Assembly (NCBI GenBank): GCA_020072785.1
Contig: JAIQGG010000002.1
Span: forward strand, 1,532,697-1,596,696
Source of the DNA: Terriglobia bacterium
GTDB taxonomy: Bacteria; Acidobacteriota; Terriglobia; Acidiferrales; UBA7541
Direction: 5' to 3'
Length of the DNA stretch: 64,000 bases
The notes under the pieces were generated by a model. The model worked only from the letters and a program-made list of their open reading frames with translations. It ran no database searches and had not been told where the DNA came from. Positions 1 to 64,000 of the stretch are shown here, one piece after another. The position numbers and the translations under genes are program-made. Numbering within the stretch: position 1 is the stretch's first letter; the number at the start of each line of letters is the position of its first letter.

Positions 1-967
1 CCTTCGTAGCCACTTCCTGTTCCAGGCGCCGCAATTCCGTCAAATCCTGAAAATTGAAGACAAAGCCGCTCTGCCGCGGATCCCGCGACCGAAACGGCGA
101 CACGGAAATCCCCAGGAAGCGCTCTTGATCGTCGGCCGTCAGGAATTCGATCTCCCTGCGCGTCACACTGTTCTCCTGCCCTTCCGTCTGTCCCGGCAGC
201 CAGAATTCGGGGAACTTCTCGGCCAGGTTCGCCCCGCGCAGATCCTCAAAGCGATACCCGAGAATTTCTTCGCCCGTGCGGTTCAGGAGCAGGATGCGGC
301 CCTGCAAATCCGTGGTGATCAGGCCGCCGCGCATCGAATGGATGATGTCTTCGGTGAAGTTCCGCAGGTCGAGAAGTTCTTCGCGTTTTTCCTCGAGCTC
401 CTGGCCCTTGGAATAAAGCGACTGCGCAAGCAATCCGGAAAGATAGGCCACCGCGAAGAAGGCCAGAAAATGACTGAGAAACCATAGGCGCAGAGCGGCG
501 CCTGTGGGCGCCACCGCATAGGTCCGCGGAATCTTTTCCGCATAGGCCACCACCGAAAGCACCGCGAGGAGCACCAGGCACAGGCCGGCAGTGACAAAGG
601 CCATGCGCCGGCTGAAGAGAATGCTGGCCACAATAATGACCAGCAGGTAGAGGGAGATGAAATAGCTTTCCTGAACGCCGGTGACGTAGACCACCGCGGT
701 GATCAGCAAAATATCGATGCCTACCTGCAGCGGGGCGTGCCAGCGGGCCTGCGGAACCCAACGCACCAGCAGGGCATACAGGACGCCCAGGGTAATCCAG
801 AAGAGCATGATGATCGGGAGAAGATAACGGGAGAAAACCGAGGCGGGCGCGTACTGCGGCCAGATTACCGCCACGCCCAGAATGAGCACGATCATCATCA
901 GCCGGACGCGTGTCAGCCAGCCCAGCCAATCCCGTGTTGCTTGGGTATGCTCCATGCGCTCCGCCAT
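1..967 (-). CDS. pilS: PilS-type sensor histidine kinase (3' part outside window)
   Basis: This frame is open from about 967 to the left edge, so the kinase core and stop lie outside. I translated it directly: about 200 residues of hydrophobic, multi-pass membrane sequence, then a short charged linker (KGQELEEKREELLDL) and a PAS domain containing TDLQGRILLLNRTGEEILGY. That order matches PilS-family kinases, which pair with the sigma-54 activator PilR to control pilin transcription. It is the last visible gene of a pilB-pilT-pilC-pilS series on the same strand, and pilR would be expected next, outside the window. Two in-frame ATGs are possible, at 967 and 955. The 955 start has GGAG three bases upstream, the 967 start has no clear Shine-Dalgarno. 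The family call rests on membrane plus PAS architecture and position, because the HisKA/ATPase region is not visible. Confidence 0.8.
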   Translation of the reverse strand, partial: MAERMEHTQATRDWLGWLTRVRLMMIVLILGVAVIWPQYAPASVFSRYLLPIIMLFWITLGVLYALLVRWVPQARWHAPLQVGIDILLITAVVYVTGVQESYFISLYLLVIIVASILFSRRMAFVTAGLCLVLLAVLSVVAYAEKIPRTYAVAPTGAALRLWFLSHFLAFFAVAYLSGLLAQSLYSKGQELEEKREELLDLRNFTEDIIHSMRGGLITTDLQGRILLLNRTGEEILGYRFEDLRGANLAEKFPEFWLPGQTEGQENSVTRREIEFLTADDQERFLGISVSPFRSRDPRQSGFVFNFQDLTELRRLEQEVATK

Positions 968-1096
968 TGAAAAAGAATGCCGCTCGCCGGCCGGTCAGGA
1001 ACTGCGATGCAGCCGGAGAAGGCCCGAACTGGGGAGCATTTCTCTTCGGCGCCCCCCCGGCAAGCAGGCGCGCCCGCGACAGTCCGGGGGTTACGG

Positions 1097-2305
1097 CTAC
1101 TTGCTCAGCTTGCCGATCAGCGAGAAGAGCGGCAGGTACATGGATATGACGACGCCGCCGACGACGCCGCCCAAAACCACGATCATGATGGGTTCCATGG
1201 CCGTCAAAAGATCCTTCACCGCCGCGTCCACTTCGTCTTCATAGAAATCGGCTATCTTCTGCAACATGGCATCCATCGCGCCCGTCTGTTCGCCGACGCC
1301 GATCATCTGCGTGACCATGCCCGGGAAAACGTTCGACTCTTTCAGAGGCTCGGTGAGTGTCTTGCCTTCTTCCAGCGACTTGCGCACATTCAGCAGCGCC
1401 TTCTCAATGACCGCATTCCCCGCCGTCCGCGCCGTGATGTCCAATCCCTCCAGGATGGGCACGCCGCTGGCGATCAGCGTCCCCAGTGTGCGGGTGAAGC
1501 GCGCCACACCGATCTTGCGCAGCAACACACCCATGAGCGGAAGCTTGAGCAGCAGGGAATCCAGGTAATAGCGCCCTTGCGGCGTCCCGTACCAGGACTT
1601 GATGCCGAAGAAGGCGCCGACCCCCGCCACCAGGATCATGAACCCGAAGATACTGCCGATGAAGTTGCTCAGACCGATCACGATCTTCGTCGGCAGCGGC
1701 AGATCGACACCCAGACCCAGGAACAGCGTTGCGAAAATCGGCACCACCTTCCACAACAGCAAGATGATGACGCCGCCGGCCACCGAGAGCACACCGATCG
1801 GGTAGACCATGGCCGATTTCACGGCCCGCTGCAGCTTCACGTTTTTTTCGATGTACGTAGCCAGGCGCTGCAGAATGGTGTCAAGAATACCGCCCGTCTC
1901 GCCCGCTTCCACCATGTTCACGAAGAGGGGGTCGAATACCTTGGGATACTGCCGCATGGCCGCGGAAAGAGTCGCGCCACCCTCGACCGCACTGCGCGTG
2001 CCTACCAGCACCTTCTGAAAGGTCGGGTTCTCCTGCTGGCTGGCGAGAATTTCCAGACACTGCACCAGCGGGAGTCCGGCGTCAATCATCACCGAGAACT
2101 GGCGCGTGAAAATCGCCAGATCTTTGGCCTTCACGCCGCCGCCAAATGACGGAAGGTTGAACTCCTTGCCCTTCTCCGACATCTTGGTGGGCGTGATCTG
2201 CTGGCGCCGCAGCAGGGTGCTGAGTTCGTTCTTGTTCGTCGCGGCCATTTCGCCACTCACGGTGGCGCCCGCGCGATTCGTGCCTCGATAGGTAAAAACG
2301 GGCAT
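1097..2305 (-). CDS. pilC: Type IV pilus inner-membrane platform protein PilC
   Basis: A 402-residue protein of the GspF/PilC family, the polytopic inner-membrane platform that couples the PilB and PilT motors to pilus assembly and retraction. It has the usual two T2SF repeats (about residues 70-195 and 270-395), each ending in strongly hydrophobic helices, and the family phrases FTRQFSVMIDAGLPLVQCLE and GVARFTRTLGTLIASGVPIL. The N-terminus has the typical PilC opening, MPVFTYRGTNRAG. Length is normal for the family. It lies 62 bases downstream of pilT on the same strand and 129 bases ahead of pilS, and is probably co-transcribed with the motor genes. Confidence 0.95.
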   Translation of the reverse strand: MPVFTYRGTNRAGATVSGEMAATNKNELSTLLRRQQITPTKMSEKGKEFNLPSFGGGVKAKDLAIFTRQFSVMIDAGLPLVQCLEILASQQENPTFQKVLVGTRSAVEGGATLSAAMRQYPKVFDPLFVNMVEAGETGGILDTILQRLATYIEKNVKLQRAVKSAMVYPIGVLSVAGGVIILLLWKVVPIFATLFLGLGVDLPLPTKIVIGLSNFIGSIFGFMILVAGVGAFFGIKSWYGTPQGRYYLDSLLLKLPLMGVLLRKIGVARFTRTLGTLIASGVPILEGLDITARTAGNAVIEKALLNVRKSLEEGKTLTEPLKESNVFPGMVTQMIGVGEQTGAMDAMLQKIADFYEDEVDAAVKDLLTAMEPIMIVVLGGVVGGVVISMYLPLFSLIGKLSK

Positions 2306-2367
2306 GTTCGTACCCCTCCTCAGTTACCGCACTCGGTTCGCCCAGACAATTCTGGACGTAAACCGGT

Positions 2368-3486
2368 TTACCGCCGCCCCGTGGGAGCTTTCATACCGCC
2401 GTTCGGACTTGACGCCACCCCACGGTTGATCATGTCCTGCAGTTCGTCCTGGTTGGACGATCGCGAGATAGCCGTTTCCAGGGAAATCTGTTTCTGAAAA
2501 TAGGCGTTCGCCAGGCTCTGGTTAAATGTCTGCATGCCCGAGGTGCCGGTACCCGTCTGCATGGAGGAATAGATCTGATGGATCTTGTCCTCGCGGATCA
2601 GGTTGCGGATGGCCGGAGTCGGCACCAGGATTTCCATCACCATCAAGCGGCCCCGCCCATCCACGCGCGGCAGCAGCGCCTGACAGAGCACCCCTTCCAG
2701 CACCATGGAGAGCTGCGCGCGGATCTGCGGCTGCTGGTGGGACGGAAAGACGTCAATGATGCGGTTGATGGTCGAAGCGGCTGAATTGGTGTGCAGCGTC
2801 GCAAAGGTCAAGTGACCCGTTTCCGCGATGCGCAGCGCCGACTCGATGGTTTCCAGGTCGCGCATTTCGCCGATGAGCACCACGTCGGGATCTTCACGCA
2901 GCGCGGCGCGCAGCGAATTGGCAAAGGAATGCGTATCCGAGTGAATTTCGCGCTGATTCACCAGGCACTTCTTGTGGTTGTGCAGGAACTCGATGGGGTC
3001 CTCGACCGTGATCATGTGCTCTTCGCGCTCGCTGTTGATCTTGTCGAGCATGGCGGCGAGCGTGGTGGACTTCCCGGACCCGGTCGGACCGGTCACCAGA
3101 ACCAGGCCGCGCGGCTTTTCGCACATGGTCTTGATGATCGGCGGCAAACCCAGGGCTTCGAAGTTCTTGATCTCCCAAGGAATGGTACGGAACACGGCCG
3201 CGACCGCGCCGCGTTGATTGAAGATGTTGCCGCGGAAACGCGCGATATTCTTCAAGCCGAAGGAAAAGTCGAGTTCCAGGTTCTCCTCGAAACGGTGTTT
3301 CTGCGCGTCGGTGAGCACGCTGTAGGCCAGCGACTTGGTATCCGCGGCGGTCAGCGGCGGCATATCCAGCGGCTTCAGATGGCCATGCACACGGATGCGC
3401 GGCGGGCTGTTGGTGGTGATGTGCAGGTCGCTGCCGCCCATCTCGATCATCTTCTTCAGCAATTCACTCAGCGTAATTCCAGCCAT
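2368..3486 (-). CDS. pilT: Type IV pilus retraction ATPase PilT
   Basis: A 372-residue hexameric AAA-type secretion ATPase that powers pilus retraction from the cytoplasmic face of the inner membrane. Visible motifs are Walker A GPTGSGKST, the Asp box region ITVEDPIEF, the Walker B region DVVLIGEMRD and the His-box GHLTFATLHT. The PilT-specific motif AIRNLIREDK near residue 290 separates it from PilB and PilU. It starts with ATG 18 bases downstream of the pilB stop and lies 62 bases ahead of pilC, so the three are likely one transcript. The C-terminal 20 residues are Ser/Gly/Lys rich and probably unstructured. Confidence 0.96.
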   Translation of the reverse strand: MAGITLSELLKKMIEMGGSDLHITTNSPPRIRVHGHLKPLDMPPLTAADTKSLAYSVLTDAQKHRFEENLELDFSFGLKNIARFRGNIFNQRGAVAAVFRTIPWEIKNFEALGLPPIIKTMCEKPRGLVLVTGPTGSGKSTTLAAMLDKINSEREEHMITVEDPIEFLHNHKKCLVNQREIHSDTHSFANSLRAALREDPDVVLIGEMRDLETIESALRIAETGHLTFATLHTNSAASTINRIIDVFPSHQQPQIRAQLSMVLEGVLCQALLPRVDGRGRLMVMEILVPTPAIRNLIREDKIHQIYSSMQTGTGTSGMQTFNQSLANAYFQKQISLETAISRSSNQDELQDMINRGVASSPNGGMKAPTGRR

Positions 3487-3504
3487 ACCGGTCTTGCCCC
3501 CGTT

Positions 3505-5226
3505 CTAGAGAACCGTTTCGCGCAGCACTTCTTCCAGTGTCGTCACGCCGGCGGCCGCCTTGATCAAGCCGCTGCGCCGCAAGGTGATCATTCCTGTTTC
3601 GACCGCTTTCTTCTTCAACTCCAGCGCCGAAGCGCCGACGAGAATTAACTCCTTCAGCTCGTCGGTGATCTCCATGACCTCATAGAGGCCCGCGCGTCCC
3701 TTATACCCGCCCTTATTGCAGTTCGAGCAGCCCTTGCCGTGATAGATCTTCGTCTTCTTGGCCTCTTCCGGCGAATAGCCGGCGTCGATCAGCGCCTGCT
3801 CCGGAATATCCAGCACTTCCTTGCAGTTCGCGCAGATGCGCCGCACCAGGCGTTGCGCGCAGATCAGGTTCACCGACGTGGCCACCAGGAAAGGCTCGAT
3901 GCCCATGTTCATCATGCGGCTGATGGTCGACGGAGCGTCGTTGGTGTGCAGCGTGGAGAGTACCAAGTGGCCCGTCAGAGCGGCTTTGACCGCGATTTCC
4001 GCCGTCTCGAAGTCGCGGATCTCTCCCACCAGAATGATGTTGGGGTCCTGGCGCAGGAAGGCGCGGAGGGCGGCGGCGAAGTTCAGTCCGATCTGCTCTT
4101 TCATCTGTACCTGATTGACGCCCTGCAACTGAAACTCCACCGGGTCTTCCGCGGTCATGATGTTGGTTTCAACGGTATTGAGCTTGGCCACCGAGGAATA
4201 CAGGGTATTCGTCTTGCCCGAGCCCGTCGGGCCGGTAACCAGTACCATGCCGTAGGGCCGCAGAATGTTGCGTTCGAATTTGGCCAGCGATTCCGCCTCG
4301 AAACCCAGCTTGGTCATGTCCAGGCGCAAGTTCTCTTTGTCCAGCAACCGGAGAACGATCTTCTCGCCGTAGAGCGTGGGCACCGAGGAAACGCGGAAGT
4401 CCAGTTCCTTCTTCTTTCCGTCGGCCTTGTACTTGATCATGATGCGCCCATCCTGCGGGAGGCGCTTTTCCGCGATGTCCAGCTTGGCCATGATCTTCAT
4501 GCGGCTGGTAATGGCGTCCTTCACGCGCATCGGCGGAGTCATCACCGTCTGCAGAACGCCGTCCACTCGATACCGCACGCGCATCTCCATCTCGTACGGC
4601 TCGACGTGGATGTCGCTGGCGCCCATCTTCACCGCGTTGGTCAGAATCATGTTGACCAGCTTGATGATGGGAGCTTCTTCGGCGACGCGTTCCAGTGCGG
4701 ACGCGTCCATCTCCGCTTCTTCGGCGGCCAGCTCGACGTCCTGCTCCTCCTCATCCACCAGCTCGCTCATCATCCTGCTGAGATCTTCCTGCTGCGCATT
4801 CGACGCCCCGTAGAAGCGGGCAATGGCTTCCGCGATGGCGGATTCCGACGCGACTACCGGCTCCACGTTGAAGCCGGTCATGAACTTGATATCGTCCATG
4901 GCGAAGACGTTGGTGGGGTCGGTCATCGCGATGGTCAAAACAGAGCCCACGCGGGAAAGCGGGATAACCTGGTAGCGCGTAGCGGTATCCTGCGGAATCA
5001 GCTTGATCACCGTCGGGTCAATCTCATAAAACTTCAAGTTGATTGAGGGAACGCCGTATTGCCGGGACAACACACCCGTGATGTCGTCGTCGGTGATGAA
5101 ACCCAGCTTGGCCAGACAGCTACCGAGCTTGCCGCCGTTCGTGCGCTGATGGTCCAGGGCTTTCTGCAGCTGTTCCTGGGTGATCAGGCTTTCCTTAATT
5201 AGTATTTCGCCGAGCCGGACAGACAT
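3505..5226 (-). CDS. pilB: Type IV pilus assembly ATPase PilB
   Basis: A 573-residue GspE/PilB-family extension motor. The N-terminal ~150 residues form an MshEN/GspE_N domain (MSVRLGEILIKESLITQEQL), a fold that binds cyclic di-GMP in some PilB/MshE relatives; binding here is not shown. The ATPase core has Walker A GPTGSGKT, ILVGEIRD and GHLVLSTLHTNDAPST. Near the C-terminus is the zinc tetracysteine of this family, as CANC and CSNC. An acidic linker (residues about 150-175) follows the N-domain. It is the first gene of the minus-strand pilus block; GGGGAG lies 8-13 bases ahead of the ATG. Confidence 0.96.
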   Translation of the reverse strand: MSVRLGEILIKESLITQEQLQKALDHQRTNGGKLGSCLAKLGFITDDDITGVLSRQYGVPSINLKFYEIDPTVIKLIPQDTATRYQVIPLSRVGSVLTIAMTDPTNVFAMDDIKFMTGFNVEPVVASESAIAEAIARFYGASNAQQEDLSRMMSELVDEEEQDVELAAEEAEMDASALERVAEEAPIIKLVNMILTNAVKMGASDIHVEPYEMEMRVRYRVDGVLQTVMTPPMRVKDAITSRMKIMAKLDIAEKRLPQDGRIMIKYKADGKKKELDFRVSSVPTLYGEKIVLRLLDKENLRLDMTKLGFEAESLAKFERNILRPYGMVLVTGPTGSGKTNTLYSSVAKLNTVETNIMTAEDPVEFQLQGVNQVQMKEQIGLNFAAALRAFLRQDPNIILVGEIRDFETAEIAVKAALTGHLVLSTLHTNDAPSTISRMMNMGIEPFLVATSVNLICAQRLVRRICANCKEVLDIPEQALIDAGYSPEEAKKTKIYHGKGCSNCNKGGYKGRAGLYEVMEITDELKELILVGASALELKKKAVETGMITLRRSGLIKAAAGVTTLEEVLRETVL

Positions 5227-5321
5227 CCAGCACTCCCCGGGTTCTGCACCCGAGGCTAACCTTAGCAGAGGGGAGACGACGTCAAAGGGACAAATTCGGC
5301 TCTCGTTCTGTAAGGGCTAAC

Positions 5322-5341
5322 ACCTGTCCGGAAGAACAGGT
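5322..5341. repeat. Inverted repeat between pilB and the divergent glycosylase gene
   Basis: ACCTGT (5322-5327) and ACAGGT (5336-5341) form a perfect 6-bp inverted repeat with an 8-base loop in the 180-base divergent intergenic region. It could be a protein-binding site serving either gene. Nothing else supports a function. Confidence 0.3.
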
Positions 5342-5370
5342 CGCTTTGTCCGCGCGCAAAAGTGTCATTC

Positions 5371-5399
5371 TTGACTTGCCTCGAAGTGACAGTTATCGT
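5371..5399 (+). promoter_or_regulatory. Candidate sigma-70 promoter for the glycosylase-ntrY-ntrX genes
   Basis: TTGACT (5371-5376), a 17-base spacer and TATCGT (5394-5399). The -35 matches consensus at 5 of 6 positions; the -10 is weaker. Predicted start of transcription is near 5406, almost at the first codon, which would give a leaderless mRNA. Confidence 0.4.
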
Positions 5400-5407
5400 G
5401 CGTGGAG

Positions 5408-6193
5408 ATGTCCCACTTCGTGTCACTGCCGGATTTCGACACTCGCCTGACCAAAAGTGTCCATCCTCCGGCGCGCCCTTCCCTTCTTGTCCACCCCCTG
5501 CTTTCCTACTACGACGTGCTCTTTGCCGCGCTGGGTCCGCAGTATTGGTGGCCCGGGCGCACATCTTTTGAAGTCATCGTGGGCGCCATCCTGACGCAGA
5601 ACACTTCGTGGCCTAACGTCGAACGTGCCATCGTCAATCTGCGCCGCGAAAAATTGCTGCGCCCGGTTGGGCTCGAACGCGTCTCCACGGCGAAACTGGC
5701 CCGCTGCATCCGCCCCTCCGGTTATTTCCGCCAGAAAGCGCGGAAGCTGAAAGCCTTCGTCCGCTTTCTGCGCAAAGAATTCGGCGGCTCGCTGGCGCGC
5801 ATGTTTCGCACGCCCACCGCGGAACTTCGCGAGCGCCTGCTGGGTATTTACGGCATCGGCCCGGAGACCGCCGACTCCATCCTTCTCTACGCCGGCGCGC
5901 ATCCCGTCTTCGTCGTGGACGCTTACACACGGCGCATCCTCGAGCGCCACGGCCAGGCGCTGCCCCGCGACCCCTACGAGCAGCTCCGCGCGCAGTTCGA
6001 ACGGCACCTCCCGCGCCGCGTTCCGCTCTATAACGAATACCACGCGCTGATCGTGCGCACGGGCAAGGACTGGTGCCGCAAAACCAATCCCCGCTGCGCT
6101 GTATGCCCCTTACGTTCTTTTTTGCCGCAACCCGGCGCCACCCGCATCCTTTCTCCCGCACGTGCAGGCAAAAGAGCGGTTGGAGCTTCATGA
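5408..6193 (+). CDS. Endonuclease III-like helix-hairpin-helix DNA glycosylase, atypical
   Basis: About 261 residues, HhH-GPD superfamily of base excision repair. The conserved fold signature is clear: GAILTQNTSWPNVERAI, the hairpin LGIYGIGPETADSILLYA and the catalytic aspartate in VVDAYTRRI. Two features differ from classical Nth. The Lys of the bifunctional enzyme (GRKTAN in E. coli) is Glu here (GPETAD), which predicts a monofunctional glycosylase. The C-terminal iron-sulfur loop shows only three of four cysteines (C-x6-C-x2-C, then Leu in the fourth position). This resembles the 3-methyladenine-glycosylase-like branch of the family, but the substrate cannot be read from sequence. The first ATG is 5408, with a GTG at 5402 in frame. 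It overlaps the next gene by 4 bases (ATGA). Confidence 0.85.
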   Translation: MSHFVSLPDFDTRLTKSVHPPARPSLLVHPLLSYYDVLFAALGPQYWWPGRTSFEVIVGAILTQNTSWPNVERAIVNLRREKLLRPVGLERVSTAKLARCIRPSGYFRQKARKLKAFVRFLRKEFGGSLARMFRTPTAELRERLLGIYGIGPETADSILLYAGAHPVFVVDAYTRRILERHGQALPRDPYEQLRAQFERHLPRRVPLYNEYHALIVRTGKDWCRKTNPRCAVCPLRSFLPQPGATRILSPARAGKRAVGAS

Positions 6194-8424
6194 GCCCGAT
6201 GAATTTCAAGCAACGCCTGCGTCTGGCGGTTGGCGGCGTCCTCCTGACGCTGCTGCTTGCCGCCGTTTTCACCCTCGGCTCGCTGGATATGCCTTTCGAG
6301 CCCAAGACCTGGCCGCAGGTCCTGACCCTCTACGCCGTGTCCAGCTTCATCACCGCGGCTCTGATCGTCTTCGGGCTGGTGCTGATGCGCACGGTTCTGC
6401 GCCTGTGGAACGAGCGCAACAAACAGCAGCTTGGTGCGCGCTTCAAGACCAAGATGGTTCTGGGCGCGATGGTCATCTCCCTGCTGCCCATCTTTTTCAT
6501 GTTCATCGTCAGCTACTCGCTCCTCAACCGTACCCTGGCGCGCTGGTTTCCCCGCCCGCTGGAACTCGCCGTTCAGGAGACCCGGGAGTTGCTCGCCGAT
6601 TTCGGCAGGGTGCAGTTGCAGCGCATGAACGATCTGGGAGCTGCCGCGGTTGCTTCCTCCGGTTCTTCGGCCACGAAGGGACCAGCATCGCAACCCGGGG
6701 AGTGGCCCGCGCGAGCCGTTGCTATGGGCGCGGATGCTGCCTGGCTGCTGCACGAAGATGGCAGCATGTCCCATGTGCTGCGCCGCGTTTCCCCGGCGCC
6801 CAACTCCACGCAAACCGCCATCCCTCTCGCGGTCACGCCGCGGCGGGCCCGCACGCTGCCCAGCGGCGCGCAGATCTGGCTTCTGGGACAGGAAACCTAC
6901 ATCGGGAACACCCCGCTGCCTTCCCCAAACGCCGCGGTGCTGGTGGTAGCGCGCCGCCTCCCCCAGAATTTCCTTCAGCGCTACGCGGAAGTGGACAAGC
7001 AGTCCCTGGCCTACGGTTACGAAAAGCAGCATCTGCGCGCCCTCAAGACGCAGATGCTGCAGATCCTTCTACTCTTCACCCTGCTTCTGCTCTTCGCCGC
7101 GTTGTGGATGGCCCTCTTTCTCGCCAAGCAGGTCACCGTCCCCATTCAGGCCCTGGCCGAAGGCACCCGGGAAATCTCCTCCGGCAATTTCGACTACCAG
7201 GTCCCCGAACAGGCGCAGGACGAACTCGGCGTGCTGGTGCGCTCCTTCAACGCCATGACTACCCAGTTGCGCGACAGCCGCCGCCAGATCGACGAATTCA
7301 CGCGCAGCCTGCAGCAGGCCGTTCAGGAGTTGGAGCGCCGCCGCCAGCTCATGGAGACGATTCTGGAGAACATCCCCACCGGGGTCATTTCGCTGGACGC
7401 CAGCGGCGCCGTTCTGCGCACCAATCCGGCCATGACCCGCATCACCGGGGAGGCTGCGGGAAACGCGCAGAACCTGGAACAGCTGTTGGGGCCGGACGCG
7501 GCCCGCTTGGTGCACAATCTGATGCGCCGCGCCCAGCGCATGGGCGTGGTCACACGGGAGATCGAGCTGATCGTGCAGGGCCGCGTGCTGCACGCCGCGG
7601 TCACGGTGAGTTCGCTGGGGCCGCGCCGCGCCAATACCGGCTACGTCGTGGTTCTTGACGATCTCACCGAAGTGCTGCGCGCCCAGAAATCGGCGGCCTG
7701 GCAGGAAGTGGCCAAGCGCATCGCGCATGAAATCAAGAATCCCCTGACGCCGATCCAGCTATCCGCCCAGCGTTTGACCCGCTTCCTGGAGCGCCGCGGC
7801 GCCCAGCCCGGCGCGCCAGCCGAGCGCGATCCGGAGCTGGCCAGGCTGGTGCAGGAATGTTCGCAGCTCATCGAACGCGAAGTCGCCACCCTGGCTTCCC
7901 TGGTCAACGAGTTTTCCCAGTTTGTGCGTTTCCCCACCGCCAAGCTCGGCCCCACGGACGCCAATCAGGTGATCCGCGAGGCTCTCGAGGTCTTCGCCGG
8001 GCGGCTCGACGGCGTCTCCGTGCAGACGCAACTGGAAGTCCATCTTCCCGCCGTGCGCGGGGACGGCGGACTGCTCCGCAGCGTCTTCGTCAATTTGATT
8101 GACAACGCCGCGGAAGCCCTGGAGAACGCCCGGGTCAAACAGATCCGCATCGCCACCCGCGCGATCCCCGACGCCGAAATGGTGGAGATCCGCATCGAAG
8201 ACACCGGCCACGGCATCTCTCCGGAGGACAAGGACAAGCTTTTCCTGCCCACGTTTTCGACCAAGGAACGCGGCACGGGCCTGGGTCTGGCCATCGCCGC
8301 GCGCATCATTGCCGAACATGGCGGTACAATCCGTGTGGAGGATAATCGTCCGGTCGGCTCGCGTTTTTTTATTGAGCTTCCGGTGATCGAGCCCGTTCCG
8401 GCCCCGTCCGGAGAAGGCGTGTGA
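6190..8424 (+). CDS. ntrY: NtrY-like membrane sensor histidine kinase
   Basis: About 744 residues. Two hydrophobic stretches near residues 10-70 and one near 100-120 precede a ~180-residue extracytoplasmic region; another helix near residues 285-310 leads into HAMP (around 310-365), PAS (around 385-480), HisKA and HATPase_c. The H-box HEIKNPLTPIQLSAQRL is the NtrY signature. The N (LIDNAAEAL), G1 (IEDTGHGI), F (KLFLPTFSTK) and G2 (GTGLGLAIAARI) boxes are intact, so it should be active. Its partner is the response regulator 21 bases downstream. The ATG at 6190 overlaps the glycosylase stop and has GGAG four bases upstream; an in-frame upstream extension exists but is coding for the glycosylase in another frame. 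The stimulus is unknown; nitrogen control is only an analogy. Confidence 0.93.
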   Translation: MSPMNFKQRLRLAVGGVLLTLLLAAVFTLGSLDMPFEPKTWPQVLTLYAVSSFITAALIVFGLVLMRTVLRLWNERNKQQLGARFKTKMVLGAMVISLLPIFFMFIVSYSLLNRTLARWFPRPLELAVQETRELLADFGRVQLQRMNDLGAAAVASSGSSATKGPASQPGEWPARAVAMGADAAWLLHEDGSMSHVLRRVSPAPNSTQTAIPLAVTPRRARTLPSGAQIWLLGQETYIGNTPLPSPNAAVLVVARRLPQNFLQRYAEVDKQSLAYGYEKQHLRALKTQMLQILLLFTLLLLFAALWMALFLAKQVTVPIQALAEGTREISSGNFDYQVPEQAQDELGVLVRSFNAMTTQLRDSRRQIDEFTRSLQQAVQELERRRQLMETILENIPTGVISLDASGAVLRTNPAMTRITGEAAGNAQNLEQLLGPDAARLVHNLMRRAQRMGVVTREIELIVQGRVLHAAVTVSSLGPRRANTGYVVVLDDLTEVLRAQKSAAWQEVAKRIAHEIKNPLTPIQLSAQRLTRFLERRGAQPGAPAERDPELARLVQECSQLIEREVATLASLVNEFSQFVRFPTAKLGPTDANQVIREALEVFAGRLDGVSVQTQLEVHLPAVRGDGGLLRSVFVNLIDNAAEALENARVKQIRIATRAIPDAEMVEIRIEDTGHGISPEDKDKLFLPTFSTKERGTGLGLAIAARIIAEHGGTIRVEDNRPVGSRFFIELPVIEPVPAPSGEGV

Positions 8425-8445
8425 CGCGGGCCTAGCCCGAAACCC

Positions 8446-9804
8446 ATGACCACCCATTCCCGCATCCTGGTTGTGGACGACGAAGCGGGCATCCGCGAAT
8501 CGCTCTCCTCGATCCTGCGCGACGAGGGCTATCTCGTCGAAGCCCTGCCGTCCGGCGAAGAGGCCTTGCTGCGCGCCTCCGCCGGCGACTTCGAAGTCGT
8601 GCTCCTGGACATCTGGCTGGCCGGAATGGACGGCCTGCAGACCCTCAGCCGCCTGCAGGCTCTGCCCCGCCCGCCCCTGGTGATCATCATCTCCGGCCAC
8701 GGCAACATCGAGACCGCCGTGCGCGCCACCAAGCTCGGGGCCTTTGACTTCGTCGAAAAGCCGCTCTCTCTGGAGAAGATCATCGTCCTGGTGCGCAACG
8801 CCGTGCAGCAGCGCCATCTTGCGGTGGAAAACCAGCTCTTGCGCGCGGAACTCGGCCAGCGCTACCGGGTCATCGGCGACAGCGTGCCCATGAAGGCGCT
8901 GCGCCAGCAGATCGCGGTTACCGCCCCCACCAACGGCCGCGTCCTCATCTACGGCGAAAGCGGCACCGGCAAAGAGCTCGTCGCCCGCGCCCTACACGCC
9001 GCCAGCCTGCGCAGCAACGGCCCGTTCGTGGAGATGAATTGCGCGGCCATTCCCGAAGAGCTGATCGAATCCGAGCTTTTCGGTCACGTCAAAGGCAGCT
9101 TCACCGGAGCCACCGAAGACAAGATCGGCAAATTCCAGAAGGCCGACGGCGGCACGCTCTTCCTCGACGAAGTCGGCGACATGAGCCTGCGCACCCAGTC
9201 CAAGGTCCTACGCGTCCTCGAGCAGCAGCGTTTCGAGCCCGTCGGCTCCAACCAGACCGTCACCGTGGACGTCCGGGTCATCGCCGCCACCAACAAGAAT
9301 CTCGAACAGGAGATCGCCCGTGGCGCCTTCCGCCAGGATCTCTTCTACCGCCTGAACGTCATTCCCTTCTTCGTGCCCCCGCTGCGCGAGCGCCAGGAGG
9401 ATATCCCCATCCTGGCCCGCTATTTCCTCGCCGAGTTCTGCGAGGCCTACGGCCGCCGCACCCGGGAGATCAGCGAAGCCGCCCTGGAGGTTCTCCTCCG
9501 CTATCCCTGGCCCGGCAACGTCCGCGAATTGCGCAATCTCGTCGAGCGCCTCGTGATCATGTGCCCGCAGCAGCGCATTGAGCCCCACCACCTTCCGCCC
9601 GAGCTCTTCCGCGGCGCTGCGGAAAGCCCGCAGCAGCCGTACGCCACGCTGCAGGAAGCGCGCAGCGCCTACGAGCGTGAATTCATTCTGCGCAAGCTCC
9701 AGGAGCACCGCTGGAACATGACTCAGACCGCCGCCTCCCTCGGCGTCGAACGCAGTCACCTCTACCGCAAAATGAAGTCCCTGGGCATCGCCGCTCCGGA
9801 CTAA
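8446..9804 (+). CDS. ntrX: NtrX-like sigma-54-dependent response regulator
   Basis: A 452-residue NtrC-family activator. The receiver domain (about 1-120) has the acidic pair VVDDE and the phosphoacceptor Asp in LLDIWLAGMDG. The AAA+ domain (about 140-375) has Walker A GESGTGKE, a sigma-54 contact loop GSFTGA (Ser in place of the common Ala) and FLDEVGDM. The C-terminal Fis-type HTH is MTQTAASLGVERSHLYRKMK. It should be phosphorylated by the NtrY-like kinase just upstream and activate sigma-54 promoters, none of which I could identify in the window. A small hairpin follows the stop codon. Confidence 0.94.
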   Translation: MTTHSRILVVDDEAGIRESLSSILRDEGYLVEALPSGEEALLRASAGDFEVVLLDIWLAGMDGLQTLSRLQALPRPPLVIIISGHGNIETAVRATKLGAFDFVEKPLSLEKIIVLVRNAVQQRHLAVENQLLRAELGQRYRVIGDSVPMKALRQQIAVTAPTNGRVLIYGESGTGKELVARALHAASLRSNGPFVEMNCAAIPEELIESELFGHVKGSFTGATEDKIGKFQKADGGTLFLDEVGDMSLRTQSKVLRVLEQQRFEPVGSNQTVTVDVRVIAATNKNLEQEIARGAFRQDLFYRLNVIPFFVPPLRERQEDIPILARYFLAEFCEAYGRRTREISEAALEVLLRYPWPGNVRELRNLVERLVIMCPQQRIEPHHLPPELFRGAAESPQQPYATLQEARSAYEREFILRKLQEHRWNMTQTAASLGVERSHLYRKMKSLGIAAPD

Positions 9805-9812
9805 AATCGCCA

Positions 9813-9834
9813 TCCGTCTTCTCCGCCAGACGGA
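9813..9834 (+). terminator. Weak hairpin after ntrX
   Basis: TCCGTCT (9813-9819) and AGACGGA (9828-9834) make a perfect 7-bp stem with an 8-base loop, 8 bases after the stop codon. There is no following T-run, so intrinsic termination is uncertain. Confidence 0.3.
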
Positions 9835-10097
9835 GTTGCGCGCATTTATCACTCCGGTGCATACATGCTTATTGGTTTGGCTCTCCTCCCGTAACGATTC
9901 TCCGGATGGCCGCGATTAAATGTCGCCGGAATTCCCGAAACGGTGTAGCCTTCCCGCAATTCGGTGCACGACCTGGACAGCTTGGAGTGAATCCGCGGTT
10001 CTCGCACGGGTGTTTTCGCCCCGCCGCGGCCCGACTCACTGGCACGTTGCGCCGTCTTGATTGGCCTCTCGGCTCGTACGGCGTGGCACGTCAATAT
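9835..10097. other. Intergenic stretch without recognisable gene
   Basis: About 260 bases between the hairpin behind ntrX and the ribosome binding site of the next gene. No ORF here resembles a protein family, and I saw no clear promoter hexamers or RNA structure. It presumably contains the promoter of the secreted-protein gene that follows. Confidence 0.4.
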
Positions 10098-10111
10098 AGA
10101 GGAGAACCGCT

Positions 10112-10723
10112 TTGAAAAAAATCCTGATTGCGCTGCTAGCCATCCTGGCAGCGGGGGTTCCGCCGGTGCGCGGACAGGCACAGATCAGCAGCACGGCCAA
10201 GCCATCGTTCCCGGAATCCAAGAGGCGCACATTTTTCCCCAAAAACTGGGTGCGGGGTTTCGTGGATTTCGGGATCGCGCCTTCGCACAATGAACCGGAC
10301 CTCGGCCGCTGCGCGTTTCCCCAGGCGCCGAACTCGGGCGGCGCTGGCACGCGCTGCACGGCCTACGCGCGCTACATGCTGAGCGGCTACCTGGAGTTCC
10401 AGCCGCTGGCCCGTACTCCGGCACGCCACATCTTCCTCTTCTTCGAACCCAAGATCTCTTTCGGCAACAATATCCCGCAACTCAGCTACTCCGCTTCGAT
10501 GGAGCCGATTGCCTATGACCGCTCCGTGGGTCTGGGATTCCAACTGCCGCGAAATTTCGAACTGCGCGTCACGCAGCACCAGGTCGATTACCTGGGCCGC
10601 TATAGCCACTATGTGGGTCCCTCGGATCTCGGCAAAAACGGCCCCTACGGCCTGTATACCACCTTCAGCGTGCGCTGGTCGTTCGGCGGGTATGGGCGCG
10701 CGGGCGCGCCGTCAGCATACTGA
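10112..10723 (+). CDS. Secreted protein of unknown function, TTG start
   Basis: A 203-residue protein with a Sec signal peptide (KKILIALLAILAAGVPPVRG, cleavage probably after GQA). I do not recognise a family. The mature part is rich in aromatic residues and alternating polar/hydrophobic stretches (ASMEPIAYDRSVGLGFQL, FELRVTQHQVDYLG, LYTTFSVRWSFGG), which suggests antiparallel beta strands, possibly a small outer-membrane barrel. Two cysteines (in GRC and TRC) could form a disulfide. The start is TTG at 10112, chosen because AGAGGAG lies 7-13 bases upstream and no ATG gives the signal peptide. A good terminator follows the stop. Confidence 0.75.
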   Translation: MKKILIALLAILAAGVPPVRGQAQISSTAKPSFPESKRRTFFPKNWVRGFVDFGIAPSHNEPDLGRCAFPQAPNSGGAGTRCTAYARYMLSGYLEFQPLARTPARHIFLFFEPKISFGNNIPQLSYSASMEPIAYDRSVGLGFQLPRNFELRVTQHQVDYLGRYSHYVGPSDLGKNGPYGLYTTFSVRWSFGGYGRAGAPSAY

Positions 10724-10743
10724 ACACTGCGGATCTTGAAGGC

Positions 10744-10771
10744 AGGCCGCCGCGAGACGCCGCGGCCTTTT
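10744..10771 (+). terminator. Rho-independent terminator
   Basis: AGGCCGC (10744-10750) pairs with GCGGCCT (10762-10768) over 7 bp, followed by TTTT. It sits between the stop of the secreted-protein gene and the convergent end of era. Confidence 0.7.
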
Positions 10772-11723
10772 ACTCTTCCTCGTCCTGCGCTTCGTTCTGA
10801 TCTTCGGTCAGGGCGTCGAGCTGCACGTGCCAGTCCAGATCCCGGACGCGTTGCGGGTGATCGCGCCAGCCGGGCACTACCTTCACGTGCGTTTCCAGAA
10901 AGATCTTTGTGTCCAGCAGCGCTTCCATCTCTTTGCGCGCTTCCGTGCCGATGCGCTTGAGCATCGCCCCCTTGCTCCCGATCAGGATCTTCTTCTGGGC
11001 GTCGCGCTCCACGTACAGCGTGGCGTAAATCCGCAGCAGCTTGGGGCTCTCTTCGAATTTCTCCACCACTACCGCCAGCGCGTGCGGCACCTCGTGATAC
11101 GTCAGGTCGATGGCCTTTTCGCGGATGATCTCCGCCGCCAGGAAGCGCTCCGGCTGGTCCGTCACCTGGTCTTCGGGAAAGTGCGCCGCGCCTTCCGGCA
11201 GGTGCTGGACGATTTCGTCAAGCAGTTCTTTGCAGCCCGTGCCCTTCAGCGCGGAGATCGGCACGATGGCCGCGAAATCGTACTCCTTCTGATAGGCGTC
11301 GATCAGCGGCAGCAGCTGCGTCTTCGGCAGGCGGTCCACCTTGTTCAGCGCCAGGATCGTAGTTCCCCCGAAAGTCTTCGCGCGCTGGAGCAAGTAGACG
11401 TCGGGTCCGGCGAACGGCCGGCTGGCATCCACCATCAGCAGCAGCACGTCAATTCCTTCCAGCGCCGCGGCCACTTCGCGCATCATCTGCCGGCCCAGCG
11501 CGCTGGCCGCCTTGTGCAGCCCCGGCGTGTCAATGAACACGATCTGCCCGCCAGGACGGTTCACGATGCCCTGGATGCGGTTGCGCGTGGTCTGCGGCTT
11601 GGACGTCACAATGGCAATCTTCTGCCCCACGAAGCGATTCAGCAGCGTGGATTTCCCCGCATTGGGCCGCCCGACGATGGCCACGAATCCGGAACGGAAC
11701 GCCTGCTTCGGCTCGGTTGTCAT
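10770..11723 (-). CDS. era: GTPase Era, 30S subunit assembly factor
   Basis: 317 residues, normal for Era. GTPase motifs are G1 GRPNAGKST, G3 DTPG and G4 NKVD. The C-terminal KH domain carries LIGSKGAMLKRIG, which binds the 3' end of 16S rRNA. Era checks 30S maturation and couples it to the cell cycle. It ends the minus-strand set ybeZ-ybeY-corC-era, a widespread arrangement in which YbeY and Era act together on 16S rRNA 3'-end processing. A 154-base gap separates it from corC, so it may also have its own promoter. The C-terminus has an acidic tail of about 10 residues. Confidence 0.97.
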   Translation of the reverse strand: MTTEPKQAFRSGFVAIVGRPNAGKSTLLNRFVGQKIAIVTSKPQTTRNRIQGIVNRPGGQIVFIDTPGLHKAASALGRQMMREVAAALEGIDVLLLMVDASRPFAGPDVYLLQRAKTFGGTTILALNKVDRLPKTQLLPLIDAYQKEYDFAAIVPISALKGTGCKELLDEIVQHLPEGAAHFPEDQVTDQPERFLAAEIIREKAIDLTYHEVPHALAVVVEKFEESPKLLRIYATLYVERDAQKKILIGSKGAMLKRIGTEARKEMEALLDTKIFLETHVKVVPGWRDHPQRVRDLDWHVQLDALTEDQNEAQDEEE

Positions 11724-11877
11724 TACTCTCCTGATTGGATGTGCGGCTGCCGGAAATCGCCGCGGGAACGAAGAGACGCACCCGCAGCTGCGCTGTCAGT
11801 GTAGCAGGAACTGGCGTGTGCCAAGCGGGTGCGGCCTGCGAACGCAGATGGCGGCGTGTTTCCCTGCCCGGCACTTC

Positions 11878-13179
11878 TCAGACCTGCGCAACCTTCGGCA
11901 TGCGCTCCTCGGCCAGCTTGCGAATGCGCACGCGCAGCACCTTGCGCTGGTTGGCCTCCAGCACTTCGAAGCGGTATCCTTCGAGATCGATCTGGTCGTT
12001 GGGCGAAGGCACGCGGCCCAGCAGGTGGCTGAGCAGCCCGGCGATGGTCGTCACTGTCTCGTCCGCATCCTTGCCGAACTGAATCCCCAGCAGTTCCTCG
12101 ATATTGGAGATGGCCACGCTGCCCCGCACCACGAACGCGCCGTCCGCCTCGCGCAGCACGTCCGCCCGGGGCTGCCGGCCTTCCCCGCCCATTTCCCCGA
12201 CGATCTCCTCGACCAGGTCCTCGACCGTGGCGATGCCTGCCACCGAGCCGTGTTCGTCGATCACCACCGCCATCTGCTGGTCCTTCTGGCGCATTTCCTT
12301 GAGCAACTCGGAGCCGCTCTTGGTCTCCGGCACCAGCAGCACCGGCCGCGTCAACTCGCGTACCCGCCGCCGCGACAGTTCGTTCTCCGGCACCTGCAGG
12401 AGATCCTGCGCGAAGACCGTGCCGAAAATATCGTCCAGAGAGGTCTCAAACACCGGCATCCGCGAAAAACGCGTCTCCACGAAGCGCCGCCGCAGCTCGC
12501 CGAGCGTGGCTCCGGCGGAAATGGCCAGAATGTCCGGGCGCGGCGTCATCACCTCGCGCACCCGCTTGTCGCTGAACTCCACCACCTGCTCGATCAGTTC
12601 CGCCTGGCCACGCTCCAGGATGCCCTCCTCCTCTGCCGCTTCCACCAGCGCCTCGATCGCCTCGCTGTCCCCGCGCTTGGCTTCCACGCCTCCCGGCTCC
12701 TGCTCGGAAATGCGCGCCAGCGATTCCGCCCCGTCCAGAAAGACGCGCACCGGCCACACCAGCCAGATGCACGCGCGCACAAACGGCAGCAGCGGAAGGA
12801 GCCAGCGCCCCGTCGTCCGGTAGAGGAGCATGTCCGGCAAAAAATGCATCCCAACCACAACTTCCAGCCCCAGAAAAACGCAGAACTGCAGCAGCGCCTC
12901 CCAGGTTCCGGGCACGAAGTACACCAGCCCGCGCGTCGTTTCCACGATCAGCAGCGCTAGCCAGAAATGGCCGAGCAGCCGGAAGGTGCGCGCGGCGTGT
13001 CGCCGCTCCATGCGCAGCCGCGGCTCGATCTCCGCTTCGAAGATTTCCAGGTGCTCGTGAACACGGCCCGTGGTCATGCGTCCGAGCTCGCGATAGAGAA
13101 TCGCCAGGTAGGAAAAGACAGGCAGCCCCGCGGCCAGCAGGGCGATGCTCAGGGCAAACAACCAGGATTCCGTAATCAC
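11878..13179 (-). CDS. CorC/HlyC-family CBS-domain membrane protein
   Basis: 433 residues. The N-terminal ~150 residues hold about four hydrophobic helices; two CBS domains follow (about 195-320, including REVMTPRPDILAI and VVIDEHGSVAGIATVEDLVE), then a CorC_HlyC domain (about 340-425). This is the layout of the CNNM/CorC family, linked to magnesium and cobalt efflux in some members; the ion is not predictable here. Older databases call it a hemolysin, which is misleading. The start overlaps the ybeY stop by 4 bases. Confidence 0.88.
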   Translation of the reverse strand: MITESWLFALSIALLAAGLPVFSYLAILYRELGRMTTGRVHEHLEIFEAEIEPRLRMERRHAARTFRLLGHFWLALLIVETTRGLVYFVPGTWEALLQFCVFLGLEVVVGMHFLPDMLLYRTTGRWLLPLLPFVRACIWLVWPVRVFLDGAESLARISEQEPGGVEAKRGDSEAIEALVEAAEEEGILERGQAELIEQVVEFSDKRVREVMTPRPDILAISAGATLGELRRRFVETRFSRMPVFETSLDDIFGTVFAQDLLQVPENELSRRRVRELTRPVLLVPETKSGSELLKEMRQKDQQMAVVIDEHGSVAGIATVEDLVEEIVGEMGGEGRQPRADVLREADGAFVVRGSVAISNIEELLGIQFGKDADETVTTIAGLLSHLLGRVPSPNDQIDLEGYRFEVLEANQRKVLRVRIRKLAEERMPKVAQV

Positions 13180-13625
13180 GCCAGCCTCAATCGCCGCCGC
13201 AGCTTCGCTTCCGCCCGGTCCATCTGTCCGCGGTCGGTCTCGTGGTCATAGCCGAGCAGGTGCAGCACCCCGTGCAGGATCAGGATGCGCAATTCCGCCG
13301 GAAACGTCCGGCCAAAGCGCGCGGCATTGCGCCTTGCCGTGGCCGCGGAAATCGCGATGTCCCCGAGATAAGCGGTCGCGGCGCCTGCCGCCGCTTTGCG
13401 GCGCAGCGCCATCGGCTTCTTGCGCGCTTCCGCCGGAAAAGACAGCACGTCCGTGGGTCCCTGTTTCCCGCGGTAGGACTCGTTCATGCGGGCGATCTCC
13501 GCTTCGCTCACGATGCACACCGTCACGCTGGATTCCGCCAAACCCAGCTCGCTCGCGACGCGCCGGAGAAACTCTTCGAGTGGCCGGCGCGCGATGCGCA
13601 CCGACCGCTGGCGGTTCAGGATCAT
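13176..13625 (-). CDS. ybeY: rRNA maturation endoribonuclease YbeY
   Basis: 149 residues. The zinc site motif H-x3-H-x5-H is present as [11 protein letters not shown] near residue 115. YbeY is a metal-dependent endoribonuclease required for 16S rRNA 3'-end maturation and ribosome quality control. It overlaps ybeZ at its start and corC at its end by 4 bases each, indicating translational coupling. The conserved segment TDVLSFP precedes the metal site. Confidence 0.96.
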
Positions 13626-14638
13626 CCTTGCGATTCTTCTTTTTTGCCGGCTGCGTCCGCCTTGCCATTCTCGGAGGGGTTGCTGCGCGCGCCCGGCGGC
13701 ACCTCGTACTCCTCATAGGCGCGGATGATCTGCTGCACCAGGTTGTGGCGCACCACGTCCTTCTCGCTGAACTGCACCACCGCGATGCCCTCGATCTTGC
13801 CGCAGATCTCGATCGCCTCCACCAGCCCGGAGCGCTTCCCGGCCGGCAAATCGATCTGCGTGATGTCCCCGGTGATGACCGCCTTGGAATTGAAGCCCAG
13901 CCGCGTCAGGAACATTTTCATCTGCTCGCTGGTGGTGTTCTGCGCCTCGTCGAGGATCACGAAAGAGTCGTTCAGCGTGCGCCCGCGCATGAACGCCAGC
14001 GGCGCCACCTCGATAATCCCTTTTTCCAGGAAGCGCTCCAGTTTGTCCGCGTCCAGCATGTCGTAGAGCGCGTCGTACAGCGGCCGCATGTACGGATCGA
14101 TCTTCTGCTGCAGCGTGCCGGGGAGGAAACCCAGCCGCTCCCCCGCTTCCACCGCCGGCCGCGCCAGGATGATGCGGTTAAGCTGCTTGGTCAGCAGCGC
14201 GGAGACGGCCATGGCCACGGCCAGATACGTCTTCCCGGTGCCTCCCGGGCCGATGCCGAAAGTCATGTCGTGCCGCTCGATCGCTTCCATGTACAGCCGC
14301 TGGTTGGCGCCTTTGGGGTGCACGCTTTTCTTCCCGAAAGCCCGCGCGTAGCCCGGTTCCAGCGCCGTCCGCGGCGCCACGTGCAGGTCCTGGGTGGCCA
14401 CGCGGATCAGCGACTTCACTTCGCTGGCCGTGAGCGTGCGTCCGCCCCGCGAAAGATGGTTGTACTCCTCCAGGATGCGCGCCGCGCGCTCCACCTGCGC
14501 GCGCTGCCCCTCGATGGTCAGGTCGCGGTCCTGTAGGTTGATCTGCACGTCCAGCGAGGATTCGAGCAGGCGCAGATTTTCGTCCAGCGTTCCGAAGAGC
14601 GGCTCGATTTTCCCGGAAATGTGCACGGTGCGTCGCAT
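13622..14638 (-). CDS. ybeZ: PhoH-like ATPase YbeZ
   Basis: 338 residues, PhoH family P-loop ATPase. Walker A is [11 protein letters not shown] near residue 140, with [11 protein letters not shown] as the Walker B/DEAQ region. An N-terminal ~100-residue RNA-binding-like region precedes the ATPase core. YbeZ partners with YbeY in rRNA metabolism; the gene order ybeZ-ybeY is conserved. It is the first gene of this minus-strand operon, diverging from the CapA-family gene. The C-terminal 25 residues are low-complexity Lys/Glu/Ser. Confidence 0.94.
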
Positions 14639-14836
14639 CCAATTGCTGGGTTTACCGATGGGGGCTGGTGCGCTGATGGGTGATTCCTCCTCGGCAAGGA
14701 GAAACTACAGCGAGCCTATCCCACCCCCGCCCGCGGGTCAAGTTACACACTCATTACACCGGGTCCTGGAACGCGCACCTTGCATGTATACTTTTCTTGT
14801 AGTGCAACCGGAAGGGAGATCCCGCTTCAGGGTCGT

Positions 14837-16228
14837 ATGCATCCGAACGCCGTTCGCGATCTGTTCCCTCGGAGCAGAAAAACTCTTGCCGGTGTCGCCG
14901 TGACGCTGTTCACGGTTCTGCTCGCTTTTTCCCTCCTCAAGTGGTGCTCGGGCCCCGCAACGGCCCAGGCCGCGGCTCGCGTCTCTTACCCCCGCGAACT
15001 CAGCCGCATCACCTTTGCCGCCGCCGGCGATGTCATTCCCCACCAGGCGGTGGCGCAATCCGCCGCGGCGCAGAGCCTGGCCGCAGCCCCCGCCCCGCCA
15101 GCCACCACCGGCAATGATGCCGGCTGGGACGTGCTATTCGCTGCGGTGGCCGATGTCTTCCGCCAAGCCGATTTCGGCTTCGTCAATCTGGAAACTCCCG
15201 TGGCGCCGAAACATAGCCGCGGATCGAAACCCTTCCAATTCGATGCTCCCATCGCCCTCTTGCAGGCGCTCAAGTTCAGCGGCATCAAGATCGTTTCCTT
15301 TGCCAACAATCACGTCTTCGATCAAGGCCATATCGGCTTTGCCGAATCTCTCGACCATCTGCGCGAACAGGATCTTCTCTTCACGGGCGCCGGGGCCACC
15401 GCGGAAGCCGCCTGGAAGCCCGTCGTCCTCGAAAAAAATGGCATCAAAGTCGGCTGGCTGGGAATGACCCGCTGGCTGAATGGCAGCCACAATCCGGAAA
15501 AAGATGGCGATCCTCACGTTGCGTTCTTCCCTTACCCCGGCGAGGCCAACGGGGCTCCGGGGCTGACGGAAGCCCAGGTGCTGGAAGCCGTCAAAGCGGC
15601 GCGCGCGCAATGCGATTTTCTGCTGATATCGATTCACTGGGGGGTGGAATACGCCACCGCGCCGCGCAACGACGATGTCGAGATGGCGCACAAGATGCTC
15701 GAAGCCGGCGCCGGCGCCGTGCTCGGCCATCACCCCCACGTCCTGCAGCCCATCGAAACCTATTTAACGCAGGACCAGCGCCATACCGTCATTTTCTATT
15801 CCTTGGGGAATTTTCTATCCAACCAGTCGCGCAACTACGTCCAGGGCCTGACCCCCGAAAAGGCCGGTGAGCAACGCGACTCCCTCATCGTCCGCTTCTC
15901 GGTCATCAAGAAAGATTACGGCCCCGCGGGCATCCGCGTCGAGCTGGGTGACATGGGCATTCTGCCGGTCTGGACGGAGAACAATCACCTGCTGGCCCGC
16001 GCCGGGCACGACAAGACCCTGCTCATCCGTCCGGTGCTCATGGACCGCGAAATCCCCAGGCTCCAGGCGCGTTTCGACGAACTGGACCATCTCGGTTCCC
16101 AGCTAACCGCCGCGCAAAAGCAGGAACTGGTCGAGGTCTCCCGCCAGCTGCAACTCCTGAAGCGCCGCCGCGAATTGCTTCTCGCCCGCACCGGCGACGA
16201 CTACCTTGTCGCCCCGCCGAATCCCTAG
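14837..16228 (+). CDS. CapA-family metallophosphatase-like envelope protein
   Basis: About 463 residues from ATG 14837 (AGGG four bases upstream). An upstream in-frame ATG at 14780 exists, but a TATACT -10-like box (14787-14792) overlaps that extension, favouring the later start. A single hydrophobic helix (VAVTLFTVLLAFSLL) near residues 17-36 is a signal anchor. The rest is the PGA_cap domain: AAAGDVIPH, FVNLETPVAP, FANNHVFDQG, SIHWGVEY and HHPHVLQP, conserved metal-site positions of the metallophosphoesterase-like CapA fold. CapA proteins take part in poly-gamma-glutamate capsule export in some bacteria, but no capB/capC homologue is nearby, so the substrate is unknown. Confidence 0.88.
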   Translation: MHPNAVRDLFPRSRKTLAGVAVTLFTVLLAFSLLKWCSGPATAQAAARVSYPRELSRITFAAAGDVIPHQAVAQSAAAQSLAAAPAPPATTGNDAGWDVLFAAVADVFRQADFGFVNLETPVAPKHSRGSKPFQFDAPIALLQALKFSGIKIVSFANNHVFDQGHIGFAESLDHLREQDLLFTGAGATAEAAWKPVVLEKNGIKVGWLGMTRWLNGSHNPEKDGDPHVAFFPYPGEANGAPGLTEAQVLEAVKAARAQCDFLLISIHWGVEYATAPRNDDVEMAHKMLEAGAGAVLGHHPHVLQPIETYLTQDQRHTVIFYSLGNFLSNQSRNYVQGLTPEKAGEQRDSLIVRFSVIKKDYGPAGIRVELGDMGILPVWTENNHLLARAGHDKTLLIRPVLMDREIPRLQARFDELDHLGSQLTAAQKQELVEVSRQLQLLKRRRELLLARTGDDYLVAPPNP

Positions 16229-16253
16229 CCAATCGCTGTCTTTATGGAGAATC

Positions 16254-17843
16254 TCAATCTGCCGGGACGGCGCGGGACTGCGCCCAGATGCGCAGCGACT
16301 GGATCTCCTCCGCGCGGGTGACGCTCAGCGGCTGCGTTCCATGCAGCTCCGCGAGGAGAATCGGCGTGGAGAGCTGCGCCTTCTGCCCAAAGGCGGTGTA
16401 CAGCCCGGCGACGATGGATTGCTCGATTTCCGCGCCGGAAAAGCCTTCGCTGGCCGCCGCGAGCTTCGCCAGATCGAAGGCCGCGGCATCGCGCCCGCGT
16501 TTTTTCAGATGCAAGGAGAAGAGCGCTTCGCGCGAGGGCTCGCTGGGCAAATCCACGAAGAAAATCTCGTCGAAGCGCCCCTTGCGCAGCATCTCCGGCG
16601 GCAGCGACGAAATATTGTTCGACGTGGCCGCGAGAAACACGCCGCCTTCGCGGTCCTGCATCCAGGTGAGCATGGTGGCCAGCAGGCGCTGCGAGAGCCC
16701 GCCATCGGTTTCCGCGCCCCCGCTGGCCGACGCAAAGGCCTTCTCGATCTCGTCGATCCACAGCACCATGGGCGCGAGCTTCTGCGCCAGCTCCAGCGTC
16801 TTGCGCAGGCGCCGTTCCGATTCTCCGATGTATTTGTCGTAGAGCGAGCCGGCATCCAGCCGCGCCAGATCGTAGCCCCACTCCCCGGCAATGGCCCGTG
16901 CCGCGAGGCTCTTCCCGCAGCCCTGCACTCCCGTAATTAGCACGCCCTTGGGCGGCTCCAGCCCGAACGCCCGGCCCTCCGCCGTCAGCGCGCTCTGCCG
17001 CTTGCGCACCCACTCGCGCAGATGCCCCAGCCCCGCCACATCGCCGAACGAAGTATCCCGCCGCACCGTCTCCAGCAGGCCATCCTGGCGCAGCATGCTT
17101 CCCTTCGCCTCCGCAACGTCCGCCACGAGCCCCGCATCGGCCTTCCCTCGTGCCAGCAGGCATTTGCGCAGCAAGCGCAGCGCCTCCTCGCGCGGCAGCC
17201 CCACCAGATTCCGCGCCAGTTGCATCTGCGCCGCAGCATCCAGCAGCACCGCCAGGTGCTGCTCCCGCGCAGCCTCCGCCAGCACATCCTTCACTGCGGG
17301 TAGCAGATCCTCCGCATCCGGCAGCTCCAGGCGATACGGCGCGGCAACTCCCGACAGCTCTTCCGGCAGGTGCACCGACGCCCCGGAGAGCACGATCGAG
17401 CGCCGCACGGTGCGGAAACCCTCGGCCAACTCGCGCAGCCTCCGGCAGATGCGGTCCTGCTCGCAGTAACGCGCAAAATCTTTCAGCAGAAACAGCGCGT
17501 CGCCCTTCACCTGGGCGATATTGGCCAGCGCCTGCTCGGGCGGGTCGGAGTTGTAAAGCGGCTGGCCGCCTTTGCGCGCCAGCCCGGTGGTCACGCTCCA
17601 GACGAAGAAGCTCACGCCCAGCTCGCTGGCCACTTCGGCCAGCAGCTCTTCGACGCGCTCCTCTTCTCCCGTTTCAATGGTGATCAGCGCATGGTGGGAA
17701 TTGACCAGCAGCCGCAGTTCGTCCTTCTTGTCTGGCTTGCCGGGCGCGCCCGCAGCCCCCGCCGGAACATTCACCCGTGCACCTCCCGGGGCGCCTGCCT
17801 GCCGCCCCGCTTGCGGCGGGGTTACTGGAGTCTGGTTTGACAA
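16254..17843 (-). CDS. Ycf46-like AAA ATPase
   Basis: 529 residues. An Ala/Pro/Gly-rich N-terminal ~40 residues precede a degenerate region and a C-terminal AAA domain. Walker A is GVQGCGKS, Walker B is MVLWIDEIEKAF, followed by sensor/arginine-finger segments (LAATSNNISSLPPEMLRKGR). The overall layout, with a damaged first nucleotide-binding region and an intact second one, is that of the Ycf46 group first known from algal plastids and cyanobacteria. The partner and substrate are not known from the sequence. It is transcribed away from rpsT, and the rpsT -35 box overlaps its first codons. Confidence 0.82.
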   Translation of the reverse strand: MSNQTPVTPPQAGRQAGAPGGARVNVPAGAAGAPGKPDKKDELRLLVNSHHALITIETGEEERVEELLAEVASELGVSFFVWSVTTGLARKGGQPLYNSDPPEQALANIAQVKGDALFLLKDFARYCEQDRICRRLRELAEGFRTVRRSIVLSGASVHLPEELSGVAAPYRLELPDAEDLLPAVKDVLAEAAREQHLAVLLDAAAQMQLARNLVGLPREEALRLLRKCLLARGKADAGLVADVAEAKGSMLRQDGLLETVRRDTSFGDVAGLGHLREWVRKRQSALTAEGRAFGLEPPKGVLITGVQGCGKSLAARAIAGEWGYDLARLDAGSLYDKYIGESERRLRKTLELAQKLAPMVLWIDEIEKAFASASGGAETDGGLSQRLLATMLTWMQDREGGVFLAATSNNISSLPPEMLRKGRFDEIFFVDLPSEPSREALFSLHLKKRGRDAAAFDLAKLAAASEGFSGAEIEQSIVAGLYTAFGQKAQLSTPILLAELHGTQPLSVTRAEEIQSLRIWAQSRAVPAD

Positions 17844-17865
17844 AGCGAAACGCCTCGGCTACTGT
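17837..17865 (+). promoter_or_regulatory. Sigma-70 promoter of rpsT
   Basis: A perfect -35 TTGACA (17837-17842), 17-base spacer and TACTGT (17860-17865). Transcription would start near 17872, giving a leader of about 28 bases before rpsT. Confidence 0.75.
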
Positions 17866-17899
17866 TAGAAATTCGGTTCAACGCAAAAAGGAGCATGGA

Positions 17900-18202
17900 A
17901 TGGCCCAGGGACAGGCTACCAAAATTAAGAAGCGGAAGAAATCAGTCCTTAAGCGCGCGAAGCAATCTATACAACGGGCGGAAGTGAACCGCGCCAATCG
18001 CACCCGCGTGCGCACCATGATGCGGCGGCTGCGCACCGCCATCACCGCCGGCGATCAGGCCGCCGCGGCCAATCTCCTGCAGCCCACCATGTCCGCCATC
18101 GACAAGGCCATCGCCAAGGGCGTGCTGCACGAAAACTCCGGCAACCGCTACAAGTCGCGCCTGAGCCTCGCCTTGCTCAAGATCCAGGCCGCCAAGAAGT
18201 AG
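17900..18202 (+). CDS. rpsT: 30S ribosomal protein S20
   Basis: 100 residues, highly basic. The opening MAQGQATKIKKRKKSVLKR followed by NRANRTRVRTMMRRLR is typical of bS20, which binds 16S rRNA and acts early in 30S assembly. The ATG at 17900 is supported by AAGGAG six bases upstream; an upstream in-frame ATG (17777) lies within the divergent ATPase gene. It is monocistronic, with its own promoter and a strong terminator. Confidence 0.97.
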   Translation: MAQGQATKIKKRKKSVLKRAKQSIQRAEVNRANRTRVRTMMRRLRTAITAGDQAAAANLLQPTMSAIDKAIAKGVLHENSGNRYKSRLSLALLKIQAAKK

Positions 18203-18230
18203 CGGCGATAAATTTACAGATGCTTTGAGT

Positions 18231-18260
18231 AAGGGCGGGCTTCAGCCCGCCCTTCTTTTT
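18231..18260 (+). terminator. Strong rho-independent terminator of rpsT
   Basis: A 10-bp perfect stem, AAGGGCGGGC (18231-18240) and GCCCGCCCTT (18245-18254) around TTCA, followed by a T-rich tract to 18260. Confidence 0.9.
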
Positions 18261-18268
18261 GGGGGATG

Positions 18269-18297
18269 TTGAGCGGTGAAGCGATTGCACCGCTCAA
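18269..18297. repeat. Second perfect hairpin between rpsT and holA
   Basis: TTGAGCGGTG (18269-18278) and CACCGCTCAA (18288-18297) form a perfect 10-bp inverted repeat with a 9-base loop, 24 bases beyond the holA stop. It lacks a T-run on either side. It may stabilise or end the long holA-side transcript, or be a dispersed palindrome. Confidence 0.6.
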
Positions 18298-18321
18298 TTG
18301 TCTGACGTTTTCTGAATTGGG

Positions 18322-19371
18322 TCAGGCCGCCGAGGCGCTCCGCCTGGTCAGCCGCGTAATCAGGAAATCCAACAGCGCGCGCGGCTCCCGCACTCCGCCC
18401 TTCAGCCCGTCGTCGCACTCCTGCAGCGCCCGCAGTCCGCTCAGCAACTGCTCGCGTGACATCCGCCGCGCGCTCTGCAGCGCCAGCTCCGCCGTCTTTG
18501 GATGCATGCCCAGCTGCCGCGCCGCCTGCCACCCGTTCGCCGCGCCTTTTATTTCCTGCGCCTCGATCAGTTTCCGGTACATCCAGGCCATCGCCCCCAC
18601 CAGTGCCACCGGTTCATCGCCATCGCGCAGCAGCCGCTCCAGAAACTCCAGCGCCGTCTTGCGCTTCCCCGCCGCGAGCATGTCCGCCAGTTGCCATACC
18701 GTGTTCTTCTTGTGCGACACCACCAGCGCGGCCACGTCCTCGCGGCGGATGCGCCGCCGCTCCCCGGCATACGTCGCCAGCTTCTCCATCTCCGTCTTCA
18801 GCAGCTGCAGATCCTCGGCCACCCACTCGGCGAGATCCTCCGCCACGCCGGCCTCCAGCGCCACGCCCAGCTCGGAGGCCAGCGCGCCGGCCTGGGCCAT
18901 GGCCGCCGCGCGCCGCTCCTGCTCATTTTCCCCGAGGCTCACGGCCACCACCAGCGCCTTCTCCGCCAGGAGCTTGGCGAACTTCATGCGCTGGTCCAGC
19001 GACTCCGCTTCGATTACCAGCGTCGTGAACGGCGCGGGATCTTCCAGGTAGGCTTCGAGGGCTTTGACGAAATCGTCGCGCTTCGCGTCTCCCAGCTCTT
19101 CGATGGCTTCCGCCTCCTCGAGAAACACGACCTGCTGCGGCGAAAGCATGGGCATGGTCTGCGCCTGGTCCAGCGCCGCCTGGCCTTCCCCGCGCGCCGC
19201 GGAGAACCGCGAAAGCGCCCACGCGCGCGCCGCTTCCGGAACATACTTTTCGATCAGCAGCGTCCGGCAGGAATCCCGCAGAAAGGCCTCGTCGCCCAGC
19301 AGCAGCACCGCCGGGATGGCCTGGCCCTTCTCCATCCGCGCCAGCAGCTCCGCGGCGGCTATGCGCGCCAT
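18322..19371 (-). CDS. holA: DNA polymerase III delta subunit
   Basis: 349 residues. The opening VLLLGDEAFLRDSCRTLL and the central LATYAGERRRIRREDVAALV match the HolA AAA-like clamp loader subunit, which opens the beta sliding clamp. As usual for delta, no functional Walker A is seen. It overlaps the lptE stop by one base (TAATG), so translation is coupled. It is the last gene of a minus-strand series running from tsaB. Confidence 0.92.
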   Translation of the reverse strand: MARIAAAELLARMEKGQAIPAVLLLGDEAFLRDSCRTLLIEKYVPEAARAWALSRFSAARGEGQAALDQAQTMPMLSPQQVVFLEEAEAIEELGDAKRDDFVKALEAYLEDPAPFTTLVIEAESLDQRMKFAKLLAEKALVVAVSLGENEQERRAAAMAQAGALASELGVALEAGVAEDLAEWVAEDLQLLKTEMEKLATYAGERRRIRREDVAALVVSHKKNTVWQLADMLAAGKRKTALEFLERLLRDGDEPVALVGAMAWMYRKLIEAQEIKGAANGWQAARQLGMHPKTAELALQSARRMSREQLLSGLRALQECDDGLKGGVREPRALLDFLITRLTRRSASAA

Positions 19372-19904
19372 TAGTAGCTCTCCGTGATGGCCGCCACCAG
19401 GCGCGCGGCAAAGTCCCGCGCCATGCGTTCCACCGCGGGGTCCTGCTCTTCGAAAAAGCTCTTCACGTCCGTGGAGATCTCGTATTCGTTGCGGAAGAGG
19501 AAATCAGCGTTGTGGTAGAGGACGCGCTTCGTCGCCGTCTCCTCCAGGAATACCTCGCAGTGCATGGTCACCAGCATGGTCGTGGCCCGCCCTGTGGCCG
19601 TGTCGTAGAGCAGCGGCGACACTTCCAAGCTCAGCACCTTCCCGCGGACCACGGCATCGGCATTGGCCGCATTGGACACGATGCGGTATCCCGCCCGCGC
19701 CAGGAATTCGTGCACCGTGGCCTCGGTCAGCCGCTGCTCGATGCGGTAGCGTGTGGTGCGGTTCTCGAACGCCGGCACCGCGATGCTCTGGATGCCGGCG
19801 GGCAGCGCATTCGTCCGCCCCGCCACGCGATAGCCGCATCCCCCCGCCAGCGCCGCGGCCAGCGCCGCAGCGCTCAGCAGCCCCCACATTCGTCCATTTC
19901 TCAC
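19371..19904 (-). CDS. lptE: LPS assembly lipoprotein LptE-like
   Basis: 177 residues from a GTG start that overlaps the upstream stop (GTGA). A lipoprotein signal peptide ends in the lipobox LAGGC, giving a mature N-terminus CGYRVAGR. The phrase IQSIAVPAFENRTTRYRIEQ and the DPAVERMARDFAARLV C-terminus match LptE, which plugs the LptD barrel for lipopolysaccharide insertion in the outer membrane. Its position directly ahead of holA is the same as in many proteobacteria and supports the call. lptD is not in the window. Confidence 0.85.
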   Translation of the reverse strand: MRNGRMWGLLSAAALAAALAGGCGYRVAGRTNALPAGIQSIAVPAFENRTTRYRIEQRLTEATVHEFLARAGYRIVSNAANADAVVRGKVLSLEVSPLLYDTATGRATTMLVTMHCEVFLEETATKRVLYHNADFLFRNEYEISTDVKSFFEEQDPAVERMARDFAARLVAAITESY

Positions 19905-20902
19905 AGCAGCCTCTCCGCCAGCCGCACGGCGTTCGATGCCGGCAGCTTCACGTTATCCGCGGCGCCCCACAGCCACCACGCTCCGCGCAGCGCCGGATCC
20001 GCTTCCGGCTGCGCAACGTGGATGCCCGTATCCCCTGCGGTCAGATTGCTCGGCCCCGCTTCACCCGGCCCCGCCAGCACGAAACCGGCCTCGCGGCACG
20101 CCCCTGCGATTCCCTCCGCCGTCGCCTCCGGCGCCAGATCCGCGCACGCAGCAAAGGTATATCCGTAAAACACCGGCGCATGCAACACCTGCAGCGACGG
20201 AGCGATCCCCGCCCCGCCCAGGCAGGCGGCCGTTTCCCGGCGCACCCGCGCTCGCTCCTCCGCCAGATTCTGCGCGCTTTCTTCCCCGTAGTGTTCCAGC
20301 AGGTTGAAAGCCACCTGCGTTCCGAAGACCGGATGCCCCGCGGGCTGAAAGCCGAGAAGCTGCGTCGTCTGACTTTCCAGCTCTTCGATGCCCGGTCGCC
20401 CGGCCTCGGAAACGGGCCGGAAGAAGAGCAGCATCAGCCGCCGCAATCCGGCGCGCTGCAGCGCCAGCGAGAGCAGCGCGGCAATCGTGCCGGGCGCCGA
20501 CGGCACGCAAAACACGCTGCCCTCCGGCCGCGCCGCCGCTCCGCGCGGCGTTTCCAACTGGGGAAACCACACCGTCGTTCCCTTTTCTTCCAGCAGGCCC
20601 CCGGAGAGATCGATCACCTTCGCGCCGGAACGCTGCGCGGCTCCGGCGTTACGCCGCGCAAAGGCCGCCGACCCTGCAAAGAACACGCATTGGGCGCGGG
20701 AAAAACTGTCCTCCTCGACCGGCTGGATCACCGCCGGCTCGCCTCCCGCTTCGGTGAGTATCCCCGCGGCTAGCTCCTCATCCACCAGCCGGAAATCCGC
20801 CGCGGCAAAACGCCCTTCTTCGAGCAACTGGCGCAGTTCCGCGCCCAGCAGCGAGGAGGCGCCGGCGATGACTATTCGGGGAGAACTGAAGCTGGGGGAC
20901 AT
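19901..20902 (-). CDS. Aspartate-semialdehyde dehydrogenase-like protein lacking the catalytic Cys
   Basis: 333 residues with the two-domain Asd fold: an N-terminal Rossmann motif (IVIAGASSLLGAELRQLL) and a C-terminal dimerisation domain. In true Asd the nucleophile lies in a segment like ANPNCST; here the aligned part reads PSAPGTIAALL with no Cys. The protein also lacks an obvious dapA or other lysine/threonine neighbour. It therefore resembles the USG-1 type paralogues, whose role is unsettled. It sits between pssA and lptE, 3 bases behind pssA, and is translationally coupled to lptE. Enzymatic activity as Asd is unlikely. Confidence 0.75.
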   Translation of the reverse strand: MSPSFSSPRIVIAGASSLLGAELRQLLEEGRFAAADFRLVDEELAAGILTEAGGEPAVIQPVEEDSFSRAQCVFFAGSAAFARRNAGAAQRSGAKVIDLSGGLLEEKGTTVWFPQLETPRGAAARPEGSVFCVPSAPGTIAALLSLALQRAGLRRLMLLFFRPVSEAGRPGIEELESQTTQLLGFQPAGHPVFGTQVAFNLLEHYGEESAQNLAEERARVRRETAACLGGAGIAPSLQVLHAPVFYGYTFAACADLAPEATAEGIAGACREAGFVLAGPGEAGPSNLTAGDTGIHVAQPEADPALRGAWWLWGAADNVKLPASNAVRLAERLL

Positions 20903-20905
20903 GGA

Positions 20906-21745
20906 TCAGGCGGTCCGAGTGACCGCATGGTGCCGCACCCAGCGCACCACGTGCAGCACCATGCCAATGCTGGCGTAGCCCACGGCAAAAAAGAAGAGCG
21001 TTATCTCCGAATACAGCCATACGGCGGCCACAATCAGGGCAATAATGACGATCGCCAGCGAGGGCTGCCGCTTCGTCCACGCCACGTCCTTGAAGCTGTA
21101 GTAGCGCACGGTGCTGGTCATCAACGCTCCCAGTACCGCCGCCAGCAACAGCCAGCCCGCCGACCAGCGCCAGTCCTGCAGCGGCACCTTGAAGGCGTGC
21201 ACAATCGCCGCAATCACCCCGGCCCCCGCCGGTGTGGGCATCCCCACGAAATAGCCCAGGCCACCCGGAGCCATGCCCTGCACATTGAAGCGCGCCAGCC
21301 GCCAGGCGCAGCAGATCAGAAAGATCAGGCAGCTCAGCCATCCGAGTTGCGCAAGCTGTTGCACGGAAATGGATTCCTGCGCCGGCAGGCTGCGCACCCC
21401 CCACGCATACGCCAGCACGGCGGGCGCAATCCCGAAACTCACCACGTCCGCCAGCGAATCGAACTGCTTCCCGAATTCCGTGTTCGTCCCGGTCATGCGC
21501 GCCACGCGCCCATCCAGTGAATCGAAGAGAATCGCGTACCCGATGGCCTTCGCCGCATGGTCGAAGTCGTGCGTCGCACCCCCCAGCGCGGCCACCACGG
21601 CGTAGTAGCCGCAGAGAAGATTGGCCACCGTGAAGACGCTCGGCAGAAGATAGATCCCGCGCCGCAAGCGCTCTCCGCGCTTGTGCCGCGGATCAAATGG
21701 CAAACCTGTCTGTTCCGCCACGCCTTTTCCCGCGAACTCTGCCAT
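20906..21745 (-). CDS. pssA: CDP-diacylglycerol-serine O-phosphatidyltransferase
   Basis: 279 residues, multi-pass membrane enzyme making phosphatidylserine from CDP-diacylglycerol and serine. The CDP-alcohol phosphotransferase motif D-x2-DG-x2-AR-x8-G-x3-D-x3-D is complete, from DSLDGRVAR to KQFDSLAD. Around eight hydrophobic helices follow. psd lies 37 bases upstream on the same strand, so both steps to phosphatidylethanolamine are encoded together. Confidence 0.95.
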   Translation of the reverse strand: MAEFAGKGVAEQTGLPFDPRHKRGERLRRGIYLLPSVFTVANLLCGYYAVVAALGGATHDFDHAAKAIGYAILFDSLDGRVARMTGTNTEFGKQFDSLADVVSFGIAPAVLAYAWGVRSLPAQESISVQQLAQLGWLSCLIFLICCAWRLARFNVQGMAPGGLGYFVGMPTPAGAGVIAAIVHAFKVPLQDWRWSAGWLLLAAVLGALMTSTVRYYSFKDVAWTKRQPSLAIVIIALIVAAVWLYSEITLFFFAVGYASIGMVLHVVRWVRHHAVTRTA

Positions 21746-21782
21746 CCTCGCACCCGTCCCTGTTGCCAGCTCTTACCGCCTC

Positions 21783-22451
21783 TTACCGGCTTTCATCCCC
21801 GGCAGCCTTCCCCGCCATCCACCGCGCCACCACACTGGAGCCTCCGCGCACCGTCTGCCCCGGCTGGACCACAATTTCCGCCTCGCTGGGCAGCCACACG
21901 TCCACGCGCGATCCGAAACGCACCAGCCCGATGCGGTCCCCGCGCCCCACCTTGTCACCCGGCTTCTTCCAGCAGATCACGCGCCGCGCAATCCAGCCCG
22001 CGATCTGCTTGAACACCATCTCCCCCGTCTCCGTCTTGAGGTGAATGATGTTCTGTTCGTTTTCGAAAGAGGCCCGCGCGCGCATCGCTCCATAGAACTT
22101 GCCCGGGCGGTATTCCACGTTGGCAATCGTGCCCGCGATCGGTGCGCGGTTCACATGGACATTCCACACCGCCAGGAAAATGCTGATGCGCTTGCCAGGC
22201 TTTCCCGCAAACTCTTCTTCGGTCACCACCACCACGCGTCCGTCCGCCGGCGATACCACTGCCCCCGGTTCCCCCGGGATCAGCCGTTCCGGGTCGCGGA
22301 AAAACGAAAAAACAAACAACGCCAGCGCCACCAGCACCACGCCGGCCGCCGTCCAGTGCAGGAGCAGCGCCCCCGCGCCCAGCGCCAGCACCGGCAGACC
22401 GAACGTGTACCCTTCGCGGACCATACGTGTGCCGCAGCCACGCCGCGCCAC
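21783..22451 (-). CDS. psd: Phosphatidylserine decarboxylase (short PSD-A type)
   Basis: About 222 residues. Psd makes phosphatidylethanolamine and matures by self-cleavage at a Gly-Ser bond to form a pyruvoyl group; here the site is in VRGGSSVVARW near the C-terminus. Other family segments are VVSPADGRVV, VNRAPIAGTI and GDRIGLVRFGSRVDVWLP. Two hydrophobic helices are near the N-terminus. The GTG at 22451 has a GGGGG nine bases upstream; ATG 22424 is an alternative that begins at MVREGYTFG. It pairs functionally with pssA just downstream. Confidence 0.93.
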   Translation of the reverse strand: MARRGCGTRMVREGYTFGLPVLALGAGALLLHWTAAGVVLVALALFVFSFFRDPERLIPGEPGAVVSPADGRVVVVTEEEFAGKPGKRISIFLAVWNVHVNRAPIAGTIANVEYRPGKFYGAMRARASFENEQNIIHLKTETGEMVFKQIAGWIARRVICWKKPGDKVGRGDRIGLVRFGSRVDVWLPSEAEIVVQPGQTVRGGSSVVARWMAGKAAGDESR

Positions 22452-22513
22452 TCCGCGTCGCCCCCGGCATCGTCATTCTACGACAGAAATGCTCCCGCCA
22501 GACGCGCTTATCG

Positions 22514-22744
22514 TCACGCGCACGCGTGCCCTTGGCGTTTCAGCAACTGCTGCATCTCGTCTTTCACGCGAAGTTTTAGTTTTTTTAGCCGGACTTCTTC
22601 GAGGAGGTCTTCCGCACTGAGGTAAGGGGAGAGAGTCAAGCGGTGCAGTTCTGCTTCGTACTGCGTGTGCTGCTCGGCCAGCTTCTGATATTCGGCATCC
22701 GCATCCAGGTACTGTTCACCGGGATTCCGCTGCAGACTGGACAT
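22514..22744 (-). CDS. YdcH/DUF465-type small coiled-coil protein
   Basis: 76 residues, almost entirely alpha-helical and charged. The pattern ending LKKLKLRVKDEMQQLLKR matches the DUF465 (YdcH) family of short two-helix coiled-coil proteins. The function of the family is unknown. It lies between psd and rimI on the same strand, with 94 bases to rimI. Confidence 0.75.
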   Translation of the reverse strand: MSSLQRNPGEQYLDADAEYQKLAEQHTQYEAELHRLTLSPYLSAEDLLEEVRLKKLKLRVKDEMQQLLKRQGHACA

Positions 22745-22838
22745 GCGTCCTCCTATTGTGTGCGGTGGTGGCTACATAGGCGTAACCTAGCACAGAGGCG
22801 GCGGGGAGCCAAGCATCTCTTTGTCTTTTCTCGGGCAA

Positions 22839-23315
22839 CTATCCAGAAAATTCCAGGGCCATGCAGACGGCGTCTTCCCGCGGCTCCTCGTAATAGGCCG
22901 CGCGCCGCCCCGCCCCGCGGAAGCCCAGCCCTTCGTAGAACGCGATCGCGCCCCGGTTCGACGCGCGCACCTCCAGAAAGACCCGGCGCACTCCCTGCCC
23001 CCGGAATTCCCGCAACGCCTCCTGGGCCAGCGCCGTCGCGTATCCCCGGCGCCGCGATTCCGGAGCCATGGCCAAGTTCAGGATCTCCGCTTCGTCCGCC
23101 GCGCAACGGGCTACCAGGAAACCCACCGTTGCCGCGCCCGCCTGGGCAACCCAGCCGCGGCAACCGGCCTCGCGCAGCCGGGCGTAGGCCTCTTCGCTCC
23201 ACGCCGCGGCTTCCGCGCACCGCCGTGCAATGCGCACCGCCTCCGCCGCATCCCCCGGTTCCAGCGCACGCAACCTCAGTTCCGGCAGCGGCTCCGCTTG
23301 CGATTCACCGCGCAT
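22839..23315 (-). CDS. rimI: GNAT N-acetyltransferase RimI-like
   Basis: 158 residues from the ATG at 23315; the open frame extends further upstream, but that part lies inside tsaB. The acetyl-CoA binding motif is PESRRRGYATAL, followed by VFLEVRASNRGAIAFYEGLGF, the standard RimI signature. RimI acetylates the N-terminus of ribosomal protein S18 and other proteins. It overlaps the 3' end of tsaB by 11 bases; tsaB-rimI pairs are common. Confidence 0.9.
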   Translation of the reverse strand: MRGESQAEPLPELRLRALEPGDAAEAVRIARRCAEAAAWSEEAYARLREAGCRGWVAQAGAATVGFLVARCAADEAEILNLAMAPESRRRGYATALAQEALREFRGQGVRRVFLEVRASNRGAIAFYEGLGFRGAGRRAAYYEEPREDAVCMALEFSG

Positions 23316-24027
23316 GCCCGGCTGCACCCGTGGTGTCTTTCCAGGAACGCTTTGCGTCCGATCGCCGGATGTAGTTCGCATCCAGCACCAGCGCATCCAC
23401 CAGCTTTCCCGCCTGCGCCTGCAGGTAGCCAATCTGCCCGATCCGTGGCGCCAGAACTGTCGTTACCACCTGCACTCGATCTCCAGCCTGCTCCCGTTCC
23501 GCCCACCACGGCGCACCCAGGACCAGATCCTTGTCCGGCGTGGCCCAGCAGACTCGCTCCCCGGGAATCGCCCGCCGCACGGTCTCCACAAACTCCTTGA
23601 GCGGAGAGACGCTTTCCTCCCCCTGCAACACCACTCTCCCCCCTTCTCGGTGATACAGTCCCGCGTACACCTCGCCCCGGCTGCCATTCACCAGCGCGGC
23701 AATCCACTCTCCCCCGCTCCCCTCACTGGCAATTGCTTCCAAACGCGAGACCGCGCCAATTCCCCGTCCATAAATCTCCGCCAGTGCCTTAACCGTGGTC
23801 AGGCCCACCCGCAGACCAGTGAACGACCCCGGCCCCGCCGTCACCACGTATACCTCCACCTCGCCGAGTACAGCTTCTCTCTGCGCCAAAACCCTCTGAA
23901 TGGCTGGAATCAGCCAGGAGGAATAGTCCTCAACGGTGTCATGGACGGCCACGGCTTCTGCTACCCCGTCACGGAGCAGACAGACGCTCCCTCGCGAGTC
24001 GCACGTATCCACGCTAAGCAGAATCAC
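23305..24027 (-). CDS. tsaB: tRNA threonylcarbamoyladenosine biosynthesis protein TsaB
   Basis: 240 residues, ASKHA-fold paralogue of TsaD that scaffolds the TsaB-TsaD-TsaE complex for t6A37 modification of ANN-decoding tRNAs. Family landmarks are MILLSVDTCDSRGSVCLL and VVTAGPGSFTGLRVGLTTVKALAE. Like other TsaB proteins it lacks the metal-binding histidines of TsaD. It overlaps rimI. The partner gene tsaD lies about 4.5 kb away on the same strand, separated by carD and hyuBA. Confidence 0.93.
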   Translation of the reverse strand: MILLSVDTCDSRGSVCLLRDGVAEAVAVHDTVEDYSSWLIPAIQRVLAQREAVLGEVEVYVVTAGPGSFTGLRVGLTTVKALAEIYGRGIGAVSRLEAIASEGSGGEWIAALVNGSRGEVYAGLYHREGGRVVLQGEESVSPLKEFVETVRRAIPGERVCWATPDKDLVLGAPWWAEREQAGDRVQVVTTVLAPRIGQIGYLQAQAGKLVDALVLDANYIRRSDAKRSWKDTTGAAGHAR

Positions 24028-24240
24028 GGACCTATTCTAACCCATGCCGGCTGAGGCGGATGCAGGACACTAACATTCTCCAGCGCCAGTCTTGAACATG
24101 AAACCAGTGGAGCTGGGGATGCAGAAGCAGCTCTTTCAGGGAAAGCAAAACAGCATGTAATATTACCGTAAGATAAGAGCAATTCAGCTGCCAAAGAACA
24201 TTGCAAAATTCCCTATCTAATTGATTCCAGAGGAAATATC

Positions 24241-24269
24241 TTGACTCTTTCCACACAATTCTTTATTCT
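24241..24269 (+). promoter_or_regulatory. Sigma-70 promoter of carD
   Basis: TTGACT (24241-24246), a 17-base spacer and TATTCT (24264-24269). Transcription would start near 24276, about 25 bases before the chosen carD ATG. The 213 bases between tsaB and this promoter are AT-rich for the window and show no gene. Confidence 0.65.
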
Positions 24270-24300
24270 ACACATGCATTCCAGGGGGGCATCCGATCCT

Positions 24301-24822
24301 ATGGAGTATAAAATCGGCGATAAGGTTGTATATCCGAACCACGGCGTTGGGCTCGTAGAACAGATCAGTTATGGAGTTTTAAACGGTCGTACCGAACGCT
24401 ATTTGATGATTCGCATAACTTCCAGCGGCTTGCGCGTGATGGTGCCACATTCGAACGCGCCGGCCGTCGGCCTGCGTCCTGTTATTCGTCCCGTGGACAC
24501 CAGCAAGGTCCTCGGTTTCCTCGAAAAAGGCAAACTGAACTCCCACCACGACTGGAAACACCGCTTCAAGGAGAATTCCGAGCGCATGCGTACCGGTTCT
24601 CTCCTGGAAGTCGCCGTCGTCCTGAAAAGCCTGGTCTCCCTCAGCCGCAGCAAGCCGCTCTCGTTCCGCGAAAAGAAAATGCTGGAGCGCGCCAAGTATC
24701 TCCTGGTCAGCGAAATGGCCACATCGAGAAATACCTCCGCGGAATCGGCGGAAACACTCGTTGTGAAATCGCTGGCGAAGGCCAAGCTGCAGTTCCCGGT
24801 GATGCTGGAAAAAGTGGACTAG
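24301..24822 (+). CDS. carD: CarD-family transcriptional regulator
   Basis: 173 residues from ATG 24301. The N-terminal RNA polymerase interaction domain reads MEYKIGDKVVYPNHGVGLVE and is like the one in Mfd. The helical C-terminal domain (MRTGSLLEVAVVLKSLVSLS, FREKKMLERAKYLLVSEMA) contacts promoter DNA in characterised CarD proteins. CarD stabilises open complexes, mainly at rRNA and housekeeping promoters. The ATG is favoured over in-frame starts at 24241 and 24274 because these lie in or at the promoter and the family begins at MEYK. A G-rich AGGGGGG lies 11 bases upstream. The stop shares CTAG with the convergent hyuB stop. Confidence 0.95.
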   Translation: MEYKIGDKVVYPNHGVGLVEQISYGVLNGRTERYLMIRITSSGLRVMVPHSNAPAVGLRPVIRPVDTSKVLGFLEKGKLNSHHDWKHRFKENSERMRTGSLLEVAVVLKSLVSLSRSKPLSFREKKMLERAKYLLVSEMATSRNTSAESAETLVVKSLAKAKLQFPVMLEKVD

Positions 24823-26483
24823 TTTCTTCCTGGATCTTTCCCGGCGCGCGTCCCCCTCGGGTCACGCGCCGGCTTTCTTTTCGCGCGTCCCCAGCCTCCG
24901 CCGCCCGGCGTTTCGATGCGCAGGATGTCGCCCGCCAGCACGTCCAGCACGCACTTCCCCGGAAGCCCGCGCGCTTTTCCGTTTCGAATCTGCAGATTCT
25001 TTCCCGGCGCGCCGCTTTTTCCGCCCTGCAGCCCATACGGCCCGCGCTCCCGGCGGTCGCACAGCAACCCCGCTTGCGCAGGAGCCAATAATTCCAGTTC
25101 GCGCACGATCCCGTCGCCGCCGCGGAACTCCCCTTTGCCGCCCGAGGCCCTGCGAATCCGGTAGGCGCGCAGGCGCACCGGATAGACCTGCTCCAGCACC
25201 TCAATGGGCGTATTCCAGGAATTGGTCATGTGCGTGTGGATGGCCGATGCGCCGTCGAGCCCCGGCCGCGCGCCCATCCCCCCGGCAATCGTCTCGTAGT
25301 AGGCGAACGGCGCATTCGCGTTGCGCGGATCAAGCCCCCCCAGCGTCAGATTGTTCATTGTGCCTTGGCTCGCCGCAGGGATCCGCGCCGGCACCACCCG
25401 CGCCAGCGCGCGCAGCAGCGTGTCCACAATGCGCTGCGAGGTCTCCACGTTCCCGCCCGCAACCGCCGCCGGAGGCTGCGCGTTCACAATCGTTCCCGGC
25501 GGCGCGTAAATCCGGATCGGACGCAGCAGCCCCGACGTGGCCGGAACCTCTTCTCCCAGCAGGCAGCGGAACACGTAATACACTGCCGAAATCGTGATCG
25601 CTTCGACGGCGTTCACATTGCCCGGGCACTGCGCAGCAGACCCGCTGAAATCCACCTCCGCCGCGCGCTTGCCGATGCGCACCCGCACCGCGATGCGCAG
25701 CGCCTTCCCGCTCACCCCGTCGCCATCCAGATAATCTTCCGCGTTGTACGTTCCCGCCGGAAGCTCCGCCAGCGCCCCGCGCATCATTTCCGCCGAATAC
25801 TCCAGCAGGTGCCCTGCATAGCGCTGCATCTCCGCCGCCCCGTTGCGCCCCACCATCTCCCGCAGCCGCCGCTCGCCGATGCGGCAGGCCGCCACCTGCG
25901 CGGAGAGATCGCCCTCGCGCTCCGCGGGCGTGCGCACGTTGGCCAGGAACACCGCCAGCACGCCGTCGTTGCGCCGCCCTTCCTCGTACAGCTTTACCGG
26001 CGGGATGCGCAGCCCTTCCTGATAAATCTCGCGTGCCGGACCCATTGACCCGGCCAGCGCCCCGCCGATATCCGCGTGGTGCGCTCGGTTGGCCACGTAA
26101 AACAGCGGCCGCCTGTCTCCGCGCAGATAGACCGGCATGACCAAAGTCACGTCCGGCAAGTGCGTGCCCCCCGCGAAGGGGTCGTTGAGCACGGCAATGT
26201 CTCCCGGGCGCAGCACAAAGGCCCGGCGCACCGCCGCCACCGAAGCCGGCATCGACCCCAGGTGCACTGGCATGTGGTCGCCCATGGCCAGCACCTCCCC
26301 GTCACCGTCATACACCGCGCAGGAATAGTCCCGCCGCTCCTTGATGTTCGGCGAAAACGCTGAACGCCGCAGCCCCGCGCCCATCTCTTCGGCCACCGAG
26401 TGGAACAGGTTCTTGAAGATCTCCAGCCGCGTCGGGTCCACTTGGCCCCTATGTTTTCCGGGGATTCGTTTAGCGCCGCGCAT
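24819..26483 (-). CDS. hyuB: Hydantoinase/oxoprolinase B subunit
   Basis: 554 residues, HyuB family. Typical segments are [36 protein letters not shown] and a Gly-rich C-terminus with [12 protein letters not shown]. With HyuA it forms an ATP-dependent amidohydrolase acting on hydantoins, 5-oxoproline or related lactams/ketones; the substrate cannot be assigned. The start overlaps hyuA by 14 bases. The C-terminal ~20 residues are basic and low-complexity. It converges on carD, with overlapping stop codons. Confidence 0.9.
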
Positions 26484-28500
26484 TCGGCCTCCCCTTCGCC
26501 GCGCGGGCGAGGAAGATTTGCCCGTAGCCGTCCACCTGCGCCGTCCAGCCCGGCGGCACCAGCGTCGTGGCGCTGTATTCGCTGATCACCGCGGGCCCCG
26601 CAAAGACGTGCGCTGCGCGCAGCTCCTCGCGGTTGATCCATCGCGTGGCCTGCGCCCGCCCGCCGAAGACGCAGCGCAGCTCTCCCGCCAGCGGCGGGCG
26701 CCCCGGGCGCGCGGCGTGCGGAATTTTCGCCATTTCCGGCTTTGCCGCCTGCCCCGTCACCCGGCAGCGCACGTTTACCACTTCCACGCGCCGCAGGGGG
26801 TCCGCGTACCCATAGCGCTGCTCATGCGCGCGGTGAAATGCCGCCACAAAATCGCCCGCAGCCCGCACGCTCAATTCATATGCCTGGCCGATGTAACGCA
26901 GATCGACCCACGACTCGACGCGAATTTGCGCCCGGCGAAACCCTTCCCCCGCCAGTACGCGAAGCCCCTCGCGTTCCAGCGGCCGGAACCTCGCGCGCAG
27001 CGCTGCCCGCGCTTTCTCCAGCCCAGCCACCGGTAGCAGCACCGTCCGCGAGACGTCCTTCACCACGTTCGCCCGCAGAATCCCTAGCGCGGAAAGACCG
27101 CCGGGAAAGCACGGGAGCAGCACGCCGCGCATCTCCAGCGCGCCTGCCAGGTCGCAGGCGTGCAGCCCGCCCGCGCCGCCAAACGCCACCAGCGCGTAGT
27201 CCCGCGGGTCATAGCCGCGCTCCACGGAAATCACGCGAATAGCCTTTTCCATCACCGCGTTGGTCACCTGCAGGATGCCCTCGGCGAACTTCTCGACCGT
27301 CCGAAATGCCCCGCGATGCCGTTCCAGTTGCCGCCGCGCGCGCTCCGTATCCAGCGGAAATTCGCCACCCAGCAATCCCCGCGCGCCGAAATGGCCCAGC
27401 ACGGCGTGCGCGTCGGTCACCGTCGGCTTCTCGCCTCGCCCGTAGCACGCCGGCCCCGGATCGGCCCCCGCGCTCTCCGGCCCCACGCGCAAGGCCCCGC
27501 CCTGGTCAATCCGCGCGATCGATCCGCCGCCCGCGCCCACCGTGTGAATCTCCAGCATCGGCACGGCCACCGGCAGCCCCGCCACGATGGACTCTGTCGT
27601 CGTGCCCAGTCCGCTGCCCAGCAGCGCCACATCCGTCGATGTCCCGCCCATATCGAACGTGATAACGTTCGCCAGCCCCGCCAGCGACGCCGCGTACTGC
27701 GCCCCGATCACCCCGCCCGCCGGCCCGGACAGAATCGTGCGCACCGGCTCGCGTGCCGCCTGCTCCGCGGAGATAATCCCCCCGTTCGACTGCATCACGC
27801 GCACCAACGTCCGCCCGCCGCGCCACATCTCCTGCGTCCGCCGCCGCGTCTCTCCCAGATAGCGGCTCATCACCGGCGCCAGATAGGCGTTGATCACCGT
27901 GGTCGAGGTGCGTTCGAATTCGCGGAACTCCGGCAGGATTTCGTGCGACACGGAAACGAGATAGCCTGCTGCGCGCAGCGCCCTCGCCACCTGCTTCTCA
28001 TGCTGCGGATTGCGGAAGGAGAAGAGGAAGCACACGGCCACGGCATCGGCTCGCGTCCGCTGCACGCGGCGCACGATGCGCCGCAGCTCGCGCGCCGTGA
28101 GCGGCGCCACCACTGCGCCGTCCGCTGCCAGCCGCTCGCTAGCCCCGATGCGCCGCGCCGCGGGCACCAGCGGCTCCGGCTTCACCACGAAGAAATCGTA
28201 CAGCTTGGGCCGCGCCTGCCGCCCGATCTCCAGTACATCCTCGAACCCCGCCGTGGTGACCAGTGCGACCTTGCCCCCGCGCCGCTCCAGCAGCGCGTTG
28301 GTGCCCACCGTCGTCCCGCAGACCAGGTCCAGCGGCTCGCGCCCCGGCAGTGCGCGCTCCGCCCGGCACTGCTCCAGTGCCTCCGCGATGGCCGCCGCCG
28401 GATTCTTCGGCTGCGACGGCACCTTGCGGATAGCCAGCCGCCCGTCGCGCAGATACACGCAATCGGTAAACGTTCCCCCGGTGTCCACGGCTATGCGCAT
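26470..28500 (-). CDS. hyuA: Hydantoinase/oxoprolinase A subunit
   Basis: 676 residues from ATG 28500 (the frame is open another 30 codons upstream, but the family starts at MRIAVDTGGTFTD). The ATPase fold motifs are DTGGTFTDCV and FDMGGTSTDVAL, with GTTVGTNALLERRGG between them. The metal-linked segment VGAGGGSIARID is present. HyuA supplies ATP hydrolysis to the HyuB-containing complex. The pair is inserted between carD and tsaD. No transporter or amino-acid racemase gene that might reveal the substrate is near. Confidence 0.9.
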   Translation of the reverse strand: MRIAVDTGGTFTDCVYLRDGRLAIRKVPSQPKNPAAAIAEALEQCRAERALPGREPLDLVCGTTVGTNALLERRGGKVALVTTAGFEDVLEIGRQARPKLYDFFVVKPEPLVPAARRIGASERLAADGAVVAPLTARELRRIVRRVQRTRADAVAVCFLFSFRNPQHEKQVARALRAAGYLVSVSHEILPEFREFERTSTTVINAYLAPVMSRYLGETRRRTQEMWRGGRTLVRVMQSNGGIISAEQAAREPVRTILSGPAGGVIGAQYAASLAGLANVITFDMGGTSTDVALLGSGLGTTTESIVAGLPVAVPMLEIHTVGAGGGSIARIDQGGALRVGPESAGADPGPACYGRGEKPTVTDAHAVLGHFGARGLLGGEFPLDTERARRQLERHRGAFRTVEKFAEGILQVTNAVMEKAIRVISVERGYDPRDYALVAFGGAGGLHACDLAGALEMRGVLLPCFPGGLSALGILRANVVKDVSRTVLLPVAGLEKARAALRARFRPLEREGLRVLAGEGFRRAQIRVESWVDLRYIGQAYELSVRAAGDFVAAFHRAHEQRYGYADPLRRVEVVNVRCRVTGQAAKPEMAKIPHAARPGRPPLAGELRCVFGGRAQATRWINREELRAAHVFAGPAVISEYSATTLVPPGWTAQVDGYGQIFLARAAKGRPNARR

Positions 28501-28549
28501 AAGTGTGGGATTGTACCCCAGAGACGGTTGCGGCCGCGCCGTTCCCCTG

Positions 28550-29701
28550 CTACGCCAGCGCCAGGCTGGGGTCGGCGTTGAGCTCGACACCGGCGAAAAT
28601 GCCGGCGCGGAATTTGGGATAAGCCGCTGCGGCGATCATGGCGGCGTTGTCGGTGGAAAGCGCGCGGCTCGGAAAATAGACCTGCACGCCGCAGCGCCCC
28701 GCGCGCTCTTCGAACACCGCGCGCAACTGGCTGTTCGCCGCCACGCCCCCGGAAACCAGAATGCTCGCCGCACCTCGCTGTTCCGCCGCGGTAAACGCGC
28801 GCTCGGCCAGTTCGCGCACCACGGAATCCTGAAACGCGCGCACCAGCGCCAGCGTTGCCGCGTTGCAAAGCGGCAGCAGTTCTTCGAATTTGCGCCGGCC
28901 CTCCGCCAGCGCCGCCTCCCGCACTGCAATCTCCGGCGCAAATTCGGGGTGTTCGCGCACGTAATAGAGCACCGCGGTCTTCAGTCCGCTGAAGCTGAAA
29001 TCCAGGGTGTTGCCCTTCATCTTGGCCACGGTGAACCGCGGCGCCGCGCCTCCCCCTCTGCCATTCTCCACGGCGGCCAGGCGGTCCAGGATCGGCCCCC
29101 CGGGATAGCCCAGCCCCAGCAACTTGGATACTTTGTCGTAGGCTTCCCCGGCCGCGTCGTCGCGCGTCTGCCCGATTTTGCCGTAGCGGAACAGCGGCAC
29201 CTCGTCTCCCGCCGCCGGCGCTTCCGCCTGCACCTCGTACAGCACGGTGTGCCCGCCGGAGACGATCAGGCAGACCGCCGGCAGCTCCGGCCGACGCCCC
29301 GCGCGCGCCGCTTCCAGAAATACCGCATACACATGGCCTTCGAGGTGGTTCACCGGCACAAGCGGCTTGCCCAGCGCCACCGCCAGCGTCTTGGCATACG
29401 TGATGCCCACCAGCAGTGCGCCCACCAGACCCGGGCCATGCGTGACCCCAATCGCGTCTAGGTCCGTCAGCTGCATCCCGGCCTGTTCCATGGCTTCCCG
29501 CACCACCGGCACGATGCGCCGCAGATGCTCCCGCGAGGCCAGCTCCGGCACCACTCCGCCGTACCTACGGTGCACATCGATCTGCGAAGCCACTATGTTG
29601 GAAAGGATTGCGCGGCCATCGGCCACCACGGCGGCGGCCGTCTCGTCGCAGGAAGATTCGATGCCCAGAATGCGGATGCTCATCTTTCGAAAACGCCCCA
29701 T
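28550..29701 (-). CDS. tsaD: tRNA threonylcarbamoyltransferase TsaD
   Basis: 383 residues. TsaD transfers threonylcarbamoyl from TC-AMP to A37 of tRNA. The opening IRILGIESSCDETAAAVV, the metal-binding HxxxH as VNHLEGHVYA, and ASILVSGGVAANSQLR are all present. The start at 29701 is preferred over ATG 29683 because GGGGAGG lies eight bases upstream. The C-terminus is a few residues longer than the E. coli protein. It is near hyuA (49 bases) but probably an independent unit. Confidence 0.96.
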   Translation of the reverse strand: MGRFRKMSIRILGIESSCDETAAAVVADGRAILSNIVASQIDVHRRYGGVVPELASREHLRRIVPVVREAMEQAGMQLTDLDAIGVTHGPGLVGALLVGITYAKTLAVALGKPLVPVNHLEGHVYAVFLEAARAGRRPELPAVCLIVSGGHTVLYEVQAEAPAAGDEVPLFRYGKIGQTRDDAAGEAYDKVSKLLGLGYPGGPILDRLAAVENGRGGGAAPRFTVAKMKGNTLDFSFSGLKTAVLYYVREHPEFAPEIAVREAALAEGRRKFEELLPLCNAATLALVRAFQDSVVRELAERAFTAAEQRGAASILVSGGVAANSQLRAVFEERAGRCGVQVYFPSRALSTDNAAMIAAAAYPKFRAGIFAGVELNADPSLALA

Positions 29702-29776
29702 CGGGCCAGCCTCCCCATGCTAGCACACGCTCCCGGGGCCTTTCCCTTCCAGGGCACATGCCCGCGCGGTTCAAGT

Positions 29777-29793
29777 TGACCGCTTCGCGGTCA
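29777..29793. repeat. Palindromic repeat unit, locus 1
   Basis: TGACCGC-TTC-GCGGTCA, a perfect 7-bp palindrome with a 3-base loop, in the tsaD/galU divergent region. On the opposite strand it reads GTGACCGCGAAGCGGTCAA, which matches the units at 49317-49392 and 55276-55319 nearly base for base. Confidence 0.75.
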
Positions 29794-29802
29794 CACGTAC
29801 AA

Positions 29803-29832
29803 TTGACAAAGCCCGCCGCGGGCGGCTAGTGT
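29803..29832 (+). promoter_or_regulatory. Sigma-70 promoter of galU
   Basis: Perfect -35 TTGACA (29803-29808), 18-base spacer, TAGTGT (29827-29832). The palindromic repeat lies ten bases upstream of the -35 box. Confidence 0.6.
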
Positions 29833-29883
29833 GCCTTAGAACGATACAAGCGCCACAATTCCAGACGAGATCCGGGTCAAAAC

Positions 29884-30798
29884 ATGCCAAACGCAAGAAC
29901 GCCCGCACCCGCTCCTGTGCATAAAGTACGCAAGGCCGTTCTCCCCGCCGCCGGCCTCGGCACACGCTTCCTGCCGGCCACCAAGGCCCAGCCGAAAGAG
30001 ATGCTGTCCGTGGTGGACAAGCCGCTGATTCAGTACGTCGCGGAAGAGTGCGTGGCCTCGGGTATCGAACACATCATCATCGTCACCGGCAAGGGCAAGA
30101 ACTCTATCGAAGATCACTTCGATTCCGCGCCTGCCCTGGAGCGCTTTCTCGAGGACCACGGCAAAAAGGACCTGGCGGAGATGGTCCGCAAGATTACCAA
30201 CATGGTGCAGGTCAGCTACACCCGGCAAAAGGAGCCCCTGGGCCTGGGTCACGCCGTCCTCGTCGCGCGCGACCTCGTGGGCGACGAACCGTTCGCCGTT
30301 CTCCTCGGCGACGTGATCATTCCCGGCGAGCGCCCCGCCACAAAGCAGCTCATCGAGGTATACGAAGCCACCGGCGTGGGCGCCCTCGCCGTCGAGGAAG
30401 TGCCCCGCGAGAAGACCCATCTCTACGGCATCGTCGGCGGAGATCCCGCCCCGCAGCCGCCCTGGGGCGCGCGCCTGCAGCGCATTCGCGAGCTCGTGGA
30501 AAAGCCCAGACCAGAGAAGGCTCCCTCGAATCTGGGCATCACCGGGCGCTACGTGCTGCCCCCGGAAATCTTCGATTGCCTCGCCCGCACCAAGCCCGGC
30601 GCCGGCGGCGAAATCCAGCTCACCGACGCCCTGCGCATCCTCGCCCAGGAGCGCGGCCTGTGGGCCTACATTTATGAAGGGGTTTCCTACGACGCCGGCA
30701 ACAAGCTTGGCTTCCTGAAAGCTACCGTGGAGATCGCCCTGCAGAACGCCGAACTCGGTGACGATTTCCGCAAGTACTTGAAGTCTCTGCCGCTGTAA
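29884..30798 (+). CDS. galU: UTP-glucose-1-phosphate uridylyltransferase
   Basis: 304 residues. The nucleotide-binding signature is KAVLPAAGLGTRFLPATKA, with PKEMLSVVDKPLIQYV following. GalU makes UDP-glucose for LPS, capsule and trehalose synthesis. Other family segments are PLGLGHAVLVARDLVGDEPF and the C-terminal GNKLGFLKATVEIAL. It starts with ATG 29884 and has a roughly 45-base leader from the predicted promoter. Its stop codon lies in the loop of a hairpin shared with the convergent gene. Confidence 0.96.
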   Translation: MPNARTPAPAPVHKVRKAVLPAAGLGTRFLPATKAQPKEMLSVVDKPLIQYVAEECVASGIEHIIIVTGKGKNSIEDHFDSAPALERFLEDHGKKDLAEMVRKITNMVQVSYTRQKEPLGLGHAVLVARDLVGDEPFAVLLGDVIIPGERPATKQLIEVYEATGVGALAVEEVPREKTHLYGIVGGDPAPQPPWGARLQRIRELVEKPRPEKAPSNLGITGRYVLPPEIFDCLARTKPGAGGEIQLTDALRILAQERGLWAYIYEGVSYDAGNKLGFLKATVEIALQNAELGDDFRKYLKSLPL

Positions 30799-30818
30799 GC
30801 AGCGGCTATTTCTTCTTC
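30789..30818. terminator. Hairpin at the galU stop, possibly bidirectional
   Basis: GCCGCTG (30789-30795) pairs with CAGCGGC (30800-30806) around the loop TAAG, which contains the galU stop codon. The plus strand continues with TATTTCTTCTTC, a modest T-rich tail. On the minus strand the hairpin directly follows the stop of the zinc-ribbon gene. Confidence 0.5.
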
Positions 30819-31135
30819 ACTGTCTTCTTTTCCTTGGAGTCTTTGGACTCCTTCGCATCCTTGGACGCCGTCTCTTTGCCTTTCGTCTCCGCCGCGCCCG
30901 CCGCTTCCCCTCCGCCGCTCTTCTCGGACTTCCCCGATTCCGCGCGGCTCCCGGACTTCCCCGCGTAATCTGTCACGTACCAGCCCGACCCCTTGAACTG
31001 GATGGCCGGCGCCGTGATCGTGCGCTCCACTACCCCGCCGCATTGCGGACACTTCTTGAGGTGCGGCCCGGAATAGTTCTCGATACGTTCGGTCTGCTTG
31101 CGGCACTTCTTACACTGGTACTCGTAGAGCGGCAC
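30806..31135 (-). CDS. FmdB-family zinc ribbon protein
   Basis: 109 residues. The N-terminal half is an FmdB-type zinc ribbon, MPLYEYQCKKCRKQ with a second CPQC pair. The C-terminal half (residues about 60-109) is low-complexity, Lys/Glu/Ser-rich and probably disordered. FmdB was first described next to formamidase genes as a putative regulator, but most homologues have no known role. It diverges from rsmI and converges with galU. Confidence 0.85.
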   Translation of the reverse strand: MPLYEYQCKKCRKQTERIENYSGPHLKKCPQCGGVVERTITAPAIQFKGSGWYVTDYAGKSGSRAESGKSEKSGGGEAAGAAETKGKETASKDAKESKDSKEKKTVKKK

Positions 31136-31231
31136 TGCACAGCCTCCTCAATCACCCGCAAAGCTCATTTGCAAAAGCGCGATTATAGCACGCACCCGCG
31201 CGCCCCCGGCTGCATGCTAGACTCGTGACAG

Positions 31232-32128
31232 ATGTCTCCTCCACCCACCGCCGGCGCCCCGCACGGCTGCCTTTTCGTCGTGGGCACCCCCATCGGCAAC
31301 CTTGAGGACATCTCCCTGCGCGCTCTGCGCGTCCTCCGCGAAGCCGGCCAGATCGCCTGCGAGGACACCCGGCACACCCGCAAGCTCCTCGAGCACTACG
31401 ACATTCACCGCCCTCTGATCAGCTATCACGAGCACAACGAAACCACCCGCGCCCCCGAGCTCCTCGCCGCTCTCGAACACGGCGCCAAGATCGTTCTGGT
31501 GACCGACGCCGGCACTCCCTTGGTCTCCGACCCCGGTTACCACCTCGTCCAGCTCTGCGTCCGCCACGGCATTCCGGTCGTGCCGGTCCCCGGACCTTCC
31601 GCGCTGCTGGCCGCCCTCTGTGCTTCCGGCCTGCCCGCCGGGGAGTTCGTCTTTGCCGGCTTTCTCCCCTCGCGGACCGGCGAACGCCGCCGCGCTCTCG
31701 AGCGTCTGCGTCTGGAAGAGCGCACCATCGTGCTCTACGAGGCCCCGCACCGCGCCGCAGAATCGCTGGCGGACGCCCTGGAGATTCTGGGCGACCGCCC
31801 GGCCTGCCTGGCCCGCGAAATCACCAAAATTCACGAGGAGTTTCAGCGCGGCTCGCTGGCCCAGCTCGCCGAGCAGGCGCGGAGCAAGCCCCCACGCGGA
31901 GAGATCACCCTGATCCTCGGCCCGCCGGGAGCCCAGCTGTCCGCGAAACTTCAGGAATCCGCCCAGACCATGGCCCAGCGCGTGGAGGAGTTGATGCGGC
32001 AGGCAAATCTCGACCGCAAAGAGGCGCTGAAGCTGGCGGCGCGCGAGCGCGGACTCACGCGCCGCGCGGCCTACGAGCAGCTGCTCGAGACGCGCGAACA
32101 AGAGTCCTCAGAAGAGTCCGAAGACTAG
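31232..32128 (+). CDS. rsmI: 16S rRNA C1402 2'-O-methyltransferase RsmI
   Basis: 298 residues, tetrapyrrole-methylase fold. The signature LFVVGTPIGNLEDISLRAL is followed by CEDTRHTRKLLEHY and LVTDAGTPLVSDPGY. RsmI methylates the ribose of C1402 in the decoding centre. A C-terminal HTH-like tail (DRKEALKLAARERGLTRRAA) is common. An extended -10 element TG-C-TAGACT (31215-31223) lies just upstream, placing a start site around 31230 and suggesting a leaderless or very short-leader mRNA. Confidence 0.95.
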   Translation: MSPPPTAGAPHGCLFVVGTPIGNLEDISLRALRVLREAGQIACEDTRHTRKLLEHYDIHRPLISYHEHNETTRAPELLAALEHGAKIVLVTDAGTPLVSDPGYHLVQLCVRHGIPVVPVPGPSALLAALCASGLPAGEFVFAGFLPSRTGERRRALERLRLEERTIVLYEAPHRAAESLADALEILGDRPACLAREITKIHEEFQRGSLAQLAEQARSKPPRGEITLILGPPGAQLSAKLQESAQTMAQRVEELMRQANLDRKEALKLAARERGLTRRAAYEQLLETREQESSEESED

Positions 32129-32130
32129 CT

Positions 32131-32487
32131 TCAAGCTTCCGGCCGGAACACCCGGTGGAACCGCGGCCCGATAAACTGTACTCCCACCAGGCGTCCCCCG
32201 CAGGCCAGTTCTTCGCTCACGTGCACCACGCGCCCCTGCGTGGTGAAATCCGTCTCCGGACGCCGCCGCACCTGCACCGAGACGGGAATGCGGATCTCGA
32301 TGTCCGTTCCCGGAGGTACGTCGCGCTGCACTAGAAACGCCGCACCGCTGCGGCACAGGTTTTCGCTGGAAGTTGTTTCCTCGAATGCAAACCCGCGGCT
32401 ATCCCGCCCGCGGATGGTCATCGGCAGATGCACGGAGATTCTACGCTCCGCCCGCTGCTTCGATGCCACAGTGGCTGTTAGCGCCAT
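32131..32487 (-). CDS. PilZ-domain protein
   Basis: 118 residues from ATG 32487, chosen because GGGGGAGG is six bases upstream; ATG 32493 is too close to that site. The cyclic-di-GMP motif RxxxR is seen as RAERR. The second motif is NLCRSG in place of the usual [D/N]xSxxG, with Cys where Ser is expected. The body (PPGTDIEIRIPVSVQ, LVGVQFIGP) is a short PilZ barrel. It may bind c-di-GMP and, given the pilus genes in the window, influence motility; that link is only inferred. It overlaps the 3' end of dusB by 47 bases. Confidence 0.75.
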   Translation of the reverse strand: MALTATVASKQRAERRISVHLPMTIRGRDSRGFAFEETTSSENLCRSGAAFLVQRDVPPGTDIEIRIPVSVQVRRRPETDFTTQGRVVHVSEELACGGRLVGVQFIGPRFHRVFRPEA

Positions 32488-33505
32488 GGACATCCTCCCC
32501 CGTGACGGCGTGCGGATGCTCGAAAAATCGCTCGACGCGCTCAAGAATCTCCCCGGGCGTCCGCGATTGGTGAACTCCACGCCGCAGTTCGCCGCCGTTC
32601 TTCACCCCAAACGAAAACCAGCAAGCGAACTGCTTCATTTTGCCTGCAGCGTCGGGCGGAGCGGCATCCAGAATCTGCCGGTAGTAGCCGGATAGTAACC
32701 GGTAGCGGTCGCCCTGGGATGGCTGCTCGTAGCGCCCCGTAGCCTGGTATTGCGCCATCTGTGAAAAAATCCACGGATTGCTGGCCGCCGCGCGCCCGAT
32801 CATCACCCCGTCGCAGCCCGTCTCGCGCATCATGCGCGCCGCATCTTCCGGGCTCTGGATATCGCCGTTTCCGATCACCGGGAAGCGCACCGCCTGCTTG
32901 ACCGCGGCGATCAGTCCCCAGTCCGCGCGCCCGCTCAAGCCCTGCACGCGCGTCCGCGGATGCACCGCCATGGCCTCCACTCCCGCGTCCTGAGCCATCT
33001 TGGCGACCTCCACGGCCACAATATTTTTATCGTCCCACCCCGCGCGGATCTTTATGGTCAGCGGGATGCGCACCGCCGCGCGCACCGCCCGCAAAATCTC
33101 CTCCAGCAGCTTCAGATCGCGCAGCAATCCCGACCCCCCGCACTTCACCACCTTCTTCGCCGGGCAGCCCAGGTTGATGTCCACGATGTCGAAGCCCAGC
33201 TCCTCCACCAGCGCCGCGGCCGAAGCCATCACCTGCGGGTTGGCCCCGAAAAGCTGCGCGCTGATGGGGTGTTCGTCTTTTTCGAAGTGCAGATAACGCA
33301 GGGTCTTGCGCGCGCTGCGCGTCACGCCCTCGGAGCTGGTGAACTCCGTCATCAGCAGTCCGCACCCGCCCAGCCCGCGGATCACCTGCCGAAACAGCGT
33401 GTCGGTCACCCCGGCCATCGGCGCCAGAATGGCCGACGGACGGATGGCTAGTTTGCGGATTTGTAGCGCCGCGGGAATTATGTTCGGTTGTTTGTGTGCG
33501 CGCAG
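32441..33505 (-). CDS. dusB: tRNA-dihydrouridine synthase, non-standard start (CTG proposed)
   Basis: DusB family flavoenzyme reducing uridines in tRNA D-loops. The catalytic Cys is in INLGCPAKKV, and MAVHPRTRVQG and VIGNGDIQSPEDA are also typical. The first ATG (33418) falls inside the FMN-binding motif LAPMAGVTD, so it cannot be the true start. Translating upstream gives IRKLAIRPSAILAPMAGVTD, a normal Dus N-terminus, in a frame open back to the stop of the preceding gene with no ATG, GTG or TTG. CTG at 33505 has AGGA seven bases upstream and gives 354 residues; ATT at 33478 is an alternative. A sequence error must also be considered. The C-terminus overlaps the PilZ gene by 47 bases. Confidence 0.85.
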   Translation of the reverse strand: MRAHKQPNIIPAALQIRKLAIRPSAILAPMAGVTDTLFRQVIRGLGGCGLLMTEFTSSEGVTRSARKTLRYLHFEKDEHPISAQLFGANPQVMASAAALVEELGFDIVDINLGCPAKKVVKCGGSGLLRDLKLLEEILRAVRAAVRIPLTIKIRAGWDDKNIVAVEVAKMAQDAGVEAMAVHPRTRVQGLSGRADWGLIAAVKQAVRFPVIGNGDIQSPEDAARMMRETGCDGVMIGRAAASNPWIFSQMAQYQATGRYEQPSQGDRYRLLSGYYRQILDAAPPDAAGKMKQFACWFSFGVKNGGELRRGVHQSRTPGEILERVERFFEHPHAVTGEDVHGANSHCGIEAAGGA

Positions 33506-33514
33506 GTCGTAATC

Positions 33515-34543
33515 CTATTTCGCGGTGCCCGGCGCGGCCTTCGCCGCGCCTGCTTCCCCGGATTTACCTGCTTCCCCGCTAGCTTTCCCCTGCAGATACT
33601 CCTCCAGCCGCAAAAACCGCCGCTGCAGCGCCCCGCTCCATTCCGACCACTGCGGGTCGCCGGAATTCAACGCCAGCGCGGCGCGCATCGCGGCCATCTT
33701 CGAATCCAGATCGTCGAGGAAATGCAGCACCAGCGCCTCGCGGATCATCGGCAGTTTCGGCGATCCGAACGCGTATTCGCCGTGATGGCTGATCAACAGG
33801 TGCTGCACCACGGTCTTCAGCGGCGGAGGAAACCCCTCGATGCTGTCCATCGCCCGCCCCACCGACTCGACTTCCATCACAATATGCCCCAGCAGCTGCC
33901 CTTCGGCGGTGTAGCTGATGGCCCGCTCGTAACTCAGCTCGTCCAGCTTGCCCACGTCGTGCAGCAGCACACCGGTGAGGATGAGGTCCAGGTTCAGTTC
34001 CGGGTAGTGCCCGGCCACGGCCCGGGCCAGCCCGCACAGGCTCACGACGTGCTCCAGCAGCCCGCCCAGATAGGCGTGGTGCATCATCTTGGCCGCCGGT
34101 GCGCGCTTCAGGCGCGGCGCAATTGCCGGGTCGGTGACGATCTTTACTACCAGCTTGCGCAGCCACGCATCCCGCAGCCCTTCCGCCGTCTGCACCATCT
34201 CCGCGTACAGCTTCTCGACGTCCGCCTCGGTGTGCGGCAGGTAGTCCGCGAGATTCACTTCCTCGGGACTCGCGCGCCGGAACGACTCCAGCGCCAGTTG
34301 CGGTTTGTTCTTGTAGATTTCCACGCGCCCCTTCACGTGGATGATGTCGTCGCGCGCGATCTGGCTGGCCGCCGCTTCGAAGCGGTCCCACATCCGCGCC
34401 TCGATCGTTCCCGTGCGGTCCCCCAGTTCCATGCGCAGGTACGGCTTGCCGTCGCGCGTGTTGCGGACTTCCTTGGCACAAACCAGAAAAATCGAAGTGA
34501 GGGGCTGCTCGGTGTTCAGGTCCGCGACAAACTTGTTCTTCAT
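33515..34543 (-). CDS. YhaM-like OB-fold/HD-domain 3'-5' exoribonuclease
   Basis: 342 residues. An N-terminal OB-fold nucleic-acid-binding domain (about 1-100; GKPYLRMELGDRTGTIEARMW) is followed by an HD domain (about 145-290) with HHAYLGGLLEHV, LLHDVGKLDEL and SHHGEYAFGSP. This is the YhaM organisation, a 3'-5' exonuclease known from Gram-positives. The C-terminal 25 residues are Ala/Gly/Lys repeats, likely disordered. It overlaps the upstream PpiC-type gene by 4 bases, and its stop lies 9 bases ahead of the proposed dusB CTG. Confidence 0.85.
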   Translation of the reverse strand: MKNKFVADLNTEQPLTSIFLVCAKEVRNTRDGKPYLRMELGDRTGTIEARMWDRFEAAASQIARDDIIHVKGRVEIYKNKPQLALESFRRASPEEVNLADYLPHTEADVEKLYAEMVQTAEGLRDAWLRKLVVKIVTDPAIAPRLKRAPAAKMMHHAYLGGLLEHVVSLCGLARAVAGHYPELNLDLILTGVLLHDVGKLDELSYERAISYTAEGQLLGHIVMEVESVGRAMDSIEGFPPPLKTVVQHLLISHHGEYAFGSPKLPMIREALVLHFLDDLDSKMAAMRAALALNSGDPQWSEWSGALQRRFLRLEEYLQGKASGEAGKSGEAGAAKAAPGTAK

Positions 34544-35643
34544 GCGCCGGTCTCTTTGCGCTTGCCGAAGATCAGAAATTTCTTATGCCCCGGGCTCTTC
34601 TTAGCCTTGCTCGCTTCCGGCGCGGAGCTGATTTCCTGAATCGGCACCCCGCCCAGCCCCGCGCTGTCCACGTATCCCGGCTTCACGATCACGTAACTCT
34701 CCTCGCGCAGCTTCCGCAGATAGTCGCGCAGCGCCGGCTCCATCCGTTCCCCGTACAGCTTGTCCATGATCTCCGGCTCTACCTTGGCCAGCGACTGCTG
34801 CCCCTCGTCGTAGTGCTCCATAACCTGCAGGATCAGAAAACCTTGTTTGGTCTCGATCACCTCGGTCAGCCCGTTCTTCTTCAGCCCGAAAACCTTGTCT
34901 TCCAGCTCTTTCGCCAGCTCCCCGCGCTTGAACGTGCCCAGGTATCCTCCCTGCTTCGCCGTGCTGCCCTCCGAGAACCGCTTGGCCAGCTCTCCGAAGT
35001 CCTCGCCGTTTTTCACCCGCTCCAGCAGGCCTTCGGCCTTCTTCTTCAGCTCCGCCATCTCCGGCTCTTTCTTCTTTTCCGTGCTGATAAACATCTCGCG
35101 CAAGGCCACCTGTTCCGGCCGGATGAAATCCTTTTTGTGCGCTTCGTAGTACTTGCTCAGCTCATCTTTCCCGATCTGGATGTGCGAGCCCACCTCGCTG
35201 CTGATCACCCGCTGCGTCAACAGCGTGTTGCGGATGTTGTTCTTGAAATCTTCCCAGTTCAGCCCCTGCGCGCTCACCGCTTTCTCCAGCTCTTCCATGC
35301 TCGCCAGGTTGTTCTGGATGCGGATTTGATCCAGCCGCTTGATTACATCGGTCTCCACGCTGACGCCCATGTCCTTGCCGCGCTGCACCAGCAGCGACTG
35401 GTCGATCAAATCCCGCAGCACTTGCTTCTGCCGCTCCGCGACCATCGCCTGCAGCTGTTCCGCCGTGCACTTCGGACACTCCTGCGGCGCGTCCTCGGCC
35501 ACCTGCGCCCTCGACTTCTCATACTCCGTGCGCGTGATTATCTCGTTGTTTACCCGGGCCACGATCTCCTCGATCGTCTTGCCCTTTTCCTGCGCCGCCA
35601 CACCCGCGGCCACCAGCACCAGCAGAACCGCCAGCTTTTTCAT
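34540..35643 (-). CDS. Exported peptidyl-prolyl isomerase, SurA/PpiC type
   Basis: 367 residues with a Sec signal peptide (KKLAVLLVLVAAGVAA). A SurA_N-like helical domain (about 25-180) is followed by a parvulin PPIC domain (about 175-275; KRFSEGSTAKQGGYLGTFKRG) and a C-terminal helix. It probably helps fold outer-membrane or secreted proteins in the periplasm. A CPKC motif (residues about 56-59) lies in the N-domain, unusual for SurA. The C-terminal ~25 residues are Lys-rich. It is coupled to the YhaM-like gene by a 4-base overlap and lies 19 bases downstream of mfd. Confidence 0.88.
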   Translation of the reverse strand: MKKLAVLLVLVAAGVAAQEKGKTIEEIVARVNNEIITRTEYEKSRAQVAEDAPQECPKCTAEQLQAMVAERQKQVLRDLIDQSLLVQRGKDMGVSVETDVIKRLDQIRIQNNLASMEELEKAVSAQGLNWEDFKNNIRNTLLTQRVISSEVGSHIQIGKDELSKYYEAHKKDFIRPEQVALREMFISTEKKKEPEMAELKKKAEGLLERVKNGEDFGELAKRFSEGSTAKQGGYLGTFKRGELAKELEDKVFGLKKNGLTEVIETKQGFLILQVMEHYDEGQQSLAKVEPEIMDKLYGERMEPALRDYLRKLREESYVIVKPGYVDSAGLGGVPIQEISSAPEASKAKKSPGHKKFLIFGKRKETGA

Positions 35644-35662
35644 GGATTTCCTCTCTTGCAGT

Positions 35663-38600
35663 TTAGCCTTGCCCTTGCAGCCCGAGCAATACGTTTCTCA
35701 GCGACTCCAGCACCGGCGCGCCACGCCCCATTTCCATCCATAGCACCCCGCTGGGGTCCAGCCGGATCCCCGTCCGCGACCGGATCAGCGCCACCAGCCG
35801 CGCCGGCTCCAGGGGCGTCTCCGGATGGAAGCGCACCGCCACCCGGCTCCCCTGCCGCTCGATGGCCGCTATGCGCAGCCGCTCACTCAGCGATTTGAGC
35901 ACCGCGTACTCCAGAAGGTTGTCCACCGAAGCCGGCACCGGCCCGAAGCGGTCGGCCAGCTCCCGCCGCACATCCTCTTTCTCCGCCTCGGACCCGATCG
36001 AGGACACCCGTTTGTACGTGCGCAGGCGCAGGTTCTCTCCCGGGATGTACTCCTGCGGGATGCGCACATCCAGCCCCAGGCTGAGCGTGGTGCGCAGTTC
36101 CGGCGCCGCCTCCTCCCCCTTGATCCGCGCCACCGCGCGCTCCAGCATCTGGCAGTACAGGTCGAACCCGATGGCCCCCACGTGCCCGTGCTGCTCCCGC
36201 CCCAGCAGATTCCCAGCCCCGCGCAGCTCCAGGTCCAGCGCCGCGATGCGGAATCCCGCGCCCAGCTCGCTGAACTCCTTCATCGCCGCCAGCCGCCGCC
36301 GCGCGATGGGCGTCAGCGTCGTTTCCGGCGGCACCAACAGGTAGGCATAGGCGCGCTGGTGCGAGCGCCCTACCCGCCCGCGCAACTGGTACAGCTCCGC
36401 CAGCCCCAGCCGGTCGGCGCGATTGATCAGGATGGTGTTGGCCCGCGGAATGTCCAGTCCGTTTTCGACAATCGTCGTGGCTACCAGGATCTCCGCCTCG
36501 TCCCGGATGAACTTCAGCATCACCCTTTCCAGTTCCTTTTCGCCCATCTGCCCGTGGCCCACCACCACGCGCGCCTTCGGCATCAGCCTGCTCACCAGTG
36601 ACGCTACCGAGTAGATGGACTCCACGCGGTTGTGAATGAAATAGACTTGCCCGTTGCGCGCCAGTTCGTTCTCCATGGCCCGCCGCACCAGGTCCTCCTG
36701 AAACGGCGCCACCACCGTCTGGATCGCCAGGCGGTCCTTCGGCGGCGTCTCGATCAGGGACATGTCGCGCAGCCCGGCCAGCGACATGTGCAGCGTGCGC
36801 GGGATGGGCGTCGCCGAGAGCGCCAGCGCGTGCACGTCCTTGCGCAGTTCCTTCAGCCGCTCCTTGTGCGTCACTCCGAAGCGCTGTTCCTCGTCCACGA
36901 TCAGCAGGCCCAGGTCGTGAAATTTCACGTCCTTGGAGAGCAGCCGGTGCGTGCCGATCACAATATCCACTTTCCCCGCTTCCAGCCCGCTCAGCACCGT
37001 CTTCTGCTCCGCGGCGCTGCGGAAGCGGCTGAGCATCTCGATCTTCGCGGGAAACGCCGCGAAGCGCTTCTTGAAGGTCTCGAAGTGCTGGAAAGCGAGC
37101 ACCGTGGTGGGCGACAGCAGCGCCACCTGCTTGCCGTCCGCTATCGCCTTGAACGCCGCGCGCATGGCCACTTCCGTCTTCCCGTAACCCACATCCCCGC
37201 ACAGCAGCCGGTCCATGGGTCTGCCGCTCTCCATGTCCCGTTTGATGTCCGCGATGGCCGCTTCCTGGTCCGGCGTTTCCTGGAATTCGAAGCCGTCCTC
37301 GAATTCTCTCTGCCACGGCGTGTCCCCGGAAAACTTGAAGGCCTGTGTCGTCTTGCGCTTGGCGTAGAGTTCGATCAGCCGGTCGGCCAGCTCCTCCAGC
37401 GACTTCTTGACCCGCGTCTTGCGCGCCGCCCAGTTCGTGCCCCCGAGCTTGTCCAGCGCCGGCTGCGCCCCTTCCAGGCTGCGGTAGCCCTGCACCAGGT
37501 CCATGCGTTCCAGCGGCACGTACAGCCGCGCGTCGTCCGCATAGCGCAGCAGCATGAACTCCCCGCGCCGCCCGTCCGACTCGATCAGCCGCAACCCTTC
37601 GAACTGCCCGATGCCGTGGTCCACGTGCACCACATAGTCGCCCGGCTTCAGCTCCGAAAAATCGCTGCGGAACCCGGAGGTGCCGCTCTTGCGCCGCGGC
37701 CGCTCCTGCGCCGGCGCCACGTCGAACAGGTCGGCGTTGCCGTACAGCGTCAGCTTCGCTTCCGGGAAGGCTACTCCGGCCGCGAACGGCGCGCGCACCA
37801 GCACCAGCGCCGCGGATTCGTGCGCGCTCTCGATGGCGAATTCCGACGAGCCTGGATCCGTCTCTCCCAGCGCGTACGGCGCTTCGTATTCCCGGCAGAT
37901 GTCCGCCAGCCGCTCGCGCTCGCCCGTGCTGGCGGCGGTCAGAAAGACGGACCCGCCCGCTGCCAGTTGCGATTTCACTTCGCCCATGCAGGCCACCACA
38001 TCACCGTGAAACCGCGAACACGGCCGCGAACCCAGCTCGAAGCGGTCCGCCGCGCCCGTGCCCATCGCCAGCTGCTCGAGGTGTACCTGCGTCAGCGCGG
38101 AGAGCAGACCCGCCCATTCCTCCTCGTTCCAGAAATAGTGATTGGGCGGAGGAGCGTCGGCCCGTCCGTGCTTTTCGTACAGTTCCACGGCGTCCTGGGC
38201 CTGCTGCCGCACCACCTCGCGCAGGCTTTCCGGTTCATCCAGAAATACCAGCGGGCTCAGCGATTGCGCGGAAAGCTCGAAGACCGAGGTCTCTCCCTGC
38301 GAACCAGCGCTCGCGAAAATTCCCGCGAATTGCCCCGGCGCACCCTCCGCGGAAGCCGCCGCGGCGAATTCCGTCAGCGGCAGCAGCGTCGTGTGCACCA
38401 CCGGGGCGGTCGAGCGCTGCGTCCGCGGATCGAATTCGCGCACGGACTCCACCGTGTCGCCCAGCAGTTCGATGCGCACCGGCCGCGGCGCTTCCGGCGA
38501 GAAGACGTCCACGATCCCTCCGCGTACGGCATACTGCCCCGGCAGTTCGACCATCTCCGTGCGCGCATACCCCACCGCTTCCAGCTGCGCAAGCAGCTCC

Positions 38601-39082
38601 TCGAGGCTCGCTTCCTGATCCGCCGCCAGCGTCCGCCCCAGCCCCCGGTACGCCCCCGCACTCTGATACCTCCACAACGTCGCGCTCGCTGGAACAATCA
38701 ACAGCGAAACTTCCCCGCCCCCCAGCCGGTACAGCGTGGCCGCGCGCCGCTCCAGAATGTCCGCATGCGGCGGCTTCTCCTGCCATGGATCGGCGTCGAA
38801 CGCCGGCAGGACGGCGACACCCTGCCCGCTTCCGGAGAAAACGGTGCTGAAAAAACGGATGGTCTCGGCCAGGGCCTCGGCGCGGTCGTTGGAATCGACC
38901 ACCAGGAACGCCGGTCGCCGCAGTTCGTGTGCCAGGTGCGCCACCACCAGCCCCTTGGCAACGTCGTGCAGCCCGGCCACGCGGACCACGGCCCGCCCGC
39001 CCTGCAACGCTCCGCGCGCGCCTTCCAGCGCGGGATGGCGAAGCACGGCTTCGAGACGCTCGCGTACTGAGGAATGAATCAT
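35663..39082 (-). CDS. mfd: Transcription-repair coupling factor Mfd
   Basis: 1139 residues. The N-terminal UvrB-like region (about 20-360) has lost ATPase motifs, as usual. A CarD-like RNA polymerase interaction domain follows (LKPGDYVVHVDHGIGQFEGL), then the RecG-type translocase: Walker A LCGDVGYGKTEVAMR, DEEQRFGV, LSATPIPRTLHMS, ATTIVENGLDIPRANTI and the RVGRSHQRAYAYLL segment. The TRCF C-domain (about 990-1100) completes it. Mfd removes stalled RNA polymerase and recruits UvrA. It likely heads an operon with the PpiC-type and YhaM-like genes. Confidence 0.97.
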   Translation of the reverse strand: MIHSSVRERLEAVLRHPALEGARGALQGGRAVVRVAGLHDVAKGLVVAHLAHELRRPAFLVVDSNDRAEALAETIRFFSTVFSGSGQGVAVLPAFDADPWQEKPPHADILERRAATLYRLGGGEVSLLIVPASATLWRYQSAGAYRGLGRTLAADQEASLEELLAQLEAVGYARTEMVELPGQYAVRGGIVDVFSPEAPRPVRIELLGDTVESVREFDPRTQRSTAPVVHTTLLPLTEFAAAASAEGAPGQFAGIFASAGSQGETSVFELSAQSLSPLVFLDEPESLREVVRQQAQDAVELYEKHGRADAPPPNHYFWNEEEWAGLLSALTQVHLEQLAMGTGAADRFELGSRPCSRFHGDVVACMGEVKSQLAAGGSVFLTAASTGERERLADICREYEAPYALGETDPGSSEFAIESAHESAALVLVRAPFAAGVAFPEAKLTLYGNADLFDVAPAQERPRRKSGTSGFRSDFSELKPGDYVVHVDHGIGQFEGLRLIESDGRRGEFMLLRYADDARLYVPLERMDLVQGYRSLEGAQPALDKLGGTNWAARKTRVKKSLEELADRLIELYAKRKTTQAFKFSGDTPWQREFEDGFEFQETPDQEAAIADIKRDMESGRPMDRLLCGDVGYGKTEVAMRAAFKAIADGKQVALLSPTTVLAFQHFETFKKRFAAFPAKIEMLSRFRSAAEQKTVLSGLEAGKVDIVIGTHRLLSKDVKFHDLGLLIVDEEQRFGVTHKERLKELRKDVHALALSATPIPRTLHMSLAGLRDMSLIETPPKDRLAIQTVVAPFQEDLVRRAMENELARNGQVYFIHNRVESIYSVASLVSRLMPKARVVVGHGQMGEKELERVMLKFIRDEAEILVATTIVENGLDIPRANTILINRADRLGLAELYQLRGRVGRSHQRAYAYLLVPPETTLTPIARRRLAAMKEFSELGAGFRIAALDLELRGAGNLLGREQHGHVGAIGFDLYCQMLERAVARIKGEEAAPELRTTLSLGLDVRIPQEYIPGENLRLRTYKRVSSIGSEAEKEDVRRELADRFGPVPASVDNLLEYAVLKSLSERLRIAAIERQGSRVAVRFHPETPLEPARLVALIRSRTGIRLDPSGVLWMEMGRGAPVLESLRNVLLGLQGQG

Positions 39083-39095
39083 CGCGGAAAGTTCA

Positions 39096-39584
39096 TCAAG
39101 CGGGAGAACCGGCGGGGCCTTCGCGCGCTTTGCGCAGTATCTCCGTCGTGGAATAGCCCGGCACCACCGGAATGCGCACCACCTGTCCCCCGGCCGCTTC
39201 TACTTCGGCCCGTCCGACGATCTGGTCGCCCGCCCAGTCGCCGCCCTTCGCCAGAATGTCCGGCAGCAGCCGCGCAATCACCGCCTGCGGCGTGTCCTCT
39301 TCAAAAATTACCACGGCGTCCACGCACTCGAACGCCGCCAGAATTTCCGCGCGTTCTCGCTCCGCGATCAGCGGCCGCCCCGCGCCTTTCAGCCGCGCCA
39401 CGCTGGCGTCGCTGTTGAGGCCCACGATCAGGAAGTCGCCAAGCGCGCGCGCCTGCTCCAGCGTGCGCACGTGTCCTGGATGCAGGATGTCGAAACAGCC
39501 GTTGGTGAACACCACCCGGCCATTGCGTTTCCCCCGCCCGAACCGCACAATCGCTTCGTCGATCGTCAGGATGGCGCCGTCCAA
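39096..39584 (-). CDS. hldE: D-glycero-beta-D-manno-heptose 1-phosphate adenylyltransferase (HldE C-domain alone)
   Basis: About 162 residues, a stand-alone nucleotidyltransferase domain that in E. coli is the second half of HldE. Motifs are the cytidylyltransferase-like [20 protein letters not shown] and the C-terminal YSTTEILRK. It activates heptose 1-phosphate with ATP for LPS inner-core synthesis. The long frame extends upstream to 39836, but this overlaps the divergent hydrolase gene; TTG at 39584 has GGAG six bases upstream and starts just ahead of the conserved domain. The kinase half is not in this window. Confidence 0.9.
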
Positions 39585-39688
39585 ATGCTTCTCCGCGATT
39601 CCCGAACCGCCGGCGCTCGTTGCGTGCCGCCTCGCGGTCTTCTCTCTTTCATGGTAACACGCGCCCAACCTGCCTTCCGAGGCGCCCC

Positions 39689-41206
39689 GTGAGACCCGTC
39701 CGCCTCGCGCAGATGGTTGCCGCACTGCTGTTGCTTGCCGCTGCAGCACTGCTCCTGCACCGCGCTGCGCTCCCCCTGCGCGTGGAGAACTTCCGCTCGG
39801 ACGGCTGCCACCTCTCCGTAAACACCTTTTCGCCAAACCAGCAGCCTGCCCGCGGCAGCGTCCTCCTGCTGCATGGCCTCGCGGGAAATGCTGATGTGAT
39901 GGACTACTACACCCGTGGCTTTCTCGCCCTGGGTTTGCGCGTGATTGTCCCGGACCTCCCGGGTCACGGCCGCTCCCCGGGTCCCTTCACCCCCGCCCGC
40001 GCGGAATCCTGCAGCGAAGCTCTCCTCACCGAGCTCCTCCGCCGCGGCGAGATCGCGCCCGCGCGCACCATCCTTGCCGGCCACTCCCTGGGCGGAGCCA
40101 TCGCCCTTCGCCTGGCCTCCCGCACACCCGTGGCCGGCGTCCTCGCCCTCTCCCCCGCGCCCATGCTCCCTGTACCCGGCATTTCTCCGGAGATGCTTCT
40201 CTACACTCCTCCTGCCAAGCTGCCCCCCAACTCCCTCCTCGTCAGCGGCGCCCTCGAACCCGCCTCGCTCCTCCGCGCCACCGATCAGCTTCTTGCACAA
40301 ATCCCCGGCCCGGGCAGCGAGCGACGCCTGGTCCCTCTTGCGAGCCACGCCAGCCTCCTCCTCGATTCCCGGGCGCTGCGCCTTTCCCTCGATTGGACCG
40401 CCCGCCTCCTCGCCCTTCCCGCCGCTCCCGCCCTGCCCACACGCAGCCTCTTCCTCGCTTTTCTTCTCGGCTTGTCCGGCTTGGTTTTTCTTTCCGGTCC
40501 CTTCCTGCGGGCAACCCTCTCCTCTCTTCCACGCTCCGCCTATCCCGCCGCTGCCACCGCTTCTTCCCCCGCGCACAGCCTTCTCGCCATGGCCGCCGCA
40601 TCCCTCTGTGCCATTGGCCTGCTGACGTTCGGCGTGCCCTTAGGTTTTCTCCGTCTGTACAACGGCGGCTACCTCGCCAGTTTTCTATTTCTCGTGGGAG
40701 TTGTCCTGCTCCTCGCCCGCGCGCCGCAGTTGCCTTCTTTTCTCCGCCTGCCTCCGCAACTCGCCGCGCGCGCCGCCGCGCTGGGCCTGGCGCTCTCTCT
40801 GCTTTTCTTCGCCTGGTTCCACGTCACGCTCACCACCGCTTGGCTGGACCCCGCGCGCCTCTGGCGCTGGCCGCTTCTCGTCCTGGCCCTCTTCCCCTTT
40901 TGTGCCACCGAAGAGCTCCTGCTCGGCCCCCCGGTCCCGGTAAATCGCGCCGGCAGCCGCCGTAGACTTCTCTTGGCTCTCGCCGCGCGCCTCGTCACCT
41001 GGCTGGCGCTCGTTGCCGCGCTCTTCATTCTTCACAACGGTCAGGTCCTTCTGGTGCTGATGGCGCCTTACTTCGCCGCCTTCAGCCTCCTGCATCGCTG
41101 CGGTGTTGACCTCTTCCGGGTGGAAACCCGGTCCCCCGCTGGCGCCGCGCTTTTCGGTGCTATACTCGGCGCGGCGTTTTGTTTACTTCTTTTCCCCCTG
41201 ACTTGA
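39689..41206 (+). CDS. Alpha/beta hydrolase fused to a C-terminal multi-pass membrane domain
   Basis: About 505 residues from GTG 39689 (GAGG six bases upstream). One N-terminal helix is followed by an alpha/beta hydrolase domain (about 35-245) with the oxyanion segment [11 protein letters not shown], nucleophile elbow GHSLGG (Ser near 140) and a late His in [11 protein letters not shown]. The C-terminal ~250 residues contain about six or seven hydrophobic helices that I do not recognise. The hydrolase part is closest to serine aminopeptidase/monoacylglycerol-lipase-like enzymes, and a lipid substrate at the membrane is plausible. A membrane half after a hydrolase is not a common arrangement. 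Confidence 0.8.
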
Positions 41207-41258
41207 GCGGATCCGCACCCGCCAGCGGGCGGAACGAAACGTCATTGAGGCCAGCGAC

Positions 41259-42449
41259 ATGGCGGAGATCGCAATCGTGGGCGGCGGGCCTTCCGGGTCC
41301 ATGTGCGGCGAGCAACTCGCCCGCGCCGGGCACCAGGTCCTGATCCTCGACGAGCATCTGGCGTGGGAGAAACCCTGCGGCGGCGGCCTGACCCACAAGG
41401 CGCTGGAAGCCTACCCCTTCCTTCGCGAAAACGCGCATCCCAAGAAAGTCGTGCGCGACGTCGAACTCATCAGCAGCGACGACCAGCGCGTCATGATCGA
41501 GATGTCCCATCCCATCGTGGTCTATTCCCGCGCCGTCCTGAACGGCTTGCTGCTCGACCGCGCCGCACAGAGCGGCTGCCGCGTCCTGCAATCCCACGTC
41601 ACCACCGTGGACACCGATTCCAGCCGCCCGCGCTACTGTGCCGCCGGCAAATGGCATAGCGCCGATTTCCTCGTTCTCGCAGCCGGCGCCCGCAACAGCC
41701 TGTTCCCGGAAACCCGCCCGTTCCAGCCCGCCGAGCTCGAAATGACCCAGGGCTACTTCATTCCCATTTCCCGCGACGCCATCCAGGTCAAGTTCCTCCC
41801 TGAATTTGAGGGCTACATCTGGTCCTTCCCCCGCAACGATCATCTTTCGGTCGGCATCTGCGGCAACATGGCCGCGCACACCAGCAACGAACTGCGCGAG
41901 CATCTTCACGAATTTCTCGCCCGCGAAAAAATCTCTACTGACGGCGCGCGCTTCTACAGCCACGTCCTGCCCTCGCCCCGGGAACACACTCTCTCCCAGC
42001 GCCCCGTCGTCGGACGCAACTGGGCGCTCATCGGCGACGCCGCCGCTTGGGTCGATCCTCTCACCGGAGAAGGCCTCTTCTACGCCATGCGCTCCGGCGA
42101 ACTCCTCGGCCGCTCCCTGGCCGAAGGCGTGCCGGAAAAATATCCCGCGCGCGTCAAGACCGCATTCTCCGCCGACTTGGAATTCGCTTCCCGCATCGTG
42201 CGCCGCTTCTACCGCGGCACCTTTCTCGGTGTGGCCGTCACCACGCATCTCGTCCAGCTCATGCGCCGCAGTTCTGTCCTGCGCCAGTTGATGAGCGATC
42301 TTTTCAGCGGCACACAGGACTACCGCAGCCTGAAGCGCCGCCTCTGGGGCCGTCTGGGAATCACCGTCAGCGAATTCGTCTCCAACGTCCTCAACCTCGA
42401 GCAGCCCGCCTCCGCCGTCACCTGCGCGGGCAGCGACACCGCCGACTGA
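41259..42449 (+). CDS. Geranylgeranyl-reductase-family FAD-dependent oxidoreductase
   Basis: 396 residues. The FAD-binding Rossmann motif is IAIVGGGPSGSMCGEQLARA, the family-specific PCGGGLTHKALE follows, and a second FAD segment reads NWALIGDAAAWVDPLTGEGL. Members reduce isoprenoid double bonds or oxidise lipophilic substrates. No terpenoid gene is adjacent, so the substrate is unknown. It lies 52 bases downstream of the hydrolase-membrane fusion on the same strand and may be co-transcribed. Confidence 0.87.
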   Translation: MAEIAIVGGGPSGSMCGEQLARAGHQVLILDEHLAWEKPCGGGLTHKALEAYPFLRENAHPKKVVRDVELISSDDQRVMIEMSHPIVVYSRAVLNGLLLDRAAQSGCRVLQSHVTTVDTDSSRPRYCAAGKWHSADFLVLAAGARNSLFPETRPFQPAELEMTQGYFIPISRDAIQVKFLPEFEGYIWSFPRNDHLSVGICGNMAAHTSNELREHLHEFLAREKISTDGARFYSHVLPSPREHTLSQRPVVGRNWALIGDAAAWVDPLTGEGLFYAMRSGELLGRSLAEGVPEKYPARVKTAFSADLEFASRIVRRFYRGTFLGVAVTTHLVQLMRRSSVLRQLMSDLFSGTQDYRSLKRRLWGRLGITVSEFVSNVLNLEQPASAVTCAGSDTAD

Positions 42450-42548
42450 GCGCTTCGTTTCGTCCCTCATTTTATCATCGGAAAAAACAAGACCATCCGC
42501 AACGCGGCAGCGCTGCGAAAGGTCAGGCAGGTGTGGCGGCTGTTTCTT

Positions 42549-42965
42549 CTAGACCGACGGGCGGCGCGTCGGCGGCTTGCGCGTCGGCGGCGGCACCAGG
42601 CTGGCCATCTTGCGGATCATCGCCAGCACCAGCCGCTTATCCCCATCGGAAAGCGTCGTGGTATAGCGCTTGATCTCCACCAGAAAGCGGATTTCGTCCT
42701 GGGAGAGTTCGCCGAGCATCTTCTGCGTTTCGCGGTCCCGGTTTGTTTCCGTCCCGGGGAAGAAATCGGCCAGGCTGATGTCCATGGCTTCGGCGATTTT
42801 CGCCAGGGTCTCCAGCGACGGCACGGTGTGCCCGTTCTCCACGCGGGAGAGATAGCAGCGCAGCAGCCCGGTGCGCCGCTCGATATCCCCCTGCGACAGT
42901 CCCCGCTGGCCCCGGTAGGTCCGGATCACTTCCCCGATATTGACTCTGGGCTTTTCCTTCGGCAT
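42549..42965 (-). CDS. XRE-family transcriptional regulator
   Basis: 138 residues from ATG 42965; the frame is open to 43016 but the promoter lies in that part. The N-terminal Cro/CI-type HTH (about 9-65) reads RGLSQGDIERRTGLLRCYLSRVENG. The C-terminal half is helical (ELSQDEIRFLVEIKRYTTTL) and ends in a Pro/Arg-rich tail. No antitoxin partner or phage gene is beside it, so it is probably a stand-alone regulator. A GC-rich inverted repeat at the predicted transcription start suggests autoregulation. Confidence 0.85.
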   Translation of the reverse strand: MPKEKPRVNIGEVIRTYRGQRGLSQGDIERRTGLLRCYLSRVENGHTVPSLETLAKIAEAMDISLADFFPGTETNRDRETQKMLGELSQDEIRFLVEIKRYTTTLSDGDKRLVLAMIRKMASLVPPPTRKPPTRRPSV

Positions 42966-42970
42966 GTTAT

Positions 42971-42986
42971 CCCCCACGTAAGGGGG
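42971..42986. promoter_or_regulatory. Inverted repeat at the XRE gene start, candidate operator
   Basis: CCCCC-ACGTAA-GGGGG (on plus strand) lies six bases upstream of the ATG and includes the G-rich ribosome binding site. It overlaps the predicted transcription start (about 42981). It could be a repressor site for the gene's own product or, if the transcript begins further upstream, a hairpin masking the ribosome binding site. Confidence 0.4.
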
Positions 42987-42987
42987 T

Positions 42988-43016
42988 AGCATACTTACCA
43001 ATAGAATGCCGCGCAA
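42988..43016 (-). promoter_or_regulatory. Candidate promoter of the XRE gene
   Basis: On the minus strand TTGCGC (43016-43011), a 17-base spacer and TATGCT (42993-42988). Four matches in each hexamer region. Confidence 0.45.
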
Positions 43017-43093
43017 GAGCTATTCTTGCGCTGGCGGCGCGTAAACAACAACGTGCCGCCACCACGCAGCACCAACCCGCGACCCGCTGCGCC

Positions 43094-43912
43094 CTAGCGC
43101 TGCGTTCCGCGCGCAGGCTGCACGGAGAGCGGCTGCTGCAGGCGGAATTCCAGCAGCGTTTCGCTGGGCACTTTCACCTGCTGCCCGCGCGTCAACACTT
43201 GCACTCCCGCGCCCGCCGCGCCACCCGCGCCCGCGCCAATGGCCGCGCCCTTGCCGCCTCCGGCGATTGCGCCGATGATCGCTCCCACGACGGCCCCGCC
43301 GCCCACTTTCTGCGCCGTGCCCGTGCCGCGGCCCTTGCCCTTCAATTCATATTCGCTGGTCACCACCGGATAGTCGCGCCCGTCAATGACGATCCGCGTC
43401 AGCTCCAGTTGCAGTTCGGCGCTACCGGACATGCGCCCCGCTTCCTTGGCCTCCGCCAGCCGCCCGTACACATCGGTGCCCTTGCGTGCCACGAGCACAT
43501 CGTTCGCCAGCAGATCGGTCTCCAGGCTGGCGTGGAAAATGTCGCCCACGTGGTTCTTTGAGGAGTCCACGCCGTCAATCATGCGCACCAGCAGCGGCGT
43601 GCCTGCCGCGATCGTTACGGCTCCGTCCGGCGCTGCCGCCGCGCGCTGTTTCGGCGCCGGCGCAGGCTCCGGTTCGGCCTCGGCCGCCGCGGCAGGGGCC
43701 GCGCCCCCCGTGAACGTCAGTGCCACAATCTCATTCACCGAAAACGTTTCGACCCTGCTGTCCACTTCAAAGCGCAGCACCGCCTGCGTCCCGCCCAGGT
43801 AACGCCCCTGCAGCACCCGTCCGTCTTTCAATTCCAGCGTATCGGCGGAGGCCGCGCCTGCAAACACCAGTACAAGCAGCGCGGCACCCAGAATCTTTGC
43901 GAATCCCTTCAT
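43094..43912 (-). CDS. Exported protein with glycine-zipper segment
   Basis: 272 residues from ATG 43912, preceded by AGGAGGGG. A Sec signal peptide ([16 protein letters not shown]) leads into a small domain ([17 protein letters not shown]) of unclear function, an Ala/Pro/Glu linker, and a core domain with [21 protein letters not shown] glycine-zipper segment near residues 205-235 ([20 protein letters not shown]) may insert in a membrane. I do not recognise a named family for the whole protein. Similar architecture occurs in acidobacterial and deltaproteobacterial envelope proteins, to my knowledge without a known role. Confidence 0.75.
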
Positions 43913-44032
43913 CGTCCCCTCCTGTTTGCGGTCCCGGGAAGCCTGCACCCCGGGCGACCGGAGAAAGCAGTTCTTGGGCTGGTTGCTGCCATTCTATGCC
44001 CTTCGATGCGCGCCCCTGCCCAGAAGATGGCT

Positions 44033-44941
44033 CTACTGCGTCGCAACGTACAAGTCCCGTGCGATATCCGCCATGAGCGCGGCGCTCTGTTTGGAATCGG
44101 CGATGCCGCGCACCAGAATCACCAGCACGAACGGCCGCGGCGCATAGACGATGGCCGCATCGTGATGAATCCTGGTGATTTCCCCGGTCTTGTGCGCTAC
44201 CACCGTGCCCGGCGGCAGCCCCGCGGGGATCGCTTCATTCCACTTCTGCCGCTTGAGCATTTCGACCATCTTGCGGCTGGAAGCTTCATCCACCGCCTGC
44301 CCCTGCGCGATCGCTTCCAGCAAGATCAGCAGGCTCCGCGCCGTCGTTGTGTTGTTCAACCCCTGGTCGTAGGCTTTCCCGTCCTCCACCCCGCGCAGGA
44401 CGTGCATGCCCTCGGCCTGCAGCGCTTGCGTGGTGGCGCGGATATTCTCGATGCCCAGCCGTTCGATCAGCAGGTTGGCCGCCAGGTTGCTGCTCACCGT
44501 AATCATCGCTTCGCACAGCTGCTCCAGCGTACGCGTCTGCCCCAGCGCCTTGTACAGTTCGCCCTCGGAATCCACGCCCACGTCCAGGGAATAGGCCGAG
44601 CCGTCCACGATGCTATGGAATTCGTTGCGCACCAGCAGCGGCTCGTCCAGGCTTAACTTCCCCATCGCTGTCTGCCGGTACAGCTCGATCATCACCGGCA
44701 GCTTCATCGTGCTCGCCGCATGAAACGCCTCGTCCGCGCGCCGGTACCACTCCGTCTTCCCGTCCAGCGTGCGCAGCGCGATGCCCACGTCTGCCCCGCT
44801 CGCCGCGATGCGCTCCTCCACGGCGCGCACCGCCGCCGCCAGTTTCGGGTCTTCTTTCTGCGCCAGCGCTTTCCGCTCCTGCGCGCACACCCCCGCCGCC
44901 AGCAACAGCGTCATCCCCAGCGCCAGCACGGTTCGTTTCAC
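44033..44941 (-). CDS. Class A beta-lactamase-like serine hydrolase
   Basis: 302 residues from GTG 44941 (AAGGA seven bases upstream); the open frame runs on through a tRNA gene and cannot be coding there. Signal peptide TVLALGMTLLLAAGVCA. The catalytic S-x-x-K is ASTMK, the second motif is VSSNLAAN (SSN instead of SDN) and the third is HKTGEI. A Glu that could be Glu166 is in GVEDGK, but the usual Asn170 is not seen. It may be a genuine lactamase or a related periplasmic hydrolase; no ampR-like regulator is beside it. It starts only 38 bases behind the tRNA-Leu 3' end. Confidence 0.8.
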   Translation of the reverse strand: MKRTVLALGMTLLLAAGVCAQERKALAQKEDPKLAAAVRAVEERIAASGADVGIALRTLDGKTEWYRRADEAFHAASTMKLPVMIELYRQTAMGKLSLDEPLLVRNEFHSIVDGSAYSLDVGVDSEGELYKALGQTRTLEQLCEAMITVSSNLAANLLIERLGIENIRATTQALQAEGMHVLRGVEDGKAYDQGLNNTTTARSLLILLEAIAQGQAVDEASSRKMVEMLKRQKWNEAIPAGLPPGTVVAHKTGEITRIHHDAAIVYAPRPFVLVILVRGIADSKQSAALMADIARDLYVATQ

Positions 44942-44979
44942 TGGAAATCCTTTCGGGAAGCCTGCACGAAGGAAAAAGC

Positions 44980-45065
44980 TGGTACCGGAGGAGGGAGTCG
45001 AACCCACACAGCCTTGCGGCCAGCGGATTTTGAGTCCGCCGCGTCTGCCATTCCGCCACTCCGGC
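44980..45065 (-). tRNA. tRNA-Leu (anticodon CAA)
   Basis: 86 bases with encoded CCA. Acceptor arms GCCGGAG and CTCCGGT pair (one G-U), the discriminator is A. The anticodon stem GCGGA/TCCGC encloses CTCAAAA, giving anticodon CAA for the UUG codon. A long variable arm and the T-arm with GGGTTCGACTCCC confirm a class II leucine tRNA. Confidence 0.95.
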
Positions 45066-45077
45066 CTTGCTGCTTTC

Positions 45078-45106
45078 AACATAGCATGCGCGCCACGCGG
45101 GCTCAA
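45078..45106 (-). promoter_or_regulatory. Promoter of tRNA-Leu
   Basis: Minus-strand TTGAGC (45106-45101), 17-base spacer, TATGTT (45083-45078), ending 12 bases before the mature tRNA 5' end. Confidence 0.6.
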
Positions 45107-45639
45107 GGCGCAGCAGAGAGTGACTGGGGGGAGACGCCGACTTCTAGAAAATCGGGGCGAGCGCAGCGCGGCGAGCGGCGCAAAGTCTGAAGTGGAGCAC
45201 ACTTCAAGTAATGGTTTACGATTCGGAGTGAACCCCCTACCCCCACCCCCCGTTGTTTTTGCAAAGAGTGCGGTAGTGGTTGATTCCAAAAGAGTTGGCA
45301 CTTCCTCATCAGTAAAAGAGTGCGCAAGAGTATCAAATGAGGGGAGTTGAAGTCGTTTATTTGCGTATTGTTGCAGAAGAGTGTGTAACTGTTGATTCTG
45401 CAAGGATTGCAGGAGAAGTTTCGCGGACCGGAAGTTTGTAAAGTGGTTACAGGGGAGGAAGAGTTGCGGGCGGGCAGGTTGCGCGGACAAGGGGCTTCGT
45501 CCTATCTCCTCCGCGCCAAAAACAAACGAAAGTATAGCCTATCGGGAAAAGATCTTCAACGTTGACTAGAGCAAAAGAGAGTTTTCGCCCGCCAACAACG
45601 CGGGCGAAGGGGCAGCGGTTCCGCGCCTGGCTTGACACC
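45107..45639. other. Gene-poor stretch upstream of tRNA-Leu
   Basis: About 530 bases with lower GC than the surroundings. Two minus-strand frames of 77 and 108 codons show no family resemblance, odd composition and no convincing start sites; I do not call them. A degenerate direct repeat is present: GCAAAGAGTG..TTGATTCC (from 45261) and GCAGAAGAGTG..TTGATTCT (from 45373). No tRNA, terminator or mobile-element terminus was recognised. Confidence 0.4.
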
Positions 45640-46095
45640 TCAAAGATTACTGCGGACGTCTTTTTTAAAATGCAGCATCTCCCCTTGCGTAAATCCCTGT
45701 TTGGTGAAAAATCCCTCCATTTCGGCGTGGCCCTTGGCGACGAGGGTAAAAATGGTTTGAATCCCGTGGTCATGCGCGGACAAAGTAAACTGCTCGATCA
45801 ACTGGGCAGCAATTCCCCGGTGCCTGTATGCCGGATCCACGCCGAGCATCTCGATCCAGGCGACGGTTCCAGGAAGGCCGAACTCCAGCTCTCCCGCCCT
45901 GCCAAACGCGAAACCCACAACGCGGTTGTCTGTCTCAGCAACCAGAGAGGTCCAGTGCGGGCGTATGGCTTCCGAAATCTCCATTCTCTTCCGCCAGTAG
46001 TCGGGCCGCGCCACGCCCGTGGTCCGCTCCTCGATATTTACCAGTGCAGGCAGGTCTTCCATGCGAAGGTCTCGGATGTAGATGGGTTTTGGCAT
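45640..46095 (-). CDS. GNAT-family N-acetyltransferase
   Basis: 151 residues. The acetyl-CoA-binding loop is DPAYRHRGIAAQLIEQF, preceded by the beta-4 region VAWIEMLGV and followed by IFTLVAKGHAEMEGFFTKQG. It looks like a single-domain GNAT enzyme; the substrate is unknown. It is transcribed toward the tRNA-Leu region and diverges from the LplT-like transporter gene. A frameshift-free ATG start at 46095 gives the expected N-terminus MPKPIYIRDLR. Confidence 0.88.
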   Translation of the reverse strand: MPKPIYIRDLRMEDLPALVNIEERTTGVARPDYWRKRMEISEAIRPHWTSLVAETDNRVVGFAFGRAGELEFGLPGTVAWIEMLGVDPAYRHRGIAAQLIEQFTLSAHDHGIQTIFTLVAKGHAEMEGFFTKQGFTQGEMLHFKKDVRSNL

Positions 46096-46373
46096 TGGTT
46101 TTCCCTTCTTCCCTACGCTTCAGGCATTTTCCATTTAAATTGCACTGCTCTTTTTTGAACAAGCATCCGTTGGAGCGCTTTCGGGTTCCTTCGCTGCCGC
46201 ATCGCTGGTGTGAAAGGCGAGACAACCTGCGAAATAGCGGAAACCAGCCGAAAGATAGCACTCCCCTGCGCTTTCCCGCAAGGATTGAGCGTCGCTCGCA
46301 GATCCCGGCCCGGCCGGGAAGACGCCAGTTTGTTTGCAATGGAAGCTCTCTGATCCATTTCAGGAGTCGTCAG

Positions 46374-46435
46374 TTACGAATCACAAGTCACCTTCGTGCT
46401 GCCCCTATCAACTGTCAACTGTCGACTGTCAACTT
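46374..46435. repeat. Two clusters of 7-base tandem repeats
   Basis: Three degenerate heptamers TTACGAA/TCACAAG/TCACCTT (46374-46394) and four heptamers TCAACTG/TCAACTG/TCGACTG/TCAACTT (46408-46435). They lie in the 395-base region between the divergent GNAT and transporter genes, which otherwise shows nothing coding. Confidence 0.6.
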
Positions 46436-46490
46436 CCCCACCCCGCCGCTTGCCCCGGCGGAGGTTCCGCGGGTACACTCCGCCAACCGC

Positions 46491-47798
46491 ATGAGCCACA
46501 CTGGTGCACTGCCTGCCACGAGGGCCGCCGCATCGGCCGCCCGCCGGCCGCTATTCGGCTTCTGGATGCTGATCGTCACGCAATTCCAGAGCGCGTTCAG
46601 CGACAATGCGCTGCGCTGGCTGGTGGCTTTTCTGGTGCTGGAGGCGGGGCTGCCGCGCGAGCGGCGAGATTTTCTCTTCGTTCTCGTGGTGCCGCTGCTG
46701 TTCTCCGTGCCATTTATTCTGTTTTCCGTCCCCGGGGGTTATTTCGCGGACCGCTACAGCAAGCGCGGCGTGACGTTGACGACTAAGTGCTTCGAGCTAT
46801 GCGTCATGGTCTTTGCGGCCTGGGCGCTGGCGGGCGGGCATCTGGCGCTGGCGGGCGCGGCGCTTTTTCTGGTGAGCTCGCAGGCGGCCATCTTCGGGCC
46901 TACGAAATATTCCCTGCTGCCGGAGCTTCTGCCGCTGCACCGGCTCTCCTGGGGCAACGGGATCCTGGAGATGGGGACGTTTCTAGCGGCGATTACCGGG
47001 ACGCTGGCCGGCGGGATTCTTGCGCACGTTTTTGCTAGCCGGCAAGTCTGGTCGGGCATGGTCTTCCTGGGGCTTTCGGCGCTGGGGATCTCCACCAGCC
47101 TGGGGATTCCGCGGCTTCCAGCGGCGGATCCGGGGCGGCGCTTCTCCTGGAACTGGCCGGGCGGGTTTGTGCGCGAATTGCTGGGTATGCGGCGCGACCC
47201 CTTTCTGTGGACGGCGGTGGTGGCCAACACGTTTTTCTGGTTTCTGGCTTCCCTGCTGCTGCTGAATATCGTGCTGTATGCGACGGACGTGCTGCGCGTG
47301 GACGAGGTGCACAGCAGCTACCTGCTGGCGGGCCTGAGCCTGGGGATCGCCTTCGGCAGCTTCGTCGCCGGGTATGTTTCGCGGGACAAAATCGAGTATG
47401 GCATGATCCTCCCAGCCATGGCGGGAATCGCGGCCCTTGCCGTGACCCTGGCCTGGCCCGGTCTGCATTTCGCGGAGGTACTGGGGTTGCTGGTGGCGCT
47501 GGGGGGCTGCGCGGGGTTCTTTGCCGTGCCGGTGAACGCCTTGATTCAGGCCCGGCCCAAGGCGGAGGAGAAAGGGCGGACCATAGCCGCCTCAAATCTC
47601 CTTTCTTTTGTGGGGATTGCCATGCAGCCCCTGGCCCAGTACGCCATGCTGCGCCTGGGACATCCAGATCCCAACCACGTCTTCATCATCTCCGCTGCGC
47701 TGACACTGCTCGTGGCCGGCATCCTCTGCTGGATGCTGCCCGATTTGCTTACCCGGGCCCTCCTCTGGACGCGCCTCTCGCAAAAGACTACCCTATAG
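46491..47798 (+). CDS. LplT-like major facilitator (lysophospholipid transporter type)
   Basis: 435 residues from ATG 46491; the open frame upstream is in noncoding and antisense sequence. About twelve helices are seen, with the cytoplasmic loop GGYFADRYSKRGV after helix 2. The opening FWMLIVTQFQSAFSDNALRW and IFGPTKYSLLPELLP resemble LplT, which flips lysophospholipids inward for re-acylation. In some bacteria LplT is fused to an acyltransferase; here it stands alone. It is 20 bases upstream of the CHAD gene on the same strand. Confidence 0.85.
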   Translation: MSHTGALPATRAAASAARRPLFGFWMLIVTQFQSAFSDNALRWLVAFLVLEAGLPRERRDFLFVLVVPLLFSVPFILFSVPGGYFADRYSKRGVTLTTKCFELCVMVFAAWALAGGHLALAGAALFLVSSQAAIFGPTKYSLLPELLPLHRLSWGNGILEMGTFLAAITGTLAGGILAHVFASRQVWSGMVFLGLSALGISTSLGIPRLPAADPGRRFSWNWPGGFVRELLGMRRDPFLWTAVVANTFFWFLASLLLLNIVLYATDVLRVDEVHSSYLLAGLSLGIAFGSFVAGYVSRDKIEYGMILPAMAGIAALAVTLAWPGLHFAEVLGLLVALGGCAGFFAVPVNALIQARPKAEEKGRTIAASNLLSFVGIAMQPLAQYAMLRLGHPDPNHVFIISAALTLLVAGILCWMLPDLLTRALLWTRLSQKTTL

Positions 47799-47818
47799 CC
47801 TCCCCTTCAGGCGTGCTT

Positions 47819-49414
47819 ATGGCCAGCGCTACCTCAATTGCCCCTGTTCCCCCGACCGAGCGGCTCGGACTCTCCTATTGGATGGGGAGGGTTCGTAAAG
47901 AGCTGGACCGGGTGTGCAGCACCCGCGACCCGGATGCGATCCACGACCTGCGCGTGGCCATCCGCCGCTGCCGCTCGCTCGCCGCAGCGCTCCAGGAAGC
48001 CGATCCTACACCCGGCTGGAAGCAACTGCGCAAAGTGCCGGTCAAACTCTTCCGCGAACTCGGCGCGTGGCGCGATGCCCAGGTGCTGGAAGACTGGGTG
48101 CGGCGCCTGGCCCCCGACGAAGAGGACCCGGCGCGGGTGCGCCTGCTGGAAATCCTCGAAGCGCGGGAGCACGACGCCCAGGCTGCCGCGTTGCGCGCGG
48201 CGGAACGCTTCGACGCGGCCTCCTGGAAGCGGCTGGAGCGCGCGCTGCGCCGCCGCGTGCAGCTGGTGCCTCCCGATGGGCCTGCGGCGCAGTGCCTGGC
48301 GTTGGAGCGTTTCGAAGCGGCGCACGAACTGCACGCGCGGGCTTTGCGCACGGAGATGCCCAAGCCATGGCACGTTCTGCGCATCGGGCTGAAGAAATTC
48401 CGCTATACCGCGGAAAACCTGCTGCCGCAGCAGTACGCGGGCTGGGAAGAGAGCCTGAAACGCGCTCAGGATCTGCTCGGAGATGTGCACGATCTCGATG
48501 TGCTGGCCGATCTGCTGAAGGGTGAAACCGGGCATCTTCCCGCGGAATCCGCAGCGGCTTTCCGGCGCACGCAGGAGCGCGAGCGGGAGGAGCGCCTGCA
48601 AACCTACCGCCAACTCACGCTAGGGCGCACCGGGCTGTGGCACACCTGGCGCAGCGGCTTGCCGCAGGGCGCGCAGATCGAAGACGCGGCGCAGGCGCGG
48701 CTGCGGGTCACAGCACGCGCGCTCGATCCGCGCCGGCGGCGCACGTCCAAAGTTTCCCGGCTGGCGCTGCGCATTTCTGAGGCGCTGGCCGCCGCGGGCG
48801 CCACGCCGCTGCTGGGCGAAGCCGCTGCACGGCGCATCCTGCATGCCGCAGCACACCTGCACGGCATCGGTGGCGCGCAGGACCGCAAGCCACCGCACAA
48901 AGCGGCCCGAGCCCTGCTGCAGAAGCTTCCCGCGCCTCCTGGCTGGAGCAACGCGGAGTGGGAATTGCTGGCGGAAACGGTGCGCTACCATCGCGGCGCG
49001 GAGCCTAAACCCGGACACCGCGGTTTCGCGGCGCTATCCGAAGAGCAGCAGCGGCTGGTGCGCCTGCTCGCGGGCCTGCTGCGGGTGGCGCGGGCGCTGC
49101 GCCGCTGCGGCGTCGAAGCCCAGCCCGGTCTGCGCGCGCAATCCTCGGGGGAAACCCTCGTGCTGCGCGTGCCGAGATGGGCCAACCGTCTCGAAAACGT
49201 CTCGCGCCTGGCCGCCGGAAAACATCTTCTGGAGCAGGCGCTGGGCCGCCCCCTGCTCATCGAGCCGGTCGAGAAAGCCGTCCCCTTCGCTCCCGAGACG
49301 GAGAACGCAGTTCTGGGTGACCGCAAAGCGGCCAACGTTTCAGGTGACCGCAAAGCGGTCAACGTTTCAGGTGACCGCAAAGCGGTCAACGGGATTGCCG
49401 CCCCCTCGGATTAA
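47819..49414 (+). CDS. CHAD-domain protein with C-terminal Ppx-type HD-like domain
   Basis: 531 residues from ATG 47819. The N-terminal ~280 residues form a CHAD domain, whose basic helices bind polyphosphate: IHDLRVAIRRCRSLAAALQ and HVLRIGLKKFRYTAENL. From about residue 320, HAAAHLHGIGGAQ..PHKAARALL..VRYHRGAEP aligns with the C-terminal HD domain of the neighbouring Ppx (LLHDLGHVIS..HKHGEYLV..VRYHTRKSEP). The HD dipeptide is HG here, so metal-dependent catalysis is unlikely. The last ~30 residues are three copies of a 9-residue repeat (GDRKAVNVS) encoded by palindromic DNA repeats. A link to polyphosphate storage or sensing is inferred from the domains and neighbours. Confidence 0.88.
   Translation: MASATSIAPVPPTERLGLSYWMGRVRKELDRVCSTRDPDAIHDLRVAIRRCRSLAAALQEADPTPGWKQLRKVPVKLFRELGAWRDAQVLEDWVRRLAPDEEDPARVRLLEILEAREHDAQAAALRAAERFDAASWKRLERALRRRVQLVPPDGPAAQCLALERFEAAHELHARALRTEMPKPWHVLRIGLKKFRYTAENLLPQQYAGWEESLKRAQDLLGDVHDLDVLADLLKGETGHLPAESAAAFRRTQEREREERLQTYRQLTLGRTGLWHTWRSGLPQGAQIEDAAQARLRVTARALDPRRRRTSKVSRLALRISEALAAAGATPLLGEAAARRILHAAAHLHGIGGAQDRKPPHKAARALLQKLPAPPGWSNAEWELLAETVRYHRGAEPKPGHRGFAALSEEQQRLVRLLAGLLRVARALRRCGVEAQPGLRAQSSGETLVLRVPRWANRLENVSRLAAGKHLLEQALGRPLLIEPVEKAVPFAPETENAVLGDRKAANVSGDRKAVNVSGDRKAVNGIAAPSD
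49317..49392. repeat. Tandem palindromic repeat inside the CHAD gene, locus 2
   Basis: 2.8 copies of a 27-base unit, core GACCGCAAAGCGGTCAAC plus a 9-base spacer GTTTCAGGT (one copy has GCGGCC). Being a multiple of three, the repeat keeps the reading frame and encodes GDRKAVNVS. The core matches loci at 29777 and 55276. Confidence 0.85.
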
Positions 49415-49429
49415 GAAACGTGCAGGCGC

Positions 49430-49930
49430 TTACTTCCCCGAACGGCGCAGCATTTTGGGCGGAGCGACCCACACGAGGATACCCGCAGGCGGGGAGACAC
49501 GCTGGAGGTCGACCTGCGCGACGCCCGCTTTCTTCAGTGCGGTAACCGCGCGCTTGGAACCCAAGGCGTAGGCGATCAGGTCATCGAGCTGCGGGGCATG
49601 GCCGAAGAGGAAGACGTTGGCGCCCGGCTTTTCGTGTCCCATCTCGCGGAAGATAAGCAGCGGATCGGCGCCCGGCAGGAGAGCCTCCGACTGGCGGATC
49701 TTCTGCGCAGGAAAGCCCAGGGCATCGGCAAAAATCTCGGCCGTCTGCATGGAGCGCACGTAGGGGCTGGAAAGCATCTGGTCCGCGGCGGCGCCCAGCG
49801 CCGCGACGCCTTTGGCCGACTGTCTGGTCTTCGCGATGCCCTCTTCGGTGAGGAAGCGCTCCGGGTCCGGCGGACACTTCGGAGCGCCGCGCTCGATGGC
49901 GATACCGTGGCGCACGATATACAGATGCAT
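49430..49930 (-). CDS. sixA: SixA-type phosphohistidine phosphatase
   Basis: 166 residues, histidine phosphatase superfamily. The catalytic RHG motif opens the protein (LYIVRHGIAIERG) and the second His is in FLFGHAPQLDD. SixA removes phosphate from histidine of phosphotransfer proteins, or in other branches acts on small phosphoesters. It lies 19 bases downstream of ppx and converges with the CHAD-HD gene, 15 bases between stop codons. An involvement in polyphosphate or phosphorylated-kinase turnover is suggested by the neighbourhood only. Confidence 0.88.
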   Translation of the reverse strand: MHLYIVRHGIAIERGAPKCPPDPERFLTEEGIAKTRQSAKGVAALGAAADQMLSSPYVRSMQTAEIFADALGFPAQKIRQSEALLPGADPLLIFREMGHEKPGANVFLFGHAPQLDDLIAYALGSKRAVTALKKAGVAQVDLQRVSPPAGILVWVAPPKMLRRSGK

Positions 49931-49949
49931 ACTTTCTCCCTGTCCTGAC

Positions 49950-51500
49950 TTATGCCGCCGCCTGGCGGAATAAGAGTTTCACGCGAAATTCCTTTTCAAA
50001 GAGCGCGGTGCTGCGCGCGGCGTAGCGCAGATCCTCGCCGGCATCGCCGCGGGCCTGAATTTGCAGACCGATGGCGCCGCGGCGGAAAGCGGCTTTGATC
50101 TTGCTGATGCGCGCGCGGTGGGAATGGTCGAGGGCTTCGGCGAGGCGCAGGAAGGAGGCCAGGCGGCGCACGGCGCGCTGCTCGCTGCCGCTCAGCGAGG
50201 CATACGCGGCGTGGTGGCGCGCGGGCTCGCTCTTGCGGGTGTGATAGCGCACCAGGCCGGCGACCATGGCGCGCTCGGGCCCTTCCAGGCCGGCAATGTC
50301 GCCGTTCTGCACCAGGTACTCGCCGTGCTTGTGATGGCCGCGATGACTGATGACGTGCCCGAGGTCGTGCAGGAGCGCGCCGGCTTCCAGGAGGACGCGG
50401 GCGCGGGGCGGAAAATGATGAACGGGCTGGAACTGGTCGAAAAGCAGCAGGCTGAGTTCGCGGACGTGCTCGGCATGCTGCTGGTCGTAGGCCATGGGGG
50501 CGAGGCGGCGCGCAAAGCTGCGGGCGCCGGCGAGGAGCTGGCGGGCCGCGGCGTCGTAGCGATGGCGTTCGGCGCGGCTGAAGGATTCGCGGGCGATCTC
50601 CTGCAGCAAGCCTTCGCGGACGCCGGCGCCGGGGACCAGGAAGGTGCGCAGGTTCAGGTAGCGGCCGAGGGTGAGAAAGATGATGGCGGCGACGCCCATA
50701 ACGTCGGCGCGGTCGCGGCGCACACGGAAGGTTTTCATGCGCTCGCGCACGTCGCGCTTGAGGATGGAGGCGAGGCGCTCGCGCAGGAGGGCGAGATCGA
50801 GGGTGGCCACGCCATACTCGCGGGGGCCCGGCGCGATATTCGCGAGAGTTTCGGCGTTGCCGCCGCAGGCCACGGCGATCTGCCCGCCGAGGTTGGGGCG
50901 CGCGGGCAGGCGCGATTCGAGCAGGGCGCGAACATAGCGGCGCACCTGCTCAACCTGGGAGGGGCGCACCACGCCGGGTATGTCCAGGGTGGTCATCAGG
51001 CGCACCGTGCCCACGGGGAGCTGCACGCTCTGCTGCAGAGCATGATCGCGGAGCAGGCTGATCTCCAGGCTGCCGCCACCAAGGTCCACGATGCAGCGGG
51101 GCGGGGCTTCCGGGCTGACCGCGGCCAGCACGGCCTCGCGGCCGAGGCGCGACTCTTCCGCGCCGCCGATGACTTCCACGGCGATGCCGCTCTTCTGCTT
51201 GATGCGGCGAACCAGCGAGCCGCGGTTGCGGGCCTCGCGCGAGGCGCTGGTGGCCACGGCGCGGTAGCGGGTCACGTCGTATTCGTCGAGGAGCGAGCGG
51301 AAGTGGCGGAAGGCTATTGCGGCTCGGGCCAGGGTTTCTTCGCTGAAGCGGTGGCGCAGGAAGACGCTTTCGCCCAGGCGCAGGGCGATGCGTTCCGTGT
51401 GCAGGGGCTCGATATCCAGAGCGGAATAGGCGCGGGCGATGGAGATGCGGATGGCGTTGGAGCCGGCGTCGATTGCGGCGATGTGGACGGGATCAGCCAA
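49950..51500 (-). CDS. ppx: Ppx/GppA-family exopolyphosphatase/pppGpp phosphatase
   Basis: About 516 residues from TTG 51500; an in-frame TTG at 51578 lies inside the upstream kinase-like gene. Domains are the ASKHA fold (about 8-300; AIDAGSNAIRISIA and VDLGGGSLEISLL) and a C-terminal HD domain (about 340-500; LLHDLGHVISHRGHHKHGEY, VRYHTRKSEP). It degrades polyphosphate from the ends or hydrolyses pppGpp; sequence does not separate these. The true start is uncertain because of the crowded junction. It is followed 19 bases on by sixA and preceded by two kinase-like genes. Confidence 0.9.
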   Translation of the reverse strand: MADPVHIAAIDAGSNAIRISIARAYSALDIEPLHTERIALRLGESVFLRHRFSEETLARAAIAFRHFRSLLDEYDVTRYRAVATSASREARNRGSLVRRIKQKSGIAVEVIGGAEESRLGREAVLAAVSPEAPPRCIVDLGGGSLEISLLRDHALQQSVQLPVGTVRLMTTLDIPGVVRPSQVEQVRRYVRALLESRLPARPNLGGQIAVACGGNAETLANIAPGPREYGVATLDLALLRERLASILKRDVRERMKTFRVRRDRADVMGVAAIIFLTLGRYLNLRTFLVPGAGVREGLLQEIARESFSRAERHRYDAAARQLLAGARSFARRLAPMAYDQQHAEHVRELSLLLFDQFQPVHHFPPRARVLLEAGALLHDLGHVISHRGHHKHGEYLVQNGDIAGLEGPERAMVAGLVRYHTRKSEPARHHAAYASLSGSEQRAVRRLASFLRLAEALDHSHRARISKIKAAFRRGAIGLQIQARGDAGEDLRYAARSTALFEKEFRVKLLFRQAAA

Positions 51501-51507
51501 GCTGGGT

Positions 51508-52353
51508 TTACCGCCAGAGATATGCGAGCGCCGCGGAGGGCGTGTATTTGCCGGCGCGGATGCCCAGTTGTTCGGCAATCTTCTGCCGCAATTGCTTGTT
51601 CACGGTCTGGACACTGGCTTCGCCGTCGAGGTCGATGAACGCATGGCGTTTGGCCATGACTTCGAATTCGCGCTTGATCATGGTCTGGTAGCGGATGAAG
51701 GACCAGTAGAGGTCGTGGGACAGGGACATATCGCGGCCAGCCTCCCAATAGCTGATGGCCTGGGTCTTCTTGAACTCGCGGGCGAAGGCGGTCTCCGGAC
51801 GCACGTTGAGCCAGAAGGTCAAGTGCGGGCGCAGGGCCATGGCGTAGAGGCCGCTGAGATAGTCGCGGTTGATGCCGCGCACCACGCCGCGCGCCATGAG
51901 GGTGTAGATGTAGCGGTCGGCGAGGACGAGGGTTCCGGCGCGCAGAGCAGGGAGAACGCGATGCTCGAGCTGGTCGAAAAAGTCGGTGGCGTACATCAGC
52001 GCCAGGGTCATGCGGGTGACCGCGTTGCGCGCCAGCAACTGGTCAATGTCCTTGCCCACCAGATACGAGCGGCGCAGGCCGCTGGTCTGCACCGCGAAAC
52101 CCTCGGATTCCAGCCACTCCTGGAGCAGGGCGATCTGCGTGGAGCGGCCGGAGCCGTCCATGCCCTCGATGACCACGAGCTTGCCGGTGATGTCGCTGGG
52201 GTCGCAGCCCACCAGCTGCTCGCCGAAGAAATAGGGGCCAGCGCCCTCTTCGGCGCCTTGCGGCGCAACGGAGGGTTTGGCCGGCGGTGCGGGCGGGGCC
52301 GCGGGGGCGGCTTCCGCGGGGGCTTCGGGCTTTTCCGGCTCGTCGGGGCTCAT
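51508..52353 (-). CDS. Thymidylate-kinase-like protein with Walker A Lys replaced by Arg
   Basis: 281 residues, longer than normal Tmk (about 210). A Pro/Ala-rich N-terminal ~30 residues precede the core. The P-loop reads EGMDGSGRSTQ, with Arg where the invariant Lys is expected. The second motif is LVLADRYIYTLMARG, like the DRY segment of Tmk, and FWLNVRPETAFAREFKKTQ includes lid-like basic residues. The C-terminal half is not like Tmk. It overlaps the upstream paralogue by 4 bases and ppx follows 7 bases after its stop. It may be a pseudokinase partner or have altered chemistry. Confidence 0.82.
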   Translation of the reverse strand: MSPDEPEKPEAPAEAAPAAPPAPPAKPSVAPQGAEEGAGPYFFGEQLVGCDPSDITGKLVVIEGMDGSGRSTQIALLQEWLESEGFAVQTSGLRRSYLVGKDIDQLLARNAVTRMTLALMYATDFFDQLEHRVLPALRAGTLVLADRYIYTLMARGVVRGINRDYLSGLYAMALRPHLTFWLNVRPETAFAREFKKTQAISYWEAGRDMSLSHDLYWSFIRYQTMIKREFEVMAKRHAFIDLDGEASVQTVNKQLRQKIAEQLGIRAGKYTPSAALAYLWR

Positions 52354-53114
52354 AGGGCTTCCTCGGGGCGCGGCGCAAAACGCTTCAGGTCGATCCGCTC
52401 GGCCACGATCTCGCGCATCTGTTTCTGGAGCTTGTTGACCGGGAGGGTGCCGTCGAGGACGACAAAATTATCGCTCTCGACCATCTTGTCATACTCCTCG
52501 AGAATGCGCGCCTGGAAGAGACGGAAACTTTCCGCGCGGTCGTAGGAAAGGCCGAGGTCCATTCCGGCTTCGTAGTATTTCAGCTTGGGGCGGCCGCTGA
52601 GGATGCGGTTCACGGCCACGTCCAGGGGGGCGCGGAAATAGAAGGTGATGTCGGGCACCGGGGCAAAGCGATAGAGATTGCGGAGCCAGCGCGGAGGGCA
52701 GCCGCGCGCGGCATCGCGCGCGAAGCCGGTGTAGGTGTAGCGGTCGGCCAGGACCAGGTAATCGGCCTGCAGCAGGGGCATGATCTGGCGCTCGCAGCGG
52801 TCGGCGAAATCCGCGGCGTGCAACAGGGAGAAAGTCACCGGAGTCAGGAGACGGCGCTGTTTGCCGCGGCGCGTCGCGGACTTGACCAGGGGCGAGGAGT
52901 TCCACTCCGTGAAGTGCAGGCGGTAACCGCCGATCTCCAGCCAGCGCTTGAGCAAGTAAAGCTGCGTGCTCTTGCCCGAGCCGTCCGTGCCCTCGACGAC
53001 GATAAGAGCGCCGGGATAGGCGCGGCTGGGGACAGGGCGGCCCGGCTGGGGAAGCGTGGATTTGGCCGGCTCCTGGCGGGCCGGCTTCGGCGTGGTGTCC
53101 TGTGCTTCGGTCAT
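52350..53114 (-). CDS. Thymidylate-kinase-like P-loop kinase
   Basis: 254 residues, with a Lys/Pro-rich N-terminal ~35 residues. The P-loop EGTDGSGKSTQLYLL is intact, and LVLADRYTYTGFARDAARG is the Tmk-like DRY region. Later parts (FYFRAPLDVAVNRILSGRPK, YYEAGMDLGLSYD) differ from housekeeping Tmk. The downstream neighbour is a paralogue with Arg in the P-loop. The pair might form a heterodimer. Because PPK2 polyphosphate kinases share this fold, and because Ppx and CHAD proteins are beside it, a polyphosphate or nucleotide-phosphate role is possible, but this is only an inference. Confidence 0.82.
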   Translation of the reverse strand: MTEAQDTTPKPARQEPAKSTLPQPGRPVPSRAYPGALIVVEGTDGSGKSTQLYLLKRWLEIGGYRLHFTEWNSSPLVKSATRRGKQRRLLTPVTFSLLHAADFADRCERQIMPLLQADYLVLADRYTYTGFARDAARGCPPRWLRNLYRFAPVPDITFYFRAPLDVAVNRILSGRPKLKYYEAGMDLGLSYDRAESFRLFQARILEEYDKMVESDNFVVLDGTLPVNKLQKQMREIVAERIDLKRFAPRPEEAL

Positions 53115-53285
53115 AGTCGGATGGCTCGCATCCTAATCCCAAAAGCGTACTCTGCCAACGTTACAGCTCCATTACACCACGAGAGGGCGCGCAGCCCAAT
53201 ATGACCCTTCCCGGTTGCAGAGAATAGCGGTTGCGATCCTTCCCCCACCTTCGCCAGGTGGGTTCAGCACGACAATCACAGTTTT

Positions 53286-53309
53286 TGCGCAGACTGGTTG
53301 CGCAGACTG
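53286..53309. repeat. Short direct repeat behind mlaD
   Basis: TGCGCAGACTG occurs twice (53286-53296, 53299-53309), 13 bases apart, immediately after the mlaD stop. The rest of the 195-base gap to the kinase gene holds a 7-bp hairpin (53244-53262) and no gene. Confidence 0.45.
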
Positions 53310-54395
53310 CTAAAAGAGCGCGAATTTGACGCGCAGGAACTTTTTGGGATTCTGCCGGACGTCCCCGACGAGCAGGCGCAGGTCCCCGGTCAAGCCCGCG
53401 AGATTGTCGTAGAGCTTGGGATCGCTGAAGAGTTTGCCGGCGCTGGTGGTGTTGTCGTTGAGCTTGGCGGTGGCGGCGGCCAGATTTCCGCTGGTATCGC
53501 GCAAATTGACGAAGAGGGACTCGTCGGTGGCCAGCTTGCCCAGCGTGCCCTTGCCTGCGCGCACGTCGGCGAGCAGCAGATTGCCCTTTTCGGCCACTTG
53601 TTTAGCGTTGTCATACAGGCTGGGGTCATAGATGAGCTTCCCCACCGTACCCTTCTGGGCCTGGATGTCCGCGAGCAGAGTATCCACGCGGCCCACAGCG
53701 GTATTGGCCTTCTGATAGATCTCCTCGGAGGCCACCAGCTTGCCCAGGGTTCCCTGGCCGGCCTGGACGTTGCTCACTATCTGGTCGCTTTTGGCCAGGA
53801 TGCTGTTGAGATGCGCATAAGCCTGTTCATCGGTGAGCAGCTTGCCAAGCGTGCCGCGGCCTTCCTGGACGCCGGCGATCAGGTCGCGCACCTCGTCGGA
53901 GAGAGCGCTGAGGTTGCCGAGCAGGTCCGCGCTGCGTTGCACGACCTCTTTAATGGCTTTTTCCTCCACGCCCTTCACTTCCTGGCCTTCTTTCAAGGGC
54001 ACGCCGGTGAAGCCGCGAGTAATGTTCACGTAGCGGTTGCCCAGCAGCCCTTCCGTCACCAGGCTGACGGTGGAATCGGTGAGAATGTCATCCTGGTAGC
54101 GGCGGTCCACACGGATCACGACCTCGATGTTGCGGTTCTTATCGGGGGCCTGGCCGCGCACCCGCGGCGCGACGCGGATGGCCTCGACGTTGCCGACCTC
54201 GACGCCGTCCAGGCGCGCGGGCGCGCCCGTGGCCAGCCCCCCGACCTCGGGGAGATAGGTGCGCAAGCGGTACTTCGGCCCGAGCACACCCGGAGCGGTG
54301 ACATAAAAGATGCCTACCGCGAGGGTCGCCAATCCCACGAGCACGAACAAACCGACGCGCAGTTCGGTCCAGGTTAATTGCTTGCGCTGTGCCAT
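53310..54395 (-). CDS. mlaD: MlaD-like MCE-family lipid transfer protein with repeat tail
   Basis: 361 residues. An N-terminal helix (LRVGLFVLVGLATLAVGIFY) anchors it; the MCE domain (about 40-120) has GLATGAPARLDGVEVGNVEAI. The rest (residues about 179-348) is five tandem repeats of exactly 34 residues, each starting near GTLGKL, a predicted helical tail. MlaD hexamers shuttle phospholipid between membranes as part of MlaFEDB. It is the last of mlaE-mlaF-mlaD. MlaC and MlaB are not in the window. Confidence 0.92.
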   Translation of the reverse strand: MAQRKQLTWTELRVGLFVLVGLATLAVGIFYVTAPGVLGPKYRLRTYLPEVGGLATGAPARLDGVEVGNVEAIRVAPRVRGQAPDKNRNIEVVIRVDRRYQDDILTDSTVSLVTEGLLGNRYVNITRGFTGVPLKEGQEVKGVEEKAIKEVVQRSADLLGNLSALSDEVRDLIAGVQEGRGTLGKLLTDEQAYAHLNSILAKSDQIVSNVQAGQGTLGKLVASEEIYQKANTAVGRVDTLLADIQAQKGTVGKLIYDPSLYDNAKQVAEKGNLLLADVRAGKGTLGKLATDESLFVNLRDTSGNLAAATAKLNDNTTSAGKLFSDPKLYDNLAGLTGDLRLLVGDVRQNPKKFLRVKFALF

Positions 54396-54437
54396 GTTTC
54401 GTTCTCCTCTCCCGCCCGGCGCTCAGGCCCCGGCAGG

Positions 54438-55265
54438 TCAGACCAAAAATCGCCGCAAATAGGGATCCTTCGACGCCACGATCTCTTCCGGACCGCCTGT
54501 GAAATATACTAGCCCGTCGCGATAGACGAGAAAGCGCGTGCCGGCTGCTTCCCCGCGCGCCGCCGCGCTGCCGTTCTTGCCGGCCAGGGGAAAGACGCGG
54601 CGCGACTCGGGATCAAAGCGGAAATTGGCCAGCGCAAAGCCGTCCTGCAGGCGGTGCGTGGCCAGCAAAGCGGTGACGCCGTAGACGTCGCGCAGGCGCA
54701 AGATCAGAGTGATGATGGTCTGCGCGGTCATGGGATCCAGGCCCGCGGTGGGCGAATCGTAGAGGACGACCGGGGGGCGATTCACCAGGGCCCGTGCAAT
54801 GGCCACGCGCCGCCGCATGCCTCCCGAGAGCTCCGAGGGCAGCATCTCCAAGGCGTCTTCCAGCTCCACGAAGCGCAGCGTCTCACGCACGCGCGGCTCG
54901 ATCTCCTCCTCCGGCAAGCCGTCTTCGCGCAAGCGGTAGGCGACGTTGTCGGCCACGGTCATGGAATCGAAGAGCGCGCCTTCCTGAAAGACGAAACCGA
55001 TGTGGCGGCGGAACTCCAGCAACTCCTCTTCGTGCATCTCCGACACCGCCTGGCCCAGGACGCGCACGTGTCCTGCATCCGGGCGGAGCAGGCCGGCGGC
55101 CAGCTTGAGGGTGAGGGTCTTGCCGGTGCCGCTCTCGCCGAGCAGCACGAGGGTCTCACGCGGCGGGACGGCGAAGGAAACGCCGCGCAACACGTCTCCC
55201 TCCTCGAAGCCGATGCGCACGTCTTCGAGGGAGATCACCGGCGCGTTCGTGCCGTGGCTGCTCAT
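54438..55265 (-). CDS. mlaF: MlaF-like ABC transporter ATPase
   Basis: 275 residues from ATG 55265 (the open frame runs further up through palindromic repeats). Walker A is GESGTGKTLTLKLAAG, signature LSGGMRRRVAIARAL, Walker B VVLYDSPTAGLD and switch His ATHRL. It energises the retrograde phospholipid transport complex in the inner membrane. It lies 42 bases ahead of mlaD and follows mlaE after a 137-base gap that holds the repeat pair. A start at MSSHGTNAP is consistent with the family. Confidence 0.93.
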   Translation of the reverse strand: MSSHGTNAPVISLEDVRIGFEEGDVLRGVSFAVPPRETLVLLGESGTGKTLTLKLAAGLLRPDAGHVRVLGQAVSEMHEEELLEFRRHIGFVFQEGALFDSMTVADNVAYRLREDGLPEEEIEPRVRETLRFVELEDALEMLPSELSGGMRRRVAIARALVNRPPVVLYDSPTAGLDPMTAQTIITLILRLRDVYGVTALLATHRLQDGFALANFRFDPESRRVFPLAGKNGSAAARGEAAGTRFLVYRDGLVYFTGGPEEIVASKDPYLRRFLV

Positions 55266-55275
55266 GATTCCGTGC

Positions 55276-55319
55276 GACCGCAAAGCGGTCAACTTCCGTG
55301 GGCCCGCGAAGCGGTCAAC
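55276..55319. repeat. Pair of palindromic repeat units, locus 3
   Basis: GACCGCAAAGCGGTCAAC (55276-55293) and GCCCGCGAAGCGGTCAAC (55302-55319), 26 bases apart, in the mlaE/mlaF gap. The first is identical in 18 of 18 bases to the core of the 49317-49392 repeat. Confidence 0.8.
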
Positions 55320-55402
55320 CAAGTGCCATGATTATAGTGAGAAATGGCCCGCCGTACAGGGCTGGCATGCACCGGCGGGGAATTCGTCCGCCTGGCCCCT
55401 GG

Positions 55403-56245
55403 CTAGAATACCTTGTCCGCGAGGAACAGGGAGACTTTGGTGAGGAAGAAATCCGCGGCAATGATGAGCACCGAGGAGACGACGACAGCCTGGGTGGTGG
55501 CGCGCCCCACGCCCTGCGTGCCGCCGCGGACCGACAGGCCCTTGTAGCAGCCCACCGTGGCCAAGATGAAACCGAAAAATACCGGCTTGCTCAGGCCTTG
55601 CATCAGGTCGGCAAACTCCAGGGCATCGATGGCCCGGGTCCAGAACTGATAGGCGTCCAGGCGCAGGGTGAAGACCGAGACCACGCAACCGCCCAAAAGA
55701 CCGATAAAGTCCGCCAGCGCGGTGAGCAGCGGCAGCATCAGCAGGGTGGCCAGCACGCGCGGAGTCACCAGCTTGCGGCTGGGGTCCGTGCCCATGGCGC
55801 GCATGGCGTCCACCTGTTCGGTCACCAACATCGAGCCCAGCTCCGAGGCGATCCCCGAAGAGCAGCGCCCGGCGACCAGCAGCCCGGTGATCGTCGGTCC
55901 CAGTTCGCGCACCAAGGCAATGGCCACGACGTCGCCGGTGAGGGCGGTCTGGCCGAAGCGGGTGAACTGCGAGCCGGTCTGCAGGACCATCACCGCGCCG
56001 ATGAAAAAACCGGTGAGGAGCACGATGGGCAGCGAGCCCACGCCGATGATGTCCATCTGCTCCATGGCGTCCAGCATGTAGCGCGGCCCAGCCGCCAGAT
56101 TGGTGAGGGAACGCAGAGAAAGGATGGAATAGTCCTGCACGCCGGCGACGGCTCTCTGGGCCGCGCCGCCCAGAATATGGAGCAGCGAAGGCGCCTCGGC
56201 TTCCTTCGCATCACGGCTGGTCGCTTGGAGTGGAGTATCCGCCAC
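55403..56245 (-). CDS. mlaE: MlaE-like permease
   Basis: 280 residues, MlaE/YrbE family. Around five helices are visible, with the family phrases VGSLPIVLLTGFFIGAVMVL and ELGPTITGLLVAGR. It is the transmembrane core of the Mla ABC transporter. It is the first gene of the minus-strand mla cluster, with the gap to mlaF holding the palindromic pair. A candidate promoter and RNA on the opposite strand begin about 125 bases upstream. Confidence 0.93.
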   Translation of the reverse strand: MADTPLQATSRDAKEAEAPSLLHILGGAAQRAVAGVQDYSILSLRSLTNLAAGPRYMLDAMEQMDIIGVGSLPIVLLTGFFIGAVMVLQTGSQFTRFGQTALTGDVVAIALVRELGPTITGLLVAGRCSSGIASELGSMLVTEQVDAMRAMGTDPSRKLVTPRVLATLLMLPLLTALADFIGLLGGCVVSVFTLRLDAYQFWTRAIDALEFADLMQGLSKPVFFGFILATVGCYKGLSVRGGTQGVGRATTQAVVVSSVLIIAADFFLTKVSLFLADKVF

Positions 56246-56368
56246 GATAGTTCGCCGGCCAGAATCTCTGGCACGTCTGGCCCTGAAGCCTATCTTCCGT
56301 GCGCAGCGGCGTCAAGCGCCCGCCGCAAGAACGGTGCGGCGGACGGCCTGCGCTCCGGCGTAGCGCGC

Positions 56369-56397
56369 TGGACGCTGCACGCCACCCCGGCTACACT
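56369..56397 (+). promoter_or_regulatory. Candidate promoter ahead of aroC
   Basis: TGGACG (56369-56374), 17-base spacer, TACACT (56392-56397); start would fall near 56404, at the first stem of the folded segment. Four matches to each consensus hexamer. Confidence 0.4.
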
Positions 56398-56403
56398 AGA
56401 AGG

Positions 56404-56507
56404 TATCTCACAAATGCTCAAATCGAAGTGAGCATCCGCGCTTCGCCCCGGATGAGGGCGTTCGACAGGTGGTCAGCGATTTGTGAGACAGGCGCCAGTT
56501 CTTTTTT
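56404..56507 (+). ncRNA. Candidate structured RNA leader of aroC, unclassified
   Basis: A closing stem TCTCACAAAT (56406-56415) with ATTTGTGAGA (56479-56488) is perfect over 10 bp. Immediately inside it, without linker, are hairpins GCTCA/TGAGC (56416-56420, 56429-56433) and ATCCG/CGGAT (56434-56438, 56449-56453). A T-rich tract TTCTTTTTT (56499-56507) follows. Nothing codes here. It does not match a riboswitch I know. It could be a cis-regulatory leader of aroC or a small RNA ending at the T-tract. Confidence 0.5.
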
Positions 56508-56545
56508 AGCCGCGAAGCAGCGGCTTGCCGAGGTTACGACTCTTC

Positions 56546-57715
56546 ATGCTGCGTTTCTATACCGCCGGTGAATCGCACGGCCAGGCGCTGCTAGCCTGGA
56601 TCTCCGGGCTGCCCGCTTCCCTGCCCGTGGATGTGGCCTTCGTGAACCACGAATTGCACCGCCGGCAGCTGGGCTTCGGGCGCGGCGGGCGCCAGAAGAT
56701 CGAGAAGGACCGCGCGGAGATTTTTGCGGGGGTGCACCACGGGCGCACCATCGGGGCGCCCATCGCGCTGCGCATCGAAAACCGCGACTGGGCCAACTGG
56801 GAAAAAGCGCTGCCCGTGGAAGGGCCGGGAGATCCGGCGGCGGAACGCCGGCTTACCGCGCCGCGCCCCGGCCACGCGGACCTTGCCGGCGGGTTGAAAT
56901 TCGACCTGCACGATGCGCGCTACATCCTGGAGCGCGCGTCGGCTCGGGAAACCGCGGCGCGGGTGGCCGCGGGAGCGCTGGCCAAGCTGCTGCTGCGGGA
57001 ATTCGGGATCGAGCTGGCCAGCCACGTCGTCGCCGTGGGGCATGTGCGGCTGGAGCGTCCGGCCACGTGGGAAGAAGTGAAAGCCGTTTGCGGGGATCTG
57101 GATTCCCCGCTGCGCTGCGTGGACGGAGAAACGCAGGAGCGCATGAAGGCGGAAGTGGACCAGTCGCTGCGCAAGGGCGACACGGTGGGCGGGGTCTTCG
57201 AAGTGATCGCGCACAACGTGGTGCCCGGCCTGGGGAGCCACGCGCAGTGGGATGAAAAACTCGACGGGCTGCTGGCGCAGGCGATGATGTCGCTGCAATC
57301 GGTGAAGGGCGTGGAGATCGGCGCGGGAATCACCGCGGCCGGGAGCTACGGCTCGGAGGTGCAGGATGAGATCGGCTACGACGCAGGGGCGCGGCGCTTC
57401 CGCCGGCCGAGCAATCGCGCCGGGGGACTGGAAGGCGGGATCAGCAACGGCGAGGACGTGGTGGTGCGCGGGTACATCAAGCCGATCTCCACGCTGCGGC
57501 GCCCGCTGGAGACGGCCGATCTGGTGACCAAGGAGCCCGTGAAAGCCGCCTACGAGCGCTCCGACATCTGCGTGGTGCCGGCGGCGGGAGTGGCCGGGGA
57601 AGCCATGGTCGCTCTTGTGCTGGCGGGCGCTTTTCTGCAAAAATTTGGAGGAGATTCGCTGGCGGAGACGCGGCGTAATTTTGAGGGCTATGGCCGACAA
57701 CTCGACAACTACTGA
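56546..57715 (+). CDS. aroC: Chorismate synthase
   Basis: 389 residues from ATG 56546; TTG at 56525 is an in-frame alternative with a poorer match to the family N-terminus (MLRFYTAGESHGQAL). AroC converts EPSP to chorismate with reduced FMN. Conserved stretches are FGRGGRQKIEKD, RPGHADLAGGLKF, SARETAARVAAGAL and GGLEGGISNGEDVVVRGYIK. It is at the start of a plus-strand run aroC-def-fmt, and def overlaps it by 26 bases. Confidence 0.96.
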   Translation: MLRFYTAGESHGQALLAWISGLPASLPVDVAFVNHELHRRQLGFGRGGRQKIEKDRAEIFAGVHHGRTIGAPIALRIENRDWANWEKALPVEGPGDPAAERRLTAPRPGHADLAGGLKFDLHDARYILERASARETAARVAAGALAKLLLREFGIELASHVVAVGHVRLERPATWEEVKAVCGDLDSPLRCVDGETQERMKAEVDQSLRKGDTVGGVFEVIAHNVVPGLGSHAQWDEKLDGLLAQAMMSLQSVKGVEIGAGITAAGSYGSEVQDEIGYDAGARRFRRPSNRAGGLEGGISNGEDVVVRGYIKPISTLRRPLETADLVTKEPVKAAYERSDICVVPAAGVAGEAMVALVLAGAFLQKFGGDSLAETRRNFEGYGRQLDNY

Positions 57716-58253
57716 ACGCACCGCAGGCGGGGAAAAGCCGCGCACGATCTATGCGATCGTGAAATACGGCGACCCGATTCTGGAAACGCCGACGGCGCCG
57801 GTGACCAGCTTCGACGCCCAGTTCGCGGAACTGTGCGAGGACATGTTCGCTACGATGTATGCGGCGCAGGGCGTAGGTCTGGCCGCTCCCCAGATCGGGC
57901 GGAGCCTGCGCGTGGCCGTGGTGGACGTGACCAGCGGGAAGAATCCGGAAGCGCGCATCGTGCTGGCCAACCCGGAGATCATTCATGGGGAGGGCGAGAA
58001 GCGCGAGGAAGAAGGATGCCTTTCCATTCCCGGCTTCCGGGGCTACGTGATGCGGCCGCAATTCGTCACCGTGCGCGCGCAGAACACCAAGGGCGAATCG
58101 TTCGAGCTGCGCGGGGAGGACCTGCTGGCGCGGGCCTTCTGCCATGAGATCGATCACTTGCACGGCATCCTGTTTCTGAAGCACCTCAGCATGCTCAAGC
58201 GCGACCTGATCAAGCGCAAAATCAAGAAGCTCCGCAAACAAGGCGAGTGGTGA
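57690..58253 (+). CDS. def: Peptide deformylase
   Basis: 187 residues from ATG 57690, overlapping the aroC end by 26 bases; GAGGG lies two bases upstream, a tight spacing. Motifs are GVGLAAPQIG, EGCLSIPG and the metal-binding HEIDH. Def removes the N-formyl group from nascent proteins. It is next to fmt, as in many genomes. The C-terminus is a basic helix (KRDLIKRKIKKLRKQ), longer than in the E. coli enzyme. Confidence 0.96.
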   Translation: MADNSTTTERTAGGEKPRTIYAIVKYGDPILETPTAPVTSFDAQFAELCEDMFATMYAAQGVGLAAPQIGRSLRVAVVDVTSGKNPEARIVLANPEIIHGEGEKREEEGCLSIPGFRGYVMRPQFVTVRAQNTKGESFELRGEDLLARAFCHEIDHLHGILFLKHLSMLKRDLIKRKIKKLRKQGEW

Positions 58254-58279
58254 GCTCCGGGCGGCTCGGAGGAGGCGCC

Positions 58280-59218
58280 ATGCGCATCGTCTTCTGCGGC
58301 ACGCCGGACTTCGCCGTTCCCACCCTGCAGCATCTTCTAGCCAGCAAAGAGTTCCAAATCGCAGCGGTGCTCTCGCAGCCGGACCGCCCGCGGGGGCGCG
58401 GGCAGGAGATCTCCGCGCCGGCGGTCAAGCAGGCTGCGCTGGCCGCGGGGATTCCAGTGCACCAGCCGGCGAAAATCCGCAGCGAGGATGCGCTGGCTCT
58501 GCTCAAGCGGCTTGCGCCCGACGCCGTGGTGATCATCGCCTACGGGCAGATCATTCCCGCGGCGCTGCTGGCGATCCCGCGTCTGGGCTGGATCAATCTG
58601 CACGCGTCGCTGTTGCCGAAATACCGCGGCGCAGCGCCCATCAACTGGGCCATCGTGAACGGCGAGACGCGCACGGGGCTGACCACCATGCGCATCGACG
58701 CAGGCATGGATACCGGGGAGATCCTGCTGCAGCAGACGCTGGAGATCGGAGCGGAAGAAACCGCTCCGGAACTGGCGGCGCGCATGGCCCAGGCCGGCGC
58801 ACCGCTCATGGCCGAGACACTGCGCGGTCTGCGCGACGCCCGGATCACGCCGCGCGCGCAGGACCACGCCGCAGCCAGCGTCGCGCCCCTTCTCAAACGC
58901 AGCGACGGGCGCATCCCATGGGAGTTGACCGCCGGGCAGATTTACAATCGAATCCGCGGGCTGGCTCCGTGGCCGGGGGCGTTCAGCACGTTTCGCGGGC
59001 AGCGCTGCCACATCTGGGGCCAACCCGTGGACGGGACAACGCTGGCGCATCCCGGACGCATCTTGCATAGCGGAAGCGAAGTGGAGGTAGCCTGCGGCTC
59101 CGGGACACTTCTGCGGCTGGATGGCGTCAAATTAGAGGGACGCAAGCGTGTCTCCGCGCAGGAGTTCGCCAACGGTGCGCGACTCGGCGAGGGTGAGGGC
59201 TTTGAGGCGGATGCCTGA
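58280..59218 (+). CDS. fmt: Methionyl-tRNA formyltransferase
   Basis: 312 residues from ATG 58280, with GGAGGAGG four bases upstream. The formyltransferase core has IVFCGTPDFAVPTLQ, SLLPKYRGAAPINWAIVNG and the catalytic Asp in TGLTTMRIDAGMDTGEIL; the C-terminal OB-like domain is short. It formylates initiator Met-tRNA. It works directly opposite Def in N-terminal processing, and the two genes are adjacent. The start is 26 bases after the def stop. Confidence 0.96.
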   Translation: MRIVFCGTPDFAVPTLQHLLASKEFQIAAVLSQPDRPRGRGQEISAPAVKQAALAAGIPVHQPAKIRSEDALALLKRLAPDAVVIIAYGQIIPAALLAIPRLGWINLHASLLPKYRGAAPINWAIVNGETRTGLTTMRIDAGMDTGEILLQQTLEIGAEETAPELAARMAQAGAPLMAETLRGLRDARITPRAQDHAAASVAPLLKRSDGRIPWELTAGQIYNRIRGLAPWPGAFSTFRGQRCHIWGQPVDGTTLAHPGRILHSGSEVEVACGSGTLLRLDGVKLEGRKRVSAQEFANGARLGEGEGFEADA

Positions 59219-59339
59219 GGCCGCTGGAGGTCGTGCGCGGCGGAGAAGGAACAGCGCCGGCGCACGGAAATTGCACGCAACACGGCACTGGGGCATACTC
59301 GCATTTCTGTGCCATTTCGGTAAATCTGGAGCGACGCGA

Positions 59340-61136
59340 ATGATTTTTCATCGGAACGGCATGACACCCGCAGGCCGCGGGCGACTGAAGGCTGCGGGCC
59401 GCTTGTTTCTCTGCGGCGTGCTGACGCTCCAGCTTTGCGGCGCACCGCTGGGCCGCGCGGCCAACGATTCTCGCGCACAGTTGCCTCCCCCCGATGCCCT
59501 CCTGCAGACCATGAAGGGCGAACTGACGCGCGCCACCAAGGAACTGGGCAAGAACGATCCCGCGCCGTACTTCCTGAGCTATACGGTGTACGACCAGAAC
59601 CTGGTCGTACTCGTGGGAGCCTTCGGCAGCTTGCTGACCAATGCCGCCGTGCAGCGGCGGCAGGCCGATGTGTCCATGCGCGTGGGTTCGCCCGCGCTGG
59701 ACAATACGCACGGGCAAAGCCGCCCCTCGGGGATGACTTCCGGAACCCTGCCTCTGGGCGACAACCCCGACGCCATCGCGCGCGTCCTGTGGGAGCTCAC
59801 CGACCGGGAATACAAGCGCGCCGCGCCCGCGTTCCTCAACGTCAAAACCAACATTGCAGTGCGCGCCGAGGAAGAGGACAAATCGCCGGACTTTTCGAAA
59901 GACATCCCGCAGTACCGCACCGGTGTCGAGGGGGTGGCGCCGGGATTCGACCACGCCGCCTGGGAAGGTGAAGTGCGGCGGCTGTCCGCGGCGTTCCGCA
60001 AATACCCCGAGGTGTACTCGGCGGTGGTGGTGCTGCAGGTACAAGGCTCGACGTCGCGGCTGGTATCGAGCGAAGGCAGCATGATCGTTTCGCCGAGCGC
60101 TTCGGCACGGCTGATCATCCAGGCGCAGACGCGCGCCGACGACGGCATGGAACTGCTGCGGGTGGAAACGTTTCAGGCGCCGACCCCGGCGGAGCTTCCG
60201 GCCGAGGGCGAACTGCTCGGGAAGATCGAGCGCGTGGCGGTGGACCTGCAGGCGCTGCGCAAGGCGCCTGTCGCCGAGCCCTTCGCCGGGCCGGCCATGC
60301 TCTCCGGGCGCGCGGCCGCGGTCTTCTTCCATGAAGTGCTGGGGCACCGGCTGGAAGGCCACCGCCAGCGCGACGAGGACGAAGGCCAGACCTTCACCAA
60401 GAAGGTGGGACAGGAAATCCTGCCGAAGTTTCTCAGCGTCATCGACGACCCGACGACGCGGCAACTCAACGGGGTGAAGCTGGCCGGCAGCTACGATTTC
60501 GACGACGAAGGGGTAGCGGCGCAGCGGGTCGAGGTCATCCAGAACGGGGTGCTGAAAAATTTTCTGATGTCGCGCATGCCCATCACGGGCTTCGAAAAAT
60601 CGAATGGGCACGGGCGCAACCAGCCCGGGCTCATGCCCACCGGACGGCAAGGCAATCTGCTGGTCACGTCCACGCAGACGTTGCCGGACTCCGAGCTGCG
60701 CAAGCGCTTCTTGGAGGAAGTGAAGAAACAGGGAAAGCCCTACGGCCTGTACTTTGACGACGTACAGGGGGGCTTCACGCTGACCTCGCGCGCTCTGCCG
60801 CAGGCTTTCCAGGTTCTCCCGGTGATGGTCTATCGCGTGTATGCGGACGGGCGGCCGGACGAACTGGTGCGCGGCGTGGACATCGTGGGCACGCCGCTGG
60901 CAGCGCTGACGCGCATCCTGGTCACCGGCGACAAGCCGCAGGTGTTCAACGGGGTTTGCGGGGCGGAGTCCGGCAACGTGCCGGTGTCCGCGGCCGCTCC
61001 CGCCATGCTTTTCTCGGAGATGGAAGTGCAGAAGCGCGCGCATTCGCACACGCGGCCGCCCATCTTGCCTCCCCCCGGGTTTGAGACGCCCGCCGCGGGC
61101 CACGACGCAACGCCGAAGCCGGAGGTAAAGCCGTGA
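59340..61136 (+). CDS. Exported TldD-like metalloprotease
   Basis: 598 residues from ATG 59340 (TGGAG nine bases upstream). A signal-peptide-like N-terminus (LKAAGRLFLCGVLTLQLCGA) is followed by the TldD/PmbA N-domain and the catalytic zinc motif HEVLGH (in FFHEVLGHRLEGH). The C-terminal domain ends with GVCGAESGNVPVSAAAPAML. Cytoplasmic TldD/E processes microcin B17 and CcdA in E. coli; here an export signal suggests an envelope role. It overlaps the next gene by 4 bases. Confidence 0.87.
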   Translation: MIFHRNGMTPAGRGRLKAAGRLFLCGVLTLQLCGAPLGRAANDSRAQLPPPDALLQTMKGELTRATKELGKNDPAPYFLSYTVYDQNLVVLVGAFGSLLTNAAVQRRQADVSMRVGSPALDNTHGQSRPSGMTSGTLPLGDNPDAIARVLWELTDREYKRAAPAFLNVKTNIAVRAEEEDKSPDFSKDIPQYRTGVEGVAPGFDHAAWEGEVRRLSAAFRKYPEVYSAVVVLQVQGSTSRLVSSEGSMIVSPSASARLIIQAQTRADDGMELLRVETFQAPTPAELPAEGELLGKIERVAVDLQALRKAPVAEPFAGPAMLSGRAAAVFFHEVLGHRLEGHRQRDEDEGQTFTKKVGQEILPKFLSVIDDPTTRQLNGVKLAGSYDFDDEGVAAQRVEVIQNGVLKNFLMSRMPITGFEKSNGHGRNQPGLMPTGRQGNLLVTSTQTLPDSELRKRFLEEVKKQGKPYGLYFDDVQGGFTLTSRALPQAFQVLPVMVYRVYADGRPDELVRGVDIVGTPLAALTRILVTGDKPQVFNGVCGAESGNVPVSAAAPAMLFSEMEVQKRAHSHTRPPILPPPGFETPAAGHDATPKPEVKP

Positions 61137-62842
61137 AGATCACGCAACGCACTCTGGCTCTTATGACGTTCGCTCTCCTGCTGGCCGCGGCGGCGCCGCT
61201 GCGCGCCGCGAACACCCCGGCCGCGGGCACGCCGGACGCCGCCGCAGAAGCACGAGTCGCGGCCGCCGCCGATCCCCTGCTGGAAGCGCTGCTGACGGAA
61301 CTGGAGCGCTCCAAAGCGCACTTGAAGATGGAGCAGGTGCAGGCCCCCTATTACATCGAATACCGCGTCCACGACGTGCACGACTTTTACGTGGAGGCGG
61401 CCTTCGGAGCAGAGCGCGAGGAACAGAACATGCGCGGGCGGGTCCTGCGGGTGGTGGTACGGATCGGGGATTACAAGCAGGACAGCTTCTTCGGCCAGGG
61501 TGTCGGAGAGACGACATTTCTGCCTCTGGACAACGACCCGATCGCGCTGCGCCACCAGATCTGGCTGGCCACCGACGAAGCCTACAAGGCCGCCGGGGAA
61601 TCGCTCACCGAGAAGCAGGCGTACATGAAGCAGTTCGCTACGGACGCCAATCCAGTGGACGACTTTGCGCGGGCGACGCCGGTGACGGCGCTCGGCCCCC
61701 TGGCGGCGCTGGCGGCGGATGCTCCCACCTGGCGCAAGACCCTGGAGGACGCCACCAACCTCTACCGCCAATATCCCGCCGTGCAGTCGCTCTCCGGCTC
61801 GGCGCGCTTCGCAGCCATCAACGAGTATTTCGTGAATTCTGAAGGGACGGTCACGCGCTCCGGCCGCAGCACCTACACCGTGACCATCGGCGGTTCCACG
61901 CAGGCTGCCGACGGCATGCGCCTCTCGCGCAGTCCCTACTGGACCGTGGGCCGCCCGGAAGAGCTGCCGACGCGCGAGGCGCTTCTCGCGGATACGAAGA
62001 AAACCCTGGAGACTCTGGTGGCCCTGCGCGAAGCGCCCATCGCCGAAGAGGAATACCACGGTCCGGTCCTGTTCGCCGCGGACGCCGCCGATGACATGTT
62101 CGCGGGGCTCGTGGGTGGCAATATTCTCGGGCGCAAACCGCAGCCCGGCAGCCCCAAGCGCACTACCGGCGCGTTCGACACCAGCTACAAGGGGCGCGTG
62201 CTGCCGGCCTTTCTCACCGTTGTGGACGATCCCACAGTGCAGCAATTCCAGGGCCAGAGCCTCGTGGGCAGCTACGCAGTGGACAGCGAGGGGGTGCGAG
62301 CGCAGGCGGTCACCGCGGTGGACAAGGGAATCCTGGTCAGCTATCTGCTCGGGCGCATGCCCATTCGCGACTTCCCCGCTTCCAACGGGCACGGGCGCAC
62401 CGGGCCCGGCGGCATCCCCCAGCCGAGCATCGGCAATCTGTTCATCCGCACGTCGCAGCCGCAGGGCGCCACAGCGCTGCGGGAGCAGGTGATAGAGATG
62501 GTGCGGGCAGAGGGCAAGCCCTACGGCTATCGTGTGGAGACGCTGGGGCCCGGGAACTCGCCGCGGCTGCTCTACCGCATCTACGAAAAGGACGGGCACG
62601 AAGAACTCGTGCGCGGCGCCGTCTTCAGCGAACTGGACATCCGCACGCTGCGCAACAACCTGGTCGCCGCGGGCGATGATCCGCTGGTGAGCAACCGCGC
62701 CAGCGGGCTGCCCGCGGCGATCATCAGCCCGTCCGTGCTCTTCGACGAGTTGGAAGTGAAGCGTGCCGATACCAGCAAAGACAAACTCCCGGATTATCCG
62801 CCGCCGCCCTTTGCGTCCGCCGCGGCCAGCAGCAAAAAATGA
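61133..62842 (+). CDS. Exported TldE/PmbA-like partner, catalytic motif absent
   Basis: 569 residues, GTG start at 61133 (GTGA overlap with the upstream stop). Signal peptide ITQRTLALMTFALLLAAAAP. It is a paralogue of the upstream protein, with matching GSYAVDSEGV, LLGRMPIRDF and SNGHGR segments, but the region aligning with HEVLGH reads AADDMF, so it cannot bind zinc there. TldD/TldE form a heterodimer in which only TldD is catalytic; the same division of labour is expected here. A PASTA-protein gene overlaps its stop by 4 bases. Confidence 0.85.
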   Translation: MKITQRTLALMTFALLLAAAAPLRAANTPAAGTPDAAAEARVAAAADPLLEALLTELERSKAHLKMEQVQAPYYIEYRVHDVHDFYVEAAFGAEREEQNMRGRVLRVVVRIGDYKQDSFFGQGVGETTFLPLDNDPIALRHQIWLATDEAYKAAGESLTEKQAYMKQFATDANPVDDFARATPVTALGPLAALAADAPTWRKTLEDATNLYRQYPAVQSLSGSARFAAINEYFVNSEGTVTRSGRSTYTVTIGGSTQAADGMRLSRSPYWTVGRPEELPTREALLADTKKTLETLVALREAPIAEEEYHGPVLFAADAADDMFAGLVGGNILGRKPQPGSPKRTTGAFDTSYKGRVLPAFLTVVDDPTVQQFQGQSLVGSYAVDSEGVRAQAVTAVDKGILVSYLLGRMPIRDFPASNGHGRTGPGGIPQPSIGNLFIRTSQPQGATALREQVIEMVRAEGKPYGYRVETLGPGNSPRLLYRIYEKDGHEELVRGAVFSELDIRTLRNNLVAAGDDPLVSNRASGLPAAIISPSVLFDELEVKRADTSKDKLPDYPPPPFASAAASSKK

Positions 62843-63723
62843 GCAGCGCCGACGATCCTCGAGTGCCGCCCGACGAGCCGCCCGGTTCGGAGCTGGAAAC
62901 TTCGCCCGAGCCGGACTCCGAGGAGTTGCCGAAGCCGTGGTTCGCAGCGGCCCCCGCAGCGCCTCCCGATTCCGGGGCCGATTCCGGGGCCGAACCCGAG
63001 GGCATGACCCTGCGGCAGCGCCTGGAATGGCTGACCCGCGTGGCCCTGCTCGTTTTTATCCTGGCATCCGCGGCATTCCTCAGCGCCATCACCGCCATGC
63101 GCATCGCCATCCACGGGCGTGAAGTGGCCATGCCCAATCTGGTCGGGAAAAACGTGGCCGAGGCCGACCATCTCCTGCGTTCGAGCGGACTGCTTCTCCG
63201 CGTCGCCGATCGCATTTACAGCGATCTGCCGATCAACGTCGTCGTGCGCCAGACACCGCCTCCGGGCATGCAAATGAAGGTTTCCCAGCAGGCCCACGTG
63301 ATCCTCAGCCTGGGCCAGCGCCAGCTCTCCATCCCGGCTCTGGAAGGCAAATCGCTCCGCGCCTCACGCATCGAGCTGCTGCGCGGCGGTTTGCAGATCG
63401 GAGAAGTCTCCAGCATTTCGCTGCCAGAGGCCACCGGGGACACCGTGCTTATCCAAGATCCACGGCCGGGGAACGGAGCAGCCACGCCGCGGGTGAATGT
63501 GCTGGTCGCGCAGCCTTCGGGGGAGTCCGCATACGTCATGCCCACGCTTACCGGACTGAGCGAAGCGGAAGCCGCCCGGCTCCTCAGCCAGGCGCCCCTG
63601 CACTACCAAGCCAACTACGTGGCCGCCCCGCAGTGGCCGCACGGCGCGGTCATCGAGCAGACCCCCTCCGCCGGGGCGCGCATCACGGTCTCCGCCACGG
63701 TCGAGCTGACCGTGGCCAATTAG
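62839..63723 (+). CDS. PASTA-domain membrane protein
   Basis: 294 residues. An acidic Pro/Glu/Ser-rich N-terminal ~60 residues face the cytoplasm, one helix follows (VALLVFILASAAFLSAITAM), then three PASTA domains (about 95-160, 165-232, 235-294; AMPNLVGKNVAEADHLL, VMPTLTGLSEAEAARLL). PASTA domains bind peptidoglycan in Ser/Thr kinases and PBPs, but there is no kinase domain here. It is coupled by ATGA to the TldE-like gene. Confidence 0.88.
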   Translation: MSSADDPRVPPDEPPGSELETSPEPDSEELPKPWFAAAPAAPPDSGADSGAEPEGMTLRQRLEWLTRVALLVFILASAAFLSAITAMRIAIHGREVAMPNLVGKNVAEADHLLRSSGLLLRVADRIYSDLPINVVVRQTPPPGMQMKVSQQAHVILSLGQRQLSIPALEGKSLRASRIELLRGGLQIGEVSSISLPEATGDTVLIQDPRPGNGAATPRVNVLVAQPSGESAYVMPTLTGLSEAEAARLLSQAPLHYQANYVAAPQWPHGAVIEQTPSAGARITVSATVELTVAN

Positions 63724-63822
63724 AAGTCCGCTCCTACCTGCAAAGATCGAAGAGAGATTCCTCGATTCGTCCGGAATGCCGGTGTTCTGTCTGCCGCCGT
63801 GCTATTCAGGAATAGCTCTGAT

Positions 63823-63874
63823 TGCGCGAAGCCCCGCTTCCCTTCCAATTTGCAAATCGTCTGCGCTTCGCGCA
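63823..63874. repeat. Distant inverted repeat upstream of the last gene
   Basis: TGCGCGAAGC (63823-63832) and GCTTCGCGCA (63865-63874) are a perfect 10-bp inverted repeat with a 32-base loop in the 246 bases between the PASTA gene and the next start. Possible leader structure or protein-binding site. Confidence 0.35.
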
Positions 63875-63969
63875 TGATTACACTTTTGTTTGGCGTTTTC
63901 TTAGGCCATTTGTGCGCCGGGGCGGCGGGTGCCGGCCGGCGCGGCCCATTCTGAGGATCGAGGAGTTTC

Positions 63970-64000
63970 ATGGACAAGCCAGCGAAGATCGCCGCGCCGA
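63970..64000 (+). CDS. Start of a gene running off the right edge
   Basis: ATG 63970 is preceded by AGGAG at a spacing of four to five bases, and ten codons (MDKPAKIAAP) are visible before the window ends. The identity cannot be determined. Confidence 0.5.
   Translation, partial: MDKPAKIAAP

Follow-up and report, generated by a model that had tools for sequence, protein, structure and literature searches.

We describe a five-gene acidobacterial cluster that is likely, on the sequence evidence set out below, to be a polyphosphate (polyP) metabolism operon in which a tandem pair of thymidylate-kinase-like proteins, TmkA and TmkB, would serve mainly as a polyP synthase in cells lacking PPK1. 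Many bacteria possess Ppx and CHAD proteins, and often PPK2, without PPK1, and the source of their polyP is the question addressed here. In the mechanism that we propose, for which we infer the polyP substrate, the reaction direction, and the TmkA-TmkB complex, the two kinases would form a hetero-oligomeric P-loop kinase, with TmkA as the ATP-using catalytic subunit and TmkB as a pseudokinase partner that may help to hold the polyP chain. The predicted complex would move phosphate between ATP and polyP, acting mainly as a synthase in the PPK1-lacking cells in which it is mostly found. Ppx would hydrolyze polyP from the chain end, the CHAD protein would bind polyP granules, and SixA would act as an accessory phosphatase.

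Gene organization of the cluster

The cluster occupies positions 47819–53114 of the window (the entire stretch of 64,000 nucleotides that was analyzed) and consists of genes for CHAD, SixA, and Ppx/GppA proteins together with the tandem thymidylate-kinase-like genes for TmkB and TmkA, with the following features.

47819..49414, plus strand: CHAD protein, 531 aa, with a COOH-terminal degenerate Ppx/GppA domain III (HD-like)
49430..49930, minus strand: SixA-type phosphohistidine phosphatase, 166 aa (TIGR00249)
49950..51500, minus strand: Ppx/GppA exopolyphosphatase-family protein, about 516 aa (PF02541, domain III)
51508..52353, minus strand: TmkB, thymidylate-kinase-fold paralogue, 281 aa, predicted noncatalytic partner (PF02223, 5.3e-19)
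52141..52164, minus strand: TmkB P-loop GMDGSGRS, with Arg in place of the Walker-A Lys
52350..53114, minus strand: TmkA, thymidylate-kinase-fold paralogue, 254 aa, predicted catalytic subunit (PF02223, 6.8e-20)
52713..52823, minus strand: TmkA remodeled dTMP pocket, LHAADFADR and ADRYTYTGFARD (alignment residue counts)
52968..52991, minus strand: TmkA intact P-loop GTDGSGKS

The original prediction placed these five genes correctly, as judged from their coordinates and from matches to Pfam and NCBIfam profiles. The gaps of 19 bases or less that it gave for the minus-strand genes were also found, with 19 nt between SixA and Ppx, 7 nt between the TmkB stop and the TTG start of Ppx (a start assigned from the sequence), and a 4-nt overlap between TmkB and TmkA, as was the convergent orientation of the CHAD gene, 15 nt from SixA. 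The CHAD protein matched PF05235 (2.2e-29; 103.5 bits vs a curated cut-off of 25.6), and its COOH-terminal part matched Ppx-GppA_III (PF21447, 2.5e-8). The CHAD portion of the predicted CHAD-HD protein was thus upheld, whereas the HD portion proved to be a degenerate Ppx-type domain III, with the HD pair reading HG here and HN in relatives; the fusion is kept within the genome's own family. SixA scored 77.1 bits with the NCBIfam profile sixA (TIGR00249; cut-off, 74.5), matched the Pfam family His_Phos_1 (1e-8), and contains an RHG motif at residues 7–9. Ppx matched Ppx-GppA (PF02541, 2.1e-42) as well as domain III (PF21447, 5.5e-27), with the HD pair intact. Given that the genome (3.73 Mb) has no CHAD gene and no Ppx/GppA gene other than those of the cluster, and that this combination is found again in lineages from Acidobacteriota to Sulfolobales, the grouping of the five genes is not due to chance.

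Conservation of the gene neighborhood

In the genome's own family, the arrangement TmkA-TmkB-Ppx-SixA was kept in at least 15 of 20 relatives, most of them with a convergent CHAD-HD gene. Adjacent pairs were examined at 118 loci, drawn from archaea and numerous bacterial phyla; Ppx lay within 5 kb at 66 of these loci, CHAD at 55, and SixA at 43, although many of the contigs are cut. The single CHAD gene lay no more than 5 kb from the pair in 19 of the 25 pair genomes of the phylum sample that have CHAD. Conservation of the neighborhood, a check proposed with the original prediction, thus extends from the genome's own family and Acidobacteriota to many other bacterial phyla and to archaea.

In Sulfolobales, the same five genes were present as SixA-Ppx-TmkA-TmkB-CHAD in 8 of 8 cases. 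According to the legend of Fig. 2 in PMC10892726, archaeal CHAD clusters contain SixA, PPX, dTMP kinase, and CHAD, and the Sulfolobales cluster of that legend resembles ours in that the five gene families are adjacent. TmkA matched PDB entry 2plr (E 1.1e-59) and is 47% identical to ST1543 of S. tokodaii; by identity, clade, and gene content, it is orthologous to the Sulfolobales Tmk pair located by ppx and chad. The acidobacterial cluster is the bacterial version of the archaeal polyP cluster. The Sulfolobales genes all run in one direction, whereas those described here run TmkA-TmkB-Ppx-SixA with a convergent CHAD gene; here, the CHAD protein has a degenerate HD domain in addition, and the degeneration of archaeal TmkB affects different residues, with an Asp changed and DR replaced by DG.

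The polyP-making enzyme of Crenarchaeota reportedly constitutes a distinct polyphosphate kinase family, archaeal family 3 polyphosphate kinase. A passage of PMC11677633 cites Hofmann et al. (bioRxiv 2024, 10.1101/2024.08.28.610084) for an S. acidocaldarius enzyme that makes crenarchaeal polyP, and the J Biol Chem 2026, 111283 version of that study appears in a citation of PMC13318637. The ppx gene of S. acidocaldarius is Saci_2018 (PMC7831078). TmkA and TmkB were directly beside ppx in every Sulfolobales locus examined, and we infer the published S. acidocaldarius enzyme to be the Tmk pair beside ppx.

Distribution of the kinase pair relative to PPK1 and PPK2

A search of the genome for the PPK1 domains PF02503 and PF13090 found neither; PPK2 is present. 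Among 149 Acidobacteriota genomes, PPK1 was detected in 2 of the 27 that have the pair vs 67 of the 122 others (p = 3e-6, phylogeny ignored), and CHAD was detected in 80 of the 94 with either the pair or PPK1 vs 7 of the 55 with neither (p = 6e-19, phylogeny again ignored). In Acidobacteriota, the pair and PPK1 hardly ever occur together, and in a set of 50 pair genomes spanning many phyla, 39 were without PPK1. Strict replacement of PPK1 everywhere was ruled out, given that 11 of the 51 pair genomes in the genome's own family have both, as do several Verrucomicrobiota. A sample of 145 Verrucomicrobiota genomes, 111 of them with PPK1, contained the pair only in the center genome itself, so that this phylum is unsuited to a second test of exclusion.

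The original proposal of a PPK2-like kinase acting on polyP is strengthened by the exclusion between PPK1 and the pair and by a gene content identical to that of the Sulfolobales polyP locus. Such likeness to PPK2 (PF03976) lies in the P-loop kinase fold of the thymidylate kinase superfamily and in the presumed polyP/ATP chemistry. The pair differs in its greater similarity to Tmk, both in sequence and in structure, and in its proposed operation as a tandem with one member lacking the Walker lysine, and PPK2 is usually a separate gene in pair genomes. Neither TmkA nor TmkB matched PF03976 at E ≤ 0.01, which ruled out the identification of the pair as PPK2.

Given that PPK2 is present in this genome and in 22 of the 27 Acidobacteriota pair genomes, polyP could be made by PPK2 instead. 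It is accordingly conceivable, though unlikely, that the pair consumes polyP as a nucleotide kinase operating in the PPK2-like direction to yield NDP or NTP, with PPK2 or another enzyme as the main synthase. In favor of this reading, in addition to the frequency of PPK2 in pair genomes, PPK2 enzymes share the fold and mostly run toward ATP. Outside PPK2 itself, the structures closest to that of Francisella PPK2 are 2PLR/4NZY, the TmkA relative (PMC4748334). Consumption of polyP is less readily reconciled with five pair genomes (G028, G074, G096, G118, and G123) that have neither PPK1 nor PPK2, three of which have CHAD, so that another polyP maker is needed; the anticorrelation between the pair and PPK1 in Acidobacteriota is also better suited to replacement.

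Synthesis of polyP by the kinase pair in microbes without the textbook enzyme PPK1 is thus what probably takes place. Whether the pair amounts to a third polyphosphate kinase of bacteria, one that had gone unrecognized, is an evenly balanced question; in this reading, a catalytic subunit with the Tmk fold and a pseudokinase without the Walker lysine would form an obligate heteromer that is spread over many phyla of both bacteria and archaea, takes the place of PPK1, and is wrongly annotated as two dTMP kinases. If the pair is the synthase, the common annotation as dTMP kinase would be mistaken in genomes that are both numerous and diverse, and surveys limited to PPK1 and PPK2 would undercount polyP makers among soil Acidobacteriota, Nitrososphaeria, Nitrospirae, and others. 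The asymmetry between kinase and pseudokinase would also provide a simple system in which to examine the rebuilding of a nucleotide-kinase fold for an inorganic polymer.

Sequence and structural features of TmkA and TmkB

Residues were counted in an alignment of 124 TmkA, 116 TmkB, and 21 canonical Tmk sequences. The equivalents of D9, K13, D94, and R95 were all intact in 124 of 124 TmkA proteins, whereas at least one of these four catalytic residues was lost in 109 of 116 TmkB proteins, usually through replacement of the Walker-A Lys by Arg; the pair therefore looks like a catalytic subunit (TmkA) with a pseudokinase partner (TmkB). Of the two P-loop kinase paralogues originally predicted, both have the Tmk fold, with the Walker-A lysine being lost from TmkB (GMDGSGRS). 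All four residues are kept in TmkB of the Gastranaerophilales type (n = 7), which belongs to pairs without Ppx or CHAD neighbors. The best PDB match for TmkB was 2plr (6.4e-37), and its structure model had a pLDDT of 88.8. The models of TmkA and TmkB matched ST1543 with Z scores of 27.4 and 27.5, respectively, compared with 22–25 for other Tmk structures.

Both kinases share the fold, P-loop, and DRY motif of thymidylate kinase (PF02223 matches) and pass the NCBIfam cut-off for dTMP kinase (83.25) with 86.0 and 86.6 bits, and the ST1543 structures were deposited under the title of dTMP kinase. That both genes specify true dTMP (or other NMP) kinases with incidental polyP neighbors is nevertheless very improbable. 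Among the thymine-recognition residues (F/Y70, R74, and Y103 in Mtb numbering), the Arg that contacts thymine O4 is Phe in 123 of 124 TmkA proteins (Arg in 20 of 21 canonical Tmk proteins), the stacking F/Y is His in 122 of 124 (Y/F in 19 of 21), and Tyr103 is Arg in all 124 (Tyr in 19 of 21). The canonical F/Y-x-x-x-R thus reads H-x-x-x-F in LHAADFADR, and the canonical DRYxxSxxAYQ reads ADRYTYTGFARD. TmkA also has a conserved lid motif, EAGMD. In the tree, TmkA and TmkB were split from canonical Tmk (100/100), with the Sulfolobales proteins inside the TmkA clade (100/99). A canonical tmk gene is located elsewhere in the genome (G000:C6:210453-211040) and is present in other pair genomes, where it is not near CHAD, unlike the pair with its conserved Ppx/CHAD neighborhood. 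The ST1543 entries among the matches listed are apo-type or ADP-bound, with none titled as a dTMP complex, unlike other Tmk entries. With the dTMP-base pocket replaced in both TmkA and TmkB and a canonical tmk elsewhere, the sequences argue against dTMP kinase activity of the pair. A housekeeping Tmk role was ruled out by the pocket residues, the tree, and the separate tmk gene, in agreement with the non-housekeeping nature first predicted for the pair.

Ppx/GppA proteins can act on pppGpp, and SixA removes phosphohistidine; the cluster might on this basis mediate nucleotide-second-messenger or phosphohistidine signaling, with pppGpp as the substrate of Ppx/GppA, protein phosphohistidine as that of SixA, and a guanine nucleotide as that of the kinases. 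This is the least likely of the explanations considered, given that the recurrent partner is CHAD, a polyP-granule-binding domain, that the best NCBIfam profile for Ppx is exo_poly_only, albeit below its cut-off (201.6 vs 307 bits), that its top PDB match, over the full length, is an exopolyphosphatase (8jgo, 3.9e-41), and that overexpression of ppx removes polyP in Sulfolobales (PMC7831078).

Organization of the gene cluster

The five consecutive genes of the original prediction were all found in the arrangement that it described:

47819–49414, convergent to the minus-strand genes: CHAD, 15 nt from SixA
49430–49930, minus strand: SixA, 19-nt gap to Ppx
49950–51500, minus strand: Ppx, 7-nt gap to TmkB, TTG start inferred
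51508–52353, minus strand: TmkB, 4-nt overlap with TmkA
52350–53114, minus strand: TmkA, rightmost gene of the minus-strand run

Domain matches for CHAD, Ppx-GppA, Thymidylate_kin, and SixA exceeded curated thresholds. The 3.73-Mb genome contains one CHAD copy and one Ppx/GppA copy, both of which are located in this cluster. The COOH-terminal portion of the CHAD protein corresponds to Ppx/GppA domain III; given that its HD pair reads HG here and HN in relatives, this domain is probably not a functional phosphohydrolase. A palindrome, GACCGCAAAGCGGTC, is also present within the 3′-terminal part of CHAD as a 27-bp tandem array of 2.8 copies (49316–49391). This palindrome recurs at positions 29778 and 55276, is dispersed in the genome and in near relatives, and is like a REP element, with seven matches versus 0.9 expected. 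A lipid-transport operon, MlaD-MlaF-MlaE (MlaEFD; 53310–56245), lies directly upstream of the kinase pair on the same strand and is kept in the source genus and several related genera.

Characteristics of the kinase pair

TmkA shares 47% identity with ST1543, a Sulfolobus tokodaii protein deposited as a dTMP kinase (PDB code 2plr), and the predicted structures of TmkA (Z of 27.4, rmsd of 1.7 over 207 residues) and TmkB (Z of 27.5) resembled that of ST1543. Both proteins passed the automatic dTMP kinase cut-off by a few bits. Thymine is recognized in Tmk by residues F70, R74, and Y103 (Mycobacterium tuberculosis numbering). Canonical Tmk sequences, mostly from Acidobacteriota, have Y or F (19/21), R (20/21), and Y (19/21) at these positions, and TmkA has H (122/124), F (123/124), and R (124/124). 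In the phylogenetic tree, TmkA and TmkB were separated from canonical Tmk with full support, with TmkA being monophyletic and TmkB not.

The P-loop Asp, P-loop Lys, and DR pair were intact in all 124 TmkA sequences. Among 116 TmkB sequences, a change of Lys to Arg was the sole alteration in 101; in eight from Sulfolobales, the Asp was changed and DR was replaced by DG, with Lys to Arg additionally in four; and the catalytic residues were intact in seven, all Gastranaerophilales-like. Such loss by at least two routes suggests that TmkB is a partner that has become dispensable for catalysis and is still required as a protein. Given this pattern, the adjacency of the genes, and the dimeric nature of Tmk, we infer that TmkA and TmkB form a complex.

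In the Gastranaerophilales-type pairs (L084, L093, L094, L111, L119, L133, and L148), the P-loop is intact in TmkA and TmkB alike, and none of Ppx, SixA, and CHAD is a neighbor; these pairs possibly have another function or represent an ancestral state. Acidobacteriota also contain a divergent form of the pair (L055–L058) that retains the P-loop of TmkA, with the neighboring partner in L056–L058 having decayed far beyond the usual Lys-to-Arg change, and PPK1 is present in at least two genomes with this type of pair (G062 and G107). TmkB also has an NH2-terminal extension (52170–52270) with a short, semiconserved F-Y/F-G motif ahead of the kinase domain, which is missing from the TmkA consensus.

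Conservation of the pair and its neighbors

The pair was present in 51 of 55 sampled genomes of the source family. TmkA-TmkB-Ppx-SixA was kept in nearly all of 20 relatives examined closely, and the convergent CHAD-HD gene in most. The original prediction had proposed a survey of kinase-pair neighborhoods in acidobacteria, and in an even sample of 149 Acidobacteriota genomes, 27 of which contained the tandem pair, Ppx, SixA, and CHAD did recur beside it. Their recurrence despite changes in gene order and strand favors a functional linkage with the pair over simple inheritance of a string of genes. Of the 25 Acidobacteriota pair genomes with CHAD, which is normally single-copy, 19 had it no more than 5 kb from the pair; no canonical tmk was found near CHAD among the pair genomes compared.

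A wider scan, which used ST1543 as its anchor and covered genomes of bacteria and archaea, yielded at least 80 loci, from Thermoplasmata, Nitrososphaeria, Methanoliparum, Verrucomicrobiota, Nitrospirae, Planctomycetes, Chloroflexi, Gemmatimonadetes, Melainabacteria, and others. TmkB was found in 79 of the 80 listed loci, the sole exception stopping at a contig edge. Among all loci examined, 118 had an adjacent pair, with Ppx (66), CHAD (55), SixA (43), or all three (32) within 5 kb, as counted without de-replication and with many contigs incomplete. SixA-Ppx-TmkA-TmkB-CHAD formed a single run in eight Sulfolobales, one of which is 100% identical to ST1543. Clustering of SixA, PPX, and dTMP kinase with CHAD in archaea was already shown in 2024 (PMC10892726), the relevant portion of that paper assigning the kinase no polyphosphate role. 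In one Phycisphaerae locus (L127), Ppx sits between the two kinases (TmkB-Ppx-TmkA).

Relation to polyphosphate kinases

PPK1 was not found in the source genome. In the Acidobacteriota sample, it was missing in 25 of 27 pair genomes versus 55 of 122 others (p = 3 × 10⁻⁶, uncorrected for phylogeny), and in the wider scan it was missing in 39 of 50 pair genomes. Exceptions were 11 genomes of the source family with both PPK1 and the pair, and such coexistence is common in Verrucomicrobiota, in which the pair itself is rare. PPK2 usually accompanies the pair; five pair genomes lack both PPK1 and PPK2. CHAD was present in 80 of 94 Acidobacteriota genomes with PPK1 or the pair versus seven of 55 with neither (p = 6 × 10⁻¹⁹), and of these seven, two fell under the cut-off for CHAD and three were incomplete genomes belonging to families that carry the pair. 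The pair is likely to possess the predicted polyphosphate kinase activity, and the idea of a polyphosphate island is well supported by comparative evidence.

A polyphosphate-making kinase (family 3 PPK) of Sulfolobus acidocaldarius has been described (Hofmann et al., 2024, bioRxiv), with a 2026 JBC version cited in PMC13318637; ppx of this organism is Saci_2018 (PMC7831078). Given that TmkA and TmkB are the genes adjoining ppx on the CHAD side in all Sulfolobales loci examined, the pair is the obvious candidate for this enzyme. If the two are the same, the window carries a bacterial member of that family.
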